DNA of 64,000 nucleotides from Desulfolutivibrio sulfoxidireducens (GTDB lineage Bacteria > Desulfobacterota > Desulfovibrionia > Desulfovibrionales > Desulfovibrionaceae). Of this stretch, positions 1 through 64,000 are shown in pieces. The notes below the pieces were generated by a model. That model did not search any database and was not told where the DNA came from. It was given only the letters and a program-made list of their open reading frames with translations. Each line of letters starts with the position of its first letter. Position 1 is the stretch's first letter. Position numbers and translations under genes: made by a program. The DNA is taken from the NCBI RefSeq assembly GCF_013376475.1, contig NZ_CP045508.1:3508001-3572000 (forward strand), written 5' to 3'.

Positions 1-1
1 C

Positions 2-574
2 TGGGCCGGGGCGAAAAACCTGTCCTTCGCCCCCGGGGTGCTCGACGCCCTGGCCGCTGTTTTGCCCGAGGACATGGCCATGGCCGGCCGGGAGCTGGAA
101 AAGCTCGAGCTGGCCGTCATCTCGCGCGACGACGCGCCGCCCTCGGCCAAAAACGCTCCCCAGCCGGGCAGGGTTCTCACGGAAGACCTGTCCATCCTGG
201 CCTACCGCCCGGGCATGGACGCCTTCGCCTTTTTGAACGCCTTTTCCAAGCCCGGCCAGGAGGTCGCGGTGTGGCGGGAGATCTTCGAGCAGAGCCTGTC
301 CCCGGAGGACATGATCTTCAAGTTCCTGGGGCTCCTTCGCAGCGACGCCCGCCAGATGTGGCAGATTCACATGGGCGAGGCCGAGGCCGTGCGCCTGCCG
401 CCTTTCGTCAAGACGCAGAAGGAGGCCATGGCCCGCCGTCTGGGTCCGGGCGGCCTGACGCGGCTTTTCGACCTGGCCATGGATGCGGAGATGGGCATCA
501 AGTCCGGGGCGAAAAATCCGGATCAGGCCATGGAATTTCTCGCGGCCGAGCTTTTTTCCCTGTTTTCGCGATGA
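2..574 (+). CDS. holA: DNA polymerase III delta subunit, C-terminal part (partial)
   Basis: The reading frame is open from the window edge, so the N-terminus is missing; a GTG at 38 is internal to the same frame. The visible part (about 190 residues) has the LxAVLPEDxxxAxRELEKLEL segment typical of the clamp-loader delta subunit just after its ATPase-like core, then an alpha-helical C-terminal collar-like region. In the family, delta opens the beta sliding clamp during replication. Composition and codon use match the chromosomal background. The assignment rests on a short conserved segment plus overall helical character, so it is good but not certain. Confidence 0.7.
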   Translation, partial: WAGAKNLSFAPGVLDALAAVLPEDMAMAGRELEKLELAVISRDDAPPSAKNAPQPGRVLTEDLSILAYRPGMDAFAFLNAFSKPGQEVAVWREIFEQSLSPEDMIFKFLGLLRSDARQMWQIHMGEAEAVRLPPFVKTQKEAMARRLGPGGLTRLFDLAMDAEMGIKSGAKNPDQAMEFLAAELFSLFSR

Positions 575-694
575 AGAAACGGCGCGCTCCCCCCTTTTTT
601 CTTGTGCTCCCCCCCTTTTTGCGTCATTTTCCGGATAACACCACCGGACAGGACCGTGCTTTTGGAACACAACCCCTTGCCCGGGCGGAAAACC

Positions 695-1381
695 ATGCTT
701 ATTAAGGAAAGTCATCCGCATTACCATGGGCACCGCCGGCGCTTGAAGGACCGGCTGGCGGAAAACCCCCGGGGACTTGCGGAATACGAGGTGCTGGAAC
801 TGCTTTTAAGCTACGCCAACCCCAGGCGGGACAACAAACCCCTGGCCAAGGCCCTTTTGGCCCGGTTCGGATCGCTTCGCGGGGTGTTTTCGGCCCGGAT
901 CGCGGAGCTTCTGACCGTCGAGGGATTCGGCGAGGGCTACGCCCGGTTTTGGCTGTTGTGGCGGGAATTCTGGGCCCGGATCAACGAGGACCCGGTGCGG
1001 GAGCGGGTGGTTTTGAGCAGCCCGGACATCGTGGCCCGCATGGCCATGGCCAGGCTCGGGTCCCTTGAGGACGAGGAGTTCTGGGTGGCCCTGGTGGACA
1101 ACAAAAACCGGCTGGTGGGCTGGGAACAGGTCAGCAAGGGCACGGTGGACCAGACCGCCGTCTATCCCCGGGAGGTCCTGGCCCTGGCGCTGGTGCGCAA
1201 GGCCAGCGGGGTCATCCTGGTGCACAACCACCCGGGAAACGACCCCAAGCCCTCCCGGCAGGACGTGGAACTGACCCAGCGCATCGTCATCGCCGCCCGG
1301 GAGGTGGAGGTGCGGGTCCTGGACCATCTGGTGGTCACGGAAAAGAGCTATTTCAGCTTCCAGTCCGAGGGGATGCTGTAG
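695..1381 (+). CDS. radC: RadC/JAB-domain family protein
   Basis: A protein of 228 residues. The N-terminal part starts HYHGHRRRLKDRL and continues with helix-hairpin-helix-like sequence; the C-terminal half is a JAB/MPN metalloprotease-like domain with the signature HNHPGNDPKPSRQD, where the usual HxHPSG has N in place of S/G. I chose ATG 695 rather than the upstream in-frame start at 602 because conserved RadC sequence begins there and the upstream stretch is proline-rich and non-conserved. RadC proteins are poorly understood and the old link to DNA repair is doubtful. It lies between holA and the acylphosphatase gene. Confidence 0.9.
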   Translation: MLIKESHPHYHGHRRRLKDRLAENPRGLAEYEVLELLLSYANPRRDNKPLAKALLARFGSLRGVFSARIAELLTVEGFGEGYARFWLLWREFWARINEDPVRERVVLSSPDIVARMAMARLGSLEDEEFWVALVDNKNRLVGWEQVSKGTVDQTAVYPREVLALALVRKASGVILVHNHPGNDPKPSRQDVELTQRIVIAAREVEVRVLDHLVVTEKSYFSFQSEGML

Positions 1382-1479
1382 GCATCGCGAGGAGGCTTTT
1401 TTTTCGCGGAATCATCCGACGAGGGCGCGGGGCGCATCGCCGGACAGCCCGGAATCAACCTGAACACGAGGAGGGGACC

Positions 1480-1755
1480 ATGGAAAAGAGCTTGCATTGC
1501 ATCGTCACCGGCAAGGTTCAGGGCGTCTTTTTTCGCTCCTTCATCCAGGAACAGGCCGACAGCCTCGGGCTGTCCGGCTGGGTCCGCAACCTGAAGGACG
1601 GCAAGCTGGAAATTCTGGCCCAGGGCTCGGAAGAGAACCTTAAGGCCCTCAAGGAGCGCCTGTTGCAGGGGCCGCCCCTGGCCCAGGTGCAAAACATCGA
1701 GGCCAATTGGACCGACTACGACAAGACGTATCACGGATTTGAAATACGCGGCTGA
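1480..1755 (+). CDS. acyP: Acylphosphatase
   Basis: A complete 91-residue acylphosphatase, the usual family length. It has the phosphate-binding loop GKVQGVFFRSF with the catalytic Arg and the GWVRN segment with the catalytic Asn. The enzyme hydrolyses acyl phosphates such as acetyl phosphate in the cytoplasm. The start is supported by a strong GAGGAGGGG ribosome site just upstream. It precedes lon by about 135 bases and may be transcribed separately. Confidence 0.95.
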   Translation: MEKSLHCIVTGKVQGVFFRSFIQEQADSLGLSGWVRNLKDGKLEILAQGSEENLKALKERLLQGPPLAQVQNIEANWTDYDKTYHGFEIRG

Positions 1756-1890
1756 CGCCGCGCATGACGCGGCAAGACGATCCCGGCCGTCGCCCGCGAC
1801 GTGGCCGGGCCTGCGTCCGTGCCCGGGCGATGCCGGCGCACTGCGTCATGCCGGGTGAACGCCCGTGCCATACAAGGAGCACACCGAACC

Positions 1891-4356
1891 ATGAACGGTG
1901 AAAATACAAAGATTCCCGAGGTCGAACAACCGCCGCAGGCCGTTTCGGACCCCGGCCCGGTCCAGGAATCGTCCCCCGTGGACGAAAAGGCCGGCTCCGG
2001 AAACGGAGAAAAAAACCAGTTGGACATCCCCCTGGAGATGCCGGTTTTGCCGGTCAGGGACATCGTGGTCTTCAACTATATGATCCTGCCGCTTTTCGTG
2101 GGCCGCGACAAATCCGTCCAGGCTGTGGACGCGGCCTTAAGCGGCAACCGCTACATCCTGATTCTGACCCAGAAGGACGAGAAGGTCGACGACCCCGGTC
2201 CCGAGGACCTCTTTACCGTAGGCACCGTGGGCATGATCATGCGCATGCTGAAAATGCCCGACGGCCGCCTCAAGGTTCTGGTCCAGGGGCTGACCCGGGC
2301 CAGGGTCAGCGAGTTCGTCGCCACCGACCCCTTCCTGTTGTCCAAGATCGAGATCGTCGAGGAAAAGGACATCAAGGAGATCTCTCTGGAGCAGGAGGCC
2401 ATGATGCGCGCGGCCCGCGAACAGAGCGAAAAGATCCTGTCGCTTCGCGGCATCGCCACGGCGGACATCATGTCCGTGTTAAACAGCGTCAACGAGCCCG
2501 GCCGACTGGCCGACCTGATCTCCTCCAACCTGCGCATGCGCGTGGACGAGGCCCAGAAGATCCTCGAATGCGAGGACCCCATCGAGCGCATGCACCTGGT
2601 CAACAACCAGTTGGTCAAGGAGGTCGAGGTGGCCTCCATGCAGGCCAAGATCCAGAACATGGCCAAGGAGGGCATGGACAAGGCCCAGAAGGACTTCTTT
2701 CTGCGCGAGCAGATGAAGGCCATCCGGCGCGAGTTGGGCGAGGGTGAGGAGGAGGGCGACGAGCTTGAGGAGTTGCGCAAGGCCCTGGACAAGGCCGGCC
2801 TGCCCAAGGATGTCAAAAAGGAGGCGGACAAGCAGTTAAAGCGCCTGACCACCATGCATCCGGACTCCTCCGAGGCCTCGGTCATCCGCACCTACCTGGA
2901 CTGGATGGTCGAACTGCCCTGGAAGAAGCTCTCCCGCGACCAGTTGGACATCAAGGAGGCCAAGCGCATCCTGGACGAGGACCACTACGACCTGGACAAG
3001 GTCAAGGAACGCATCCTCGAATACCTAAGCGTGCGCAAGCTCAATCCGGGCATGAAGGGCCCCATCCTGTGCTTCGTGGGTCCCCCGGGCGTGGGCAAGA
3101 CCTCGCTCGGCCGGTCCATCGCCAGGGCCTTAAAGCGCAAGTTCGTGCGCATGTCCCTTGGCGGCATGCGGGATGAGGCCGAGATTCGCGGCCATCGCCG
3201 CACCTACATCGGGTCCATGCCCGGGCGCATCATCCAGAGCATCAAGCAGGCCGGGACAAGAAACCCGGTGATCATGCTCGACGAGATCGACAAGGTGGGC
3301 ACGGATTTCAGGGGCGACCCGTCCTCGGCGCTTCTGGAGGTCCTGGACCCGGAGCAGAACTTCTCCTTCTCCGACCATTACCTAAACGTGCCCTTCGACC
3401 TGTCCAAGGTCATGTTCATCTGTACGGCCAACATCCTGGACACCATTCCGGCCGCGCTTTTGGACCGCATGGAGACCATCCGCCTGCCCGGCTACACCGA
3501 GCAGGAGAAGATGCACATCGCCAAGCGCTTCATCATTCCCCGGCAGATACAGGAAAACGGCCTGAAAAAGTCCGACATGGTCCTTTCCGACCCGGTCTTG
3601 TCCCAGATCATCCGGGACTATACCCGCGAGGCGGGACTGCGCAATCTGGAGCGCGAGGTGGGCTCGGTGTGCCGCAAGCTGGCCCGGCGCAAGGCCGAGG
3701 GCGAGAAACCGCCGTTTCGGGTCACGTCCAAGGCTCTGGTAAAGCTTTTGGGCCAGGCCAGGCATCTGGAAGAGGAACGCGAGAAAAGCCTGCCGCCGGG
3801 TGTGGCTGTGGGACTGGCCTGGACGCCGGTCGGCGGCGAGATCCTGCACATTGAGGTGGCCACCATGCCCGGCAAGGGCAAGCTGCACCTGACGGGCAAG
3901 CTCGGGGACGTGATGAAGGAGTCCGCCCAGGCCGCCCTGTCCTATGCCCGGTCCCGGGCCAAGGAACTGGGCCTTGATCCGGAATTCACGGACAAGCTGG
4001 ACATCCACGTGCACGTGCCCTCCGGGGCCACGCCCAAGGACGGTCCCTCGGCCGGCGTGACCCTGGTCACGGCGCTCATCTCGGCCCTGACCAACACCCC
4101 GGTGTGCAGCGACCTGGCCATGACCGGGGAGATCACCCTGCGCGGCCGGGTGTTGCCCGTGGGCGGCATCAAGGAAAAGATCCTGGCGGCGGTGGGCGCC
4201 GGCATGAACCGGGTGATCATTCCCAAGCGCAACGAAAAGGACCTGGAGGAGATTCCCAAGGACCTGCGGGCCCGGATCAAGGTCCAGACCGTGGAGCACA
4301 TGGACGAGATCTGGCCCCTGGCCTGCGGCCTCAAGACCGAGGCCGCCCCGGCCTGA
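1891..4356 (+). CDS. lon: ATP-dependent protease Lon
   Basis: A full-length Lon of 821 residues. Order: a polar linker (about 1-45), the LonN substrate-binding domain ([22 protein letters not shown]), a coiled central region, an AAA+ ATPase with Walker A GPPGVGKT, and the Lon protease domain with catalytic Ser720 in DGPSAGVT and Lys763 in GIKEK. The 43-residue Ser-Lys spacing matches E. coli Lon. ATG 1891 was chosen because AAGGAG lies 11 bases upstream; an in-frame start at 1801 has no such site. Lon degrades misfolded and regulatory proteins in the cytosol. A strong intrinsic terminator follows. Confidence 0.97.
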
Positions 4357-4387
4357 CGCGGGATTCCCCCTCCCCTCCCCACAAAAC

Positions 4388-4420
4388 AAAAGGCCCGGAC
4401 GCGCGTTCGGGCCTTTTTTC
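4388..4420 (+). terminator. Intrinsic terminator of lon
   Basis: The sequence AAAGGCCCG-gacgcgcgtt-CGGGCCTTTTTT forms a GC-rich stem with an A-tract on one side and a T-tract on the other, starting about 30 bases after the lon stop codon. It could also act on transcripts arriving from the minus-strand IS element downstream. Confidence 0.9.
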
Positions 4421-4575
4421 TTGACCAAATTTTCTTTTAGTAGTTAACTGGTTGTGTATATTTATAAATATCATGGAGTCATATACCCCCGGCAAAGCCG
4501 GGGGCTTGAAAGGCAGTGAACCGCTCAAAGCGGTTTACGACAGGAGCCGCCTAAAGGCGGCTATTCATCAACCAA

Positions 4576-4993
4576 TTAAAGCTGATCCAGCCGTCGGTCA
4601 GCCTGTTCTTGTTTCTTGATATACTCGCGGACATGCACCTCATCTAGACCGACAGTCGAAACGAAGTATCCGCGCGCCCAGAAGTTTTGGCCAACGAAGT
4701 TCTTTCTCCGGCCCATAAAACTTCGGGCAATGAGTATCGCACTCTTTCCCTTGATAAATCCGACGACCGACGCAACAGCGTACTTCGGGGATGGATATGA
4801 GCATGTGGATGTGGTCGGACATGAGATGCCCTTCTTCCACCCTGCTCTCCTTTTGGCGGGCCAGCTCGCGAATGATTTCCCCCATATGTGCCCGCAACTG
4901 GCCATACAAAGCCTTTTTCCGATACTTGGGTATCCAAACCACATGGTACTTGCAGTCCCATACGGAGTGGCTTAGGCTTTCGTACTCGTTCAC
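4576..4993 (-). pseudogene. tnpA: IS200-type transposase TnpA, frameshifted
   Basis: The start is a GTG at 4993 with GGAGG upstream. The first frame carries the N-terminal half (NEYESLSHSVWDCKYHVVW) and the HUH motif in SDHIHMLIS. The conserved continuation (KYAVASVVGFIKGKSAI, then VREYIKKQ with the nucleophilic Tyr) is in another frame. The switch falls at a run of four G at 4787-4790 (C on the coding strand), where one more base would restore a 139-residue TnpA. A one-base homopolymer deletion is the simplest explanation; a sequencing error would look the same. TnpA is a Y1 single-strand DNA transposase. Confidence 0.85.
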
Positions 4994-4999
4994 CGGAAG

Positions 5000-5040
5000 C
5001 CTCCGTCAACTTGAGCTTTGAGCGGTTCAAGTGGCGGAGG
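5000..5040 (-). promoter_or_regulatory. Hairpin sequestering the tnpA ribosome site
   Basis: On the minus strand the leader folds as CCTCCG...ACTTGAA...TTCAAGT...CGGAGG. The right arm contains the GGAGG ribosome site, which ends 6 bases before the GTG start of tnpA. Many transposase genes, including IS200, mask their ribosome site this way to keep expression low. The pairing is seen directly; the function is inferred. Confidence 0.65.
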
Positions 5041-5138
5041 TTTTCGATTATTGCCGAAACTGTCAAACTTTGGGAGTCCCCGGGCAGAGCCGGGGGTTTA
5101 CCCATTATTATTAGGCACAAGAAATTAGGATAAGCGAC

Positions 5139-5663
5139 ATGAAAGAAAAAATGAGTAGATGGGGAGTCGGTCCCATTTTTGCGTTTTTATCAATCGGCTA
5201 CGGGGTTATTGTGCTAGCAATTAGTCGATATTTCTATCCGACTTTCCGGATTCCTCTATTCCCGAAATGGCTTTTGTCTGGTTTAGGAATCGTATTACTA
5301 TTGATCGGGGTTCCATTTTTTATTTTATCTGTAAAATCAGTGAGGAAGGCATACAATTCTGATACACTAGTCACTCGGGGGATATATGGATTCTGCCGCC
5401 ATCCTTTATATAGCGCCTGGGTGGTTTTTATTGTGCCAGGCATAGTCTTGCTGGCAAATATTTGGATAGGACTCACAGCGCCATTATTTATGTACTTTTT
5501 GCTTCGTAAATTAATAATAAAAGAAGAAACATATTTAGAAAGTGTTTTCGGTTCCGAATATCAGAATTATAAAAATGAAACCCCATGTATTATGCCATTT
5601 GGATACATAAAAAGATTGTATAATAAGGCTAAGGCGGGAAACCCGCAACCCAATAAACCGTGA
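5139..5663 (+). CDS. ICMT-like (isoprenylcysteine carboxyl methyltransferase family) membrane protein
   Basis: A protein of 174 residues with about four hydrophobic segments and the signature CRHPLYSAW followed by a C-terminal E-x-Y-L-E segment, as in the PEMT/ICMT group of membrane methyltransferases. The substrate cannot be read from the sequence; bacterial members are mostly uncharacterised. The gene is strikingly AT-rich compared with lon or the 7.4-kb region onward, has no nearby functional partner, and sits between two mobile elements, which suggests recent horizontal acquisition. The ATG start follows a weak leader. Confidence 0.7.
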   Translation: MKEKMSRWGVGPIFAFLSIGYGVIVLAISRYFYPTFRIPLFPKWLLSGLGIVLLLIGVPFFILSVKSVRKAYNSDTLVTRGIYGFCRHPLYSAWVVFIVPGIVLLANIWIGLTAPLFMYFLLRKLIIKEETYLESVFGSEYQNYKNETPCIMPFGYIKRLYNKAKAGNPQPNKP

Positions 5664-5671
5664 TATGAACG

Positions 5672-5735
5672 AAGCAGTTCCTCATGTATAATAAAGTTAG
5701 ATCGAATACTTTTAAAATACAAAAAGGAACTGCTT
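5672..5735 (+). promoter_or_regulatory. Inverted repeat masking the ribosome site of the 5736 gene, with a -10-like box
   Basis: AAGCAGTTCCT (5672-5682) is the exact reverse complement of AGGAACTGCTT (5725-5735). The second arm contains the AGGAA ribosome site and abuts the ATG at 5736. A perfect TATAAT lies between the arms at 5687-5692 without a convincing -35 box. A transcript entering from outside would fold and hide the start, whereas one starting inside would not, a known arrangement protecting transposase genes from read-through expression. The mechanism is inferred. Confidence 0.55.
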
Positions 5736-5889
5736 ATGAAAAATTTTATAGACAGATTTTCGGGTTTGGTCAAGGGTGTGATGACAGGATTTGACCGTAT
5801 TGTTTTCAAGGGGTTAATTCTTCCACTGATGTCTGCCTCTAAAGTGATGCACTTCTGCCGAAACAGGGGATTCTCAACAAAAATTACAA

Positions 5890-5908
5890 AGACGAGATCG
5901 TTGCGCGA
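5890..5908 (+). repeat. IS5 left end: target duplication AGAC plus left inverted repeat
   Basis: AGAC at 5890-5893 is followed by the element's left end GAGATCGTTGCGCGA from 5894. That end matches the reverse complement of the right end (GAGACCGCTGCACAA) at 11 of the first 15 positions. Confidence 0.8.
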
Positions 5909-7155
5909 AAAATGGCACAAATCTGTTGTAATTTTAGGCAATTGTGCTATGTTTTCTCCATCAAAATGATGGAGGCGATCATGAACGAGCGCAATTCCAA
6001 AAAGCCCGGCATTGCCGACTACGTCGTGTCCCGTCGCAGGCACAAGGAATGCTTCCTGGACGAAATAGATCGCCTCATTGACTGGAAGCCGTTTGAGAAG
6101 CTTCTTCGGAAAAAGCTTAGCCGGGTTGCCAATGCCGTTGGCAATCCCGCCTATGCGCCGTTGCCGATGTTTAAAATCCTTCTGCTCCAGAGGTGGTACA
6201 ACCTGAGCGATGCGGCGGTGGAAGAATGCTTGTACGATCGGTTGTCCTTTGTCCGGTTCGTGCGCCTCTCCCTTGATCATGACCAAGTGCCCGATTCCTC
6301 GACCATTTGCCGGTTTCGGCAGAGCCTGCTTGAAAAAAACGTCTTGAAGCGGCTTCTGGACAAACTCAACCATCAACTCCAGCGGCGCGGCATACTGGTA
6401 CGTGAAGGAGCCATCGTGGACGCGAGCGTCATCACCTCCTCGCGCCGCCCCCTCAAGGTGATCGATATTCTTCCCGAAGACCGCGAGGAAGATGACGACG
6501 AGGCGTCGGACGTAACCATCAGCTACTCCGATGACGCCGATGCGGCCTGGTTGCGCAAAGGGAACCGGGCATATTACGGCTACAAAGTCCATGCGGCCAC
6601 GGACAGCCGGGACGGCTTTCTCCTTGGCGGCCATGTCACGCCGGCCAACCATTCGGATACGCAGGAATTCGTGGATATTCTGGATGAGATTGGCCCCATG
6701 CCAGGGGGCCGCATCTACGCAGACAAGGGATACAGCAGCCAGTTGAACAGGCATGTGCTCCAAGCCCGGGGACTTGCTGACGGCATCATGCATAAGGCCG
6801 CTCGCAACCGTGCGCTGAACCCCGCCGAAAAAGCGGCAAACCGCCAAGTCAGCAGTGTCCGGTCGAAGGTGGAACGGGCTTTCGGAACGCTCAAGCGAGG
6901 TTATGGATTCTTCCGGACGCGTTACCTTGGGGTGCCCAAGGTCGAGCTTGAATTTTTACTCAACGCCATGGCCTTCAACCTAAAAAAGGCGGCGCTCAAA
7001 GCGGCATGCTGAGGAACACTTACGCCAACGGGGTGACGAGCGCCGCCGCAAGGCGAAGCAAGATCATCGCTGGCGGCTAAACAACGGCGGAATAAGACGT
7101 CCGAGACCTTTCGGAAGAATTCCGTAACGACATCATAGGATTGTGCAGCGGTCTC
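5894..7155 (+). mobile_element. Complete IS5-family insertion sequence, 1262 bp
   Basis: Both ends can be fixed: imperfect inverted repeats beginning GAGAYCG, a 4-bp direct duplication AGAC immediately outside (5890-5893 and 7156-7159), and one transposase gene inside. Length and duplication size fit the IS5 family. The element interrupts the 5736 gene fragment, whose reading frame is recovered when the element and one copy of the duplication are removed. The element is much more GC-rich than its target, so it arrived after the target gene and from a different background. Confidence 0.88.
5981..7012 (+). CDS. IS5-family transposase
   Basis: An intact 343-residue DDE transposase. An N-terminal DUF772-like region (YAPLPMFKILLLQRWYNLSD) is followed by the catalytic domain with D147 (IVDASV), D248 (YADKGY) and E298 (VERAFGTLKRGYG). 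ATG 5981 is preferred over upstream in-frame starts (5912, 5966) because GGAGG lies at 5971-5975, and the upstream starts would begin near or at the element's end. The enzyme excises and inserts the surrounding element. No frameshift or stop is visible, so the copy may be active. Confidence 0.93.
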   Translation: MNERNSKKPGIADYVVSRRRHKECFLDEIDRLIDWKPFEKLLRKKLSRVANAVGNPAYAPLPMFKILLLQRWYNLSDAAVEECLYDRLSFVRFVRLSLDHDQVPDSSTICRFRQSLLEKNVLKRLLDKLNHQLQRRGILVREGAIVDASVITSSRRPLKVIDILPEDREEDDDEASDVTISYSDDADAAWLRKGNRAYYGYKVHAATDSRDGFLLGGHVTPANHSDTQEFVDILDEIGPMPGGRIYADKGYSSQLNRHVLQARGLADGIMHKAARNRALNPAEKAANRQVSSVRSKVERAFGTLKRGYGFFRTRYLGVPKVELEFLLNAMAFNLKKAALKAAC

Positions 7156-7159
7156 AGAC
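7141..7159 (+). repeat. IS5 right end: right inverted repeat plus target duplication AGAC
   Basis: TTGTGCAGCGGTCTC at 7141-7155 is the right inverted repeat, followed by the second AGAC copy at 7156-7159. The interval 7013-7140 between the transposase stop and this end holds no recognisable gene. Confidence 0.8.
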
Positions 7160-7179
7160 TGGATGTTATCTCAGACCAA

Positions 7180-7242
7180 AAGCATAATAATAATGGGTAA
7201 ACCCCCGGCTCTGCCGGGGGTTTACCCATTATTATTATGCTT
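7180..7242. repeat. Perfect 63-nt palindrome built from an IS200-type end
   Basis: Two exactly complementary 30-nt arms (7180-7209 and 7213-7242) enclose the loop TCT. The core is CCCCCGGC-tct-GCCGGGGG, flanked by TTTACCCATTATTATTA on one side and its complement on the other. A stretch of about 31 nt of the left arm and loop is identical to the outer 5' end of the IS200-type element at 5080-5110, and homology stops at the same base. It interrupts the 5736 gene fragment. It may be a solo end, a minimal TnpA-mobilised hairpin, or a fold-back product. Confidence 0.85.
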
Positions 7243-7391
7243 GGAGATGTTTTGAATATTGATGAAAATTTGATTTGGAAGTTCCTTGCCTCATTGCGTG
7301 ACACAGTACGCGTTATAGATGTCGCTGCAAGATGTCGCAGGAAAAGAAAATGAACAACATATTTTAGCTGTATGTAAAACAAAATGTGTAT
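7243..7391. other. Low-GC remnant without an intact gene
   Basis: AT-rich sequence linking the island to the high-GC chromosome. A short frame from ATG 7238, which overlaps the palindrome, reads about 38 codons (ending RVIDVAARCRRKRK) and stops near 7353. It may be the tail of a disrupted gene, but I cannot name it. Nothing else is visible. Confidence 0.4.
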
Positions 7392-8408
7392 TTACTTCCC
7401 CTTCCTCCCGGCCAGGATCAGCCCGCCGCCAAGGGGGTGCTTAGGCTCCTCGGCCACGAAGTCCCCGAAGCCGTGCCGGGCCATGACCCCCTGGAGCATC
7501 TCCCGGGGCAGGTAGTGCGTGGGGTAGCCGGCCAGACGGGTCAGAAGCTCGTGGCAGGCCTCAAGCCCCGGGTCACGGTAGCCCGGCGCGAAATGGTGCG
7601 ACACCAGCCACCCCCCCGGCCGCAATGCCCGGGCGATCCGGCCCACGCCGCGTTCCAGGTCCTCGGCCACCCCGTACAGGACGTGCGAGGCCACGGCCAG
7701 ATCGAACTCCGCCTCCCCGATCTCGTCCGTGCGCAGGTCGAAGGATCTGGCCGTGATGCGGTCCCCGTAGCCGCGTTCCCGGCACCGTTTTTCGGAAAGC
7801 GGGGCCACGTGCGGCAGATCGAGAATCACCCCGGACAGGCTCGGATTCTCGTCCAGAAGGGCCATGGTGAACGTGCCATGGTTGCCGCCCACGTCGCACA
7901 TGGCCCGCATGGCAAAAAAGCCCGGCAGGCCGGCCGTAAGCCGGGTGACCCGCAAAAGCGGCCCGCCCATGGCGTGGCCCACCATGCCCTCCATGATCTC
8001 GTCCGTGGCCCAGACGGTGTCGGCCTCTCCCCGGGCATTGTCCGCCCGGCACATGGCCTGGGCCAGGTTCTTCTCCAGGGGTTCGAAAAAATGCATGTTC
8101 AGGGCCATGGCCCGGCCCTGGTACATGGGCTTGTCCGGCACCAGATATTCCGAGGCCGCCTGGGTGTTGGCGTAGCCCTGATCCGATTTGGCCAGGACGC
8201 CCTTGGCCGCGAGCAGGTCCAAAAGGGCCTCCAGGCGGTCGGGGATGGCCCCGACCGCGCCGGCCAGCGCGGCGGCCGTCATCTCGCCGGCCTCCAGGCG
8301 TTCGAAAAGGCGCAGGTCCATGGCGGCCGTGAGCGCCCTGGCCGCTGTCGCGCCGTACAGCACTTCCTCGATGGGTTCGAAGGATGTTTCGGGACGGGGG
8401 ATGCGCAT
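7392..8408 (-). CDS. SAM-dependent O-methyltransferase (acetylserotonin/caffeate OMT-like)
   Basis: A protein of 338 residues. An N-terminal winged-helix dimerisation domain (about 15-100) precedes a Rossmann methyltransferase domain with motif I DVGGNHG and the LRPGGWLV loop near the C-terminus. The small-molecule substrate cannot be predicted; relatives methylate hydroxyl groups on aromatic compounds. The gene lies directly downstream of a MarR regulator on the same strand, with a MarR-type palindrome (8434-8448) 26 bases before its ATG, so it is probably the regulator's target. It borders the low-GC island. Confidence 0.85.
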   Translation of the reverse strand: MRIPRPETSFEPIEEVLYGATAARALTAAMDLRLFERLEAGEMTAAALAGAVGAIPDRLEALLDLLAAKGVLAKSDQGYANTQAASEYLVPDKPMYQGRAMALNMHFFEPLEKNLAQAMCRADNARGEADTVWATDEIMEGMVGHAMGGPLLRVTRLTAGLPGFFAMRAMCDVGGNHGTFTMALLDENPSLSGVILDLPHVAPLSEKRCRERGYGDRITARSFDLRTDEIGEAEFDLAVASHVLYGVAEDLERGVGRIARALRPGGWLVSHHFAPGYRDPGLEACHELLTRLAGYPTHYLPREMLQGVMARHGFGDFVAEEPKHPLGGGLILAGRKGK

Positions 8409-8433
8409 GGGACTCTCCTGTGAGGAAAAAAAT

Positions 8434-8448
8434 GTTTAGCCGCTAAAC
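8434..8448. promoter_or_regulatory. Predicted MarR operator in front of the methyltransferase gene
   Basis: GTTTAGC-C-GCTAAAC, a perfect palindrome with 7-bp arms. The same arms recur at 8931-8947 in front of the MarR gene itself. Two identical operators flanking a regulator and its neighbour strongly suggest specific binding. Confidence 0.75.
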
Positions 8449-8465
8449 GCCACGGGCCAAAAAAA

Positions 8466-8924
8466 TCATTCGGGATAGGCCTCCATCCAGGCCTTCATGC
8501 GGCGACACAGATCCAGGCACAGGGCGAAGTCCCGCTCCGGAAGGCCGCGCAGGTAGTCGAGAAATTCCCGGTCGTGCTCGCGGTGGAAGGCGTTGTGGGC
8601 CTGGCTGACGGTTTTCCCCAGCTCCGTGAGCCGGATGACGGCCTTGCCCGCCGTCTCCGCGTCCGGCTCCCTGGCCACCAGCCCCTTGTCCCGAAGCCGC
8701 CTGAGCATCTGGGACACCGCGCCCTTGGTCACCCCGCAGGCCTTGGCGATGCCGGTCACATGGGCGTCCCCGAGCATGTCCAGGGTGGAGAGCATGTGCA
8801 CCTCGGCCGGATACAGAGGCGTGCCGGCCCCGAAATCCACAGGCCGGCGCTCGATGCGGGCATACCTGGTCAGCACCGCGCCAAGTATCTGGAAAAGGGG
8901 CATGACCTCGTCGAAGGTGCGCAT
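8466..8924 (-). CDS. MarR-family transcriptional regulator
   Basis: A protein of 152 residues with the MarR winged helix: MLSTLDMLGDAHVTGIAKAC, then the recognition helix region TKGAVSQMLRRLRDKGLV and the wing. MarR proteins bind palindromes as dimers and release them on binding phenolic or other ligands. A 17-bp palindrome sits 7 bases upstream of its start codon and a matching one precedes the downstream methyltransferase gene, so autoregulation and control of that gene are likely. The ligand is unknown; the methyltransferase may modify it. Confidence 0.9.
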   Translation of the reverse strand: MRTFDEVMPLFQILGAVLTRYARIERRPVDFGAGTPLYPAEVHMLSTLDMLGDAHVTGIAKACGVTKGAVSQMLRRLRDKGLVAREPDAETAGKAVIRLTELGKTVSQAHNAFHREHDREFLDYLRGLPERDFALCLDLCRRMKAWMEAYPE

Positions 8925-8930
8925 GTCTTG

Positions 8931-8947
8931 TGTTTAGCAGCTAAACA
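8931..8947. promoter_or_regulatory. Predicted MarR operator at the marR start
   Basis: TGTTTAGCAGCTAAACA is a perfect palindrome around a central A, 7 bases upstream of the marR ATG (8924). Binding here would block the promoter or ribosome-site region of the regulator. It shares arms GTTTAGC/GCTAAAC with 8434-8448. Confidence 0.8.
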
Positions 8948-9108
8948 TGGGGATGTCAATTTTTTCCCGGCCGGATTATGGGAAACCCGATGTCCGGCTT
9001 CCCCGGGTCGCGACGCGCGGCAGGACGCCCGACGCGCGGCCGTTTTGCGGCCCGGACACGGCCGGGAGGGACTGCCCCACCGGCGAACCCCCGACCCGGA
9101 GGACAGCC

Positions 9109-10767
9109 ATGGACGCGGCCATCTACTTCCACCCCGAGGCCTACACCACGACCGGTCCAAAGCTCATGGGCCGCAACGCCGCCGGGGAGTCCTTTCTGCG
9201 CGGCTATCTCGCCTACGCAAAGGCCACGCGGTTCTGGGCTGTGATCCAAGACCCCGCACACCTTCGGGCCTTTGAGGCCACAGCCCGCGCCGCCGGCCGG
9301 GCCGAGCCCGTCACGGCCGTGACCAACGCCACGCTTGGCAACCTGGCGCGGCCAGGGACCCTCTACCACCCCGCCCCCGGACTCGGCGAACACGCCTGGC
9401 GACGCGCCGCCTACGGGCATCACGCCTGGAGCCTGTGCGGCATCACCCACACCACGGCCTCGGCCACGGCCATGGACGCCATAGCCGAACTGCTCACGGC
9501 CCCGGTCGCGCCGTGGGACGCGCTGATCTGCACGTCCTCGGCGGTCAGGGAGAACGTGGGCCGGGTCATCCAGGCCCAGGCCGACCATCTGGCGGCCCGA
9601 CTGGGCATCAGACGGGTGGTCCTGCCCCAGCTCCCGGTGATCCCCCTGGGGGTCCACACCCGGGACTTCGCCTTTTCCGGGGACCAGCGGCAGGCCTCCC
9701 GCGCGGCCCTCGGCGTCGCGCCCGACGACCTCGTGGCCCTTTTCGTGGGCCGGCTGTCGTTTCATGCCAAGGCCCACCCCCTGGCCATGTACCAGGCCCT
9801 GGAAAAGGCCGCCCAGGGCCTGCCCCCGGGACATGGGGTCACCCTCGTGGAATGCGGCTGGCATGCCAACGCGGCCATCGCCGCGGCCTTTGCCGAGGCG
9901 GCGGCGGCGGCCTGTCCGTCCGTGCGGGTCGTGACCCTGGACGGCCGCGTGCCGGAAAACCGCCGCACGGCCTGGGCCGGGGCCGACGTCTTCTGCTCCC
10001 TGTCGGACAACGTCCAGGAGACCTTCGGCATCACGCCCGTGGAGGCCATGGCCGCCGGACTGCCGGTGGTGGTCAGCGACTGGGACGGCTACCGGGACAC
10101 GGTACGCCACGACGAGGATGGATTCCGCGTGCCGACGCTCATGCCCGAGGCCGGCCTGGGGGGCGGGCTGGCCCTGCGCCACGCCCTGGGGGTCGACACC
10201 TACGACCAGTACTGCGGACACCTGTGCATGCTCACGGCGGTGGATACGCAGGCCACGGCCCAGGCATTCTCCCGCCTTTTCGCCTCGCCCGAACTGCGAC
10301 GGCGCATGGGCGAGTCAGGCCGCCGGCGGGCGCGCGAGGTCTTCGACTGGTCGGCGATCATCCCCCGCTACGAGGCCCTGTGGGCGCAGCAGGCCGAACT
10401 GCGGGCCGCCAAGGACCAGGACGGGCCGAAACCGCCCCACCCCTGGCCGGCGCGGATGGACCCGTTTTCCGCCTTTGCCGGGTACCCGACCGGGCGCCTG
10501 GGCCCCGGGACCATGCTCGGACCGGCGGGGGGGGACGTGGAGGAGACCCTGCGGCGGGTGGCAGGATGCCGGAAGCTGGCCATGGTCGCCTACGCAGAGG
10601 CGCTGTTCCCCACGGAAGAAGAGACACGCGCCATCCTGGACCGGGCCGCGTCAGAGCCCGCGCCGGCCTCGGAACTGGTGGGATTCGCCCCTCGGCAACG
10701 CCGGGCGTTTTTGCTGCGCGCCCTGCCGTGGCTGGTGAAGCTCGGGGCGCTCACGGTCCGGTCGTGA
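9109..10767 (+). CDS. GT4-family glycosyltransferase
   Basis: A protein of 552 residues. The C-terminal Rossmann domain has the GT4 donor-binding signature (SLSDNVQETFGITPVEAMAA, then GLPVVVSDWDGYRDTV), with the conserved E-x7-E pattern. LFVGRLSFHAKAHP opens that domain. The remaining 150 C-terminal residues resemble no domain I recognise. ATG 9109 was chosen for GGAGGA at 9098-9103. GT4 enzymes transfer sugars from nucleotide donors with retention of configuration; the acceptor here is unknown. No polysaccharide gene cluster surrounds it. A GC hairpin follows the stop. Confidence 0.85.
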   Translation: MDAAIYFHPEAYTTTGPKLMGRNAAGESFLRGYLAYAKATRFWAVIQDPAHLRAFEATARAAGRAEPVTAVTNATLGNLARPGTLYHPAPGLGEHAWRRAAYGHHAWSLCGITHTTASATAMDAIAELLTAPVAPWDALICTSSAVRENVGRVIQAQADHLAARLGIRRVVLPQLPVIPLGVHTRDFAFSGDQRQASRAALGVAPDDLVALFVGRLSFHAKAHPLAMYQALEKAAQGLPPGHGVTLVECGWHANAAIAAAFAEAAAAACPSVRVVTLDGRVPENRRTAWAGADVFCSLSDNVQETFGITPVEAMAAGLPVVVSDWDGYRDTVRHDEDGFRVPTLMPEAGLGGGLALRHALGVDTYDQYCGHLCMLTAVDTQATAQAFSRLFASPELRRRMGESGRRRAREVFDWSAIIPRYEALWAQQAELRAAKDQDGPKPPHPWPARMDPFSAFAGYPTGRLGPGTMLGPAGGDVEETLRRVAGCRKLAMVAYAEALFPTEEETRAILDRAASEPAPASELVGFAPRQRRAFLLRALPWLVKLGALTVRS

Positions 10768-10772
10768 GGAAA

Positions 10773-10796
10773 CGGCCGCCCCTGCCGGGGCGGCCG
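10773..10796. terminator. GC hairpin between convergent genes
   Basis: CGGCCGCCCC-tgcc-GGGGCGGCCG lies between the glycosyltransferase stop and the convergent gene ending at 10801. The stem is strong but lacks a T-tract, so bidirectional termination is likely but unproven. Confidence 0.5.
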
Positions 10797-10800
10797 CCGG

Positions 10801-11223
10801 CTAATTCCGACGCATCCGGTGCATGGCCTCCCGGCCGCCGAAGTTGTGCCACACCTCGCCGTCCTTGAGCAGATAGGTGCTGGCCTCGGTATCGCTTATG
10901 ATCCGATCCTTCATGATGGAAAAGGGCATCCATCCCTCATGCCGCTCCAGGGTCTTGCCGTCCTTCCAGTCGTAGTACACCGCGTACTTGTCGCCCTTTT
11001 GGACCAGACAAAAGGAATAGGTGTTGGGACGCTTGAATTCCGAGGGCCGCACCCGGGTGAAGCACCCCAGAAGGGCCGGGTCCGGGGTCTCCACCAGCCT
11101 GGCGTGGACCGTGGGTTCGGCGTCAAGAAGTTTGGGATCGATGGCCAGGGCCACAGAGGCCAGAGACAGCACGGCCAGGGCCAGCATCCCGGGGAACAAC
11201 AGCACTGGGGCACGACGAAACAT
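10801..11223 (-). CDS. Exported protein of unknown function
   Basis: A protein of 140 residues starting at MFRRAPVLLFPGMLALAVLS with a signal peptide likely cleaved after ALA. The mature part (about 112 residues) is mixed alpha/beta with two Cys (LLGCF, YSFCLV) that could form a disulfide, and several aromatic residues. I do not recognise a family. ATG 11223 is preferred to the upstream start because a signal peptide begins there. The next gene upstream on the same strand also encodes a small exported protein, separated by a GC hairpin. Confidence 0.65.
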   Translation of the reverse strand: MFRRAPVLLFPGMLALAVLSLASVALAIDPKLLDAEPTVHARLVETPDPALLGCFTRVRPSEFKRPNTYSFCLVQKGDKYAVYYDWKDGKTLERHEGWMPFSIMKDRIISDTEASTYLLKDGEVWHNFGGREAMHRMRRN

Positions 11224-11256
11224 GACGATTCTCCGTGTTGAAAGGACTCTCGAACC

Positions 11257-11290
11257 CCGGCCGCCCCCGGTCCTGTTCCGGGGCGGCCGG
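11257..11290. repeat. GC-rich inverted repeat between two small exported-protein genes
   Basis: CCGGCCGCCCC and GGGGCGGCCGG pair around a 12-nt loop. It lies downstream of the minus-strand Pro/Gly-rich gene and may terminate it or protect its mRNA end; no T-tract is present. Confidence 0.4.
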
Positions 11291-11317
11291 CCCATAGGGG
11301 AGACGAATGCCGGAACA

Positions 11318-11731
11318 TCACCGCCACGGGCCAGGGCCGGGACCGGGGCCGGGACGCCACGGGCCAGGGCCGGGACCAGGGCCGGGACGCCACGGACCAG
11401 GGCCGGGGCCGGGACGCCACGGGCCAGGGCCGGGGCCGGGACGCCACGGGCCGGGGCCGGGACCCCATCCCGGCGGCGGGGGCGGCGGCCCCCACGGACC
11501 GGGCCCCCATGGGCCTGGTCCGTATCCCGGGCGGTAGACGTACGGGGGCGGCGGGGGTGGATACCCAGGTCCGTAGTACATCGGCGGTGGCGGCGGCGGC
11601 CAATAGCCCTGGGCGTACACCGGACCGACCCCGATGAAAAACGGGATATCGATGGTCAGGGCCTTTGCCTCCACGACGCCAAGGGAAAGGATCACACACG
11701 CCACGGCACAGATGCCCGCGATCGGTCTCAT
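11318..11731 (-). CDS. Exported Pro/Gly/Trp-rich repeat protein
   Basis: A protein of 137 residues: signal peptide MRPIAGICAVACVILSLGVV, a short ITIDIP-like segment (LTIDIPFFIG), a PPPPPP/tyrosine region, then near-perfect tandem repeats of PGPGPGPWR to the C-terminus. The start is fixed by AAAGGAGG just upstream. Low-complexity Pro-rich exported proteins of this sort are usually cell-envelope components of unknown role. A second small Pro-rich protein at 16521-16820 shares the TIDxP segment. The repeat tract is prone to length change by slippage. No function is assigned. Confidence 0.7.
   Translation of the reverse strand: MRPIAGICAVACVILSLGVVEAKALTIDIPFFIGVGPVYAQGYWPPPPPPMYYGPGYPPPPPPYVYRPGYGPGPWGPGPWGPPPPPPGWGPGPGPWRPGPGPGPWRPGPGPGPWRPGPGPGPGPWRPGPGPGPGPWR
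11321..11470 (-). repeat. Tandem coding repeats (PGPGPGPWR units)
   Basis: The 3' end of the 11318-11731 gene consists of tandem units of about 27-33 bp, each with CGCCACGGGCC or CGCCACGGACC followed by GGG/CCGGG runs. Variation in copy number between strains would be expected. Confidence 0.7.
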
Positions 11732-11962
11732 GGAGACCTCCTTTGCCTGAGCCGGGCCAAAGCACCGGCCTGGAAGCACAGGCGTTTTCGATGCTTGCAG
11801 TGTACCCGTTTCGGGCCTCATGACAACCGGGAAAAACGCGGGCCGGCCCGGCCGGTTTACAAACCCCACGGCCGGCCCTAAGACGGACCATATCCCGCAG
11901 GCCGTCCATACGGGCCGGCCTCCCCCCCGGGACAGCCCGCCCCACGACGGCGGCGAGGGTCC

Positions 11963-13288
11963 ATGGACATGACCGAGCGCATCCGCCAGCCCCACCCCGG
12001 CAAGCACGTCTCCGTGCTTCTGGCCGATCCCGAGGAGCTTACGCGCTCCGTTCTCGGACGCGCCCTGCGCACGCGTTTCACTGTGGTCCTGGAGGCCGAA
12101 AACGGCATCGAGGCCCTGGCCCTTTACGGCCGCCACAGGCCGGACATGGTGGCGGCCACGCTACGCCTGCCCGGCCTCGACGGGGCTGGCCTGGCCCTGA
12201 CCGTGACCGGGACCGACCCCAGGGTTGCGGTGTTCCTTTTGGGGAAACCCAAGGATATCGTCACTCTCATGTCCTCCCTCTCCCTGCCGGCGGTGCGTTT
12301 CGTGCCCACGCCGGCCGACCCGGACCGGCTTTTGGATCTTTTCGAGGATGCGGCCCGGATGGTGCTCCTGCGCCGCGCCGCCGGGGAATCCGAACGGCTG
12401 GTGCGGTTTTTCCTGGACGCCTCGCCCCACCCCCAGGCCATTTTTTCCAAAAACGGTCTGGAATACGTCAACCGGGGGCTGTTGCGGTACATGGGCTTCG
12501 TCTCCTTCCACGAATTCCAGGCCTCGGGACTGGCCCTGGGGGATTTTTTGCTCGCCGGGGAGACCCCGCTGACCGATCCGGCCGGGTTCTCCCAGGCGGT
12601 CCTGGACGACCCCCTGGACCGGGAGCATGTCCTTTGCCTCACACATCCACGGCATCCGGACCGGCCGGCCCACGTCTTCCAGGCCGCGGCCTCACGCCTG
12701 CCGGATTCGGAGCGGATCATGCTCACCCTGACGGACATCACCGAGCTGGAATACGAGAAGCGCGACCTGATCGACCTGGCCACGGTGGACCCGCTCACCC
12801 GGGCCTTCAACCGCCGCAAGCTCGCGGACGTCCTGGCCGAGGAAACGACCCGGGCCCGGCGCTACGGCACGCCCCTGTCGGTGATCCTTTTGGACATCGA
12901 TCATTTCAAAAAGGTCAACGACACCCACGGCCACGACGCCGGGGACACGGTCCTCACGGAGATGGCCCGGCTGGTCATGGGCCTTTTGCGCGAGAGCGAC
13001 CGGCTGGCGAGGTGGGGGGGCGAGGAGTTTTTCGTGGTGGCCCCGGGGGTGGGGCTCGGCGGAGGCGTGGAACTGGCCGAACGGCTGCGGGCGGCCGTGG
13101 CGGACAAGGACTTTCCGGGCGTGCCCGGGGTGACCGCAAGCTTCGGGGTGGCCGAATACCTGCCGGGCGAGCCCGTGGAGGCCCTGGTGAAGCGGGCCGA
13201 CGCGGCCCTGTACCGGGCCAAGGCCGGAGGGCGAAACCGGGTGCAGGGACAGCGGCTTAAGGGATCACCTTCTCCCGGCGTCGATTGA
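11963..13288 (+). CDS. Diguanylate cyclase with pseudo-receiver and PAS-like domains
   Basis: A protein of 441 residues. Residues about 15-130 fold like a response-regulator receiver, but the phospho-acceptor Asp is Thr66 (DMVAATLRLPG) and the conserved Lys is Thr116 (FVPTP), so it should not be phosphorylated. A PAS-like region (about 150-270) and a GGDEF domain follow; the active-site loop is RWGGEEF, expected to be catalytic. It would make cyclic di-GMP in the cytoplasm in response to a non-phosphoryl signal. GAGGG lies just before ATG 11963. Two more GGDEF proteins lie at 52359 and 59819. Confidence 0.88.
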   Translation: MDMTERIRQPHPGKHVSVLLADPEELTRSVLGRALRTRFTVVLEAENGIEALALYGRHRPDMVAATLRLPGLDGAGLALTVTGTDPRVAVFLLGKPKDIVTLMSSLSLPAVRFVPTPADPDRLLDLFEDAARMVLLRRAAGESERLVRFFLDASPHPQAIFSKNGLEYVNRGLLRYMGFVSFHEFQASGLALGDFLLAGETPLTDPAGFSQAVLDDPLDREHVLCLTHPRHPDRPAHVFQAAASRLPDSERIMLTLTDITELEYEKRDLIDLATVDPLTRAFNRRKLADVLAEETTRARRYGTPLSVILLDIDHFKKVNDTHGHDAGDTVLTEMARLVMGLLRESDRLARWGGEEFFVVAPGVGLGGGVELAERLRAAVADKDFPGVPGVTASFGVAEYLPGEPVEALVKRADAALYRAKAGGRNRVQGQRLKGSPSPGVD

Positions 13289-13319
13289 CAGCCGCCTTCC
13301 CCGACCCTATGTAGCCGCC

Positions 13320-13799
13320 ATGGATCACATCGACCGCGACATCCTGTCCGAAATCCAGTCCGGTTTTCCCCTTAGCCCGCGCCCCTACGCCGCCATCGGC
13401 GCCAAGGTGGGGCTGACCGAGGCCGAGACCCTGGCCCGGGTCCGGGCGCTGAAGCAAAAAGGGATCATCCGGCGCATCGGGGCCAGCTTCCAGTCCCGCA
13501 AGCTCGGTTTTTCAAGCACCCTGTGCGCGGCCACCGTGCCCGAGGACCGCCTGGACGCCTTCGTGGCCGAGGTCAACCGCCACCCCGGCGTGACCCACAA
13601 CTATCTGCGCGCCCATCCCTACAACGTCTGGTTCACCCTGATCGGCCCGGACGCGGACAGCATGCGGGATACGCTTTCGGCCATCACCAGGGCCACGGGC
13701 ATCGGGATATTGAATCTCCCGGCAATGAAGCTCTTCAAGATCAAGGTCGATTTCTCCATGAAAAAGCCCGCTGTTGACCCCACGTCCCAACCCGGCTAG
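13320..13799 (+). CDS. ahbA: Siroheme decarboxylase subunit (AhbA-like)
   Basis: A protein of 159 residues of the Lrp/AsnC-like fold used by siroheme decarboxylase: an N-terminal HTH (about 1-55) with RRIGASFQSRKLGF, then the RAM-like domain with GVTHNYLR and YNVWFTLIG. AhbA and AhbB form a complex that removes two acetate carboxyl groups from siroheme to make didecarboxysiroheme, in the alternative haem and haem d1 pathways of sulfate reducers. The NVWFTLIG sequence fits AhbA better than AhbB. The partner gene is not in this window. It starts 31 bases after the cyclase gene. Confidence 0.8.
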   Translation: MDHIDRDILSEIQSGFPLSPRPYAAIGAKVGLTEAETLARVRALKQKGIIRRIGASFQSRKLGFSSTLCAATVPEDRLDAFVAEVNRHPGVTHNYLRAHPYNVWFTLIGPDADSMRDTLSAITRATGIGILNLPAMKLFKIKVDFSMKKPAVDPTSQPG

Positions 13800-13934
13800 C
13801 ATCGTTCGCCCGTCGGCGCGCCGCATCCGGCCCCCGGCCGGCGCTTATCCGAAACACAGCCTCCCGCGGCCGCAAGGCCGTCCCTGATCATCCCGCCGCA
13901 CTCGCGGCCATCCCGGAGGCGCAAGGAGATATCC

Positions 13935-16448
<2,514 letters not shown>

Positions 16449-16480
16449 CCAAAGGGGCCGGACCGACCCGTCGGGACACG

Positions 16481-16518
16481 AACGCCCGCCCCGGAGCCAC
16501 CTCCGGGGCGGGCGTTTT
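16481..16518 (+). terminator. Terminator between secA and the convergent small gene
   Basis: AACGCCCGCCCCGGAG-ccac-CTCCGGGGCGGGCGTTTT: a 16-bp perfect stem followed by a T-run, with A residues on the far side. It should terminate secA and possibly the convergent minus-strand gene ending at 16521. Confidence 0.9.
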
Positions 16519-16520
16519 GC

Positions 16521-16820
16521 CTATCGGATGATGATCGGCGGCACGTCGATGGTGATGCCGTAATGGGGAGGCGGCGGCACCGGACGGCAGGCGCCGTGCC
16601 CCCAGTAGGTTCCAGGCGGGCAGGGCCGTGGATAATACGGATCGTAATACGGCGGGGGCGGTGGAGGTGGCGGCGGGGGCGGTCCGTAGGGCATGCACCC
16701 GTAGGGTCCTTCCCAATAATATCCCGGGGGGCAGGGCCTGCGGGCCTGCGACTCGCCCGCCGTCAGAACGGCGGCGGCCACAAGTCCCAGGCACAACAAC
16801 GCCAGTGCAACCTTCTTCAT
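16521..16820 (-). CDS. Small exported Pro/Tyr-rich protein
   Basis: A protein of 99 residues: signal peptide MKKVALALLCLGLVAAAVLT, two CPPG-Y-W/Y repeats (CPPGYYWEG and CPPGTYWGH), a polyproline-tyrosine tract between them, and the C-terminus GITIDVPPIIIR. The TIDxP segment recurs in the 11318-11731 protein. The start at 16820 is preferred over ATG 16826 because GGAG abuts 16826 but is 6 bases from 16820. Four Cys in two CPPG loops suggest disulfides. Function unknown. Confidence 0.7.
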   Translation of the reverse strand: MKKVALALLCLGLVAAAVLTAGESQARRPCPPGYYWEGPYGCMPYGPPPPPPPPPPPYYDPYYPRPCPPGTYWGHGACRPVPPPPHYGITIDVPPIIIR

Positions 16821-16822
16821 GG

Positions 16823-17140
16823 TCATCTCCTTTCCTTTGCGGCCTGTGCGGCCCGCATGCGGGCGGGCGGCGGCATGCCGTCCCGGCCCGGTTGACGCCT
16901 CATAGCAGCATCCGTATCTTCTGCAAGACCCTCTCCAGGGATGAAAATCGGCCAGACATGCGGATTCTCGGCCCTAGCCAGCCAGGCTCCGCACTTCGCA
17001 AGACGCGAATCGCGCGCCCGGCGAGGGAAAAAATCGTCATCGCGGCGCAGGCCCTCCCACGCGACCTCCGGCCGGACCGGTGTGGCGCCGAAGCGGTTTT
17101 TGGGATAGGACAGCCAAAAATCACAAGGCAGGTTGTCCAT
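16823..17140 (-). CDS. Possible ORF overlapping the start of a divergent lipoprotein gene (doubtful)
   Basis: About 105 codons starting MDNLPCDFWLSYPKNRFG. The first 80 residues have protein-like composition with Trp, Phe, Tyr and Lys, unlike most shadow frames in this genome. Its stop lies 3 bases before the start of the 16820 gene, which would permit coupling. Against it: no strong ribosome site, no recognised family, and a start that overlaps the divergent lipoprotein ATG. If this ORF is not real, the stretch 16821-17138 holds no gene that I can see. Confidence 0.25.
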   Translation of the reverse strand: MDNLPCDFWLSYPKNRFGATPVRPEVAWEGLRRDDDFFPRRARDSRLAKCGAWLARAENPHVWPIFIPGEGLAEDTDAAMRRQPGRDGMPPPARMRAAQAAKERR

Positions 17141-17303
17141 GAACACGTTTTCCTGGTCCCGCGCGCTCACCGTCCTGCTTCTTTTCGTCGTCGCCTCCCT
17201 GGCCGTGGGTTGTGCGCCCCCGCTGTCCAGGGACCAGTTCGACCCCCATCGTCAGGCCAAGCAACAGGAGCTTTTGAACTGGATGCAGGAAGACCGGAGG
17301 TAG
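17139..17303 (+). CDS. Small lipoprotein
   Basis: A frame of 54 residues. A hydrophobic signal (LTVLLLFVVASLAVGC) ends in the lipobox AVGC, which would be cut and lipidated before Cys. The mature part, about 30 residues, is polar and helical (FDPHRQAKQQELLNWMQEDRR). Such short lipoproteins are often missed by gene callers. The ribosome site is weak (AAGGCAGG at some distance). It overlaps the start of a doubtful divergent ORF by two bases. Confidence 0.55.
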   Translation: MNTFSWSRALTVLLLFVVASLAVGCAPPLSRDQFDPHRQAKQQELLNWMQEDRR

Positions 17304-17502
17304 CCCCGCGTCTTCCGCCAGACCCGTTGTCCGGGCCGGGTACAAGAAACTATACCTGGCTCGGACATGGCTTGATGGGGGACCAAATTTTTTTACCCGC
17401 CAGACCCCCTTCCGGCCCCGGCGAAAGCCCCGCTTCTGGGTGTGGTTTTTCAACATCTTGAAATGAAACGTTATTTATCAAAAAGAGGCAGTTTGACAGA
17501 CC

Positions 17503-17520
17503 TTGGCACGATCCCTGCTA
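17503..17520 (+). promoter_or_regulatory. Sigma-54 (RpoN) promoter of small RNA 1
   Basis: TTGGCACG-ATCC-CTGCTA matches the -24/-12 consensus. GG (17505-17506) and GC (17517-17518) are separated by exactly 10 bases, which is obligatory for sigma-54. The predicted +1 is 17530, the first base of the block shared with small RNA 2. Confidence 0.75.
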
Positions 17521-17529
17521 TATCTGTTT

Positions 17530-17600
17530 CATCCTTCCTCTGAAAGAAATTTCAACGCAAAACGGCTTTGGGGTGGCTCCCCAAAGCCGTTTTGCGTTTC
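17530..17600 (+). ncRNA. Predicted RpoN-dependent small RNA, copy 1
   Basis: About 70 nt. The 5' part starts (C)AUCCUUCCUC, a pyrimidine tail complementary to Shine-Dalgarno sequences. A small hairpin follows (UGAAA-GAAA-UUUCA, with a GNRA-type loop, 17541-17554), then a perfect 20-bp hairpin (17554-17573 with 17579-17598, loop UGGCU) ending near a short U-rich stretch. The first 29 nt are identical to copy 2 and the large hairpin differs only by compensatory changes. No start codon or ribosome site fits. Function unknown; a base-pairing regulator is inferred from the tail. Confidence 0.7.
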
Positions 17601-17917
17601 CCGCCCGCGCCTCTCCCCCCGCTTCACGCGGCCTCGGACAATACCCAGACCACACGCGGTTTCGCCCCCATCCCGGCCACCGACGGTCCAAAGCCCTTCC
17701 CGACCGGCAGCGCCGTTAGCCCAGCCGGGACGCCCATCCGGCCCGGCCTCGGCCGGCCTCTTCCCCCCGGCCTCGGCAGCGGCCATGGCGACCAGTACAA
17801 TTCCTTTTACGGCCCAGCCCCGACATTGCCCTGGCCAACCCGCTCAAACAGGAGTCACCGCACAATAACCTTTTAAAATAACAGGATAAAATTTTTCACG
17901 CGGGCATTTTCCAGGTC
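17601..17917. other. Spacer between the two small RNAs
   Basis: About 317 bases without a convincing gene. The plus-strand frames here are proline-rich, lack ribosome sites and begin inside the promoter or RNA. The last 40 bases, before promoter 2, are AT-rich, as upstream activator or IHF regions often are. Confidence 0.5.
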
Positions 17918-17934
17918 TTGGCACGCCTCATGCT
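17918..17934 (+). promoter_or_regulatory. Sigma-54 (RpoN) promoter of small RNA 2
   Basis: TTGGCACG-CCTC-ATGCT has GG (17920-17921) and GC (17932-17933) separated by 10 bases. The predicted +1 is 17945, one base before the conserved block starts, matching copy 1 to within one base. Confidence 0.75.
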
Positions 17935-17944
17935 AAGAAGAAAA

Positions 17945-18021
17945 GCATCCTTCCTCTGAAAGAAATTTCAACGCGGAACGGCTTCGGGGTGGCTCCCCGA
18001 AGCCGTTCCGCGTTGCGTTTC
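17945..18021 (+). ncRNA. Predicted RpoN-dependent small RNA, copy 2
   Basis: Same architecture as copy 1: identical 5' 29 nt (17946-17974) with the AUCCUUCCUC tail and UGAAA-GAAA-UUUCA hairpin (17957-17970), then a perfect 20-bp hairpin (17970-17989 with 17995-18014, the same UGGCU loop) and GCGTTTC beyond it. Relative to copy 1, three base pairs change on both sides (A-U to G-C twice, U-A to C-G once), so pairing has been maintained. Nothing recognisable lies between its end and the gene at 18278. Confidence 0.7.
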
Positions 18022-18277
18022 CCAACAACACGGCCAGGACTCCCGCGAAAGCATGACGCGGCGCAAAGCCGCACCGCCCAGAGGGCGAAGTCCTTTGAAC
18101 GCCCCTGCGCGCCACGGCGGGCCGGATTGCGCCGCCGTCTTTCGATGGCGCGATTTTTTTTCGCATCAGGCGCACGGCGTGCCTGAAACCAGGTCCGCGG
18201 GGACAGCGGACCCGGCCACGACCCAGCCACGCCCCACTCACAAGGGGCTTGCGGCGGGAAACCGGAATCGCGCCGGA

Positions 18278-18574
18278 TCAGCGCGTGGAGGTGGTGGTCG
18301 TGGAGGTGGTGGTCGTGGCCGCCTGGTTGGCCGCTTCCTCGGCGGCGCTGATGGCCGCGTAGGCCGCTGTCAGGCAACTCGAATAGGACCTGTCGCAGGC
18401 GATCTGGCATTGCTGGCGTTTGACGAAATCGGATGTGCCCTGGCATTTCAGGATGCACTGGGTGGAGGCGGTGTTGCAGTCGCAGATCGGGCAGCCTGAA
18501 TCCAGGGCATGGGCCCAGCCCGCGCCGAGGGTCAGCCCGAAAAAGGCGGCTGTGAGGGCAAAGAGGTATTTCAT
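18278..18574 (-). CDS. Small exported Cys-rich protein with Thr/Ser tail
   Basis: A protein of 98 residues. The signal peptide MKYLFALTAAFFGLTLGAGW likely ends at AHA. The mature part has eight Cys in a CPxCDC...QC-x3-C...QC-x3-C...C pattern, suggesting disulfides or metal binding, and a low-complexity C-terminus AATTTTSTTTTSTR. I do not recognise the family. It may be a periplasmic or surface protein; the Thr/Ser tail could be a linker. A GAACCATCC-type leader gives only a weak ribosome site (AAGGATGG). Confidence 0.65.
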   Translation of the reverse strand: MKYLFALTAAFFGLTLGAGWAHALDSGCPICDCNTASTQCILKCQGTSDFVKRQQCQIACDRSYSSCLTAAYAAISAAEEAANQAATTTTSTTTTSTR

Positions 18575-18685
18575 GGACGAACCATCCTTGAGGTGGCGGG
18601 AATTCTCGCGATCCGCCCGCTTGGCGGCACATTGTAGGAAATGACGCCGTCCGTCAACCGCGTCGGAACAGGCGGATTTTCCCGG

Positions 18686-19600
18686 TTATTTCCCGCCTGG
18701 AACGGCCGTTTCGGCGGCTTGGCCGCCTGGCTCGGGCCTGGGGGACCGTGCGGCTGCCGCTGCGCCTTGCACGGCGGCCAGGGCCTCGGCGTTTCCCGGG
18801 TCCGCCTCCAGGGCCAGAAGCCACAGCCGCGCGGCATCGGTCCCGCGTCCGGCGACCTGGGCGGCCAGGGCCTCGTCGGCAAGGCTCCGGGACAGGCAGA
18901 ACCGGGCCTGGGCATGCCCCGGCTCCACGGCCAGGGCCTGCCGCCAGGCCGCCACAGCCAGTTCGCGTTGTCCGGTACGGGAGAACAACGTGCCGAGCAG
19001 GGTCAGGGCCTGGACGTCGGTAGGACGAAGCTCCAGGGTCGTTTCCAGTTCAAGCCGGGCGTTTTCCGGCATCCCGAGTCCCAGGTAGGCCACGCTCAGC
19101 AGGAAATGCAGTCCGGGATCGACGGAATCGGCCCGGGATGCGGCCGCGAACTGGTTCACGGCCCCGACCGCGTCGCCCGAAAGCAGAAGCCCGATGCCCA
19201 GCCAGGCCGAGGCCTGGGCGTTTTCCGGGTCCGCCTCGAGCATGGCCTGGAAATACCGATAGGCCTCGTCCCGGTCTCCCCGACGCAGGGCCAATATCCC
19301 CATCCACTTGAGGGCGAAGAGGTTGTCCGGCGAGACCGCGAGCACATGTGCGAAGCGTCCGGCCGCGCCGTCCAGGTCGCCGCGTTCGGCCAGGACCACG
19401 CCCAGCCGGCCGAGGGCGTATTCGTTGTCCGGGTCCTTTTTGAGAACGTCCAGGAAGCCCTGTTCGGCCCGGTCGTCCAATCCCTGGTAATAGGCGTCGG
19501 CCGCGAAAAAAAGCTCGTCCTCGAGGCTTGCCCCGCGGGCCGTCACGGCCACGGCGCAGCATACGACCGCCGCCAGGATCATCGTCATGACTTTGCTCAT
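18686..19600 (-). CDS. Exported TPR-repeat protein
   Basis: A protein of 304 residues. A signal peptide (MTMILAAVVCCAVAVTARGA, possibly a lipoprotein-like CC) is followed by about six tetratricopeptide repeats between residues 30 and 270 (for example ALGRLGVVLAERGDLDGAAG, ASAWLGIGLLLSGDAVGAVN) and an Ala/Pro-rich tail. TPR proteins are scaffolds for protein complexes; the partner is unknown. ATG 19600 precedes a second possible start at 19588. It is divergent from argJ with a 127-base gap. Confidence 0.8.
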   Translation of the reverse strand: MSKVMTMILAAVVCCAVAVTARGASLEDELFFAADAYYQGLDDRAEQGFLDVLKKDPDNEYALGRLGVVLAERGDLDGAAGRFAHVLAVSPDNLFALKWMGILALRRGDRDEAYRYFQAMLEADPENAQASAWLGIGLLLSGDAVGAVNQFAAASRADSVDPGLHFLLSVAYLGLGMPENARLELETTLELRPTDVQALTLLGTLFSRTGQRELAVAAWRQALAVEPGHAQARFCLSRSLADEALAAQVAGRGTDAARLWLLALEADPGNAEALAAVQGAAAAARSPRPEPGGQAAETAVPGGK

Positions 19601-19727
19601 GCCCGCCTTCTGGTCCGTGTCTGGGCCGGGTGTCAAGTCTCCCCCGGCATCTCCTCTCTCCGGGTCTGGCCTGCCCCGGAAAACTCGTATATGTTTCCCC
19701 CATCTCACTTCACGCAAAGGACAGCGC

Positions 19728-20927
19728 ATGGCCTCCGACATCGTACCCGTTCCCAAGGGATTTTCCTTTTCCGCGATCGACGCGGGGTTCAAGTATTCCG
19801 GCCGCGACGACCTGATGCTCATCGTCAGCGAGACCGAGGCCGCGGCCACCGGGGTGTTCACCCAGAATGCCTTCCAGGCCGCTCCGGTGCTGGTCGCCAA
19901 GGCAAACCTGGCCAAGGCCGGAGGCCGGGGCCGGGCCATCCTGGTCAACGCCGGGCAGGCCAACGCCTGCACGGGCGAGGACGGCATGGCCGCATGCCGC
20001 CAGACGCTGAAGCTGGTGGCCGAGTCCCTGGGCATGGCCCCGCGCGAGGTGCTTCCGGCCTCCACCGGGGTCATCGGGGCGCGCATGGACATGGAGAAAT
20101 GGGCGGCGGCCGTGCCGCGACTCGTGGACGGCCTTGGACAGGCCGGGCCGAGCCAGGCCGCCCGGGCCATCATGACCACGGACACCTTCCCCAAGCTGGC
20201 CTGGAGTTCCCTGTCCACGGCCTCGGGCGAGGTGCGGGTCCTGGGCATGGCCAAGGGTTCGGGCATGATCGCCCCGAACATGGCCACCATGATCGGGGTG
20301 CTTTTGTGCGACGCCGACGTGGGGTCGTTGTGGTGGCACGAGGCCGTGGCCGCCTGCGCGGACAAAAGCTTCAACTCCGTGACCGTGGACGGCGACACCA
20401 GCACCAACGACTGCGTGCTGGCCCTGGCCAACGGGGCCTCCCGGGTGAAGATCGATTCCGCCGAGGGCCGCCAGGATCTGTTGTCGGTCATGATGGAGGT
20501 CTGCCAGACCCTGGCCTACATGATCGTCCAGGACGCCGAGGGCGGCACCAAGATCATCCGCATCAAGGTCAAGGGGGCCAAAGACCACGCCCAGGCCGAG
20601 CTTGCGGCCCGGGCCGTGGGCCACTCCCCCCTGGTCAAGACGGCCATGTTCGGCGAGGACGCCAACTGGGGCCGTATCGTGTGCGCCATCGGCCGCAGCG
20701 GCGCGGAGTTCGATCCTGGCGAGGTCAGCGTCGCCGTGGGCGGCGTCCCGGTCTTCTCCAGAGGCATGCCCTCGGGGGGCGACCTGGACGGCCTGCTGGC
20801 CCCGCACATGCGTCGGGGGGAGATCCCCGTGGACATCGAGCTTGGCGACGGCCCTGGCCGCTATGTGCTCCTGGCCTCGGATTTGAGCTACGACTACGTG
20901 AAGATCAACGCGGACTACCGCTCGTGA
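19728..20927 (+). CDS. argJ: Glutamate N-acetyltransferase / amino-acid acetyltransferase
   Basis: An ArgJ of 399 residues, of usual length. The autocleavage site is GMIAPNMATM with Thr187 as nucleophile; the STGVIG and AIMTTDTFPK motifs are present. ArgJ transfers the acetyl group from N-acetylornithine to glutamate in arginine synthesis; whether this one also uses acetyl-CoA cannot be told. AAAGGA precedes ATG 19728. No other arg gene is in the window. Its TGA overlaps the GTG start of the next gene (GTGA). Confidence 0.96.
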   Translation: MASDIVPVPKGFSFSAIDAGFKYSGRDDLMLIVSETEAAATGVFTQNAFQAAPVLVAKANLAKAGGRGRAILVNAGQANACTGEDGMAACRQTLKLVAESLGMAPREVLPASTGVIGARMDMEKWAAAVPRLVDGLGQAGPSQAARAIMTTDTFPKLAWSSLSTASGEVRVLGMAKGSGMIAPNMATMIGVLLCDADVGSLWWHEAVAACADKSFNSVTVDGDTSTNDCVLALANGASRVKIDSAEGRQDLLSVMMEVCQTLAYMIVQDAEGGTKIIRIKVKGAKDHAQAELAARAVGHSPLVKTAMFGEDANWGRIVCAIGRSGAEFDPGEVSVAVGGVPVFSRGMPSGGDLDGLLAPHMRRGEIPVDIELGDGPGRYVLLASDLSYDYVKINADYRS

Positions 20928-21559
20928 AAAATCCCGAGACGCCGGCGGCCGGCTCCTTCGACATGACCGACCGGGACCGCCTGACCCGGCTGGCGGATTT
21001 TTTGTTCGAGGTGGGCATGCTGCGCAAGACCCCGCGCACGGGCTACCAGTTTCTGGGCTCGGGCGCGGAAAACGTGGCCGAACACTCGTTTCGCACGGCG
21101 GTCATCGGCTTCGTGCTGGCCGAGATGCGCGGCGCCGACCCCCTGCGGACCATGGCGTTGTGCCTGTTTCACGACCTGCACGAGGCCCGGACCGGCGATT
21201 TCAACTACGTCAACAAGCTCTACAACACCTGCGATTGCAAACGGGCCCTGACCGACGCGCTGACAGGCACCGGGCTTCGCGAAAAAATCCTGGATACGTG
21301 GGAGGAACTGGAGCAAAGCCAGTCCCCCGAGGCCATCCTGGCCCACGACGCGGACCAACTCGACCTCATCGTCAACCTCAAGGAGGAGTTGGACCTGGGC
21401 AACCGCTACGCGGCCAAATGGCTCGACTGCTCCCTTGAGCGTCTGCGGACCGACGAGGCCCGCTCCCTGGCCAGGACGGTCATGGAGACCGACCACACCG
21501 ACTGGTGGTTCCAGGGTCCCGACCGGCTGTGGTGGAGCAAAAAAAACGGCACGGAGTAG
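20924..21559 (+). CDS. HD-domain hydrolase (YfbR/HDDC2-like)
   Basis: A protein of 211 residues if the GTG at 20924, overlapping the argJ stop, is used; ATG 20963 is the alternative (198 residues). HD motifs: AEHSFRTA, LFHDLHEARTGD and AHDADQLD. This family includes 5'-deoxynucleotidases that hydrolyse dNMPs with divalent metals. The overlap implies translational coupling to argJ, but no metabolic link is evident. The next gene follows 2 bases later. Confidence 0.85.
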   Translation: MKNPETPAAGSFDMTDRDRLTRLADFLFEVGMLRKTPRTGYQFLGSGAENVAEHSFRTAVIGFVLAEMRGADPLRTMALCLFHDLHEARTGDFNYVNKLYNTCDCKRALTDALTGTGLREKILDTWEELEQSQSPEAILAHDADQLDLIVNLKEELDLGNRYAAKWLDCSLERLRTDEARSLARTVMETDHTDWWFQGPDRLWWSKKNGTE

Positions 21560-21561
21560 CC

Positions 21562-22029
21562 ATGCGCGTCGCACTGGTCTCGGACACCCACATAAGCGCC
21601 CCCACGGACTGGCTCGAACGCGCCTACGCCGCCCACCTGGCCCCGGCCGATCTGCTCATCCACTGCGGGGACATGACCGGCCGCGCGGCCTGGTCCTTTT
21701 TTCTGCAACACCCCAATTTCCATTGCGTCCAGGGCAACATGGACGCATGGGACCTGGCCGAGGACCTGCCCGCCCGTCTGGATCTCGAAATTTCCGGCCT
21801 GCGCGTGGCCGTGTGCCACGGCTGGGGCTTCAAGGCCGGGCTCTCCAGACGCCTCTACGACGCCTTCGGTCCGGACTACGACATCATCTTCTTCGGGCAC
21901 ACCCACGCCCGCGAGGACACCCAATACGGGAAGACCCGGTGCATCAACCCCGGCAGCCTGCGCGAGGGCAGCCTGGCCCTGGTGACCCTGGACGACGGCC
22001 GGATCTCCACAGAATTCGTGTCCCTTTAA
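21562..22029 (+). CDS. YfcE/MJ0936-type metallophosphoesterase
   Basis: A protein of 155 residues with all calcineurin-like motifs: SDTHIS, GDMTGR, QGNMD (the GNxD/H position), CHGWG and GHTHARED. Members hydrolyse phosphodiesters with two metal ions; physiological substrates are mostly unknown. It begins 2 bases after the HD gene stop with GGAG inside that gene, so argJ, the HD gene and this gene probably form one operon. Confidence 0.9.
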   Translation: MRVALVSDTHISAPTDWLERAYAAHLAPADLLIHCGDMTGRAAWSFFLQHPNFHCVQGNMDAWDLAEDLPARLDLEISGLRVAVCHGWGFKAGLSRRLYDAFGPDYDIIFFGHTHAREDTQYGKTRCINPGSLREGSLALVTLDDGRISTEFVSL

Positions 22030-22065
22030 AACCGCGGGAGCTATCGGGGCTGGCGCCCCGAACCC

Positions 22066-22163
22066 CGCCCGGGGGGAATCATTCCCCCCGGACCCCTTGA
22101 CTCCCGGGACGGCTCGCCCGTTTTCCGATGCGTTGCATCGGAAAACGGGCGAGCCGTCCCGGG
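22066..22163. repeat. Two-hairpin intergenic repeat, copy A
   Basis: A palindrome CCGGGGGGAATCATTCCCCCCGG-like core (22069-22091) is followed by a perfect 29-bp-arm hairpin (22103-22131 with 22135-22163, loop GTT). An inverted copy with the same core and a different-sequence long hairpin lies at 63018-63110. It separates convergent genes. It is probably a dispersed repetitive element. Confidence 0.75.
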
Positions 22164-22278
22164 CGATCACGGAGAACGAGGCGAGACATGTCCGCCGGAC
22201 AGGCCAGGCGAACCGCGCAAAACTGGTACGCCCGCGTAGGGGCGAGGGAAGGGACGAGGCCTCCGCCTCACTTCCGAT

Positions 22279-24219
22279 CTACTGGACCGCGTCGGCGTCG
22301 CCGCCGGGACGCGGGCCGAGGATTTCGGCATTGACCATTTCGATCTTGGCCTCTTCCTGAATGGTGGTCAGGTAGGCGCGAAAAAGTTCGCTTTGCTTGG
22401 ACTGGAGCAGGGACTGCATCCACTTGTCCTTGTCGGCGTTCCAGGCCGCGGGATCAGGCGCGATGCGTTTCTCGGGCCGGGCCAGAACATAGCCGTCGGA
22501 CACGGCAAAGACCTGGGGCATCCAGTCGGTGGTTTTCTGGTCAAACGCGGCCTTGGCCAGGGGCGGCACCATGCCCAGCCCCGGGATGAATCCCTGACGG
22601 GTAAACGGCTGGGAGAGGACGACGTTGGCCTTGTATTCGGCCAGGACCTTGGCCACGCCCTCAGGGGTCTTCATCTCCGAGGCGGCGGCCTCGGCCTTTT
22701 CCTTGGCCCGCTTGAGGGCCTCCTTCTCCACGAGTTCGACCACGATACGGTCCTTGACGTCTTCCAGGGGGGCCACAGCGGCCGGCTTGGCCTCCAGGAC
22801 CTTGGCCACGAGGAAGCCGTCCTCGGTGGTCAGGGGGGTGTCCGTGGTTTTTCCCTGGGCCAGCGCGAAAAGGGTCTCCAGGGCCTGCGGGGCGAGCTTG
22901 AGATTCACGGGCGGCTGGTCCTTGGCAAAAAGCTGGGTCTGGCCCATGGCCAGGCCCTCGTCCTCGGCGGCCTTGGCCAATTCGATTCCGGCCACAACCT
23001 TGTCCTGCACCGTGTCCATGACCTTGGTCAGCCTGTCGGCGGCGCGTTCCTCGGCCAGCACGGACTTGACCTCGTCCTTGACCTCGTCAAGAGGCGCGGT
23101 CCCGGCGGGCCGCTTGTCGCGCACCTCCATCACGTGCAGCCCGATGGTGGTGCGGATGGGATCGCCAACCTTGCCCTTGTCCAGGGAGAAGGCCGCATCC
23201 TCGAAGGATTTGAATTCCTTGGGCAGGGCGCCGCGCGAAAGCCAGGCATAGTCCTCGCCCATGACGGCGTCTTCCTCCGTAGGATTTTTGGGCAGCAGGG
23301 ATGCGAAATCCTCGCCCTTTCTCAGACGTTCGGCCAGACCGGCCAGCTTTTCCTCGGCGGCCTTGACCTCGGCCTCGGGGGCGTTGGGGGCCACCATGAC
23401 CAGCAGATGGCGGACCTCGACGGATTCGGGCCTCTCGAAGGCCTTGGTGTTGGCCTTGTAATAGGCCTCGATGTCCGTATCGGACACCTCGTCGGGCTTG
23501 GCCAGGGTCTGGGGGGACAGGTCGAGATATTCGATCCTGATCTGGGCCGGGGTCTTGAACTTGTCGGCATTGGCCTCGTAATAGGCCTTGATCGCGTCGT
23601 CCGGGGGGGTGATGCCCTGGGAGAAGGCGTCGGTCAGGAAGGGGATGTATTCGATGACCGCCTGCTCGCGGCTGAACTCGTAGAGTCCCCGGGCCTCGGC
23701 CTCGGTGGCCTGGGCGGGCAGGGTGATGTAGCCGCCGAGCTTTTCCAGGGTCAGGGTCTTGCGCATGTCGGCCTCGAACTCGGCGGTATTGAGCCCATTG
23801 GCCTTGAGCAAAACCTCATATTTCTGGGCGTCGAACTTGCCCTTCTCGTCGGCGAAGGCCGGCACGCGGGCGATCTCCCGGCGCAGTTCCACGTCGGACA
23901 CCGAGATGTTCAGCTTGGCGGCCTGGCCGGCCAGGATGGTCTGGGTCAGCATCTGGCTGAAGACCTGCCAGCGAAAGCCTCCCTCGACCAGTTCCTTGTC
24001 GGTGATGTTCGGATTCTGATTGTGCGCCAGGCGCAGGTTCTCCTCGAAGGTCTTCTCGAAATCCTTGACCAGGAGAGGACGGCCGTTCACATAGGCCACC
24101 ACCGAGGCGGTATCGGCGCCGAAGTTGCCGACGCCCCAAAAGACGAAGACCACGATGATCAGGCCGAAAATGATTTTAACGCCCCAGGATTGGGCGTTTT
24201 TGCGCAGGACATCGAGCAT
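22279..24219 (-). CDS. PpiD/SurA-type membrane-anchored peptidyl-prolyl isomerase
   Basis: A protein of 646 residues. An N-terminal transmembrane anchor (IIFGLIIVVFVFWGVGNFG, about 15-34) precedes a SurA-N-like chaperone region, a parvulin domain (about 270-370, VEVRHLLVMVAP ... TIGLHVMEVRDKRP), and a second, degenerate parvulin-like region. It should sit in the inner membrane facing the periplasm and help fold proteins leaving the Sec channel. AAGGAGAAACCC precedes ATG 24219, and sequence upstream of it in frame is not protein-like. Confidence 0.9.
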   Translation of the reverse strand: MLDVLRKNAQSWGVKIIFGLIIVVFVFWGVGNFGADTASVVAYVNGRPLLVKDFEKTFEENLRLAHNQNPNITDKELVEGGFRWQVFSQMLTQTILAGQAAKLNISVSDVELRREIARVPAFADEKGKFDAQKYEVLLKANGLNTAEFEADMRKTLTLEKLGGYITLPAQATEAEARGLYEFSREQAVIEYIPFLTDAFSQGITPPDDAIKAYYEANADKFKTPAQIRIEYLDLSPQTLAKPDEVSDTDIEAYYKANTKAFERPESVEVRHLLVMVAPNAPEAEVKAAEEKLAGLAERLRKGEDFASLLPKNPTEEDAVMGEDYAWLSRGALPKEFKSFEDAAFSLDKGKVGDPIRTTIGLHVMEVRDKRPAGTAPLDEVKDEVKSVLAEERAADRLTKVMDTVQDKVVAGIELAKAAEDEGLAMGQTQLFAKDQPPVNLKLAPQALETLFALAQGKTTDTPLTTEDGFLVAKVLEAKPAAVAPLEDVKDRIVVELVEKEALKRAKEKAEAAASEMKTPEGVAKVLAEYKANVVLSQPFTRQGFIPGLGMVPPLAKAAFDQKTTDWMPQVFAVSDGYVLARPEKRIAPDPAAWNADKDKWMQSLLQSKQSELFRAYLTTIQEEAKIEMVNAEILGPRPGGDADAVQ

Positions 24220-24434
24220 GGGTTTCTCCTTGGGAAACGCTTGCGGCAAAAAGACACGTCGAAACCCGCGTCTTTCACTCGCCTGACGAAAAAAACACGA
24301 CACGCCCCCGCGGGCCACTCCGGGACCGACCCCCTGGAGACGGCGCGGCGGGTGCGTTTGCCGCGTGAAAGACCGAACCGCCCGCCTCGCCGCCCGGCGG
24401 TCGGGAGGTTCCATGGCAAGGCGTGGCCAGTCGC

Positions 24435-26348
24435 CTACCGCTTGACGGTATTGAGCAGGCCGCCCGACAAAATAATGTCCAGTTCCTTCCGGGTCAAATC
24501 ATTTGTGACCATGACCGGTTTCCCGCCCTCGACAGCCACGGCCACAGGCTCGCCCGGACGGATGTCGGCCGCGGGGATGGCCAGTCTCGCGCCCTGGTCA
24601 ATGCGGTCATAGTCGGCCTTGTCGACCAGAAGAAGCGGCAGGATGCCGAAGTTGACCAGGTTGGCCCGGTGGATGCGGGCCAACGACTTGGCGATGACCG
24701 CCTTGACCCCCAGGTGCCTCGGCCCCAGGGCGGCGTGCTCGCGGCTCGAGCCCTGGCCATAGTTCTCGCCGGCCAGGATCACGCCCTGGCCCAGTTCCTT
24801 GATCCGGGGCACGAAGTCCTGGTCCACCCTGCTGAACACAAACTCGCTGATGGCCGGGATGTTCGACCGTAACGCCGTGATCTGGGCCCCGGCCGGCAGG
24901 ATGTGGTCCGTGGTGATGTCGTCGCCGACCTTCAAGGCCACGGCGGCCGAGACCACCCCGGGCATGGCCGAAAACCGCTCCAGGGCCTTGATGTTCGGGC
25001 CGCGCACGATGTCCACGGACGAACCGTCGGCGCACGGGAAGATGAAATGGTGGCGGATGCTCGGCACGGTCTCGGGCAACTCCACCCTGGCCGGGGCCTG
25101 GCCCCAGGTGGCCGGGTCGGTGAAGGCCCCATTGAGGGCGGCCATGGCCGCGGTCTGGGGGCTGACCAGATAGACCTTGGCGTCCTGGGTGCCGCTTCGG
25201 CCCTCGAAGTTGCGGTTGAACGTGCGCGCGCTGACCCCGCCGGAAGTGGGCGAGCCGCCCATGCCGATGCACGGACCGCAGGTACACTCGAGAAGACGCG
25301 CGCCGCTCTCCAGGATGTGGGCCAGAAGGCCTTCGCTGGCCAGCATGGACAGCACCTGCTTGGACCCGGGTGAGACCAGAAGATCGGTCTCGGGATGCAC
25401 GCGCCTGCCCCTGAGCATGAGGGCCACGGTCTTGAGGTCGGCATAGGACGAGTTGGTGCATGAGCCGATGGCCGCCTGATTCACCTTCATGCCGTCCAGG
25501 GCCTTGATGGTCGTCATGCGGTCGGGCATGTGCGGCGCGGCGGCCAGGGGGACCAGGGCCGACAGGTCGATTGTGACCTCATCGTCGTAGTCGGCCCCCG
25601 CGTCGGCCACAAGCTCGGTGAAGTCGCCGGGCCGGCCCATGCGGGCGAGAAAATCCTTGGTCACGGCGTCGGCCGGGAAGATCGAGGTGGTGGCCCCGAG
25701 CTCCGCGCCCATGTTGGTGATCACCGCGCGTTCGGGCACGGACAGGGTGGCCACGCCCGGGCCGGCGTATTCCATGACCTTGCCCACGCCGCCCTTGACC
25801 GTGAGAAGCCCCAAAAGGTGCAGGATGACGTCCTTGGCCGTGGCCCAGCCGGTAAGCGCGCCGTCGAGCCAGACGCGCACGACCTTGGGCATGGGCAGGA
25901 AATAGGGCTGTCCGGCCATGGCCAGGGCCACGGACAGGCCTCCGGCGCCCATGGCCAGGGAGCCGATGCCGCCGGCCGTGGGGGTGTGGCTGTCCGAACC
26001 GACCAGGGTCCTGCCGGGCCGGGCGAAATTCTCCAGGTGCAACTGGTGGCAGATGCCGGTGCCCGGGGGGGAATAGATGATGCCGTAGCGGGCGGCCACG
26101 GTGCGCAGGTACTGGTGGTCGTCGGGGTTTCTGAAGCCCATCTGGAGGGTGTTGTGGTCCACGTAGCTCACGGAAAGCTCGGTGGCCACGCGGTCGATGC
26201 CGATGGCCTCGAACTGGAGGTAGGCCATGGTGCCGGTGGCGTCCTGGGTCAGGGTCTGATCGATCCGAAGGCCGATTTCGCCGCCGGGGGTCATCTCGCC
26301 GCTTACAAGGTGCGCGGCGATGATCTTTCTGGTGATATTTTGGGGCAT
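24435..26348 (-). CDS. Aconitate hydratase (Aquifex-type)
   Basis: A protein of 637 residues. Cluster cysteines are in GSCTNSS and ECTCGPCIGMGG; other aconitase motifs include GSDSHTPTAGGIG and ENYGQGSSREHAALGPRHLG. Length and sequence fit the short aconitase group found in anaerobes rather than AcnA or AcnB of E. coli. It interconverts citrate and isocitrate with a [4Fe-4S] cluster in the cytosol. It lies downstream of nothing obviously related; the ppiD-like gene follows after 215 bases on the same strand. Confidence 0.93.
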   Translation of the reverse strand: MPQNITRKIIAAHLVSGEMTPGGEIGLRIDQTLTQDATGTMAYLQFEAIGIDRVATELSVSYVDHNTLQMGFRNPDDHQYLRTVAARYGIIYSPPGTGICHQLHLENFARPGRTLVGSDSHTPTAGGIGSLAMGAGGLSVALAMAGQPYFLPMPKVVRVWLDGALTGWATAKDVILHLLGLLTVKGGVGKVMEYAGPGVATLSVPERAVITNMGAELGATTSIFPADAVTKDFLARMGRPGDFTELVADAGADYDDEVTIDLSALVPLAAAPHMPDRMTTIKALDGMKVNQAAIGSCTNSSYADLKTVALMLRGRRVHPETDLLVSPGSKQVLSMLASEGLLAHILESGARLLECTCGPCIGMGGSPTSGGVSARTFNRNFEGRSGTQDAKVYLVSPQTAAMAALNGAFTDPATWGQAPARVELPETVPSIRHHFIFPCADGSSVDIVRGPNIKALERFSAMPGVVSAAVALKVGDDITTDHILPAGAQITALRSNIPAISEFVFSRVDQDFVPRIKELGQGVILAGENYGQGSSREHAALGPRHLGVKAVIAKSLARIHRANLVNFGILPLLLVDKADYDRIDQGARLAIPAADIRPGEPVAVAVEGGKPVMVTNDLTRKELDIILSGGLLNTVKR

Positions 26349-26545
26349 TGTCGCGGTCCTCGCTGGTGGGGTAAAATGGGCGTCCGGACTGCTTGCCCGC
26401 GCGGACGGGGGAAGTCAAGGGGGCGGAAGGGGTCGACGGGTTGCAGGCAGGGGCGGCGGCCTCCGACGGGCTCTTTGTAGGCCCATTCTCGGCCGCCGCC
26501 CAACTCGGTTTGGCAGCCCCGTTGGCTGGGGGAAAAACAACCGAA

Positions 26546-26664
26546 GTGTCACCTATGTACCCGGTTTAAAGTGTTACCCATGTACCCGGTTTAAAGTGTT
26601 ACCCATGTACCCGGTTTAAAGTGTTACCCTTGTACCCGGTTTAGTATTACCCATGTACCCGGTT
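26546..26664. repeat. Tandem 25-bp repeats, about 4.8 copies (orphan element end?)
   Basis: Units of 25 bp begin GTGTTACCC and end CCCGGTTTAAA; copies start at 26546, 26571, 26596 and 26621 (23 bp), with a partial fifth from 26644. They are contiguous, so this is not a CRISPR. Similar tandem ACCYATGTxxCCGG repeats mark the ends of some IS21/IS481-like elements (recalled, not searched). No transposase is present. Apart from this tract, 26349-26746 holds no gene I can see. Confidence 0.75.
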
Positions 26665-26746
26665 GCACAAACGGGCGCCCCCCTGAAGTCGTCGCTGTTT
26701 GATGGAACCGAATGAATGCTGTCTATTTTACTACTATTTCGAATAG

Positions 26747-28030
26747 TTATGACTTTATACGGCCCCGTGGCGCGCCTACGCCGATCTCCATCAGGTCCTC
26801 GCCCACGATCAGCTTGCCGGAAAAGCCCTTCTGGGCCAGTTGCAGGCGCGAAACCGGCGCGTTGGCCGGCGCGATGTGGCTTAAGACCAGGGTCTTGACC
26901 CCGCACTGCTCGGCCACTTTCCCGACATCCGCCGTGCTGGTGTGCGCGGTGATGCAATGGTGGTACAGCGGCCAGGTCGGATCGCCCTCCTTGACATCCT
27001 TGTAGCAGGTCTTGATCCAGAAATCGTCGATGACCTCGTGGACCAGCACGTCGGCCCCCCTGGCCAGCTTCTGGAGGTTGCCCCGGGTATCGGGGCCGGT
27101 GTCCCCGGAGATGACCACCGATCCGTCGGCGGTGTCGAACCTAAAGGCGAAAGACGGATAGACCTCGTAGTGGTCGACCAGGATGGCCGTGACCCGCAGC
27201 CGGTCGTCCTTGTAGATCTCGAAGGGGTCCATGGCCGGACAGGTGACGTCCGACGTCCAGGGCCTGGTCGGATCGGGAATGACGAATCCGGCCGGCCAGG
27301 GGATGGTCTTGGGATCGCCGATCTCCCTGACGTCGATGATTTTCGGGATGTCCGGGTAGCCCTCGTCATGCGTGCAGTTGTTAAACGTCTGGGCAAAGGC
27401 TTGCAGGATGTGGTCCGTCATCATCTTCGTGCCGGGAGTCGGGGTGGCCAGCGGCGGATTGCACGTTTCCGCCTGGAGGACCGTGCCCGTGTAGCCGGAC
27501 CTGTTCTCCTCCAGCCTGCCCCGGCCGCCGGGACCGATGATGATCAGGGGCTGCTTTTCCGCATAGCCGGCCCTGGCCCCGATCTCCAGAAACGTGGGGT
27601 AGTCGCCCAGATGGTCCATGTGCAGGTGTGTGATGAAGACCGCCCGCATGTTGGTCATGAACGAGGACAGTTCAAGCTGGGTCCGCTGGCCGTCGACGGT
27701 GGCGAAATGGCCGAAGTTGAAGCCCTCGGCCAGACGGGCCAGGGAGCCCCAGCCCAGGTCGATGAGGTACATGGCGTCCCCGACGAGCAGGACCTGGGAG
27801 TTGCTGGCCCGGTTCGAGCCCGGCCACCAGGTCATGCCGCCCGTGGTGCCGAGCAGCACCAGCCGGGTCGTGTAGTCGCTTGTGCCGAGCTTCGGCGCAT
27901 CGCCCGGATCGGCCGCATAGGCTGGCCGCGCCCCGAATCCCATCGCCAAAGGCGCCAGGGCCAGCGCTGCCACGCCCTTGAGCACCCTGCGGCGCGCAAT
28001 CACCGTCCCCTTTCCCGACTTGGATCGCAT
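26747..28030 (-). CDS. Tat-exported metallo-beta-lactamase-fold hydrolase
   Basis: A protein of 427 residues. The leader has the twin-arginine motif RRRVLKG followed by a hydrophobic stretch and a probable cut after AYA. The MBL motif THLHMDHLGD and later SGDTGPD and HTSTADVG metal-site segments are present. The fold places it near ribonuclease Z/arylsulfatase-like exported MBL proteins; the substrate is unknown. Export in folded form by Tat fits a metal cofactor loaded in the cytoplasm. Gene order gives no substrate hint. Confidence 0.85.
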   Translation of the reverse strand: MRSKSGKGTVIARRRVLKGVAALALAPLAMGFGARPAYAADPGDAPKLGTSDYTTRLVLLGTTGGMTWWPGSNRASNSQVLLVGDAMYLIDLGWGSLARLAEGFNFGHFATVDGQRTQLELSSFMTNMRAVFITHLHMDHLGDYPTFLEIGARAGYAEKQPLIIIGPGGRGRLEENRSGYTGTVLQAETCNPPLATPTPGTKMMTDHILQAFAQTFNNCTHDEGYPDIPKIIDVREIGDPKTIPWPAGFVIPDPTRPWTSDVTCPAMDPFEIYKDDRLRVTAILVDHYEVYPSFAFRFDTADGSVVISGDTGPDTRGNLQKLARGADVLVHEVIDDFWIKTCYKDVKEGDPTWPLYHHCITAHTSTADVGKVAEQCGVKTLVLSHIAPANAPVSRLQLAQKGFSGKLIVGEDLMEIGVGAPRGRIKS

Positions 28031-28102
28031 GGATACCTCCCCGATAAAAGGTTGACGATATCCGGACGGCCGTTCACGGCCTTGAACCGCACACGTCGTT
28101 CC

Positions 28103-28339
28103 CTACTCCACCCCCAGCCGCAACCGCTTGATCGTATTCTTTCGGATAAGGATCTCCGTCTCCAGGCGCAACTTGTCCTGCTGGGCCTCGAAGATCTCCT
28201 TGGCGAAATAGACCCTGTTTTTGAGGTCCTCGCGGGACCGCAGATCCCGTATCCGCTCCTCCACGGCCTTTTTCTCGGCCGCAAACCCCGCCATCTCCGC
28301 CTCGGCGGCCGCAATGGCCGCGATTGTATCCCCGCTCAT
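28103..28339 (-). CDS. Small coiled-coil protein
   Basis: A protein of 78 residues, MSGDTIAAIAAAEAEMAGFA at its start, then heptad-like charged sequence (EKKAVEERIRDLRSREDLKN) to a basic end. No domain is recognised. It starts 12 bases after the stop of the aldehyde dehydrogenase gene with GGGAGA before the ATG, so the two are probably co-transcribed. Function unknown. Confidence 0.65.
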   Translation of the reverse strand: MSGDTIAAIAAAEAEMAGFAAEKKAVEERIRDLRSREDLKNRVYFAKEIFEAQQDKLRLETEILIRKNTIKRLRLGVE

Positions 28340-28350
28340 GGGTCTCCCGA

Positions 28351-29709
28351 TCAAAACGTTCGGATAGTCTTGATGTTCACGAACTCCCGGATGCCGAACT
28401 CCGACAGCTCCCGGCCGTAGCCGGAATTTTTGACCCCGCCGAACGGCAACGCCGGTTCCGACTTGGTCATGCCGTTTATGGTCACGGTCCCGGCCTCGAC
28501 GCGCCGGGCCAGGGACATGGCCAGGTCCCGGTCCGCCGTCCAGATGCCCGCGCCAAGGCCGTACGGCGTGTCGTTGGCCAGGAAAAGGGCCCGCGCCGGG
28601 TCCTCGGCCACCAAAAGGGCCGCCGCCGGGCCGAACATCTCCTCCCCGTAGGCCGGCATGCCCCTGGCCACGTCGCACAACAGCGTGGGCTCGTGGAAAA
28701 ATCCCGGCCGGTCCACCACGTGGCCGCCAAGCGCCAGCCGCGCGCCCATGTCCACACACGTCCGGATCTGGACCGCAAGGGCCGCCCGCAAATCCTCCCG
28801 GGCCATGGGGCCAAGGGTCGTGCCCGGGTCCATGGGGTCCCCGGGCTCGTAGCGGGACATGGCCGCGACCAGAAGCTCCGTGAACCGTTCGGCCACTTCC
28901 TTCACCACAATGAACCGTTTGGAGGCGATGCACACCTGGCCGCAGCCCTGAAGCCGGGCCGCCGCGCCGGTGCGCGCGGCCAAGGCCAGGTCGGCGTCGG
29001 CCAGCACGATGCACGGGTCCGATCCGCCAAGCTCCAGCACGCTTTTTTTGAGATGCTTCCCGGCCAACGCGGCCACGCTCCGGCCGGCCCGGACGCTGCC
29101 CGTCAGGCTCACCCCGCGCACCGCCGGATGGGCCAGGACGGCCTCGGTCATGTCCACCGGAATCAGAAGGGCGCGAAAGACGTTCTCCGGGAAACCCGCC
29201 CGGCGGAACAGGTCCTCCACGGCCAGCGCACAGCCGCAGACGTTGGGGGCGTGCTTGAGGACCACGGCGTTTCCGGCCATGATCGCCGGGGCCGCGAAGC
29301 GGATGGCCTGCCAGAAGGGAAAATTCCAGGGCATGATGCCCATAATGACCCCCAGCGGCTCGAAGGCCACCACGGACGAGGCCACGGCCGTAAGCACCGG
29401 CATGGGCGCCAGCATGGCCTCGGCCCGGCCGGCATAGTAGTCGCACACCAGTGAGCACTTTCTGATCTCGGCCTCGGCCTCGCGCAAAAGCTTGCCCATC
29501 TCCAGGGTGATCAGCCGGGCGTGGGTCGCGGCCTCGGCCGCGAGCAACTCGGCCAGGGCCGTCATGCACCGGGCGCGTTCGGCAAACGTGGTCCGGGAAA
29601 AGTCCCGGGCGGCCTTGGCCACATCGTCCAAAATGGCCGCGAGTTCGGCCGGGCCGTGTTCGGGATAGTCCCGGATGATCTGGCCTGTGGCCGGATTGAT
29701 GCTTTGCAC
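28351..29709 (-). CDS. NAD(P)-dependent aldehyde dehydrogenase (succinate-semialdehyde dehydrogenase-like)
   Basis: The protein is 452 residues from the GTG at 29709. That start is preferred to ATG 29727 because GGAGG lies 7 bases before it and the family's SINPATG start follows at once. Motifs: PWNFPFWQAIRFAAPA, LELGGSDPCIVL with the general-base Glu, GQVCIASKR with the catalytic Cys, and EEMFGPAAAL. The short form without a long N-terminus resembles GabD/Sad enzymes that oxidise succinate semialdehyde. The true substrate is not proven. Confidence 0.88.
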   Translation of the reverse strand: MQSINPATGQIIRDYPEHGPAELAAILDDVAKAARDFSRTTFAERARCMTALAELLAAEAATHARLITLEMGKLLREAEAEIRKCSLVCDYYAGRAEAMLAPMPVLTAVASSVVAFEPLGVIMGIMPWNFPFWQAIRFAAPAIMAGNAVVLKHAPNVCGCALAVEDLFRRAGFPENVFRALLIPVDMTEAVLAHPAVRGVSLTGSVRAGRSVAALAGKHLKKSVLELGGSDPCIVLADADLALAARTGAAARLQGCGQVCIASKRFIVVKEVAERFTELLVAAMSRYEPGDPMDPGTTLGPMAREDLRAALAVQIRTCVDMGARLALGGHVVDRPGFFHEPTLLCDVARGMPAYGEEMFGPAAALLVAEDPARALFLANDTPYGLGAGIWTADRDLAMSLARRVEAGTVTINGMTKSEPALPFGGVKNSGYGRELSEFGIREFVNIKTIRTF

Positions 29710-29858
29710 CGCATATCCTCCCTGCATGGAAACCGTGGCCGGACGCGGTGTTACCGCGTCTCCCAGCCGCTAAAGGCCAGGTTTGTACCTCTTTCGGCCG
29801 CGCATGGCGAGTCTTGGGACCGGAGGGAGCCCGGCCGGCGGTCCCCCGCCGCCCCGGA

Positions 29859-29887
29859 TTGACGCCGCCGCCCGCTTCCATTATGTG
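29859..29887 (+). promoter_or_regulatory. Possible sigma-70 promoter of lepA
   Basis: TTGACG (29859-29864) and TATGTG (29882-29887) are separated by 17 bases, about 60 bases before the lepA ATG. The -35 box is good and the -10 box is 4/6. Plausible but unproven. Confidence 0.4.
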
Positions 29888-29946
29888 GCAATCCGACCTT
29901 TCACGCCACCTTGTACGCGGTTTGGCCGCCACACTCCCGGAGCCAG

Positions 29947-31752
<1,806 letters not shown>

Positions 31753-31851
31753 CCCTGCTCCGGCGGGGAACCCTCCCCGCCCGGCGAGGCACGGCCGCCC
31801 GCCCCGCGTCGTGTGACGCGGCGACGCCCGGCGCAACCAAAAGGAAAACGC

Positions 31852-32451
31852 ATGAATCCCAGATGGCACAAAACCCTGCTTGAATACATCGAGGCCCTGG
31901 CCGTAGCCTTGATCCTGGCCCTGATCATCCGCACCTTCGTGGTCCAGGCCTTCAAGATCCCCTCGGGCTCCATGCTCGACACGTTGCAGATCGGCGACCA
32001 CCTCCTGGTCAACAAGTTCCTCTACGGAGTAAGGATACCCTTCACCGGAACAACCCTGATCAACGTGGATGAGCCCAAGCACGGCGACATCATCGTCTTT
32101 GAATTCCCCGAGGACACGGACAAGGACTTCATCAAACGCATCATCGGCCTGCCCGGGGACGTCATCGAGATCAAGGACAAAGAGGTCTACCGCAACGGGG
32201 AGAAGCTCGTCGAACCCTACATCCGCCACACCGACCCGCGCATCACCCCCCGCCGGGACAATTTCGGCCCGCTGACCGTGCCCGACAACAAATACTTCTG
32301 CATGGGCGACAACCGCGACGAGTCCTACGACTCACGGTTCTGGGGGTTCGTGGAGCGGGACAAGATCAAGGGCAAGGCCTGGATCATCTACTGGTCCTGG
32401 GACGGCTTCCCCAACGTGCGCTTCGACCGCATCGGCATGCTGGTCAAGTGA
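31852..32451 (+). CDS. lepB: Signal peptidase I
   Basis: A protein of 199 residues. One N-terminal membrane segment (LAVALILALIIRTFVVQAF) precedes the catalytic Ser40 in PSGSMLDTL; Lys95 lies in DFIKRIIGLPGD and the box CMGDNRDESYDSR is intact. The enzyme cuts signal peptides on the periplasmic side of the membrane. It has one anchor, unlike the E. coli form with two. AAAAGGAAAA precedes ATG 31852, 99 bases after lepA. Confidence 0.96.
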   Translation: MNPRWHKTLLEYIEALAVALILALIIRTFVVQAFKIPSGSMLDTLQIGDHLLVNKFLYGVRIPFTGTTLINVDEPKHGDIIVFEFPEDTDKDFIKRIIGLPGDVIEIKDKEVYRNGEKLVEPYIRHTDPRITPRRDNFGPLTVPDNKYFCMGDNRDESYDSRFWGFVERDKIKGKAWIIYWSWDGFPNVRFDRIGMLVK

Positions 32452-32455
32452 CGCC

Positions 32456-33991
32456 ATGCCCGTCCGGGTCGCCACCGCCGCCCTCTTGGGCATCGACGCC
32501 TTGCCGGTCGAACTGGAGGTGGACCTTGTCCGGCAGGGACTGCCCGCCTTCGCCATGGTCGGGCTGGCCGAGGGCGCGGTGCGCGAAAGCCGGGAACGGG
32601 TCCTTTCGGCCCTGAAAAACAGCGGCTACAAACTCCCCCCCGCGCGCATCACCGTCAACCTTGCCCCGGCGGACATGCGCAAGGAAGGCAGCGCCTACGA
32701 CCTGCCCCTGGCCGCCGCCCTTCTGGCCGCCGCCGGAGTCCTGCCCCAAAACGCCGCCGATGGCTTTTTTTTGGCCGGAGAACTGTCGCTCTCGGGCGAG
32801 ATCAAACCCGTGCCGGGCATCCTGCCCGTGGCCGTCACGGCCCGCGCGGCCGGGGCCAGGGGCCTGCTCGTGCCCAGGGACAACGCCCGGGAGGCGGCCG
32901 TGGTCCGGGACCTGCCGGTCTACGGCCTGACCAGCCTGGCCGAGGCCGTGGATTTTTTAAGCGGCGAGACCACCCTTCCCCCCGAACCCCTGCCCGAACC
33001 CTCCGCAAACGCCGATCCCGGGGATTTCGGGGTGGACTTCTCCGAGGTCAAGGGCCAGCAGCACGCCAAACGGGCCGTGGAGATCGCCGCGGCCGGCGGG
33101 CATAACCTGCTTTTCGTGGGACCTCCGGGCAGCGGCAAGACCATGCTGGCCAAGCGCATCCCCACGGTGCTCCCCCCCTTGCGCTTCGACGAGGCCCTGG
33201 AGGTCACGAAGATCTACAGCGTGGCCGGGCAACTGCCGCGTCAGGCCGCCCTGGTCGAGACCCGCCCTTTTCGCTCCCCGCACCACACCATCTCCGACGC
33301 GGGACTTATCGGCGGCGGCAGCCACCCACGGCCCGGCGAGGTGTCCATGGCCCACAAGGGCGTCTTATTTCTGGACGAACTGCCGGAATTCAAGAAATCC
33401 GTGCTGGAGGTCCTGCGCCAGCCCCTGGAGGACGGGAAGGTGACCATCGCCCGGGCGGCCATGTCCCTGACCTACCCGGCCGATTTCATGCTGGTGGCCG
33501 CGCTCAACCCCTGCCCCTGCGGCTACCTGGGCGATCCGCGCCACGAATGCACCTGCACCGAACCCCAGATCCAGCGTTACCGCTCGCGCCTGTCCGGGCC
33601 GCTTCTGGACCGCATCGACCTGCAGGTGGAGGTCCCGGCCGTGCCGTACAAGGAACTGCGGCAGGAGGCCTCGCCCGTGGATTCGGCGGCCATGCGGGAC
33701 CGGGTGCTGGCGGCCAGGGAGCGGCAGGCCGCGCGCTACGCCGGCACGCCCATGCATGTCAACGCCGAGCTCTCCGGGATACGCCTTTCCACCTGCTGCC
33801 GCCTCACCGACGAGGAACACCGGTTTCTGGAGGGCGCGGTACGCCGCCTGGGCCTGTCGGCCCGCTCGCACACGCGTATCCTGCGCATTGCGCGGACCAT
33901 CGCGGACCTGGACGGCGACGCCGGCATCCGGGTCGAGCATCTGGCCGAGGCCGTGAATTTGCGGGGGCTGGACAGGCAGAGGGAGGGGTAG
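32456..33991 (+). CDS. comM: YifB/ComM-family Mg-chelatase-like AAA+ ATPase
   Basis: A protein of 511 residues. An N-terminal ChlI-like Lon-S16-fold domain (VELEVDLVRQGLPAFAMVGL) comes first, then the AAA+ module with Walker A GPPGSGKT and Walker B LFLDELPEF, a CPCGYLGDPRHECTC zinc-like cluster, and the C-terminal Mg_chelatase_C domain. ComM is a helicase promoting branch migration during natural transformation in Vibrio; the role in this organism is inferred. It starts 4 bases after lepB, so it is in the same operon. Confidence 0.92.
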   Translation: MPVRVATAALLGIDALPVELEVDLVRQGLPAFAMVGLAEGAVRESRERVLSALKNSGYKLPPARITVNLAPADMRKEGSAYDLPLAAALLAAAGVLPQNAADGFFLAGELSLSGEIKPVPGILPVAVTARAAGARGLLVPRDNAREAAVVRDLPVYGLTSLAEAVDFLSGETTLPPEPLPEPSANADPGDFGVDFSEVKGQQHAKRAVEIAAAGGHNLLFVGPPGSGKTMLAKRIPTVLPPLRFDEALEVTKIYSVAGQLPRQAALVETRPFRSPHHTISDAGLIGGGSHPRPGEVSMAHKGVLFLDELPEFKKSVLEVLRQPLEDGKVTIARAAMSLTYPADFMLVAALNPCPCGYLGDPRHECTCTEPQIQRYRSRLSGPLLDRIDLQVEVPAVPYKELRQEASPVDSAAMRDRVLAARERQAARYAGTPMHVNAELSGIRLSTCCRLTDEEHRFLEGAVRRLGLSARSHTRILRIARTIADLDGDAGIRVEHLAEAVNLRGLDRQREG

Positions 33992-34016
33992 CGGTCCCGG
34001 ATTGCCCGAGGCCGCA

Positions 34017-35153
34017 TCACCTCTCGGAGACCGGGCCTTCCCCTTCCGGAGCCGGGGCCGATACGGGCGCCGGCACCAGCCGCCGGTACCACGCCAGGCA
34101 CAGGCAGGTCATGGGCAGGGCGATAAGCAACCCCAGAAAGCCCAGAAGCTTGCCCCACACCGACAAGGACAGAAGCATCAACACCGGCGAAAGGCCCATG
34201 GCCTTGCCCATGATGCGCGGCCCCAGAAACACGTCCTGGACCACCTGGGCCACGACGTACACCAGCCCGATAAGCGCCAGCACCGTGCCGAATCCCATGT
34301 CCGTCTCCAGGCAGTGGACCATCCCGAGCATGACCGCCAGGGGCACGGACAGCAGTTGCAGATAGGGCACCATGCTCAAAAGCCCCACGAAAAGCCCAAG
34401 CACGATGGCCAGCGGCAGCCCCACCAGGGAGAACCCCACGGCGCACACCACCCCCACGGCCGCGGCCAGAAGGGCCTGGGCCCGGAAATAACGGTTCATG
34501 TAGGCCTCGAAATCCGAGACGAAACCCACGGCCGATTCCCGGTAGCGCTCGGGCACATAGTCGCGCCAGTGGCGCACCTTGCGGTAGTCGAGCAGCAAAA
34601 AAACCAGATACAGCCCCACCACGAACACCCCGGCCAGCCCCAGGATCACGTCCGCCGTGCCGCTTATAACCCCCCACACCCCGGGCAGGATGCGGCTTGC
34701 GGCCTCGCGCACAAGGCCCACCACATCGTTTTGGGCGAACCAGGCCCGCACGTCGTCCCGGGCCGCCAGGTCCTTGACCGCATTCCACAGGTCCGGAGGC
34801 AGGCGTTCGGCGGCGCGCCGGGCCAGATCGGAATTGTTCATGACGTCGGACAAAAGCCGGCCCATGCGGGTCATCTCGCCCACGATCATGGGGACCACGA
34901 GCACGAACAGGGCCGCACCCGCCAGCACCACCGCGACCAGGGCCGCGATCACGGCCAGGGTGCGGTTTTTCAGGCGGCGCTCCAGAAGATTGGCCAGGGG
35001 GTTGAGCAGATAGGCCAGGACCAGGGCCACGGCAAAGGGGGCCAGGACGTCGCTTAGGTAGCCGAGAAGAGTAACGATCCCCCACAGGAGCCCGGCCGTC
35101 AGGGCCAGGCGCGTCACGCGGTCGAAGGTGAAGGGCCTGTCGTCGAAAACCAT
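34017..35153 (-). CDS. AI-2E family membrane transporter
   Basis: A protein of 378 residues with about seven or eight membrane segments and the family pattern (LLPFAVALVLAYLLNPL-like near the N-terminus, GLFVGLLSMVPYLQ in the middle, GPRIMGKAMGLSPVLMLLS). Members of this PerM-type family include the TqsA protein and Na+/H+ antiporters, so the substrate is uncertain. The start at 35153 has AAAGGAGG before it. It is convergent with comM. Confidence 0.88.
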   Translation of the reverse strand: MVFDDRPFTFDRVTRLALTAGLLWGIVTLLGYLSDVLAPFAVALVLAYLLNPLANLLERRLKNRTLAVIAALVAVVLAGAALFVLVVPMIVGEMTRMGRLLSDVMNNSDLARRAAERLPPDLWNAVKDLAARDDVRAWFAQNDVVGLVREAASRILPGVWGVISGTADVILGLAGVFVVGLYLVFLLLDYRKVRHWRDYVPERYRESAVGFVSDFEAYMNRYFRAQALLAAAVGVVCAVGFSLVGLPLAIVLGLFVGLLSMVPYLQLLSVPLAVMLGMVHCLETDMGFGTVLALIGLVYVVAQVVQDVFLGPRIMGKAMGLSPVLMLLSLSVWGKLLGFLGLLIALPMTCLCLAWYRRLVPAPVSAPAPEGEGPVSER

Positions 35154-35294
35154 GGGATTTCCTCCTTTTCCGGCCGGCGACCGGCCCGAAGCGCCCATGA
35201 GGCGGCGTGAAGGTCTTGACTTTTCCCGCGTTTCGCGGAATTTTCACCGGACTTTGGGCGACAATTCACATACAGGCCGCAAGGAGACCGGACC

Positions 35295-35444
35295 ATGAGC
35301 GTCATAAACGAACTGATCACCAACATGGGGCATTCGAGCGAACAGGCTTTCTACGGCGTTCCGGCCATTTACATCTATATGGCGATCATCGTGGCCGTGG
35401 CCTTCTACCGCATCCGGCAGTTCAGCAAGGAAGACCACCACTAG
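35295..35444 (+). CDS. Small single-pass membrane protein
   Basis: A frame of 49 residues: MSVINELITNMGHSSEQAFY, then a hydrophobic helix (GVPAIYIYMAIIVAVAFY) and a polar tail RIRQFSKEDHH. AAGGAG is placed 8 bases before the ATG, and a terminator follows at once, so it is a free-standing transcription unit. A TTGACT box at 35216 could be its -35 element. Function unknown; the size and layout are typical of stress or respiratory-complex accessory proteins. Confidence 0.75.
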   Translation: MSVINELITNMGHSSEQAFYGVPAIYIYMAIIVAVAFYRIRQFSKEDHH

Positions 35445-35477
35445 ACCGCGCGATCCGCGCGCCGTCTTTTTTTCTGG

Positions 35478-35517
35478 CCGCCCCGGGGGGAACACCTCCC
35501 CGGGACGGTCTTTTTTT
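35478..35517 (+). terminator. Terminator of the small membrane-protein gene
   Basis: CCCCGGGGGG-aaca-CCTCCCCGGG with flanking CCG/CGG pairing and a run of seven T. It lies about 35 bases after the stop codon. Confidence 0.85.
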
Positions 35518-35607
35518 GTGTTCGCCGGACTCGGCCGGGGTCGGCCGGGCTCGGGGTTTGCGAGGTTGGCCGGTCATCCCTTAAAAAACACCCTCTCCCC
35601 GTCCGGC

Positions 35608-36486
35608 TCAGTCTGTCCGGGCGTCGCGGACCACTTCCATGAGGTATTGGCCGTAGTCGTTTTTGAGCATATCGGCAGCCAGGTGTTCCAGGGTGTCGAC
35701 GTCGATATATCCCATACGGAAGGCGATTTCCTCCAGGCAGGCGACCTTGACGCCCTGGCGGTCCTGGATGACCTGGACGAAACTTGCGGCCTGGAGCAGG
35801 GATTCGTGGGTGCCGGTATCGAGCCAGGCATAGCCCCGGCCGAGGAATTCGACCTTGAGGTCGCCACGTTTGAGGTAGGCGTTGTTGACGTCGGTGATTT
35901 CCAGTTCACCGCGCGGGGAGGGTGTGAGACCCTCGGCGATGGAGACCACGTCGTTATCGTAGAAGTAGAGGCCGGTGACGGCGTATTTGGATTTGGGTTT
36001 TTCGGGTTTTTCCTCGATGCTGATGACCCGGTGGCTGGCGTCGAACTCCACCACGCCGTAGCGTTTGGGGTCGCGGACCTTGTAGCCGAAGACGATGCCG
36101 CCGCTTTGGAGTTTGGCCGAGCGTTGCAGGACCTCGGCCAGGCCGTGGCCGTGAAAGATGTTGTCGCCGAGGACGAGGCACACGGTGTCGGAGCCGATGA
36201 ACTCCTTGCCCAGGATGAAGGCCTGGGCCAGGCCTTCGGGGTTGGGCTGGACCTTGTAGGATAAAGACAGGCCAAGCTGCGAGCCGTCGCCGAACATCTC
36301 CTGAAAACGTGGCAGGTCGATCGGGGTGGAGATGACGAGTATCTCCCTGATGCCGGCCAGCATGAGCACGGACAGGGGGTAGTAGATCATGGGCTTGTCG
36401 TAGATGGGCAGGAGCTGTTTGCTGACCACCCGGGTGATGGGGTAGAGTCTGGTGCCGGAGCCGCCGGCCAGGATGATTCCCTTCAT
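35608..36486 (-). CDS. rfbA: Glucose-1-phosphate thymidylyltransferase
   Basis: A protein of 292 residues beginning [18 protein letters not shown], the nucleotide-binding loop of Rml[31 protein letters not shown] and [15 protein letters not shown] are present. It makes dTDP-glucose for dTDP-L-rhamnose synthesis in surface polysaccharides. AAGGA precedes the ATG. The rmlB, C and D genes are not adjacent, so the pathway is completed elsewhere. Confidence 0.95.
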
Positions 36487-36609
36487 GGAACGGTCCTTTT
36501 TGGAAGTGGGGTTTCCGCCGGGATGGGAGGGATTCGGCCACGGGCGGTTTGTGGACTGTAAAAGCGCTTGGCGCAACATGCAACCGACAACCGAAAAAGG
36601 CGGACGGAC

Positions 36610-37440
36610 ATGGGCATGACGCAGACGGGCCTTGTGGTGCGCGGTCCCTTCGAGACGGCGCGGGATGAGCGGTTTCTTCTCGCCGGTCCGGATGCGGCGA
36701 CGCTGACGGACCGGGTGCTTCGGGGTAGCCCGGAGGACGGCCCGGGGCTTTTGCGGGCCAGGGCCGGCACGGTGTATCTGGACGGGGCCGGGGAACCGGC
36801 CGTGCAGGTTCTGGGGACGTATTTCTGGCCGGATGCGACGGGCCTTTACCGGTCGGCGATGTCCTGCCGGGCGCTTCGGCCCTGCCTGTTCCCGGACGGC
36901 GAGACGCGGCTTGCGCCCACGCTTTCGGGCACGAGTCTGGCCTGGATCACCTTAAGCGACAAGGGCGCGGCCGGGAAGCGCACGGACGAGAGCGGGCCGC
37001 TGATCGCGACCATGCTGGCCGAGCGGGGCCAGGTCAGCCTGGTTCGGGGGCAGGTCATCCCCGACGATCCGGACCTTTTGCGATCGCTTCTGACCGATCT
37101 GACCCTCAATCAGGGCTTTGACCTGGTGGTGACCACGGGAGGCACGGGCCTTGGCCCCCGGGATTTCACGCCAGAGGCCACGCGCGCGGTCATCGACAAA
37201 CGCCTGCCCGGGTTCGAGGCGGCCATGCTTTCGGCCTCCCTGGCCAAGACCCCGCACGGGGCCATTTCCCGGGCCGTGGCCGGGACGCTTGGGCACAGCA
37301 TCGTCGTCAACCTGCCGGGCAGCCCCAAGGCGGTGCGCGAAAACTTCGCGGCCGTGCTTCCGGCGTTGCGCCACGCCCTGGACAAGCTGCAGGGCGACCC
37401 GTCCGACTGCGCGGCCGTGGCCAAACCTGGGCATGGGTAG
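36610..37440 (+). CDS. Mog/MoaB-like molybdopterin adenylyltransferase with N-terminal extension
   Basis: A protein of 276 residues. The C-terminal half (from about 115) is the MoCF-binding domain: [38 protein letters not shown] and [20 protein letters not shown]. The first 110 residues are not recognised; their [21 protein letters not shown] stretch is beta-rich and may be a small binding domain. Mog adenylylates molybdopterin before metal insertion. Sulfate reducers use tungsten/molybdenum enzymes, which fits. Start ATG 36610 or 36616. Confidence 0.82.
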
Positions 37441-37561
37441 GGGGAGGCCGCCTGGGCCAATGGGCCTCGCCTCTTGAAATCTATCAACGATTACAATTTG
37501 TTAGCATATATTTTGACCAATCTCCCTTGCCTCGGCGGGACGGAACGGGTATGCCTGACGC

Positions 37562-40500
37562 ATGGATCAGTATCTGGCCGATTTCCATATCCATTCCAGA
37601 TTTTCCAGGGCCACCAGCAAGGCCCTGACCCCGAGGCATCTGGCGGCCTGGGCGGAATACAAGGGACTGACGGTGGTCGGGACCGGGGACTTCACCCACC
37701 CCGCCTGGCTGGACGAGATCGCCACCCAGACGGTTCCGGACGGAACGGGGCTCTTGCGGTTGCGCGAAACCCAGGGTCTTTCCGGGGAAATCCCGTGGCT
37801 CGGGGACTACGAGTTCACTGGCCGCACCCGGTTTCTGCTCACGGCCGAGATCAGTTCCATCTACAAGCGCGGCGGAAAGGTCCGCAAGGTCCACAACATC
37901 CTTTTCGTCCCAAACGTCGAGGCCGCGCGCAAGCTCAACACGAAACTGGCCCGGGTGGGCAACCTGGAGTCCGACGGCCGGCCCATCCTGGGGCTCGACA
38001 GCCGCACCCTCCTGGAGATGGTCCTCGAAACCGATCCCCTGGCCTTTCTGGTCCCGGCCCATGTGTGGACCCCGTGGTTCTCGCTTTTCGGGTCCAAGTC
38101 CGGCTTCGACTCCATCGAGGAATGTTTCGGGGACCTGTCCCGGGAGGTCTTTGCCCTGGAGACCGGGCTGTCCTCGGACCCGGAGATGAACCGGCTGCTC
38201 TCGGCCCTGGACCGTTTCCGGATGATCTCCAACTCCGACGCCCACTCCGGTGAGAAACTCGGCCGGGAATGCAACATCATAAGCGGCGACCCCTCCTACG
38301 AGGGCATCTACCGGGCGCTTCGCGGCGAGGGGGTGGGACCGAAATTCCTGGGCACGGTGGAATTTTTCCCCGAGGAGGGCAAATACCACCTGGATGGGCA
38401 CCGGGGATGCGGTGTGGTCATGGAGCCCATGGAAACCAAGTCCCGGGGGGGGCTGTGCCCTGTGTGCGGCAAGCCCCTGACGCTTGGAGTGCTGCACCGG
38501 GTGCTGGATCTGGCCGACCGCCAGGTCCCGGTGACGCCCGAGGGCATGCCGGGATTCACCTCGCTTATCCCCCTGCCCGAGATCGTCGGGGAGATCCTCG
38601 ATGCGGGTCCGGCCACGGGCAAGGTCCGGGAGACCCTGGCCCGGCTGCGCCGGGCCTTCGGACCGGAACTCTCCATCCTGCGCCATGTCCCGGCGGACGC
38701 CCTGGCGAAGTTCCTGCCGCCGCTTGGCGAGGCCGTGGCCCGCATGCGCCGGGGGCAGGTGCTGCGCGAGCCGGGTTTCGACGGCCAGTACGGCCGGATC
38801 AAGGTCTTTTCCGCCGAGGAGCGCCGCGACCTCTTTGGCGGCGGCCGGATCCTGCCCGGGACCGCCGCCCGGGCCGGGAAAAAGGCGGCGGCGGGCCGCG
38901 CTCCCGCCCGGAAGGCCGATCAGCCCGGTTCCTCGCCGGCCCCTTCTTCCGGCGAGGACCCCGATCCCGGCCGGTTCGCGCCCGGGGCGGCCACGCCCCT
39001 GGACCTCAACGAGGGGCAGCTCGCGGCCATTTCCGAGGCCAGCCGCCACGTGCTGGTCCTGGCCGGGCCGGGCACGGGCAAGACCCACACCCTGACGGCC
39101 AAGCTGGCGGGACTCCTGGGTCTTGCGAACATCCCGGTCAAAAACGGGCCATCCGCGCCCGACATGCCCCCGGCCCCGCCGTCCGGCCCGGTCCCGCCCG
39201 AGGCCATCCTGGCCGTGACCTTCACCCGCCGGGCGGCCCAGGAGATGCGCGAGCGGCTGGCGGCCCTGGCCGGGCAAAGCGACCCGGAAAAAGACCCCCG
39301 GCTGCCGCGCATCGACACCCTGCACGCCGTGGCCTACGCCTTCTGGACCGAGTCCGACGGCCAGGCCCCGGTGCTTCTGTCCGAGGAGGCGGCCAAGAGG
39401 CTTTACGCCGAGGTCAATCCGGAATTTCGCGGGGCGCGTCTGGTCGCCGCCTGGCAGGACCTGTCCCGGTCCCGGGAGACCATGACCCCCCTGCCCCTTT
39501 TCCCGGGAAGCGGCGAGGCCCGGGCCGCCGAGAACTACGCCCGACAGAAGGCCGGCTGGAATCTGGTGGATTTCACGGATCTTCTGGAATTCTGGCTGGA
39601 AAAGATCCGGGTGGGCAGTTTCAAAAATCCCTTCGCCCACATCCTGGTGGACGAGGTCCAGGACCTCTCGCCCCTGCACCTGGAGATCATCGCGGCCCTG
39701 GCCCAGGGCACGGACGCGGCGGTCTTCGCCATCGGCGACCCCAACCAGTCCATCTACGGATTTCGCGGCGCCGCCCCGGACATCGCCGGCCGGCTGGCGG
39801 CACTATGGCCGGACCTTTCCACGGTGAGCCTCACGGACAACTACCGCTCGGCCGGGCCCATCCTCGACCTGGCCGCCGGGCTTTTCCCGAAGGTCGCCCG
39901 GCTTACGCCCAGATGCCCGGGGCGCGGCCAGGACCACGGGGAGCTCCAGCTCTTTCGCGCGCCCACGGCGGCCGGGGAAATCTCCTGGATCGGAGACCGG
40001 ATACGACGGCTTCTGGGCGGCACCTCCCTGACCCTGGCCCAGGACCTTTCGGCCGAGACCCCAAGCCCCGGGGACGTCGCCGTCCTGGTGCGCATAAAGG
40101 CCCTCATGCCGCCCATCCGGCGCAGCCTGGACCGCCTGGGCATCCCCTGCTCGGTGCCCGAGGCCGACGCCTATTTCGCCGAACCGCGCATCAAGGCCCT
40201 GCTCGACGCGGCGGCCAGGCTTTTGGGCATGGCCCCGAGCCAGGACGCCGCGCCCCTCACCTGCCCGGACCGCATCCTGGCCAAGGGTCCCCTGGGGCTT
40301 TCCGCCTATCTGGGGGACATCCCGCCGTTCGACCGGCTTTTCTGGCAAAGCCCGGCCTTCCGGCAACTGTGCCGGGGCTTTGACGAGCACGGCGGCTGGG
40401 CCGGACTTTTGTCCTTCGTGAACACCCAAAGCGAACTGGAGCTGGTGGGCCGCGCGGCCGAAAAGGTGCGCATCATGACCCTGCACGCGGCCAAGGGCCT

Positions 40501-40822
40501 GGAATTCGCGGCGGTCTTTCTACCGGCCCTGGAGGACGGCATCCTGCCCTATGCCGGGACGGACCTGCTCACGGGCAACGCCCAGGCCGGCCAGACCCCG
40601 CCCGACGAGGCCGAGGAGCGCAGGCTTTTCTACGTGGGCCTGACCCGGGCCAAAAGCCGGCTTTTTTTAAGCCACGCGGCCAAACGGGAATTCTACGGCC
40701 GGCTGGTGATGCTCAAGCCGTCGCGGTTTCTTGCGGAACTCGATCTGAGTGGGGTGAAGAAGTCGGCCCTGGTGGCCAGGAAGGTCAGTCAGGAAAAGCA
40801 GTTGGGGCTTTTGACGCCCTGA
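37562..40822 (+). CDS. PHP-domain / UvrD-type helicase fusion protein
   Basis: A protein of 1086 residues. Residues 1-about 430 form a PHP-type phosphoesterase region (DFHIHSRFSRATS, GTGDFTHPAW, SNSDAHSGEKLGRECN) with a CPVCGKPL zinc-like pair near 299. After a Pro/Ala-rich linker (about 435-480) comes a UvrD/Rep superfamily I helicase: Walker A AGPGTGKTHT near 500, DEVQDLSPLHLE near 696, GDPNQSIYGFRGA, and YVGLTRAKSRL near 1024. This fusion suggests a nuclease plus 3'-5' helicase in repair. The PHP metal ligands look intact. Confidence 0.88.
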   Translation: MDQYLADFHIHSRFSRATSKALTPRHLAAWAEYKGLTVVGTGDFTHPAWLDEIATQTVPDGTGLLRLRETQGLSGEIPWLGDYEFTGRTRFLLTAEISSIYKRGGKVRKVHNILFVPNVEAARKLNTKLARVGNLESDGRPILGLDSRTLLEMVLETDPLAFLVPAHVWTPWFSLFGSKSGFDSIEECFGDLSREVFALETGLSSDPEMNRLLSALDRFRMISNSDAHSGEKLGRECNIISGDPSYEGIYRALRGEGVGPKFLGTVEFFPEEGKYHLDGHRGCGVVMEPMETKSRGGLCPVCGKPLTLGVLHRVLDLADRQVPVTPEGMPGFTSLIPLPEIVGEILDAGPATGKVRETLARLRRAFGPELSILRHVPADALAKFLPPLGEAVARMRRGQVLREPGFDGQYGRIKVFSAEERRDLFGGGRILPGTAARAGKKAAAGRAPARKADQPGSSPAPSSGEDPDPGRFAPGAATPLDLNEGQLAAISEASRHVLVLAGPGTGKTHTLTAKLAGLLGLANIPVKNGPSAPDMPPAPPSGPVPPEAILAVTFTRRAAQEMRERLAALAGQSDPEKDPRLPRIDTLHAVAYAFWTESDGQAPVLLSEEAAKRLYAEVNPEFRGARLVAAWQDLSRSRETMTPLPLFPGSGEARAAENYARQKAGWNLVDFTDLLEFWLEKIRVGSFKNPFAHILVDEVQDLSPLHLEIIAALAQGTDAAVFAIGDPNQSIYGFRGAAPDIAGRLAALWPDLSTVSLTDNYRSAGPILDLAAGLFPKVARLTPRCPGRGQDHGELQLFRAPTAAGEISWIGDRIRRLLGGTSLTLAQDLSAETPSPGDVAVLVRIKALMPPIRRSLDRLGIPCSVPEADAYFAEPRIKALLDAAARLLGMAPSQDAAPLTCPDRILAKGPLGLSAYLGDIPPFDRLFWQSPAFRQLCRGFDEHGGWAGLLSFVNTQSELELVGRAAEKVRIMTLHAAKGLEFAAVFLPALEDGILPYAGTDLLTGNAQAGQTPPDEAEERRLFYVGLTRAKSRLFLSHAAKREFYGRLVMLKPSRFLAELDLSGVKKSALVARKVSQEKQLGLLTP

Positions 40823-40827
40823 GACGG

Positions 40828-40971
40828 CTACAGGATATGACGATACAAAAATCGCTCGTAGACCAGACACATCTTATGCGCCGTGGATCCGGCCAGCCCC
40901 ATGTCCTTGAGTCGACAGTACATGTGCAGCGGATTGAAAAAATGCTGCACGGCCCTGCGCAAACGACGCAT
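40828..40971 (-). CDS. Small basic protein
   Basis: A frame of 47 residues: MRRLRRAVQHFFNPLHMYCR, then LKDMGLAGSTAHKMCLVYERFLYRHIL. A strong ribosome site (GGGAGGAAC) lies 8 bases before the ATG, which is good support for translation. The charge pattern (basic start, amphipathic helix) resembles small Desulfovibrio proteins I recall but cannot name. It is convergent with the helicase gene, 5 bases from its stop. Confidence 0.65.
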   Translation of the reverse strand: MRRLRRAVQHFFNPLHMYCRLKDMGLAGSTAHKMCLVYERFLYRHIL

Positions 40972-41135
40972 GTGAGTTCCTCCCCCGCGCGGAAAGCGCC
41001 GCGCACGCAGACGCAAAATGACCAAAACCCGCCCGGGCCGCCATGTTCGCCCCTGGCCCGATGCGGTTGGGACTGTCTAATCCATCGTGCCGCGTTTCAC
41101 AAGGACGAACCGAAAAAAAATCCAAAAACGTGAAA

Positions 41136-41924
41136 ATGCCCCGAAATTGCAAAAAAAATCGCCTCTGGCGCACGGCCGCCCCAAGCTGGGTCATTCCCGG
41201 CACCCCGGCCGAAAACCGGGTCTTTTTGGGGGATCGTTTCGCCGACATCGGCCTGTATTTCCTGGAATCCCAGGGAAGTCTGGCCTATGGCCCGGCCGAC
41301 CTGCCCCGGGCCGACGGCCGCACGGCCTACCACATGCATCTGCCCGTGGACCTGCCCTGGGAAACAGGGGCGACGTCCGCCTTCGAGGTGGTGGCGCGGC
41401 TTCTGGCCAAGGTCGAGCACCTCGCCCCCTGGGGCTTCGTCCTGCACCCGCCGCGCGACTCCGGTCGGCTCGCGGCCTTCATGGACCTGTGGGCCGCGGC
41501 CGGGCACGATCCGGCGGACATCCTCCTGGAGAACGTTGAGGAGGCCGGGCCAACGGCCCTGTGGCCAACGGCCAGGGACCTGGGCGCGAGCCTGTGCCTG
41601 GACGTGGGGCACCTGCTGGCCTTCGGGCACCAGTCGCTTTTGTCCACCCCCGGGGTTTTCGAGCGCACCCGGCTGGTGCACGTCTACGCCCCCTACGATC
41701 CCCACAACGAACGCGACGCGGCCCGCTGGCTGCTCCCGGAGAGAGAACACCGCCACCGCACCCTGGCCGCCCTGGACCGCGAGGGACGCGCGGCCCTGAG
41801 AAAGACGCTTGCGGGCATCGGCCCGGACACGGTGGTCATGTTCGAGGTCTTTGACGACGCGGCCCTTTCCCAAAGCGATGCGGCCTTTGCCGCGATGTGC
41901 CGCGAATGGGGGCTTACGTCGTGA
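41136..41924 (+). CDS. cbiR: Cobamide-remodelling phosphodiesterase CbiR
   Basis: A protein of 262 residues with a TIM-barrel-like AP-endonuclease-2 fold pattern. The start WVIPGTPAENRVFLGDRFADIGLYFLE and the YHMHLPVDLPWE, DILLENVEEAG and LCLDVGHLLAFGH segments fit CbiR. In Akkermansia, CbiR cuts the phosphodiester linkage of cobamides so the lower ligand can be changed. The start is uncertain (GTG 41130 or ATG 41136, no clear ribosome site). Its TGA overlaps the GTG of cobU. Confidence 0.8.
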   Translation: MPRNCKKNRLWRTAAPSWVIPGTPAENRVFLGDRFADIGLYFLESQGSLAYGPADLPRADGRTAYHMHLPVDLPWETGATSAFEVVARLLAKVEHLAPWGFVLHPPRDSGRLAAFMDLWAAAGHDPADILLENVEEAGPTALWPTARDLGASLCLDVGHLLAFGHQSLLSTPGVFERTRLVHVYAPYDPHNERDAARWLLPEREHRHRTLAALDREGRAALRKTLAGIGPDTVVMFEVFDDAALSQSDAAFAAMCREWGLTS

Positions 41925-42439
41925 TCCGGCTGATCCTTGGCGGGGACAAGTCCGGAAAATCCGCCCATGCCCTGGAGCTCTTTCTGGCCGCGCCGCCGCC
42001 TTTGCGGGTGGCGGCCATGGGCCTGGCCCTGGACTTCGCCTTCCGGGAGCAGATTGCGGTCCACCGCCGGGAGCGTCCGCCGGAGATTCCGGTGACCGAA
42101 CCAGGCCTCGAGCTGCCCCGGTTCCTCGACGCGGCGCGGGCCAAGGGCGGGACAATCCTGGTGGACAGCCTGGATTTCTGGCTTTTTTCCTGCGCCGGGG
42201 CCGGGGTGGCGGACGAGAAGGTCCAGGCGTTGCTTGAGACCTTGGCGGGCTACGCCGGGCCGGATGCCCCGGAATGCATCCTGGTGTCCGTGGAGGCGGG
42301 TCTTGGCCCCCTGGCCGCCGACGCCGCGTCCCGGGACTTTTTGCGCCGCCTTGCGGCGCTCAATCAAGCCGTGGCCGCCCTGGCCGCCGACGCGCGTCTG
42401 GTGGTGGCCGGGCTGCCCATTCGCCTCAAGGGGGCCTGA
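41921..42439 (+). CDS. cobU: Adenosylcobinamide kinase / adenosylcobinamide-phosphate guanylyltransferase
   Basis: A protein of 172 residues. The P-loop GGDKSGKSAHAL is at residues 7-18; TILVDSLDFWL is the CobU metal-binding region and the Arg/His chemistry segment HRRERP is present. CobU phosphorylates and guanylylates cobinamide in nucleotide-loop assembly. GTG 41921 overlaps the cbiR stop (GTGA), which implies coupling; the upstream in-frame ATG 41897 is inside cbiR. Together they salvage and remodel cobamides. The next gene starts immediately after its stop. Confidence 0.85.
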   Translation: MIRLILGGDKSGKSAHALELFLAAPPPLRVAAMGLALDFAFREQIAVHRRERPPEIPVTEPGLELPRFLDAARAKGGTILVDSLDFWLFSCAGAGVADEKVQALLETLAGYAGPDAPECILVSVEAGLGPLAADAASRDFLRRLAALNQAVAALAADARLVVAGLPIRLKGA

Positions 42440-43456
42440 ATGCGGATGAAGACCATCAAGGTGCAACGGGTCACGGCCCAGGATGCGGCGAAGATGTGCA
42501 AGCTTTTCCGCCGCGAGGACCGCTGGCTGATCCTGGTCAACGCCGACCCGGACGCCATGGGCTCGGCCATGGCCCTCAAGCGCATCATGTCCCGGCGGGT
42601 GGAGGCTACGGACATCGCCCGGGTCAACGAGGTCACCCGGCCGGACAACCTGGCCATGATCCGCTTTCTGCGCATCCCCCTTGCGCGCCTCACCCCGGAG
42701 ATGCTCCAGGCCTACGACCGCTTCGCCCTGGTGGATTCCCAGCCCCACCATCATCCGGACTTCGCCGCAGTGCCCTTTTCCATCGTCATCGACCACCACC
42801 CCCTGGCCCCTGAACACCCGGTCACGGCCGCCTACGTGGACATCCGGCCGGGACTCGGGGCCACCTGCACCATCCTGGCCGAATACCTGCGGGCCCTGCG
42901 CATCCGGCCGGGCAAGCTTCTGGCCACGGCGCTGATCTACGGCATCAAGACCGATACCCAGAACTTTTCCCGGCCGTTCCAACACGGCGACATCCTGGCC
43001 TTTAGCGGGCTGAACAAGTACGCCGGGCAGGATCTTCTGCGCCGCATTGTGCACAGCGAATTCCACAAGAGCTGGCTCAAATATTTCACCCGGGCCTTCC
43101 GCAAGATGCGCTTCGTGGGCACGCGCGGGCTTTTCGTGTTCATGGACCGGCTGGAAAGCCCGGATGTCCTGGTCATCCTGGCCGACTTCTTCACCCGGGT
43201 GCACGGGCTGTCCTGGGACATGATCTGCGGCGTGTCCGAGGGCAAGGCCGTGGCCGTGTTCCGGGGGGACGGCCTTTTCCGGGACATGGGCAAGGTGGCC
43301 GCCGAGCATTTCGGGGATGTGGGATCGGCCGGCGGGCACAAGACCATGGCCAGGGCGGAGATCGACATGGGGAAGCTCAGAGGGCGGGACCCGGAGGAAT
43401 TTTTCTGGCGGCGGCTGACCGGCAGACGCGGGGGAGGACAGCCGAAAACGACATAA
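42440..43456 (+). CDS. DHH-family phosphoesterase (NrnA-like)
   Basis: A protein of 338 residues. The DHH domain shows NADPDAMGSAMA and VIDHHPLAPEHP; the C-terminal DHHA1 domain shows GSAGGHKTMARAEI. Members degrade nanoRNAs or pAp. The start abuts the cobU stop (TGA-ATG), so it is in the cbiR-cobU operon. No cobamide role is known for this family; it may simply be co-transcribed. Confidence 0.88.
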   Translation: MRMKTIKVQRVTAQDAAKMCKLFRREDRWLILVNADPDAMGSAMALKRIMSRRVEATDIARVNEVTRPDNLAMIRFLRIPLARLTPEMLQAYDRFALVDSQPHHHPDFAAVPFSIVIDHHPLAPEHPVTAAYVDIRPGLGATCTILAEYLRALRIRPGKLLATALIYGIKTDTQNFSRPFQHGDILAFSGLNKYAGQDLLRRIVHSEFHKSWLKYFTRAFRKMRFVGTRGLFVFMDRLESPDVLVILADFFTRVHGLSWDMICGVSEGKAVAVFRGDGLFRDMGKVAAEHFGDVGSAGGHKTMARAEIDMGKLRGRDPEEFFWRRLTGRRGGGQPKTT

Positions 43457-43523
43457 ACACGTGTTGATGGACATCTCAACACACTGGGATGAAATACTTT
43501 TTACGGGCGTGTTGCGTTGTTGT

Positions 43524-44888
43524 TCATCCCCCCGAGGCCACGGCCCGCACCCCGCACAGGCAGGTGAAGTCCCCCGAGGTCACGAACCCCATCTCCAGGT
43601 CGGCCATCCACGCCGCCGTGAAGGTCCGCAGGTCCGCGCTCCAGGCCCGGCGCACGGCCGGATCGAAGATCGGCGCCGCGCAGTGGGCCACCCCCTGGGG
43701 CAGGGGCGCCAGCAGGGTCAAAAGCTCGTCCATGGTCGGCAGCCGCCAGTCCCCGCGCCCGGCGTACCGGGCCTCGGCCAGGGCCCGGATATGGGCCGCC
43801 GCGCCCGCGAAGGTCACCGGATACTCCGCACCGCCCTTCTCCCACACCAGACCCGTGGCCGCGTCCAGGACCACGCCCGGCCCGCTGTCCGCAAACCGCC
43901 CCGGGGCGTAACACCTGGGCCGCCACAACGCGTCCAGTCCGAAACGCTCCCGGGCGGACTTCAGCGGAATCCTGGCCGGTTCCCGGCGCGGCGGCGGACC
44001 CGGCCGCGGCGGACACGCCTCGGAATCCTCCGGGGACGCCTCATCCAGGGCGCACACCCGGCCCAGGCGGGCCTCGAAGGCCTCCCCAAGGGCATCCAGG
44101 GCCGCGCGCATCTCCCGGACGCTCTGGAACCGCTCATCGGGACGCCGGTGTACGGCCCGGGCGAAAAAGGCGTCGAACTCCGGCCCCAGGTCGGCGTTGA
44201 GGCGGCTGGCAGCGAGGCTCCGCCCCGTATCGTCCACAGGCAAGTGCCCGGTGAGCATGCGGAAAATCGTCACCCCGGCCGCATACGCATCCGAACGGAC
44301 ATCGGCCCGCTCCGGATCCGCCTCCTGCTCCGGCGGACAGTAGTAGGGAGAGCCCACCGCAAGGCCGGCGGGAGCGTCGAAGCGTTCCCCCCGGGCCTTG
44401 GACAGCCCGAAATCCGTGATCTTGAGATCGTCCGAGGCGGTCAAAAGCAGGTTGAAGGGTTTTATGTCCCGATGCACCACCCCGGCGAAATGCAGCCGGG
44501 AGAGGCCCGACAGAAGCTGGTCCGCCAGACGCAGGGCCCGGCGCACCGGAAGCCGGCGGCAGGGTTCCTCCACCCGGTAGCTCTCGCCGAGAAGCCGCCC
44601 CAGGTCGTCGCAGTGATATTCCATGACGAAAAAGGGCCGCCCGTCGTGCTCGCCGAAGTCCCAGACGTCGAGCAGGTTCGGGTGGCTGACCGAACCCAGG
44701 ATGGCGGCCTCGGCCATGAACCGCTGGCGCAGGCGGTCCTCTCCCCACAACTCCACCAAGATGTCCGCCGGACGCAGGACCTTGACCGCCACCACCCGGC
44801 CGGTGACCGGGGCCTGGGCCTTGTAGACCACGCCCATGCCGCCCCGGCCCAGAAGCCCCAGAATGCGATATTTTCCGATATGGCGCAT
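43524..44888 (-). CDS. Hanks-type Ser/Thr protein kinase with C-terminal DUF1566-like domain
   Basis: A protein of 454 residues. Kinase motifs: GRGGMG (14-19), Lys36 in VAVK, HRDIKPFN with catalytic Asp141, DFG with Asp159, and YCPPEQ. After a Pro/Arg-rich linker (about 290-320) comes a DUF1566/Lcl-C-like domain (VVLDAATGLVWEKG ... GRGDWRLPTMDELLTLL ... CLCGVRAV). No membrane segment is evident, so it is cytosolic. GAGGA precedes the ATG, and a phosphoesterase gene ends 8 bases upstream on the same strand, suggesting co-transcription. Confidence 0.9.
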   Translation of the reverse strand: MRHIGKYRILGLLGRGGMGVVYKAQAPVTGRVVAVKVLRPADILVELWGEDRLRQRFMAEAAILGSVSHPNLLDVWDFGEHDGRPFFVMEYHCDDLGRLLGESYRVEEPCRRLPVRRALRLADQLLSGLSRLHFAGVVHRDIKPFNLLLTASDDLKITDFGLSKARGERFDAPAGLAVGSPYYCPPEQEADPERADVRSDAYAAGVTIFRMLTGHLPVDDTGRSLAASRLNADLGPEFDAFFARAVHRRPDERFQSVREMRAALDALGEAFEARLGRVCALDEASPEDSEACPPRPGPPPRREPARIPLKSARERFGLDALWRPRCYAPGRFADSGPGVVLDAATGLVWEKGGAEYPVTFAGAAAHIRALAEARYAGRGDWRLPTMDELLTLLAPLPQGVAHCAAPIFDPAVRRAWSADLRTFTAAWMADLEMGFVTSGDFTCLCGVRAVASGG

Positions 44889-44895
44889 GGGATCC

Positions 44896-45681
44896 TCACC
44901 ACAGCCTGTCGGCGTAGCGCCGGGGCAGGCCGCGCTCGATGATCCGGGACGCGGCCCGGGCGATGTCGTAGGGCACGCGGCGCACGGTGACCAGATTTTT
45001 TGCCGTGTCGATCAGCACGTACTTGGCCCGGTTGTCGCCGTCGCGGGGCTGGCCCACGCTGCCGCAGCACAGGATGTGGCGGGCGGCCGGGTCCAGAACG
45101 TACGGTTCGTCGCCGTAGTCGAAACGGGTCAGCCGGCCGTCGCGAAGCGACGCCCCCTCCAGCACATGGCTGTGGCCCACGAAACAGGCCCGTTCCGGAA
45201 AGGTCGCAAAGGCTTGGCGCAGGGCATCGTCGTCCTGGGTGACCAGGTAGGTCAGGGGGTCGTCCGGGGGCATGCCGTGCACGAAGCGCAGGCCGCCAAG
45301 AACCAGGCTCGCGGGCAGGCCGGACAGGGAGGCCAGATCGGCCCTGGACAGAAGTTCCCGGGTGCGCGTCAGGGCCTGCCGGCTGTGCACGTGAAAACAC
45401 GACCTGCGGCAGGCGGCGTCAGTGGCCCCCTTCTCGTGGTTGCCCATGACCGCGCGCATGCCCCGGGCTCGCACCAGGGCCAGCACGGCCCCGGGGTCGC
45501 CTCCGTAGCCGATCATGTCCCCCAGGGCCACCACGGTCACGGGCTCCGAAGGCGGCGGCCCGGCGGCCCAGGCGTCCAGGTCGGCCAAAACAGCGGCAAG
45601 GGCCTCGGCGTTGGCGTGGATGTCGGCCAAAACCGCGATGACCGGCAGTTCCCGGCCATCCTGTGGCGTGGCGGCGTTCAT
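44896..45681 (-). CDS. Calcineurin-like metallophosphoesterase
   Basis: A protein of 261 residues with motifs LADIHANAEAL, GDMIGYGGDPG, MGNHEKGA, FVHGMPPDD and VGHSHVLEG, all metal ligands intact. Its ATG overlaps the TGA of the upstream HEAT-repeat gene (ATGA), and a protein kinase gene follows 8 bases later. A kinase and a phosphatase-type enzyme in one operon could act on shared targets; this is inference. Similar small proteins also hydrolyse cyclic nucleotides or diadenosine tetraphosphate. Confidence 0.88.
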   Translation of the reverse strand: MNAATPQDGRELPVIAVLADIHANAEALAAVLADLDAWAAGPPPSEPVTVVALGDMIGYGGDPGAVLALVRARGMRAVMGNHEKGATDAACRRSCFHVHSRQALTRTRELLSRADLASLSGLPASLVLGGLRFVHGMPPDDPLTYLVTQDDDALRQAFATFPERACFVGHSHVLEGASLRDGRLTRFDYGDEPYVLDPAARHILCCGSVGQPRDGDNRAKYVLIDTAKNLVTVRRVPYDIARAASRIIERGLPRRYADRLW

Positions 45682-46403
45682 GGCTGGTGGGGGTAGAGGC
45701 CGGGCTGGGACAAAAGGGCATGGGCCGTCCGGGCCAGTTCGGACACCCGGGCGGGCCGCAGTTCCCCGTCCCAGTACAGGTCGAACACATGCGTGTCCCC
45801 GGCCAGGGCCAGGAAGCCGGCGAGCATCTCCGGGGTCTCCTCCGGTCGCAACAGGGTCAGGGCCAGGCAGCACAGGCCCCGGGACTCGGGATCGCAGTCC
45901 GCAAGACCGGTCACCAGATCGGGCACGGCCGGACGGGCCAGCTCGGGCCGGGCCTGGGCCAGCCTGGCCACGCCCCAAAAGGCCCCCCGGCGCAGGGGGG
46001 GATGATCGATGAAGGTGCAGTCCTTCTCAAGCTCGCGGATATACGACAGAAGGATGCGGTGAAACTCCCGGGCCAAACCCTCGTGCCGGGCCAGGATCTC
46101 GGCCATGGCCTCGGGCGCGCCCCAGCCGACGGCCCCGGACTCCTCGTTGAGATACCACATGAGCCGGCGCACAAATATCCGGCCATCCTCCAGCCGCGCC
46201 TCGGCCATGCGGCACACCGCCCGCCCCAGGGCCGTGACCGCCCGCCAGCGCACAAGCGGCGTCGGAGACAACAGGGCCGAGAGCAGCGGCCCGGTCAGGG
46301 CGGCCGGGGGACTGGCGTCCAGGACGGCCAGGGCCTCGTCCGTGGGACCGGGCGCGGCCAGGGCCTTCCGAACCGCCTCTTTCATGTGGCGTTCTCGCGG
46401 CAT
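45678..46403 (-). CDS. HEAT-repeat protein, DVU0298-like
   Basis: A protein of 241 residues with helical repeats (LLSPTPLVRWRAVTALGRAV, GLADCDPESRGLCCLALTLL) and the central segment YLNEESGAVGWGAPEAMAEI typical of a protein family found in Desulfovibrio (DVU0298-like, from memory). Start 46403 has AAAGGG upstream; 46385 is an alternative. The TGA overlaps the next ATG. Function unknown; HEAT proteins usually bind other proteins. Confidence 0.78.
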   Translation of the reverse strand: MPRERHMKEAVRKALAAPGPTDEALAVLDASPPAALTGPLLSALLSPTPLVRWRAVTALGRAVCRMAEARLEDGRIFVRRLMWYLNEESGAVGWGAPEAMAEILARHEGLAREFHRILLSYIRELEKDCTFIDHPPLRRGAFWGVARLAQARPELARPAVPDLVTGLADCDPESRGLCCLALTLLRPEETPEMLAGFLALAGDTHVFDLYWDGELRPARVSELARTAHALLSQPGLYPHQP

Positions 46404-46501
46404 GGACCCTTTCCCCCTCGCGTCCGGGACGGCGCGCCCCGAGCGGCCGTCCGACGGCGCGCCGCCGGGGAAGGCCCCGTCCCGGACACGCGCCAGCGAG
46501 A

Positions 46502-47131
46502 CTACGCCCCGAGCTTCTCCGCGAGTTCCCGCACCAGCCCCGGATGCGGGGTGAACCCCGTCTCCACGGCCTTGTCCAGGCACTCCCGGGCCTTGGCGTA
46601 TTCGCCCCGCTCCATGTGCACCAGGGCCATGTTGTTGTAGGCCGGGCCGAACTTGGGTTCGATCTCCACGGTCTTTTGGCTGTATTCCATGCTCAGGTCC
46701 AACTCGCCCTTCATGAAGTAGGCGCTGGCCAGGCTGGACAGGGCCTGGACGAACTTGGGGTCCTGGCGGATGGCCTTGCGTAGCGAGGCGATGGCCTTGT
46801 CCGGCTCGCCGCGCTGCAGGTGCACGAAGCCCACGTTGCCCAGGGGCACGGCAAAAAGGGGCCGGATCTTGATGGCCTTCTCGTTGTATTCCAGACAGCC
46901 GTCCAGATCGCCCTTGTTCATGGCCAGCCCGCCCAGTTGGACATAGGCCTCGACCAGGGTGGGCGAACATTCCACGGCCCGATGGAACTCGGCCTCGGCC
47001 TCGACGAAACGGCCCTTGGCCACGTACGCCGAGCCCAGGTTGTAATGCGTCATGCCGCACTCGGAATTTTCCCGAATCTTTCCCTGCATCTCGACGATGA
47101 ACTCGTCGGTATTTTTGGCTTGAAACTCCAT
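46502..47131 (-). CDS. TPR-repeat protein
   Basis: A protein of 209 residues with about five tetratricopeptide repeats (THYNLGSAYVAKGRFVEAEA, VPLGNVGFVHLQRGEPDKAI, PAYNNMALVHMERGEYAKAR). There is no signal peptide, so it is cytoplasmic. It lies in the run of minus-strand genes from the ferredoxin to the kinase, 98 bases upstream of the HEAT gene. It may be a scaffold for that set of proteins; the partner is unknown. Confidence 0.85.
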   Translation of the reverse strand: MEFQAKNTDEFIVEMQGKIRENSECGMTHYNLGSAYVAKGRFVEAEAEFHRAVECSPTLVEAYVQLGGLAMNKGDLDGCLEYNEKAIKIRPLFAVPLGNVGFVHLQRGEPDKAIASLRKAIRQDPKFVQALSSLASAYFMKGELDLSMEYSQKTVEIEPKFGPAYNNMALVHMERGEYAKARECLDKAVETGFTPHPGLVRELAEKLGA

Positions 47132-47228
47132 GGTGGCGTTCGTTCCTGATTTTTAAAGGGTATGATGGATATCGGGTCCCGCCGCACAAGGCATGGTGTG
47201 GCCGGGTCCCGCCGCATGCGGCCGATGG

Positions 47229-47597
47229 TTACGGCTTGGGTCCCAGTTTGCCCTTGACCCCTTCCCGGGCCAAAAGCTCCTGATACCACACGCAAAACTC
47301 GTACATCCCACGGTGCCGTTCGGATCCGTTCATGACCCCCAGGCACAACTCGAAGGCCCCTTTGGAATATTCCGTGCTGACCTCCCCTTGCTCGCGGGTC
47401 TGCAAAAACTCCCGGATAAGCTGCTGGGTGGTGCGCCGCGTGGGGTCCTTGCGGATGTCGATGGGGTCGTGGGGCTCGGGAAACGGGTCCCAGTTGTCGT
47501 AACCGACCTTCTCGATGAATTTCTTGCGCCGGGGCGAAATCTTCTCGTAGATGGCCTTTTTGAGCGCCTCGCGCTCGGCGTCGGTCATCGGCTCCAT
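47229..47597 (-). CDS. Conserved small protein of unknown function
   Basis: A protein of 122 residues starting MEPMTDAEREALKKAIYEKI, with PRRKKFIEKVGYDNWDPFPEPHDPID and a C-terminal GVMNGSERHRGMYEFCVWYQELL. It is acidic/basic mixed and helical; I know no domain. It follows the Cys-cluster gene by 1 base (TGAGATG), with GGGGGA before the ATG, so it is translationally linked. Gene order suggests a role with that protein. Confidence 0.7.
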   Translation of the reverse strand: MEPMTDAEREALKKAIYEKISPRRKKFIEKVGYDNWDPFPEPHDPIDIRKDPTRRTTQQLIREFLQTREQGEVSTEYSKGAFELCLGVMNGSERHRGMYEFCVWYQELLAREGVKGKLGPKP

Positions 47598-47598
47598 C

Positions 47599-48456
47599 TC
47601 AGTCCCCCTTGCCGGACGTATCCGGCTTGGCGCGGGAATCGTCGGGACCGCCCAACACCCAGGACGTGGAGCCGCCGCAGGAGGCGCAGGCCGCCGATCC
47701 CGGGGCCTCGCCGCAGCTTCCGCAGTCGTTTTCCACCCGGGCAAAGACAGGGGCCGCCGGCGCTTCGTCGACAACGCCCGGCGTTTCGGACGCCGGGTCG
47801 TCCTCTCCGGGCACGCCCAGGTATTCCGGGGTGTATTCGGTCAAAAGGGCCATGGACACGGGCACCAGCATGTCCGCCAGAAGCGGATAGCTGGAGCCGA
47901 TGCCGGCGGCCAGTTCCCCGGATAGGGCAAAGAGCCGGTCCTGAAGCATCTCCACCTTCACGGTGGGATAGGCCCCGCCCGGCACGAACCCGGATTTGCC
48001 GCAGGTGTGCGCCTTGCCGCCGATCTCCAGGGGAACGCCGTACAGGCGGCAGGTCACCGGGCGACAGTCGTAGAGCACGCACCGGTCGTCGTCGCCCAAA
48101 AGCGGGCAGCGGATGCGCTCCCTGGCCAGGTCGGCCAGGATTTGCTCCGTGGACACGCCCTTTTCCCCGGCTTTGACGGCCTTGCGTTTGAGCTTGTAAT
48201 GGGCCCGGTCGGCCCGGTCGGCCAGATCGAGGATCTTCTCCCTCTCCGGCCCTTTGGGGAAACGCTCGTTGAAGACGACGTTCAGATACAGGGCCTCGAC
48301 AAGGCTCACGTCGAACAGGGCGTGGCAGCAGTCGCTGCAGCCCAGGCCGCAGGTCACGGCCTCGGGGCAGGCCGCCTTCACCTTGGCGAACACCGCGTCC
48401 ACCTCGCCGAGCAGGGCCTGGTATTTCTCGAAATAGGGGGCAAACGTCAGGGGCAT
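47599..48456 (-). CDS. YkgJ-type Cys-cluster protein
   Basis: A protein of 285 residues. The CxxGCSDCC core (TCGLGCSDCCHALFDVS) and later CPLLGDDDRCVLYDCRPVTCRLYG form the putative zinc/iron-chelating cluster. The C-terminal 60 residues, ending in DCGSCG...ACASCGG, carry two extra Cys pairs, beyond the usual family length. GGAG lies 5 bases before the ATG. It is between a ferredoxin gene and the 122-residue unknown; a redox or metal-handling task is likely but unproven. Confidence 0.85.
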   Translation of the reverse strand: MPLTFAPYFEKYQALLGEVDAVFAKVKAACPEAVTCGLGCSDCCHALFDVSLVEALYLNVVFNERFPKGPEREKILDLADRADRAHYKLKRKAVKAGEKGVSTEQILADLARERIRCPLLGDDDRCVLYDCRPVTCRLYGVPLEIGGKAHTCGKSGFVPGGAYPTVKVEMLQDRLFALSGELAAGIGSSYPLLADMLVPVSMALLTEYTPEYLGVPGEDDPASETPGVVDEAPAAPVFARVENDCGSCGEAPGSAACASCGGSTSWVLGGPDDSRAKPDTSGKGD

Positions 48457-48493
48457 GCTCACTCCAGTTGTGTTCCGGCCGGCCTGGCGGCCA

Positions 48494-48540
48494 CGGACGG
48501 CAACGGGAGCGTCCGGCGTCCCGGCCGCTCCCGTTGTCCG
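48494..48540. repeat. Inverted repeat downstream of the ferredoxin gene
   Basis: CGGAC-(ggc)-AACGGGAGCG pairs with CGCTCCCGTTGTCCG with a three-base bulge. It lies between the ferredoxin stop (48560) and the next minus-strand start (48456). No T-tract. It may attenuate read-through so that ferredoxin is made in excess. Confidence 0.45.
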
Positions 48541-48559
48541 GTCCACGTCGTTTGGGATG

Positions 48560-48748
48560 CTACACTTCCTCGACGGTGATGGCGTCCTGGTCGCAGACCT
48601 CGACACAGGACTCGCACCCGAGGCATTCCTCCATGTTCACGGGCACGGCCTTGCCCTCGCGAAGCTCATAGACCTCGACCGGGCACACGTCCACACACTC
48701 GCCGTCCCCGATGCATTTGTTTACGTCAACGGTGATCCTGTACCCCAT
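48560..48748 (-). CDS. Ferredoxin with CxxDxxC cluster motif (FdIII-like)
   Basis: A protein of 62 residues. Motif I is C12-x2-D15-x2-C18-x3-C22-P, with Asp in place of the second Cys; motif II is C42-x2-C45-x2-C48-x3-C52. In Desulfovibrio africanus ferredoxin III and Pyrococcus ferredoxin such an Asp gives a [3Fe-4S]/[4Fe-4S] interconvertible cluster. It is probably a soluble electron carrier. It heads the minus-strand run 48748-43524. The ATG is at 48748; upstream in-frame sequence is not protein-like. Confidence 0.93.
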   Translation of the reverse strand: MGYRITVDVNKCIGDGECVDVCPVEVYELREGKAVPVNMEECLGCESCVEVCDQDAITVEEV

Positions 48749-49017
48749 GCCGCACCTCCGCTCCTTCCCCTCGCGGCCCTTGCGCCGCGAAGACGCTCTC
48801 GAAAGGCCTTCCACCGCAGCCGAGACGCGATTTCGCGCCCATCGAAAACCTTATCCGCACGGTCAAATCCCTGTCAAGGGATGGCGGTTTTTGCCGACCC
48901 ATCCGCCCGTCGGGGACAACCTTTTCCCCCGGCATAAAGAACCGGCCCTTGGCGTCCGATAAGATGTTCGGAGTAAGGCTCATCAGACAAAAAATCTCAC
49001 AACGGACACGAAAAGCC

Positions 49018-49983
49018 ATGGGAAAGATCTCGGTCATGCGGCCGCGCTCGGCCGACATCCATCCCGTCCTCATGCTTCTGACCTCACACCGGATGGACTG
49101 TTGCGTCCTGTGCCTGCGGTGCCTGGAACGCTTCACCGACCTTGGCCGCTTCAAGCGCATCCACATCCTGGCCAACGCCGTGACCGAGAACCACCGGGCC
49201 ATCCTCTCCCGGTTCGCGGCCCGCCACGACAACGTCACGGTCCGCGACTGCCTGCCGCGCGGACTGGTCCCGGCCGTCACCACCGCCCAGAACGAGATCC
49301 TGGCCGCCCACATCCGCGACGTCATCGTCAAGTTGGACGAGGACGTCTTCGTCACCCCCAACTGGCTGGATCACCTCATCGAGGGCTATCGCCACCACGC
49401 CCATCGCGACGACGTGGTCCTGGTCACCCCGCTGGTTCCGGTCAGCCCCGCCGGACGGCATGTCCTGAACCGATTCCTCACCGTGTCCTTTCCCTCCGAA
49501 CGGCACATGTACGTGGGGCCGCCCGTGGAGGAAAACTGGGTCTACCATCGCTGGATGTGGGAGAAGGTCCTGCGCGAAGGCCTGGCCGAGGCCTGGTTGG
49601 CCGAACGACCCGCCCTCTACAGCTACCTGGATTACGTGACCATCAACTGCGTCATCTACGACCGGCGCCTCATCGAACGGGTCCATCCCTTTCCCGTACG
49701 CCCCATCCGGGGACTGCCCACCACGGACGAACTGGTCATCAACCGCGCCCTGCTGGACGGAAACCTGCGCGTGGCCGTGCTCGGACGCAGCCTGGCCCAC
49801 CACTACAGCTTTTCGCCCTGCGAGGAATACCTGCGCGGCCACGTCTCCATGGAGGAGGTCTGGCGCTATTCCGAGAGACTGCGGACCACCCCGGCCGAAA
49901 CCGCGCCGAGCCCACCCCCGATCCAGCGTCCTGCCCTCAAGGTGCTGACCTCGGGCGGCCTGCACAGGGTGATGCGGGCATAA
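49018..49983 (+). CDS. GT2-like glycosyltransferase
   Basis: A protein of about 321 residues from ATG 49018 (alternative 48964). The middle shows VIVKLDEDVFVTPNWLDHLI, a DxD-like metal site after a Rossmann-type beta strand. The DNVTVRDCLPRGL segment and LPTTDELVINRALLDG fit family 2-type enzymes. It probably adds a sugar to an envelope glycan; the acceptor is unknown. Its last codons lie in a 27-bp direct repeat shared with the 3' end of the convergent htrA gene. Confidence 0.75.
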   Translation: MGKISVMRPRSADIHPVLMLLTSHRMDCCVLCLRCLERFTDLGRFKRIHILANAVTENHRAILSRFAARHDNVTVRDCLPRGLVPAVTTAQNEILAAHIRDVIVKLDEDVFVTPNWLDHLIEGYRHHAHRDDVVLVTPLVPVSPAGRHVLNRFLTVSFPSERHMYVGPPVEENWVYHRWMWEKVLREGLAEAWLAERPALYSYLDYVTINCVIYDRRLIERVHPFPVRPIRGLPTTDELVINRALLDGNLRVAVLGRSLAHHYSFSPCEEYLRGHVSMEEVWRYSERLRTTPAETAPSPPPIQRPALKVLTSGGLHRVMRA

Positions 49984-50055
49984 TACGCCGCCACGTCATG
50001 GCCCGGCGTTTCTCCCGCCACGGGCCGTCACAGGGTGATGCGCGCGTAATACGCC
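49963..50055. repeat. Imperfect 27-bp direct repeat at the ends of two convergent genes
   Basis: CACAGGGTGATGCG followed by [G/C]GC[A/G]TAATACGCC occurs at 49963-49989 and 50029-50055 (25 of 27 bases match). The first copy encodes the end of the glycosyltransferase, the second, on the other strand, the end of the HtrA protein. Copies start 66 bases apart. This is either duplication or chance constrained by both stop codons. Confidence 0.6.
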
Positions 50056-51413
50056 CGCCCGCCCCGCTCCACCACCAGGATAAGCGAACGGTGCATGCTG
50101 TGGCGCATGACCGCCCGGGCCAGGTCGTCCATCCCGTCCACCCGCTGCCCGCCAACGCCCAAAAGCCGGTCGCCGGGCGCAAGCCCGATCTTTCCGGCCG
50201 GACTGGCCTGCGGTACCCGGGTCAGGACCAGGCCCTCTTTGCGGCCGTCCTCGCGGGCCGTGATCCCCCACCGCGCGGCCGCAAGCTCAAGCGCCGCCTC
50301 CCGGGCAAACGGCGCGGCCCGCACCCCGACGCGACGTTTGCCGCCGTCGTGCAAGACCTCCAGGGAAACCTCCTCGCCGGCCGTGACCGTGCGCAAAAGT
50401 CCCTGGAAATGGTCCACGTCCTCAACCGCGGCCCCGGAAACCGACAGCACCACATCCCCAGGCACGATCCCGGCCGCCTGGGCCGGTCCGCCCGGGGCCA
50501 CCTCGGTGACCAGAAGCCCCTTTTGCTCGTCAAGCCCGAAGTACCTGGCCACCCGCTCGTCCACGCCCTGGCCGAAAAGCCCCAGCCACACGGGCGAGAC
50601 CTTGCCCGTGTCCATGAGCTCGGCCACCACCCGCCGGGCCTTCTCCACCGGGATGGCGAAGCCGATGCCCTCGGCCCCGGCCCGGATGGCCATGTTGATG
50701 CCGATGACCCGGCCCTCGATGTCCACCAGGGGGCCGCCGCTGTTGCCGGGGTTGATGGCCGCGTCGGTCTGGATCAGGTCGGCGTAGGCCGCGCCGTCCT
50801 CGGCCCGAAGCGACCGGCCCACGGCCGAGATCACGCCCGTGGTCACGGTGTGGCCATAGCCGTAGGGGTTGCCGATGGCGATGGCCGGTTCCCCGATCAA
50901 AAGCCCCCGGGACTCGCCCATGGTCGCCTGGGGAAGGTTCGAGGCCCCGCGAAGCTTCAGCACCGCCACGTCGAAATCGGCGTCCGAGCCCAGAAGTTCG
51001 GCCTCAAGGGACCGGCCGTCCTGGAGCACGGCGGTGATGGATTCGGCCCCGGCGATGACGTGGTTGTTGGTCAGGACCAGCCCCTTGGCCCCGTCGATGA
51101 TCACCCCGGACCCCAGGCTCTGTTCCGTGCGAGGCCGCGCGGGGCCGCCGGGAAACTCGAATCCGGGCCCCAGGAAACGGCGGAAGAATTCGTCCTGCAA
51201 AAGCCCGCCGAAGGCATTGTCCCGCCGCGCGACCACCTTGGAGGTGGTGATGCTGACCACGGCCGGGGCCACGGCCCGAACGGCCAGGACAGTCGGGGTC
51301 AGGCGGGCCTGGGAAACGTTTTTCCCGGCGGTTTGCGACGGCTGGGCCGAGGCCGCCACGGAACCGGCCAGGCAGCAGCACAGGGTCGTCAGGACGACAA
51401 GGATCTTTTTCAT
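50028..51413 (-). CDS. HtrA/DegP-type periplasmic serine protease
   Basis: A protein of 461 residues. The signal peptide MKKILVVLTTLCCCLAGSVA ends near ASA. The catalytic triad is His118 (TNNHVI), Asp148 (DFDVAVL), Ser225 (GNSGGP). Two PDZ domains follow (about 265-355 and 375-461), with GLLVTEVAPGGPAQAAGI typical of the first. It degrades or refolds periplasmic proteins. It lies downstream of the Hsp20 gene, both stress-related, about 184 bases apart on the same strand. Confidence 0.94.
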   Translation of the reverse strand: MKKILVVLTTLCCCLAGSVAASAQPSQTAGKNVSQARLTPTVLAVRAVAPAVVSITTSKVVARRDNAFGGLLQDEFFRRFLGPGFEFPGGPARPRTEQSLGSGVIIDGAKGLVLTNNHVIAGAESITAVLQDGRSLEAELLGSDADFDVAVLKLRGASNLPQATMGESRGLLIGEPAIAIGNPYGYGHTVTTGVISAVGRSLRAEDGAAYADLIQTDAAINPGNSGGPLVDIEGRVIGINMAIRAGAEGIGFAIPVEKARRVVAELMDTGKVSPVWLGLFGQGVDERVARYFGLDEQKGLLVTEVAPGGPAQAAGIVPGDVVLSVSGAAVEDVDHFQGLLRTVTAGEEVSLEVLHDGGKRRVGVRAAPFAREAALELAAARWGITAREDGRKEGLVLTRVPQASPAGKIGLAPGDRLLGVGGQRVDGMDDLARAVMRHSMHRSLILVVERGGRAYYARITL

Positions 51414-51596
51414 GGTCGGGCCATACTCCTAAAATAACGTCCAGTGGACGGGATGTGTTTTCCCCACGGGGCATTCCCCCACGTCCCGGGGACGGACGAA
51501 ACGCCGGGCCGGGGCGCACGCCACACGCCCGCCCCGGCCCGGGGACGAGAGGCCCGCCCCGGAAAAGAAATCTGGAAAAACCGGCCCGCGGCCGGC

Positions 51597-52052
51597 TCAG
51601 GAGATGGGAATGCGCCGCTTGAGCAGCTCCGGCCGCTTCTTGGGCACGGTGATCTCCAAAATCCCCTCGGCCATCACCGCCGCCACACCTTCCCGGGAAA
51701 TGCCCTGGGGCAGGGCGAAACGCCTGGCAAAGGGGCCATAGGAGCGTTCCAGCATCTGATACAGGCCGCCCGAGGACTCCCGGACGAAACGGCGCTCGCC
51801 GCGAATCCACAGGGACCGGCCGCGAAGCTCCACGGCCACGTCCTCCCGGGCTATTCCCGGCACCTCCACGGTGATGACGAAGGCCTCCGGGGTCTCCACC
51901 ACGTCGGCGGCCGGCGACCACAGGTAGCCCGGCTCGACGCCGACCCCCTGGCCGGCGGCCCTGGCGGCCCGCCGGGCACGTTCCACGGCCTGGTCCATCT
52001 CCACCTTGATGTCTTCGATCCCCATCCAGGGAGTCCAATTGAGCTTGCCCAT
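51597..52052 (-). CDS. Small heat-shock protein (Hsp20 family)
   Basis: A protein of 151 residues. The alpha-crystallin domain (about 50-140) shows DVVETPEAFVITVEVPGIAR, FARRFALPQGISRE and AEGILEITVPKKRP. The N-terminus is basic with an LNWTPWMGIED motif. Small Hsps bind unfolding proteins without ATP. Start 52052 is chosen; an in-frame GTG at 52064 would add four residues. It is upstream of the HtrA gene. Confidence 0.92.
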   Translation of the reverse strand: MGKLNWTPWMGIEDIKVEMDQAVERARRAARAAGQGVGVEPGYLWSPAADVVETPEAFVITVEVPGIAREDVAVELRGRSLWIRGERRFVRESSGGLYQMLERSYGPFARRFALPQGISREGVAAVMAEGILEITVPKKRPELLKRRIPIS

Positions 52053-52100
52053 GTGTTTCGCCACTTTTGCCGGGCGATCCGGGTTTGTGTGCCGCGCGTA

Positions 52101-52325
52101 TTACGCCGGGGCGTCCTTGGCCGACCGTTTCCCGGCCATCCAGGCGTCTCGGGGCACGGCCTCGTCGATGAGCATGATCGGAATGTCCTCGCGCACGGGG
52201 TAGACCGCATCGCAGGCCGGACAGGCCAGCCCTTCGACCTCGCCGGGAGCGGCTTCAAGGGCCTCGAGGTCCCCCTTGCACTTGGGACAGGCCAGGATGC
52301 GCAACAGTTCAGGGGAAAGCGCCAC
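52101..52325 (-). CDS. Trm112/YcaR-like zinc-ribbon protein
   Basis: A protein of 74 residues beginning LSPELLRILACPKCKGDLEA, with CxxC pairs at CPKC and CPAC and the motif YPVREDIPIMLIDEA. Family members activate methyltransferases or are unknown in bacteria. GTG 52325 follows AAGGAGCG. It precedes the Hsp20 gene on the same strand. Confidence 0.88.
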   Translation of the reverse strand: MALSPELLRILACPKCKGDLEALEAAPGEVEGLACPACDAVYPVREDIPIMLIDEAVPRDAWMAGKRSAKDAPA

Positions 52326-52358
52326 GCGTCGCTCCTTCGTTCGTTTTTCCCCCTATAG

Positions 52359-53585
52359 TCATTTCCGGGGCGGGGGACAAGAGAGGGATATATCGGGTTC
52401 GCCGCCATCCCCACCTTTCGGCGTCATGTCGACGCTCTCGCCGTAGGCGACGACCCGGTCGCGACCCAGGGCCTTGGCCCGGTACAGGGCATGGTCAGCC
52501 TCCCGGCACAGCCGGATCATGTCCAGGCCATCGCCATGGTCCGCCGTCACGCCGATGCTGACAGTGTAGGCAATGGACCCGCCCCCGAAAAGCGCGGGAG
52601 AGGCGGCAATCACCGACCGCAGGCGTTCGGCGATCCCTCGGGCCTGCCCCCTGCTCAATCCAGGCAACAGGATCATGAACTCCTCACCACCCACGCGCCC
52701 CAAGATGTCACCACCGCGCAGGGCCGTCGCGGCGACCCGGGCGAAATGCCGCAGCACGGCGTCCCCGGCGGCATGGCCATAGTCGTCGTTCACGCGTTTG
52801 AAGCGATCCAGATCCACTGCGAAAAAAGCCACCCCCATCCCTTGACGCCTGGCCAGGGCCAGATGCTTATCCGCCAGGGCGTAGAAGGCCCGGCGATTGA
52901 AGACCCTCGTCAGATCGTCAATCTCGGCCAGCGACTTGAGCCGCCGCGAGATATCCGCTGCCGTGAGCATGATGTAGGCGATGGTGAAAACGAAAACAAA
53001 AATCACGACATCGAAGAAAACCATGACCAGCATGGCCTCGCGGGGTATCTCCACGGACGCGAACCAAGCCCAGGCAAGCCCTGCGGACTTGGCCGCGAAA
53101 GACAACCCGTGCAGACCCAGGGCGGCGATGATTACCCAACGCGTCGGACCGGCTCCTGGCGCATTGGCATAGCACAGGATCGAGGCAGCCACCCAGAATG
53201 AAACCCCAAGAAAGACGATGATGATACGCGGGTGCATCGCCTCGCGAAAAAACGTGAAAAAGGCGATGCCGCAGGAGGACAGGACCACCACGGTCGCGAA
53301 TGTGAGCAAGGGGGGCCGGGGCAGGCGAAGATAGGCCCGATGTCCGAGGTAGACAATGTAATACCCGGAGTTCAGCAGCATGTTGGCGACAAGGACCCAT
53401 TCCACGACCCCGGAAGCGACAATGTACGACAGGAGGGCGAATCCGGCCATGAAAAAGAACTGCGAGACAGCCCAGGCCCCGGTGCCTGACACGTCCTTGT
53501 TGAGAATCCGGTTGGCCGAAAGACTGACCAGGGCCAGGAGCTGGAGGGTCGCACAGACACAGGCAAGCGTTCCAGGATCGAGCAT
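52359..53585 (-). CDS. Membrane diguanylate cyclase
   Basis: A protein of 408 residues with about seven hydrophobic segments in residues 1-210 and a GGDEF domain (about 235-390) with RVGGEEFMILLPG and VFNRRAFYALADKH. GGEEF suggests an active enzyme making cyclic di-GMP at the membrane. The membrane part has no named sensor domain that I recognise. A short C-terminal tail (PDISLSCPPPRK) is unusual. It is one of three cyclases in the window. Confidence 0.9.
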   Translation of the reverse strand: MLDPGTLACVCATLQLLALVSLSANRILNKDVSGTGAWAVSQFFFMAGFALLSYIVASGVVEWVLVANMLLNSGYYIVYLGHRAYLRLPRPPLLTFATVVVLSSCGIAFFTFFREAMHPRIIIVFLGVSFWVAASILCYANAPGAGPTRWVIIAALGLHGLSFAAKSAGLAWAWFASVEIPREAMLVMVFFDVVIFVFVFTIAYIMLTAADISRRLKSLAEIDDLTRVFNRRAFYALADKHLALARRQGMGVAFFAVDLDRFKRVNDDYGHAAGDAVLRHFARVAATALRGGDILGRVGGEEFMILLPGLSRGQARGIAERLRSVIAASPALFGGGSIAYTVSIGVTADHGDGLDMIRLCREADHALYRAKALGRDRVVAYGESVDMTPKGGDGGEPDISLSCPPPRK

Positions 53586-53817
53586 GGGTTTTGGGCGGCC
53601 CGGCGAGCGGTGATGTGGTGGCTGTCGGACACCCCCGGAGACGGCCTCCGGCTAGCCCGGCCACGCGTGACCATCCTGCTTTCCAAGCCTCTCCCGTCTA
53701 CCCCAGAATCCTGCGGAACGCAACGAAGCCGCCCGAAAACGAATGCCCCGCCTCCCGGCGTTTTCCGTCAGCCATGCCCCGCTTCACAAACACCCGCCGA
53801 CCGGCTAGCATATAAAA

Positions 53818-54675
53818 ATGCCCGGCATCGACCTGCACACCCACTCCACGGCCTCGGACGGCACCCTCTCCCCCCGCGAACTGGTGCGTCTGGCCGCTGC
53901 GTCCGGACTGTCCGCCGTGGCCATCACCGACCACGACACCGTGGACGGCCTGCCCGGGGCCATGGCCGCCGGGCGGGAATTCGGGATCACGGTCGTCGGC
54001 GGCGTGGAGCTTTCCGTCTTCGACGGCCGGCGCGCCCTGCACCTGCTGGGGCTTTTTCTGCCCGAGCGCCCCGGGGATCTCGGCCACGTCCTGGCCGACC
54101 TGCGGGAAAAACGCCACGACAGAAACCGGCTCATCCTGGAGAAACTTACGTCCATGGGCATCGCCCTGGACTACGACGAGGTCCTGGCCCTGGCCGGCGG
54201 CGCCGTGGGACGACCCCACATCGCCGCCGCGCTCATGAAAAAAGGCGTCGTGACCAGCTTCAAGGAGGCCTTCTCCCGCCTCCTCGGCCCGAACGGCCAA
54301 GCCTACGTCCCCAAAAAAAAGATGTCCCTCGAAAGGGCCGTGTCCCTGCTTCTGGCCGAAGGGGCCACACCGGCCATCGCCCACCCCTTCCTCCTGCGCC
54401 AAAACGGCCGCGCCCTGGAACGCCTCATGGCCGAATACAAGGACAAGGGCGTGGACGCCATCGAGGCCCTCTACAGCGAACACAGCGACGGTCAGACCCG
54501 GGAATACCTGGCCCTGGCCGCCAAACTGGACCTCGGCGTCACCGGCGGCTCGGATTTCCACGGCGCGGCCAAGCCCGAAATCCGCCTCGGCGTGGGCAAG
54601 GGAGGCCTTGTGGTGCCCGACTCGGTGCTTGCGGCCCTTTTGGCCCGGCGCAAGACCAGGAGGGAAACCTTTTGA
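53818..54675 (+). CDS. PHP-domain phosphoesterase (RNase AM/TrpH-like)
   Basis: A protein of 285 residues starting MPGIDLHTHSTASDGTLSPR. PHP motifs: DLHTHSTASDGT, AITDHDTVDGL, HPFLLRQNG, GSDFHG. Members include 5'-3' exonucleases acting on RNA ends or pAp. No Shine-Dalgarno precedes ATG 53818; a TATAAA-like run abuts it, so a leaderless or weakly translated message is possible. The TGA stop falls in the loop of a strong hairpin (54656-54693). Confidence 0.88.
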   Translation: MPGIDLHTHSTASDGTLSPRELVRLAAASGLSAVAITDHDTVDGLPGAMAAGREFGITVVGGVELSVFDGRRALHLLGLFLPERPGDLGHVLADLREKRHDRNRLILEKLTSMGIALDYDEVLALAGGAVGRPHIAAALMKKGVVTSFKEAFSRLLGPNGQAYVPKKKMSLERAVSLLLAEGATPAIAHPFLLRQNGRALERLMAEYKDKGVDAIEALYSEHSDGQTREYLALAAKLDLGVTGGSDFHGAAKPEIRLGVGKGGLVVPDSVLAALLARRKTRRETF

Positions 54676-54693
54676 AAAAGGTTTCCCCCCTGG
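54656..54693 (+). repeat. Terminator-like dispersed hairpin with embedded stop codon, copy 1
   Basis: CCAGGAGGGAAACCTTTT-ga-AAAAGGTTTCCCCCCTGG: 18-bp arms with one mismatch and a 2-nt loop. The PHP gene's TGA stop spans arm and loop. A related hairpin at 62904-62941 shares the CCAGG...CCTGG frame and the following GGACCC...CTTCGCG sequence, so this is a dispersed repeat used as a 3' end. Confidence 0.8.
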
Positions 54694-54822
54694 ACCCCCT
54701 TTCGAAAACTTCGTCGCGCTTCGCGTCCGACGCCCCGGGGCGTGTTGTGGGCGGGGATGCTTTAGGCTAATGTCAGGGTGTCATTCCATCCCCTTTCCGG
54801 AAACGGCAACATCGGAGTCCGC

Positions 54823-55275
54823 ATGTTCGACGCCTCCGCTCCCCTGGTCTGGTTCCTGATCGGCGTCGGGTTTCTGCTCGCCGAGCTTGCGCTGCCGGGG
54901 CTGATCCTTCTTTTTTTCTGCTTCGGCTGCTGGATCGCGGCCATCTTGCTGCTCATGGTCGATATGGCCGTGGAGGTGCAGACGGCGATATTTCTGGCCA
55001 CGTCCCTGATCATGCTTTTCACCCTGCGCAAGCTGTTCATGCGCACCTTTGGCGGCAGGCTCAAGGAGGGGGCGGACAAGGACATGGCCGACCGGGCCGT
55101 GGGCCGCCAGGCCCTGGTGACCTCGGCCATCTCTCCGGCCGGTCCCGGCGAGATCAAATTTCGCGGCAGTTTCTGGCGGGCCGCCGCCGATGTGGACATT
55201 GCGGAGGGCCAAACCGTGGTCATCGAGGGTCCGGCCTCGGACGACGGTCTGACGTTTCGGGTCAAACCCTTATAA
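54823..55275 (+). CDS. NfeD-like membrane protein
   Basis: A protein of 150 residues with two or three membrane segments in the first 75 residues and a C-terminal OB-fold (about 95-150: GRQALVTSAISPAGPGEIKF, VDIAEGQTVVIEG). NfeD proteins partner with SPFH/stomatin-like proteins; the next gene, 9 bases later, is exactly that. CGGAG precedes ATG 54823. Together they probably organise membrane domains. Confidence 0.88.
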   Translation: MFDASAPLVWFLIGVGFLLAELALPGLILLFFCFGCWIAAILLLMVDMAVEVQTAIFLATSLIMLFTLRKLFMRTFGGRLKEGADKDMADRAVGRQALVTSAISPAGPGEIKFRGSFWRAAADVDIAEGQTVVIEGPASDDGLTFRVKPL

Positions 55276-55284
55276 GGAGCCCCC

Positions 55285-56223
55285 ATGTTCAGCGACACCA
55301 TGATCATGCTCGTCGTGTTGGCCGTCGTGGTCATCATCCTGTTCGTCAAAACCGCCGTGGTGGTTCCCCAGCGCTCGGAGTTCGTGGTGGAGCGCCTGGG
55401 CAAGTTCCACAACGCGCTGGGGGCGGGTTTCCACATCCTGATCCCCTTTCTGGACAAGATCGCCTATCGCCGGTCGCTCAAGGAGGAGGTCATGGACATC
55501 CCCTCCCAGACCTGCATCACCAAGGACAATGTGGCCGTGTCCATCGACGGGGTGCTGTATCTGCAGGTCATCGACTCCAAGCTGTCGGCCTACGGCATCG
55601 AGAACTATTACGTGGCCTCGTCGCAATTGGCGCAAACGTCCTTGCGTTCGGCCATCGGCAAGATCAGTCTGGATAAGACCTTCGAGGAGCGGGAGAACAT
55701 CAACCGGCAGGTGATCGAGGCCGTGGACGAGGCGGCCCAGAACTGGGGCATCAAGGTGCTTCGCTATGAAATCAGGGACATTACCCCGCCCTCGTCGGTG
55801 ATGGAGGCCATGGAACGGCAGATGAAGGCCGAGCGCGAGAAGCGGGCCGAGATCGCCACCTCCGAGGGCGACCGCCAGGCGCGCATCAACCGGGCCGAGG
55901 GCATGCGCCAGGAGGCGATATCGGTGTCCGAGGGCGAGAAGCAAAAGCGCATCAACGAGGCCGAGGGCCGCTCAAGGGAGATCGAGCTGCTGGCCCAGGC
56001 CACGGCCCAGGGACTTTTGGCGGTGGCGGCGGCGGTGGCGGCCGAGGGCGGGGTGACGGCGGCGAACCTGCGGGTGGCGGAGAGGTACCTGGCGGAGTTC
56101 GGCAACTTGGCCAAGGCCGGCAATACCATGATCCTGCCCGCGAACCTCGCGGATATCGCCGGCGTCGTGGCCACGGCCATGTCCGTGATGCAGGGCGCGG
56201 GTGGAAAGAAGGCGGGGATGTAG
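55285..56223 (+). CDS. SPFH/stomatin-like membrane protein (QmcA-type)
   Basis: A protein of 312 residues. An N-terminal membrane anchor (MIMLVVLAVVVIILFV) precedes the SPFH/band-7 domain (VVPQRSEFVVERLGKFHNAL ... SLDKTFEERENIN) and a coiled coil (MEAMERQMKAEREKRAEIAT), then a hydrophobic/Gly-Ala C-terminal segment. It should oligomerise at the inner membrane with the NfeD-like product of the gene 9 bases upstream, possibly regulating a membrane protease such as FtsH. Confidence 0.92.
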   Translation: MFSDTMIMLVVLAVVVIILFVKTAVVVPQRSEFVVERLGKFHNALGAGFHILIPFLDKIAYRRSLKEEVMDIPSQTCITKDNVAVSIDGVLYLQVIDSKLSAYGIENYYVASSQLAQTSLRSAIGKISLDKTFEERENINRQVIEAVDEAAQNWGIKVLRYEIRDITPPSSVMEAMERQMKAEREKRAEIATSEGDRQARINRAEGMRQEAISVSEGEKQKRINEAEGRSREIELLAQATAQGLLAVAAAVAAEGGVTAANLRVAERYLAEFGNLAKAGNTMILPANLADIAGVVATAMSVMQGAGGKKAGM

Positions 56224-56233
56224 AAAAAGGGGC

Positions 56234-56560
56234 ATGGAAAACAAAATTCATGCCGGAAGTGGCAACGTTTTCGCCGACCTGGGGCTTCCCGAGCCGGACG
56301 AGCGCGCCTACAAGGCCGATCTGGTCATGATCCTGGAAAACATGATCGAGCGCCGAGGGCTGACGCAGGTGGCGGCGGCCAGACTGTGCGGCACGGACCA
56401 GGGAACGCTGTCCAATGTGTTGCGGGGGCGGATCGGACGCGTCTCCACGGACCGTCTGATCCGTTGGCTGGGACGCCTGGGCGGCAACGTCGTGATCACT
56501 GTGGACGAGACCCCGGGAGAAGCGCCCACGCCCGTGTCCGTCCGATTTTGTCCGGCCTGA
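56234..56560 (+). CDS. XRE-family HTH protein (HigA-antitoxin-like)
   Basis: A protein of 108 residues. N-terminal SGNVFADLGLPEPDE is typical of a group of XRE antitoxins; the HTH is LTQVAAARLCGTDQGTLSNV. A partner toxin of the RelE/HigB or Gp49 type is expected upstream but the neighbour is the SPFH gene, so it is solitary. It may be an orphan antitoxin or a plain regulator. AAAGGGG precedes the ATG, 10 bases after the SPFH stop. Confidence 0.8.
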   Translation: MENKIHAGSGNVFADLGLPEPDERAYKADLVMILENMIERRGLTQVAAARLCGTDQGTLSNVLRGRIGRVSTDRLIRWLGRLGGNVVITVDETPGEAPTPVSVRFCPA

Positions 56561-56576
56561 CGGAAACGGGCGGTTC

Positions 56577-57047
56577 CTATGTCCTCAGCGTGGCCACAAG
56601 CCGGCCGGGCTTTGAAAACACGTCCAGGGCGTCGCGGATGTCGATGAAGACCGCGTCGGCGGCCAGGACGGCGTCCAGGCAGGCCCCCTCGGCGCCGATG
56701 ACCGCCAGCCCCAGGGCCGCCTCCCGAAGCATCAGCCGGTCATTTTTGCCGTTGCCCACGCAGGCCGTGGCCGCCGCCCCCAGCGAGCGCACAAACGCCA
56801 GCTTGGCCGCGTCCTCGGGACCCGGGGACAGCACCGTGACCGAGGCCGGAAGCCCGGAAAGGGCCCCAGCCACCGTGCCGAAGGTGTCGGCCGTGACCAC
56901 ATGCACGGTCATGATCCCGGCCAGGGCCGAAAGCCGCTCGGCCACCCCGGGCACAAGCGCGCCGTCCCCGGCCAGGGTGCCGTTGTAGTCCAGGACCAGA
57001 TGGGCCAGGGACAGGGTGCCGAAGCCGGGAATACTCGCCGTGAACAT
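56577..57047 (-). CDS. HAD-family phosphatase
   Basis: A protein of 156 residues. HAD motifs: DYNGTLAGDG (motif I, with Asn as the usual DxDGT variant), VVTADTFG (motif II), GNGKNDRLMLREA (motif III/IV). The short form without a cap domain resembles soluble P-type-ATPase-like phosphatases. Its ATG overlaps the Doc stop (TGATG), so it is translationally coupled to the toxin gene. A shared function with Doc is an inference. Confidence 0.85.
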   Translation of the reverse strand: MFTASIPGFGTLSLAHLVLDYNGTLAGDGALVPGVAERLSALAGIMTVHVVTADTFGTVAGALSGLPASVTVLSPGPEDAAKLAFVRSLGAAATACVGNGKNDRLMLREAALGLAVIGAEGACLDAVLAADAVFIDIRDALDVFSKPGRLVATLRT

Positions 57048-57445
57048 CAGTGACCGCCTCCCTCTTTCTCGCGGGCATGTTCCCGAAGCCACGCCGCGAA
57101 CGCCGCCTCATCCATCCCGCCACCGGCCAGGGCCAGGACGGCGGCCGCCGTATCCGCCTCGGGCGCGGCCAATTCCCAGCCATTGAGGTCCAAAAAGACG
57201 TAGGCCGCGAGAAACCCTGTCCGCTTGTTGCCGTCAACGAACGGATGGTTGCGGACCAGGCCAAAGGCGTAGGCCGCCGCCAAATCAAAGGCATCGGGGT
57301 CGCCGTAGCCCAGGAGATGTCGGGGCCTGGCCAGGGCCGAGTCAAGCAGCCCGTCATCCCGCATGCCGGTTCCCCCGCCATGCTCGGCGATCTGTTCATC
57401 ATGCGCGGCCGCGACCGCCATGGCCGAGAGCCATCGCCAGCCCAT
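57047..57445 (-). CDS. Doc-type toxin (Fic fold)
   Basis: A protein of 132 residues. The Fic/Doc motif HPFVDGNKR (residues 67-75) and the upstream LVRN segment identify a Doc kinase-like toxin that, in phage P1, phosphorylates and inactivates EF-Tu. The antitoxin gene stop overlaps the start (TAATG). The HAD gene overlaps the end. The complete motif suggests it is active. Confidence 0.9.
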   Translation of the reverse strand: MGWRWLSAMAVAAAHDEQIAEHGGGTGMRDDGLLDSALARPRHLLGYGDPDAFDLAAAYAFGLVRNHPFVDGNKRTGFLAAYVFLDLNGWELAAPEADTAAAVLALAGGGMDEAAFAAWLREHAREKEGGGH

Positions 57446-57666
57446 TATTTCGCCAGTTCCCGCAGCGCGTTGCGATACCGGGCCATGCCCTTGCGGGCCG
57501 ACTCCATCTGGGCCTCGAATTCCGGGTCGTAGGGCGTGACGAAATAGCCCTGAGCCGTTTCGGTGAGATACACGCTGTCGCCCTTTTTGACCTTGAGCCG
57601 GGCGGCGACCTCCTTGGGAAGGATCAGGCCCGTGGAGTTCCCGATCCGGGTGACGGTGGCCCGCAT
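57445..57666 (-). CDS. AbrB/MazE-type antitoxin
   Basis: A protein of 73 residues. The N-terminal swapped-hairpin DNA-binding domain reads MRATVTRIGNSTGLILPKEV; the C-terminal part (EFEAQMESARKGMARYRNAL) should bind and neutralise the Doc toxin. It overlaps the toxin start by one base. Transcription autoregulation through the AT-rich leader (TGTATAAACAAAAGTTAG, 57675-57692) is likely. Confidence 0.9.
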   Translation of the reverse strand: MRATVTRIGNSTGLILPKEVAARLKVKKGDSVYLTETAQGYFVTPYDPEFEAQMESARKGMARYRNALRELAK

Positions 57667-57808
57667 GCGATCTCCTTGTGTATAAACAAAAGTTAGAACC
57701 TTGTCCGCGCCCGGTCAAGGCCAGACGCCGCGCGGCGGCGTATCAGCCGCCCGGAAGCACCGCGTCCCAGCGTGACCCAACCTGGAGGTCTTCGTCCAGG
57801 CCGTCCGC

Positions 57809-58942
57809 TCACGGAGCCTGCCGCCCATCCGAAAGGGTTCCGTTCTTCCCGTCCGGACCGCCCTCCACGATCACGAACACGTCCATGCGCAGCCCCACGG
57901 GCAGGCCCGGCTCGTCCAGGTCGATAAGCGCCTCCAGGATGCGGGTGTCGTTTTTCTCGGCCGGGTCGTCCGTGCGCACGTTCTTGCGCCCCAATATCTT
58001 GGCCACCCGGAACACCGTGCCCCAGAATTTGCGCTCGCCGTAGGCGTCGGCCACCAGGTACGCCCGCTGCCCCTCGCGCACCTTGGCGATGTCCTTCTCG
58101 TCCACGTCGGCCCGCGCCCGAATCCGGGAAATGTCCCCCACCGTCACCACCGGGGTGTCGAAGGACACCGAGACCATCTCCCCGGCCCGCCTGTGCTTGC
58201 GCAGCACCACCCCGTCGATGGGCGAACGGATCTCGGCCTTGGCCGCGTAGGCCTTGGCCCGATCCAGACTGGCCCGGGCCTCGTCCGCCTGGGCCCAGGC
58301 CCTTTTGATGTCCTCGGAGCGGGAGGGGTCGTCCACCAGATGGAACCGCTGCCGGGCCGCCTCCACCCGCTGCCGGGAGACCAGATATTCCCGCTCCGCC
58401 CGGTCCGCCTCCTCCGGGGCCAGGACCTCGCCGGCCAAAAGCCTCTCGCGCCGTTCGTGCTCGATCTTGGCCTGGCGCATGACCGTCGTGGCCTCGGCCA
58501 GGGCCGCCTGGGCCTCCTTGCGCTCCATGCTCCGGGCCCCGGCCAGAATCTTTTCGAGTTCGGCCTCGCGGGCGGCCAGCGCGGCCTCGGCCGCGGCCAC
58601 GGCGGCCCGGAGATCCGCGTCCCACAGTTTGGCCAGCACCTGGTCGCGGCGCACCGCGTCGCCCTCTTCGACCAGAACGTCGGTGATCTTGCCGGCGATG
58701 TCGAAGCCCAGGCGCATCTCCTCGGAAACCGGCTCCACCCGCCCCGGCGCGGCCACCCAGACCATCCCGGAATTTTTTCCCTGGGCGGTCGGGGACGGCC
58801 CGGATTCGCCATCGGCCGTCTTCCCCGAGGCCACGGTCCCGGCCCCAGCGGGCACGGAGGTCTCCACGCCGGCCAGGGCCGCCCCGGCCAGGGCCCAGGC
58901 GGCAATCACCGCCGCGACATACCGAAGATATCGAATGCTCAT
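57809..58942 (-). CDS. HlyD-family periplasmic efflux adaptor
   Basis: A protein of 377 residues. An N-terminal signal or anchor (YVAAVIAAWALAGAALA) is followed by a biotinyl-lipoyl-like part, a long coiled-coil hairpin (about 105-235, DLRAAVAAAEAALAAREAEL) and beta-barrel domains (ADVDEKDIAKVREGQRAYLV). It resembles DevB/MacA-type adaptors linking an inner-membrane ABC transporter to an outer-membrane channel. Its ATG overlaps the stop of the ABC ATPase gene. No permease gene is adjacent. Confidence 0.88.
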   Translation of the reverse strand: MSIRYLRYVAAVIAAWALAGAALAGVETSVPAGAGTVASGKTADGESGPSPTAQGKNSGMVWVAAPGRVEPVSEEMRLGFDIAGKITDVLVEEGDAVRRDQVLAKLWDADLRAAVAAAEAALAAREAELEKILAGARSMERKEAQAALAEATTVMRQAKIEHERRERLLAGEVLAPEEADRAEREYLVSRQRVEAARQRFHLVDDPSRSEDIKRAWAQADEARASLDRAKAYAAKAEIRSPIDGVVLRKHRRAGEMVSVSFDTPVVTVGDISRIRARADVDEKDIAKVREGQRAYLVADAYGERKFWGTVFRVAKILGRKNVRTDDPAEKNDTRILEALIDLDEPGLPVGLRMDVFVIVEGGPDGKNGTLSDGRQAP

Positions 58943-59673
58943 GCCGCAACACCGCCTTGGGTGATGACGCCGTCCTCGATGTGCACGATCCTGTCCGCGA
59001 ATTCCAGGATGCGCGGGTCGTGGGTGACGATGACCACGGCCCGGCCGCGCTCCAGGGCCAATTGCCGCAAAAGCCCGATGATCATGCGTCCGTTCTGGGA
59101 ATCCAAGGCCGCCGTGGGCTCGTCGGCCAAAATGATCTCCGGCTCCCCGGCCAGGGCCCGGGCGATGGCCACCCGCTGCTTCTGGCCGCCGCTTAAGTCC
59201 TCGGGCAGCATGCCCGCCTTGTCCGAAAGCCCCACGGCCGCAAGCGCCGCCCGGACCCTGGCGTGGGCCTCGTCCCCCCGGACGCCTTTCAAATCCAGAG
59301 CCACCTGGACGTTCTCGGCGGCGGTCAGGGTGCGAAAGAGGTTGTAGTTCTGGAAAATGAACCCGAAATGGTCCAGGCGAAGCACCCCCAGTTCCTTCTC
59401 CGACAGCCCGGCGGCCTCGCGGCCCTTGATGCGCAGGCTGCCCGAGGTGGGCGAGAGGATGCAGCCCATGATGGACAAAAGGGTGGTCTTGCCGCTGCCC
59501 GACGGCCCCATGAACAGGGCCACCTCCCCGGCCATGACGTCCAGGTTCACCCCGCGCAGGGCCGGAACCGTGACGTGCCCGGTGCGAAAGTCCTTGGTCA
59601 GCCCGCGCACGCACACAAGCGTCCGGCCGTTTTCCCCTTCACCGGGGGAAATGCCCCGCCCTGTCCTGGTCAT
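58939..59673 (-). CDS. ABC transporter ATP-binding protein (MacB/DevA-like)
   Basis: A protein of 244 residues. Walker A GPSGSGKTT, Q-loop FQNYNLFRTLTAAEN, signature LSGGQKQRVAIARAL, Walker B IILADEPTAALD and the H-loop THDP are complete. It groups with LolD/MacB/DevA-type ATPases. It ends by overlapping the adaptor start (ATGA). The permease expected with them is not in the operon, and there is no room for it. Confidence 0.92.
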   Translation of the reverse strand: MTRTGRGISPGEGENGRTLVCVRGLTKDFRTGHVTVPALRGVNLDVMAGEVALFMGPSGSGKTTLLSIMGCILSPTSGSLRIKGREAAGLSEKELGVLRLDHFGFIFQNYNLFRTLTAAENVQVALDLKGVRGDEAHARVRAALAAVGLSDKAGMLPEDLSGGQKQRVAIARALAGEPEIILADEPTAALDSQNGRMIIGLLRQLALERGRAVVIVTHDPRILEFADRIVHIEDGVITQGGVAA

Positions 59674-59818
59674 ATCCGTTTCACGACCGTTTTTCCCTTG
59701 ATCTCGGGGACATCCCACCCATACTCCGCCGGCAAACCCGGTCGGGCCGTCCTCGCGCGGCGTTCGCTGAGCACATGCTTTCGCCGGACATCTCAGAGGG
59801 TTCTTTTTGACCGCGAAA

Positions 59819-60955
59819 CTAGCCGGCCATGACGCGATTGCGGCCGCCGCGCTTGGCTGCGTACATGGCCTTGTCCACCCGGGTCAACCAGTCCTCCAGG
59901 GACTCGCCCCGCCGGTGCTCGGCCACTCCGAGGCTTATGGTCATGCGCACCCCGTCCGGGAACAGGTGGCTTTCCACCATACACCGCAACTTTTCGGCCA
60001 TACCGAAGGCGTCATGCAAGCCGGTGCGCGGCGCCAGTATCAAGAATTCCTCGCCGCCGAAACGAAACACGTAATCCACGGATCGCACATGGTGCAGGGC
60101 CAGGGACGAGAGCTCCACCAGGGCTCTGTCCCCCACACCGTGGCCCAGGCTGTCGTTGATCGCCTTGAAGTGGTCGATGTCGAACATCAGAAGCGACACG
60201 GGATCGGCATATCGTTTGGACAACTCCATCTCTCTGTTGATGACCTCGTCGAACTTGCGCCGGTTGCACAGGCCCGTCAGGGCGTCCGCCGTGGCCAGGC
60301 GTTCCAGTTCCTCGTTGGCGGCAGTCAGCTCCAGCCGGTCCGCGACGATTCTCTTTACCAGCGGCCGAAACAGCACGAACCCGATAAAGGCCAGAAGGAA
60401 CATGGTCCCGGCCATGGACGCCAGTTGCAGCCGGTCGAGCAGGAGCATGGCCCGCCGGCTGGCTCCCTGGTAGGCCTCGGACACGGCGTCCAGCCTGGCC
60501 AGAAAGGCCAATCCGCCCGCGTCGAAGAGGCGGTGGACCAACTCGTAAGAAATCGGCAGCCCGGCCTCGGCCTCCTCCACCACCCGTTTTGCGAGCATCA
60601 AGAAGTCGCCCACGCGGTGATCGACCTCTTCCCTCAGTTCCCTGTCCACGTGGGCCAGGCCGGCTTTCCGGACGGCGGACAACCGTTCCTGGACCTGGGC
60701 CAGTTTCTCGATGCCCCGGCGCATCTCCAGCAGGGCCTCGGCCCGGACCTCGGGGCCGGGGGCGCGGTCCACGATCAGGCCCAGGACCACAATGCGCTGG
60801 GAAAGCGTACGCTGCCGGGCGTTGAGTTCGATCACCGCCTCGCGCTGTTTCTCGACGGCGACGATCCCGCCGAGCAGGAGGTAGGAGCCTCCAGACAAGC
60901 AGGCGATGAGTACCAGGACGCTGACGTAGCGCCAAGTCAACGCAAACTTGGTCAT
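59819..60955 (-). CDS. Diguanylate cyclase with PilJ-type sensor region
   Basis: A protein of 378 residues. Membrane segments at about 10-32 and 178-197 flank a periplasmic helical region carrying NARQRTLSQRIVVLG, the PilJ/type-IV-sensor motif. The GGDEF domain (about 215-378) has FRFGGEEFLILAP and LCNRRKFDEVINRE; GGEEF suggests activity. It would convert a periplasmic signal into cyclic di-GMP. It ends 146 bases upstream of the ABC ATPase gene on the same strand. Confidence 0.9.
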   Translation of the reverse strand: MTKFALTWRYVSVLVLIACLSGGSYLLLGGIVAVEKQREAVIELNARQRTLSQRIVVLGLIVDRAPGPEVRAEALLEMRRGIEKLAQVQERLSAVRKAGLAHVDRELREEVDHRVGDFLMLAKRVVEEAEAGLPISYELVHRLFDAGGLAFLARLDAVSEAYQGASRRAMLLLDRLQLASMAGTMFLLAFIGFVLFRPLVKRIVADRLELTAANEELERLATADALTGLCNRRKFDEVINREMELSKRYADPVSLLMFDIDHFKAINDSLGHGVGDRALVELSSLALHHVRSVDYVFRFGGEEFLILAPRTGLHDAFGMAEKLRCMVESHLFPDGVRMTISLGVAEHRRGESLEDWLTRVDKAMYAAKRGGRNRVMAG

Positions 60956-61180
60956 GGGACTCCCCGCGGGATTTTCCGGCAACCGGATCGCCCCGCCGCA
61001 TTCTTGACCAACGATGGAAATACCACTGGATCAAAACGACTTCGGCTCACCGCCCCGGGGTGCCCCCCCGCTCCGTGACCGCGCGGCGGGCGCCGCATGG
61101 CCAGGCCTTTCGGGCGTGGCGCGGAAAAAAGGGGAGCAAAGAAAGGAAACCGTGTCCCTCCGCGTCTTTCCCTTACACGA

Positions 61181-61576
61181 TCAAAAGCCCACGACGCAAC
61201 CGTCCGGTGAAAACCGGCGCTCGAATTCCCGGCCCCAGGCGCACATGCGCTCCAAAATGGGGATGACGCTCTCGCCAAGCCCGGTCAGGGCGTATTCCAC
61301 CCGGGGCGGCACCTCGGGGTGCACCCGGCGGCTGACCATGCCGTCGGCCTCGAGTTCCCGAAGCTGCTGGGTGAGCATCTTCTGGGTGATGTTGGGCATG
61401 GCCTTTTTGAGCTCCCCGAACCGCCTGACCCCCTCCACGTGCAACCGCCACAGGATGATCGGCTTCCACTTGCCGCCGATGACCTGCAGGCACAGCTCGA
61501 TGGTGCAATAGTATTCCCGGCCGCCCAGCGTCTTGAGCGTGCAGGCGCCCTCGGACCGCGACTGTCCCCCGGTCAT
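61181..61576 (-). CDS. HxlR-family transcriptional regulator
   Basis: A protein of 131 residues with the HxlR winged helix (CLQVIGGKWKPIILWRLHVE; NITQKMLTQQLRELEADGMV; VPPRVEYALTGLGESVIPIL). The N-terminal Cys pair (YYCTIELCLQV) could sense thiol stress or quinones as in YodB/HypR. GGAAGGGAC precedes the ATG 61576. It is divergent from a nitroreductase and flavin reductase cluster, the typical HxlR target. Confidence 0.92.
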   Translation of the reverse strand: MTGGQSRSEGACTLKTLGGREYYCTIELCLQVIGGKWKPIILWRLHVEGVRRFGELKKAMPNITQKMLTQQLRELEADGMVSRRVHPEVPPRVEYALTGLGESVIPILERMCAWGREFERRFSPDGCVVGF

Positions 61577-61644
61577 GTCCCTTCCCCCCGGCCCGGACGC
61601 GAACTGGCCGGGCGCGCGAACTCGCGGTCCGCGCCCATTGGTTT

Positions 61645-61697
61645 CTTTTTGCATACTACCATACTTTTTTGTGCCTGCTTGCTTTTTCAGTACTACT
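61645..61697. promoter_or_regulatory. Direct repeats, possible HxlR binding sites
   Basis: CTTTTT-GCA-TACTACC (61645-61660) and CTTTTT-CAG-TACTACT (61682-61697) are two direct 16-bp repeats, 37 bp apart, in the AT-rich divergent region between hxlR and the nitroreductase gene. They are plausible regulator sites, inferred from repeat position only. Confidence 0.5.
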
Positions 61698-61756
61698 ACA
61701 TAAAACTGCCCCAAGTGTAAATATCGACTCTAAAGACGCACCCAAGGAGACCGCCC

Positions 61757-62275
61757 ATGGACACCCTGGAAGCCATCCATACCCGGCGCAGCATCCGCAA
61801 ATACGAACCCACGCCCCTTTCCCGCGAAGAGATCGAGACCGTGCTCCGCGCGGCCATGGCCGCGCCCAGCGCCGGAAACGCCCAGCCCTGGCGGTTCCTG
61901 GTCGTCACCGACCGGGCTCTCCTGGACGCGATCTCGGACATCCATCCCTACGTGGGCATGGTCAAGACCGCCCCGGCCGGCATCCTGGTCCTGGGCGACA
62001 CCCTTCTGGAAAAATTCCCCGGCTACTGGGTCCTGGACTGCGCCGCCGCCATCCAGAACATGCTCCTGGCCGCCCGGGCCATCGGCCTGGGCACGGTGTG
62101 GACCGGCGTCTACCCGAAGCCGGACCGCGTGGAGGGCTTCTCCCGGCTTTTCTCCCTGCCAGGACACGTCATCCCCCATTCCTTCGTGGTCGTGGGACAT
62201 CCGGCCCAGGAGGCCGGCCCGGTGGACCGCTTCAACCCGTCGCGCATCGACGAAAACATCTTCGTGGGCAAATAG
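61757..62275 (+). CDS. Nitroreductase-family FMN enzyme
   Basis: A protein of 172 residues. RRSIRKYEPTPLSREEIETV and AAMAAPSAGNAQPW are the FMN-binding motifs; LDCAAAIQNMLLAARAIGLG and VPHSFVVVGHP-like C-terminal motifs follow. It uses FMN and NAD(P)H to reduce nitro groups or quinones. AAGGAGA precedes ATG 61757. It is followed by two flavin reductase-like genes, so a redox-response operon is likely. Confidence 0.93.
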   Translation: MDTLEAIHTRRSIRKYEPTPLSREEIETVLRAAMAAPSAGNAQPWRFLVVTDRALLDAISDIHPYVGMVKTAPAGILVLGDTLLEKFPGYWVLDCAAAIQNMLLAARAIGLGTVWTGVYPKPDRVEGFSRLFSLPGHVIPHSFVVVGHPAQEAGPVDRFNPSRIDENIFVGK

Positions 62276-62308
62276 GCCCGAAAAACATTTCCTAAAGGAG
62301 AGCACCCC

Positions 62309-62884
62309 ATGAAAATCTCTCTTGGCGCCGAGACCCTGGCCGCCCCCACCCCGGCCTGGCTGGTCGGCACCTACGACGCGGCAGGCAAGCCCAACATCAT
62401 GACCATCGCCTGGGGCGGCCTGTGCTGCTCCAAGCCCCCCTGCCTGGCCGTATCCCTGCGCGCGGCCACCTATTCCCACGCCGGCATCATGGCCCGCCGG
62501 GCCTTCACCGTGTCCATCCCCCGCGCCTCCCAGGTCGCGGCCCTGGACCACGCCGGCATGGTATCCGGAAAAAACGAGGACAAGTTCGCCACCCTGGGCC
62601 TGACCCCGGTCAAAAGCGACCTGGTGGACGCGCCCTACGTGGCCGAATGCCCCCTTACCATCGAATGCGCCGTGACCCATGTCCTGGAACTGGGGCTGCA
62701 TACCCAGTTCGTGGGCGAGATCAAGGACGTCAAGGCCGACCCGGCCATCCTCGACGAAAAGGGCCGTATCGACGCGACTAAGGCCCAGTTCTTCGCCTTC
62801 ATCCCGGGCGCCAGACGCTACGTGGCCCTGGGCCAGGACATTGGCGCGGCCTTTTCCATCGGCAAGACGGCGGTGAAGGAATAG
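62309..62884 (+). CDS. Flavin-reductase-like domain protein
   Basis: A protein of 191 residues: PTPAWLVGTYDAAGKPNIMT, ATYSHAGIMARRAFTVSIPR and VSGKNEDKFATLG are the flavin reductase/FMN-binding split-barrel patterns. It may bind FMN and act as a redox partner. AAGGAGA lies before the ATG. A dispersed hairpin follows at 62904 and a second paralogue at 63168. Confidence 0.9.
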   Translation: MKISLGAETLAAPTPAWLVGTYDAAGKPNIMTIAWGGLCCSKPPCLAVSLRAATYSHAGIMARRAFTVSIPRASQVAALDHAGMVSGKNEDKFATLGLTPVKSDLVDAPYVAECPLTIECAVTHVLELGLHTQFVGEIKDVKADPAILDEKGRIDATKAQFFAFIPGARRYVALGQDIGAAFSIGKTAVKE

Positions 62885-62903
62885 GAGAAAGAGCCTCCGG
62901 CGG

Positions 62904-62941
62904 CCAGGGGGGAAACTTTTTGAAAAAAGTTTCCCCCCTGG
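62904..62941 (+). repeat. Terminator-like dispersed hairpin, copy 2
   Basis: CCAGGGGGGAAACTTTTT-ga-AAAAAGTTTCCCCCCTGG, perfect 18-bp arms. It is related to 54656-54693, and both are followed by GGACCC and CTTCGCG, so a repeated 3'-end cassette is likely. Confidence 0.85.
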
Positions 62942-63017
62942 ACCCTCCTTCCAAAACTTTCAACACGCTTCGCGGCCCGTCCCGGCACCGGCGGCATCAT
63001 CCGCGCCGCATCCCGCC

Positions 63018-63110
63018 TTTCCGGGCGCGCTGTGTCCGGCGCAAAGCGCCGGACACAGCGCGCCCGGAAACGGGGGGTCCGGGGGGGGAATGATTCCCCC
63101 CGGGCGGGGA
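63018..63110. repeat. Two-hairpin intergenic repeat, copy B
   Basis: A perfect 25-bp-arm hairpin (63018-63042 with 63046-63070, loop AAA), then a palindromic core GGGGGGAATGATTCCCCCC (63082-63100). Copy A at 22066-22163 has the same core in inverted orientation and its own long hairpin of different sequence. The palindrome is conserved while the long hairpin sequence varies. Confidence 0.75.
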
Positions 63111-63167
63111 GGGGGCCGGGGAGGGGGCGCAGCCCCCTCCCCGGGAAACGACGCAAAGGAGGTCGCA

Positions 63168-63737
63168 ATGGACACGGTACGTGTGGACCCGAATGTGTTG
63201 CCGGTCATGCCGGTGTGCCTGGTCGGTTCCATGATGGACGGCAAGCCCAATTTCATGACCGCGGCCTGGCTCACCCGGCTGTCGTACACGCCGCCCATGG
63301 TGGGCGTGGCCGTCAACCAGCGCCATGCCACCCGGGAGGCCATCCTGGAGGCGGGAAGGTACAGCCTGTGCATCCCGGGCCGGGGGATGGTGGAGGCGAC
63401 GGACTATTGCGGGCTGGTCTCGGGCAGAAACACGGATAAGGCGAAGCTGTTCGACGTGTTTTACGGCGATCCGGCGGGGCCGCCCATGATCCGGGAGTGC
63501 CCGTTGTGCCTGGAAGTGGCCGTGACCCAGGCTGTGGAGGTGGTCGCCAACACCTTTTTCATCGGCGAGATCACGGCCGCCCACGCCCACGCGGACGTTC
63601 TGACCGACGGGCGGCCGGACATGGCAAAAATCGACCCGCTGCTTTTGACCATGCCCGACAACCGCTATTTCGCCCTTGGCCAGGTTGTCGGAACGGCCTG
63701 GAAGGACGGAAAAAAACTAAAGGGGGAAAACGCATGA
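63168..63737 (+). CDS. Flavin-reductase-like domain protein, paralogue
   Basis: A protein of 189 residues, related to the protein at 62309: PVCLVGSMMDGKPNFMTAAW, MVGVAVNQRHATREAILEAG, LVSGRNTDKAKLFD, NTFFIGEITAAHA. AAAGGAGG lies 6 bases before the ATG. It overlaps the next gene's ATG by 4 bases (ATGA), so the two products are probably made together. Confidence 0.9.
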   Translation: MDTVRVDPNVLPVMPVCLVGSMMDGKPNFMTAAWLTRLSYTPPMVGVAVNQRHATREAILEAGRYSLCIPGRGMVEATDYCGLVSGRNTDKAKLFDVFYGDPAGPPMIRECPLCLEVAVTQAVEVVANTFFIGEITAAHAHADVLTDGRPDMAKIDPLLLTMPDNRYFALGQVVGTAWKDGKKLKGENA

Positions 63738-64000
63738 AGGTTCTGGCCGTCAACGGCAGCGCCCGCAAGAACGGCAACACCGCGATCCTGATCAACACGC
63801 TTCTGGCCGAGCTTGAGGCCGAGGGCATAGGGACCGAGCAGGTGCAGCTCGCCGGGAAGGACCTGCACGGGTGCCTGGCCTGCTACACGTGTTTCGAGAC
63901 CAAGGATCGGCGGTGTATCCAGAAAAAGGACCTGGTCAACGAGCTCATTGAAAAGATGCTCGATGCCGACGGCATCGTGCTCGGCTCGCCCACCTACTTC
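63734..64000 (+). CDS. Iron-sulfur flavoprotein, N-terminal part (partial)
   Basis: The visible 89 residues start MKVLAVNGSARKNGNTAILI, the flavodoxin-fold FMN phosphate-binding loop, then GCLACYTCFETKDRRC (C-x2-C-x2-C-x7-C), as in iron-sulfur flavoproteins that pair FMN with a [4Fe-4S] cluster, and DGIVLGSPTYF. It is cut by the window end. It is coupled to the preceding flavin-reductase-like gene. Related proteins reduce oxygen species or quinones in anaerobes. Confidence 0.88.
   Translation, partial: MKVLAVNGSARKNGNTAILINTLLAELEAEGIGTEQVQLAGKDLHGCLACYTCFETKDRRCIQKKDLVNELIEKMLDADGIVLGSPTYF

Follow-up and report, generated by a model that had tools for sequence, protein, structure and literature searches.

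Two neighbouring intergenic units in the 4.16-Mb genome of Desulfolutivibrio sulfoxidireducens raise the question of what kind of RNA they encode, which regulator might switch it on, and which mRNAs it might act upon. The window analysed here is a stretch of 64 kb, to which all positions refer unless stated otherwise. A sequence-only reading had described the units as tandem homologous small RNAs (sRNAs), each with a sigma-54 promoter and of a sequence not previously described; the upstream palindrome and the complementarity of the 5' ends to porin ribosome-binding sites (RBSs) treated below are absent from that reading, which proposed no function.

Copy 1 carries the -24/-12 box TTGGCACG-ATCC-CTGCT at 17503–17519 (plus strand; TTGGCACGATCCCTGCT), and copy 2 carries TTGGCACG-CCTC-ATGCT at 17918–17934 (plus strand; TTGGCACGCCTCATGCT). 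In both, the spacing of GG and GC is exactly 10 bases, as had been claimed, and a strict scan of both strands with TGGCA[CT]-N5-NTGC[AT] returned only these two matches in the window. Both promoters combine a box of the TGGCAC-N5-TTGCW type with an upstream activator site (UAS). A block of 29 nt (CATCCTTCCTCTGAAAGAAATTTCAACGC) is identical in the two units (17530–17558 and 17946–17974) and begins precisely where the sequence-only reading had placed it, namely at the predicted +1 of copy 1, which lies 12 nt beyond the C of the -12 element, and at +2 of copy 2. The block is followed by hairpins with the make-up of intrinsic terminators (A-tract, GC stem, and T-tract), which comprise 19 bp in copy 1 (17555–17597, plus strand; fold z-score -9.1; RNA -38.5 kcal/mol) and 21 bp in copy 2 (17969–18015, plus strand; fold z-score -8.2; RNA -45.4 kcal/mol). 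The predicted products are sRNA 1 of about 70 nt (17530–17600, plus strand) and sRNA 2 of about 72 nt (17945–18018, plus strand), whose 5' end is single-stranded in the predicted fold and contains the predicted target-pairing segment (CAUCCUUCCUCUGAAAG in sRNA 1; the same segment starts at 17946 in sRNA 2). The window as a whole contains neither a tRNA nor any Rfam family. The locus is flanked by open reading frames (ORFs) for short, secreted-looking proteins at 16521–16826 and 18278–18574 (both minus strand; Pro/Tyr-rich and Cys-rich with a Thr/Ser tail), neither of which has a Pfam match; a further ORF at 11318–11700 (minus strand) encodes long Pro-Gly-rich repeats (GPGPGPWRPGPGPG).

Each of the other two sequenced species in the genus has this tandem pair at the corresponding locus, and the neighbouring genes match in the one sister species that was read through. 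Among the copies of the genus, the boxes have been retained together with the 5' block and the loop of the hairpin, while much of the other sequence has diverged, and an alignment of six copies contains compensatory changes in the hairpin. The pair is not a product of chance, because it is kept at the same locus in both sister species and its boxes are retained amid mostly changed surroundings. A covariance model that starts at +1, and so leaves out the promoter, yielded at least three matches in each of the 14 genomes of genus g50. All of the 22 g50 matches listed carry TGGCA[CT]-N5-NTGC at the expected distance, and the same is true of the matches in genera g38 and g43, so that the expectation that homologues in relatives should have a -24/-12 box 12 bases upstream is borne out by the confident matches in these three genera. 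Weak matches of model R1 in several other genera (L024, L025, L026, L028, L032, and L033) were excluded from the count, as they represent plain terminator hairpins that lack a promoter.

When promoter and 5' end were joined into a single family pattern, it was found in 142 of 288 genomes of Desulfovibrionaceae; the same pattern in reversed form, which served as control, gave four matches. At the level of the class, the pattern occurs in 146 of 348 genomes, some of which belong to two other families of the order; the members in the four genomes from these families also have a strong hairpin and the upstream palindrome. Copies occur singly, as tandem pairs, or as triplets, often with two to four per genome, and the hairpin was better than -10 kcal/mol in all 76 members tested. 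A scan of genome contigs for exact 22-mers led to one metagenome-assembled genome of a sister species; the matches in Rahnella, Vibrio, and Terrimonas are unrelated and lack a sigma-54 box. SecA, which served as a protein query for locating the region, had no match in viral contigs. The sRNAs of the window matched no Rfam family at the gathering score, and hits with E-values up to 10 comprised only chance hairpin matches and no Qrr; a description of the family was not found in the literature searched either, which agrees with the earlier judgement that the sequence is undescribed. The matches of the promoter-free model likewise support the proposal of tandem homologous sRNAs with sigma-54 promoters. 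From these sequence features we infer that the two units are transcribed, and they very probably represent genuine sigma-54-dependent sRNAs, members of an unnamed family of trans-acting sRNAs that appears to extend across Desulfovibrionales.

Alignment of the regions upstream of the promoters revealed a palindrome of 16 bp, GTACAAAATTTTGTAC, that is common to the members of the family and usually located 80–125 nt before the promoter. Its median best score is 18.0, compared with -3.3 in shuffled upstream DNA, and its distances to TGGCAC cluster near 82, 91, 106, 115, and 124 nt, which corresponds roughly to steps of a helical turn; some copies in genera g35 and g38 have weak sites or none. The four top-scoring sites of the entire 64 kb are all situated upstream of the two sRNAs. 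They comprise the distal palindrome of copy 1 (GTACAAGAAACTATAC, 17340–17355; score 17.0, top in the window), which reads GTACAAGAAACTGTAC and GTACAAGAATCTGTAC in the sister species, and a proximal site of the same copy (GACCAAATTTTTTTAC, 17381–17396; score 7.8, fourth), which can be aligned in the sister species and is conserved there. Copy 2 has a palindrome 124 nt before TGGCAC (GTACAATTCCTTTTAC, 17795–17810) with a modest score of 12.6 (second) and possibly another site (GGATAAAATTTTTCAC, 17884–17899; score 10.5, third), which may instead belong to an AT-rich element. The claim that the two neighbourhoods differ outside promoter and RNA must therefore be qualified, since upstream activator-site palindromes are a feature that the surroundings of both copies have in common. 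Many members have a conserved AT-rich element between activator site and promoter, which in the window lies at 17452–17486 (copy 1; similar aligned sequence in six copies of the genus and in other members) and at 17867–17900; it could possibly be a bend or an IHF-type site.

Sigma-54 promoters require an enhancer-binding protein (EBP), and the palindrome GTACAAAATTTTGTAC is a putative binding site for such an activator. The window genome encodes approximately 32 confident EBP domains. The idea that the gene of the activator adjoins those of the sRNAs or porins failed, and most members have no EBP gene beside them. A membrane-bound EBP of 855 aa (GAFTEA) was discarded as activator, since many sRNA-bearing genomes lack it (at least 11 that are more than 95% complete). 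The remaining candidate is a response regulator of the NtrC type that carries a GSFTGA motif; it consists of a receiver (PF00072), a sigma-54 AAA+ (PF00158), and a Fis-type helix-turn-helix domain (PF02954), is present in 203 of 205 high-quality genomes of the family, and adjoins a histidine kinase in the window genome. It appears to be of the DVU3220 type. Apart from DVU3220 and DVU1083, no response regulator is reported to be conserved throughout Desulfovibrio; an electrophoretic mobility shift assay (EMSA) showed binding of DVU3220 to the operon of the ammonium transporter, DAP-chip gave no data for it, and it was tentatively assigned to nitrogen control (PMC3333781), which counts against its role as activator of the sRNAs. 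It is listed with GSFTGA but without a binding motif (PMC4641369).

The chances that this nearly universal regulator activates the sRNAs are about even. That the role falls to another EBP (e.g., of the DVU1419, DVU2359, DVU0653, or DVU0679 type), or to different EBPs in different genera, is a somewhat more tentative proposition that nevertheless deserves serious weight: these four EBPs control four sigma-54-dependent non-coding RNAs (ncRNAs) in D. vulgaris Hildenborough (PMC4641369), the window genome offers many other EBP domains, and the GSFTGA regulator was not found in the sRNA-bearing draft genome G114. The sharing of one palindrome across genera, however, argues for a single conserved regulator, and most members have no EBP gene in their vicinity. 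Moreover, the 1.4-Mb genome G143 has kept the sRNA and its activator site but possesses only two true EBPs, namely the GSFTGA regulator and the 855-aa protein, which its absence from other sRNA-bearing genomes disqualifies. If the GSFTGA regulator is indeed the activator, the sRNA family would reveal the binding motif of a nearly universal protein for which none has been reported.

A strict search of the genus for the palindrome missed most sRNA sites, because these have more than three mismatches, yet it pointed to porin promoters. It led to tandem genes of outer-membrane proteins whose start regions read GGAGGAAGGA, shortly followed by ATG, a sequence complementary to the 5' end UCCUUCCUC of the sRNA. 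In the window genome, GAGGAAGG-N2-7-ATG occurs at only 23 sites, seven of which contain GAGGAAGGA; GAGGAAGGA-N1-6-ATG is likewise restricted to seven sites, and three of the seven belong to three tandem porin paralogues at 903–907 kb of the genome. The predicted target proteins were assigned to NF033939 (DESULF_POR1, outer membrane homotrimeric porin) with 363–623 bits (NCBIfam cut-off 250); no Pfam domain was recognised in the porin. The name of NF033939 is in use for the homotrimeric porins of Desulfovibrio. DVU0799, the major porin of D. vulgaris, has been characterised biochemically in a paper that does not treat RNA regulation (PMC5686591).

Porin homologues were gathered from 17 genomes, and their start regions were compared with the sRNA of the respective genome. 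Because every Shine-Dalgarno region somewhat resembles the pairing segment, controls matter. The porin RBSs of eight genera form 9–17 contiguous pairs with their own sRNA, whereas the mean of 130 control start regions is 6.8. Duplex energies range from -17 to -26 kcal/mol; the exceptions both come from genus g42, with one porin at -8.3 kcal/mol, a poor pairing partner, and another at -16.8 kcal/mol; the means of the controls are -8 to -14 kcal/mol in most genomes. When the sRNA sets were swapped among the eight genera, a fit equal to that observed was reached in 20 of 40,320 permutations, a procedure that treats the genera as independent. The genus effect is absent from the control start regions under the same permutation, with the control sets of four genera being small (0–4 sequences). 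In most genera, the Shine-Dalgarno region tracks the local sRNA, as illustrated by UACCUUCUUUCUUUUAC with GUAAAAGAAGGAAGGUUUA in G169, AUCUUCCUUUUUUUGC with GCAAAAAAAGGAAGAUUU in G247, and ACCUUCCUUUCUUUGC with GCAAAGGAAGGAAGGG in G060. In the genus of the window, there are 11–12 pairs, and the fit is little or no better than with the sRNAs of other genera, so the case for the porin target rests on the other genera. Conserved complementarity to porin RBSs, as it is known from sRNAs of the MicA/RybB type, is thus a property of the family, and its co-variation among genera makes porin mRNA a probable direct and conserved target.

The sRNAs could also be genuine and sigma-54 driven but use their CU-rich 5' end as a generic anti-Shine-Dalgarno mimic on many mRNAs or on ribosomes, so that porins are just one fit among many. 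In a sub-group of genus g38 (L105, L077, L079), the 5' end GATCACCTTCCTTTCTTT indeed closely resembles, by inspection, the 3' tail of 16S rRNA, and porin RBSs retain duplex energies of about -15 to -19 kcal/mol when the sRNA sets are swapped. Such a generic role is nevertheless unlikely, considering that the pairing runs past the Shine-Dalgarno core (into GCAAA or the like) and shows co-variation between genera, that control start regions with good Shine-Dalgarno sequences pair far worse and lack genus specificity, and that GAGGAAGGA before the ATG of full-length genes is nearly confined to porins in the window genome. Two further observations concern the targets. In G040, two tandem sRNAs (L064) with different 5' ends occur together with two tandem porins (L170, L187) with different RBSs, hinting at a co-evolution paralogue by paralogue in which only one pair is clearly preferential. 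At L142:1512 (G000:C1:184 kb), the start region GAGAGGAAGGGACATG of a sigma-54 response-regulator gene is complementary to the seed of the sRNA, and this gene is a possible second target.

The palindrome is also associated with the porin genes themselves. Among 14 porin neighbourhoods of 19 kb each, 11 contain activator sites with a score above 17, and every such site is located at a porin gene or a short distance before it. In the genus of the window, it lies upstream of a porin promoter of the sigma-70-like type (TTGCCA-N17-TAAAAA; assigned by inspection). At L133, L126, L131, L137, and L140 (genus of the window) and at L214–L227, the palindrome precedes the sigma-70-like promoters of DESULF_POR1 genes and is sometimes doubled at an offset of 17 bp. 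DESULF_POR1 paralogues are expanded in certain genomes (15 matches in G284 and 8 in G276), with the activator palindrome at only some of them. The same regulator may therefore also act on porin transcription, and the location of the sites suggests a direct effect of either sign, in which sRNA and porin would form a feed-forward pair.

Taken together, porin synthesis would be controlled as follows. An EBP bound to the upstream GTACAAAATTTTGTAC palindromes, most likely the GSFTGA response regulator of the NtrC family that is encoded next to a histidine kinase in the window genome, would activate the -24/-12 promoter and give rise to an RNA of approximately 70 nt that, judging from its structure, would end at the terminator hairpin. 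Its single-stranded, CU-rich 5' end (UAUCCUUCCUC.., UACCUUCCUUUCUUUUGC.., or CAUCUUCCUUUUUUGC.., depending on the member) is predicted in silico, with co-variation, to pair with the Shine-Dalgarno region of the mRNAs for the major outer-membrane porins, the segment CCUUCCUC being the predicted porin-pairing part, which should block the binding of ribosomes and lower porin synthesis. In the window genome, this would take place without Hfq, because a search for PF17209 found none there; the controls were positive in 5 of 14 cases. A family of sigma-54-activated, Hfq-independent sRNAs that block the translation of porins is, on the whole, a likely reading of the locus. A more far-reaching proposal, put forward with reservation, is an order-wide circuit of porin homeostasis, in which the response regulator that is best conserved among Desulfovibrionales (DVU3220 type) would drive multi-copy, Hfq-free sRNAs via sigma-54 and also bind the sigma-70 promoters of the same porins, while sRNA 5' ends and porin RBSs would co-evolve in each genus and in places for each paralogue.

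The position of one member might instead suggest a role of the units as 5' leaders or as attenuators for adjacent genes, since in genus g42 a speB-like ORF in the same orientation follows shortly after the sRNA. Free sRNAs are by far the better explanation, and leaders very improbable, as each unit ends in a terminator-like hairpin, copies occur in tandem, the neighbours vary between genera, and the next likely gene downstream in the window, the 98-aa ORF at 18278–18574, is on the opposite (minus) strand.

Among known systems, the ncRNAs of D. vulgaris come from the same bacterial family and also have sigma-54 promoters. Unlike the sRNAs described here, they are under the control of four different EBPs, with Dv_sRNA2 being the one under DVU0679 (PMC3333781); the comparison is one of descriptions, as their sequences are not given there. 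The parts of the two reports available to us do not state a shared sequence family, a palindrome, a family-wide distribution, or a porin target (PMC4641369, PMC3333781). If one of these ncRNAs is a member, part of the family would already have been seen in the form of single ncRNAs. The literature searched yielded no trans-acting sRNA of a sulfate-reducing bacterium with an assigned target; the family would supply one, with a promoter logic of its own and with a predicted target, the porins, that decides what crosses the outer membrane.

The resemblance to Qrr1–5 of Vibrio, which are activated by LuxO and sigma-54, is one of architecture: both have sigma-54 promoters with upstream activator sites, paralogous copies, a conserved pairing segment, and an intrinsic terminator. 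That the units are themselves Qrr-type quorum-sensing RNAs under a LuxO-like activator can be dismissed almost entirely, since the multiple copies, the sigma-54 dependence, and the CU-rich pairing segment that they share are outweighed by the lack of any sequence or Rfam relationship, a genome without Hfq, and a predicted target that is a porin RBS rather than an mRNA of the luxR/luxO type. The activator sites differ as well: LuxO recognises TTGCA-N3-TGCAA, and such sites, a feature of Qrr, are not found here, where the shared palindrome is GTACAAAATTTTGTAC.

In their predicted repression of outer-membrane protein mRNAs by pairing with the RBS, the sRNAs resemble MicA, RybB, and VrrA, the sigma-E-dependent sRNAs of enterobacteria and Vibrio, of which VrrA is described, in the part of the report available to us, as not strictly dependent on Hfq (PMC2628432). 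They differ from these in having a sigma-54 promoter with an enhancer site instead of a sigma-E promoter, in their unrelated sequence, and in belonging to another bacterial order. The family is thus wired like Qrr and aimed like MicA and RybB but is a member of neither group, and it would show that an envelope response in the style of sigma-E can run on sigma-54 and without Hfq.
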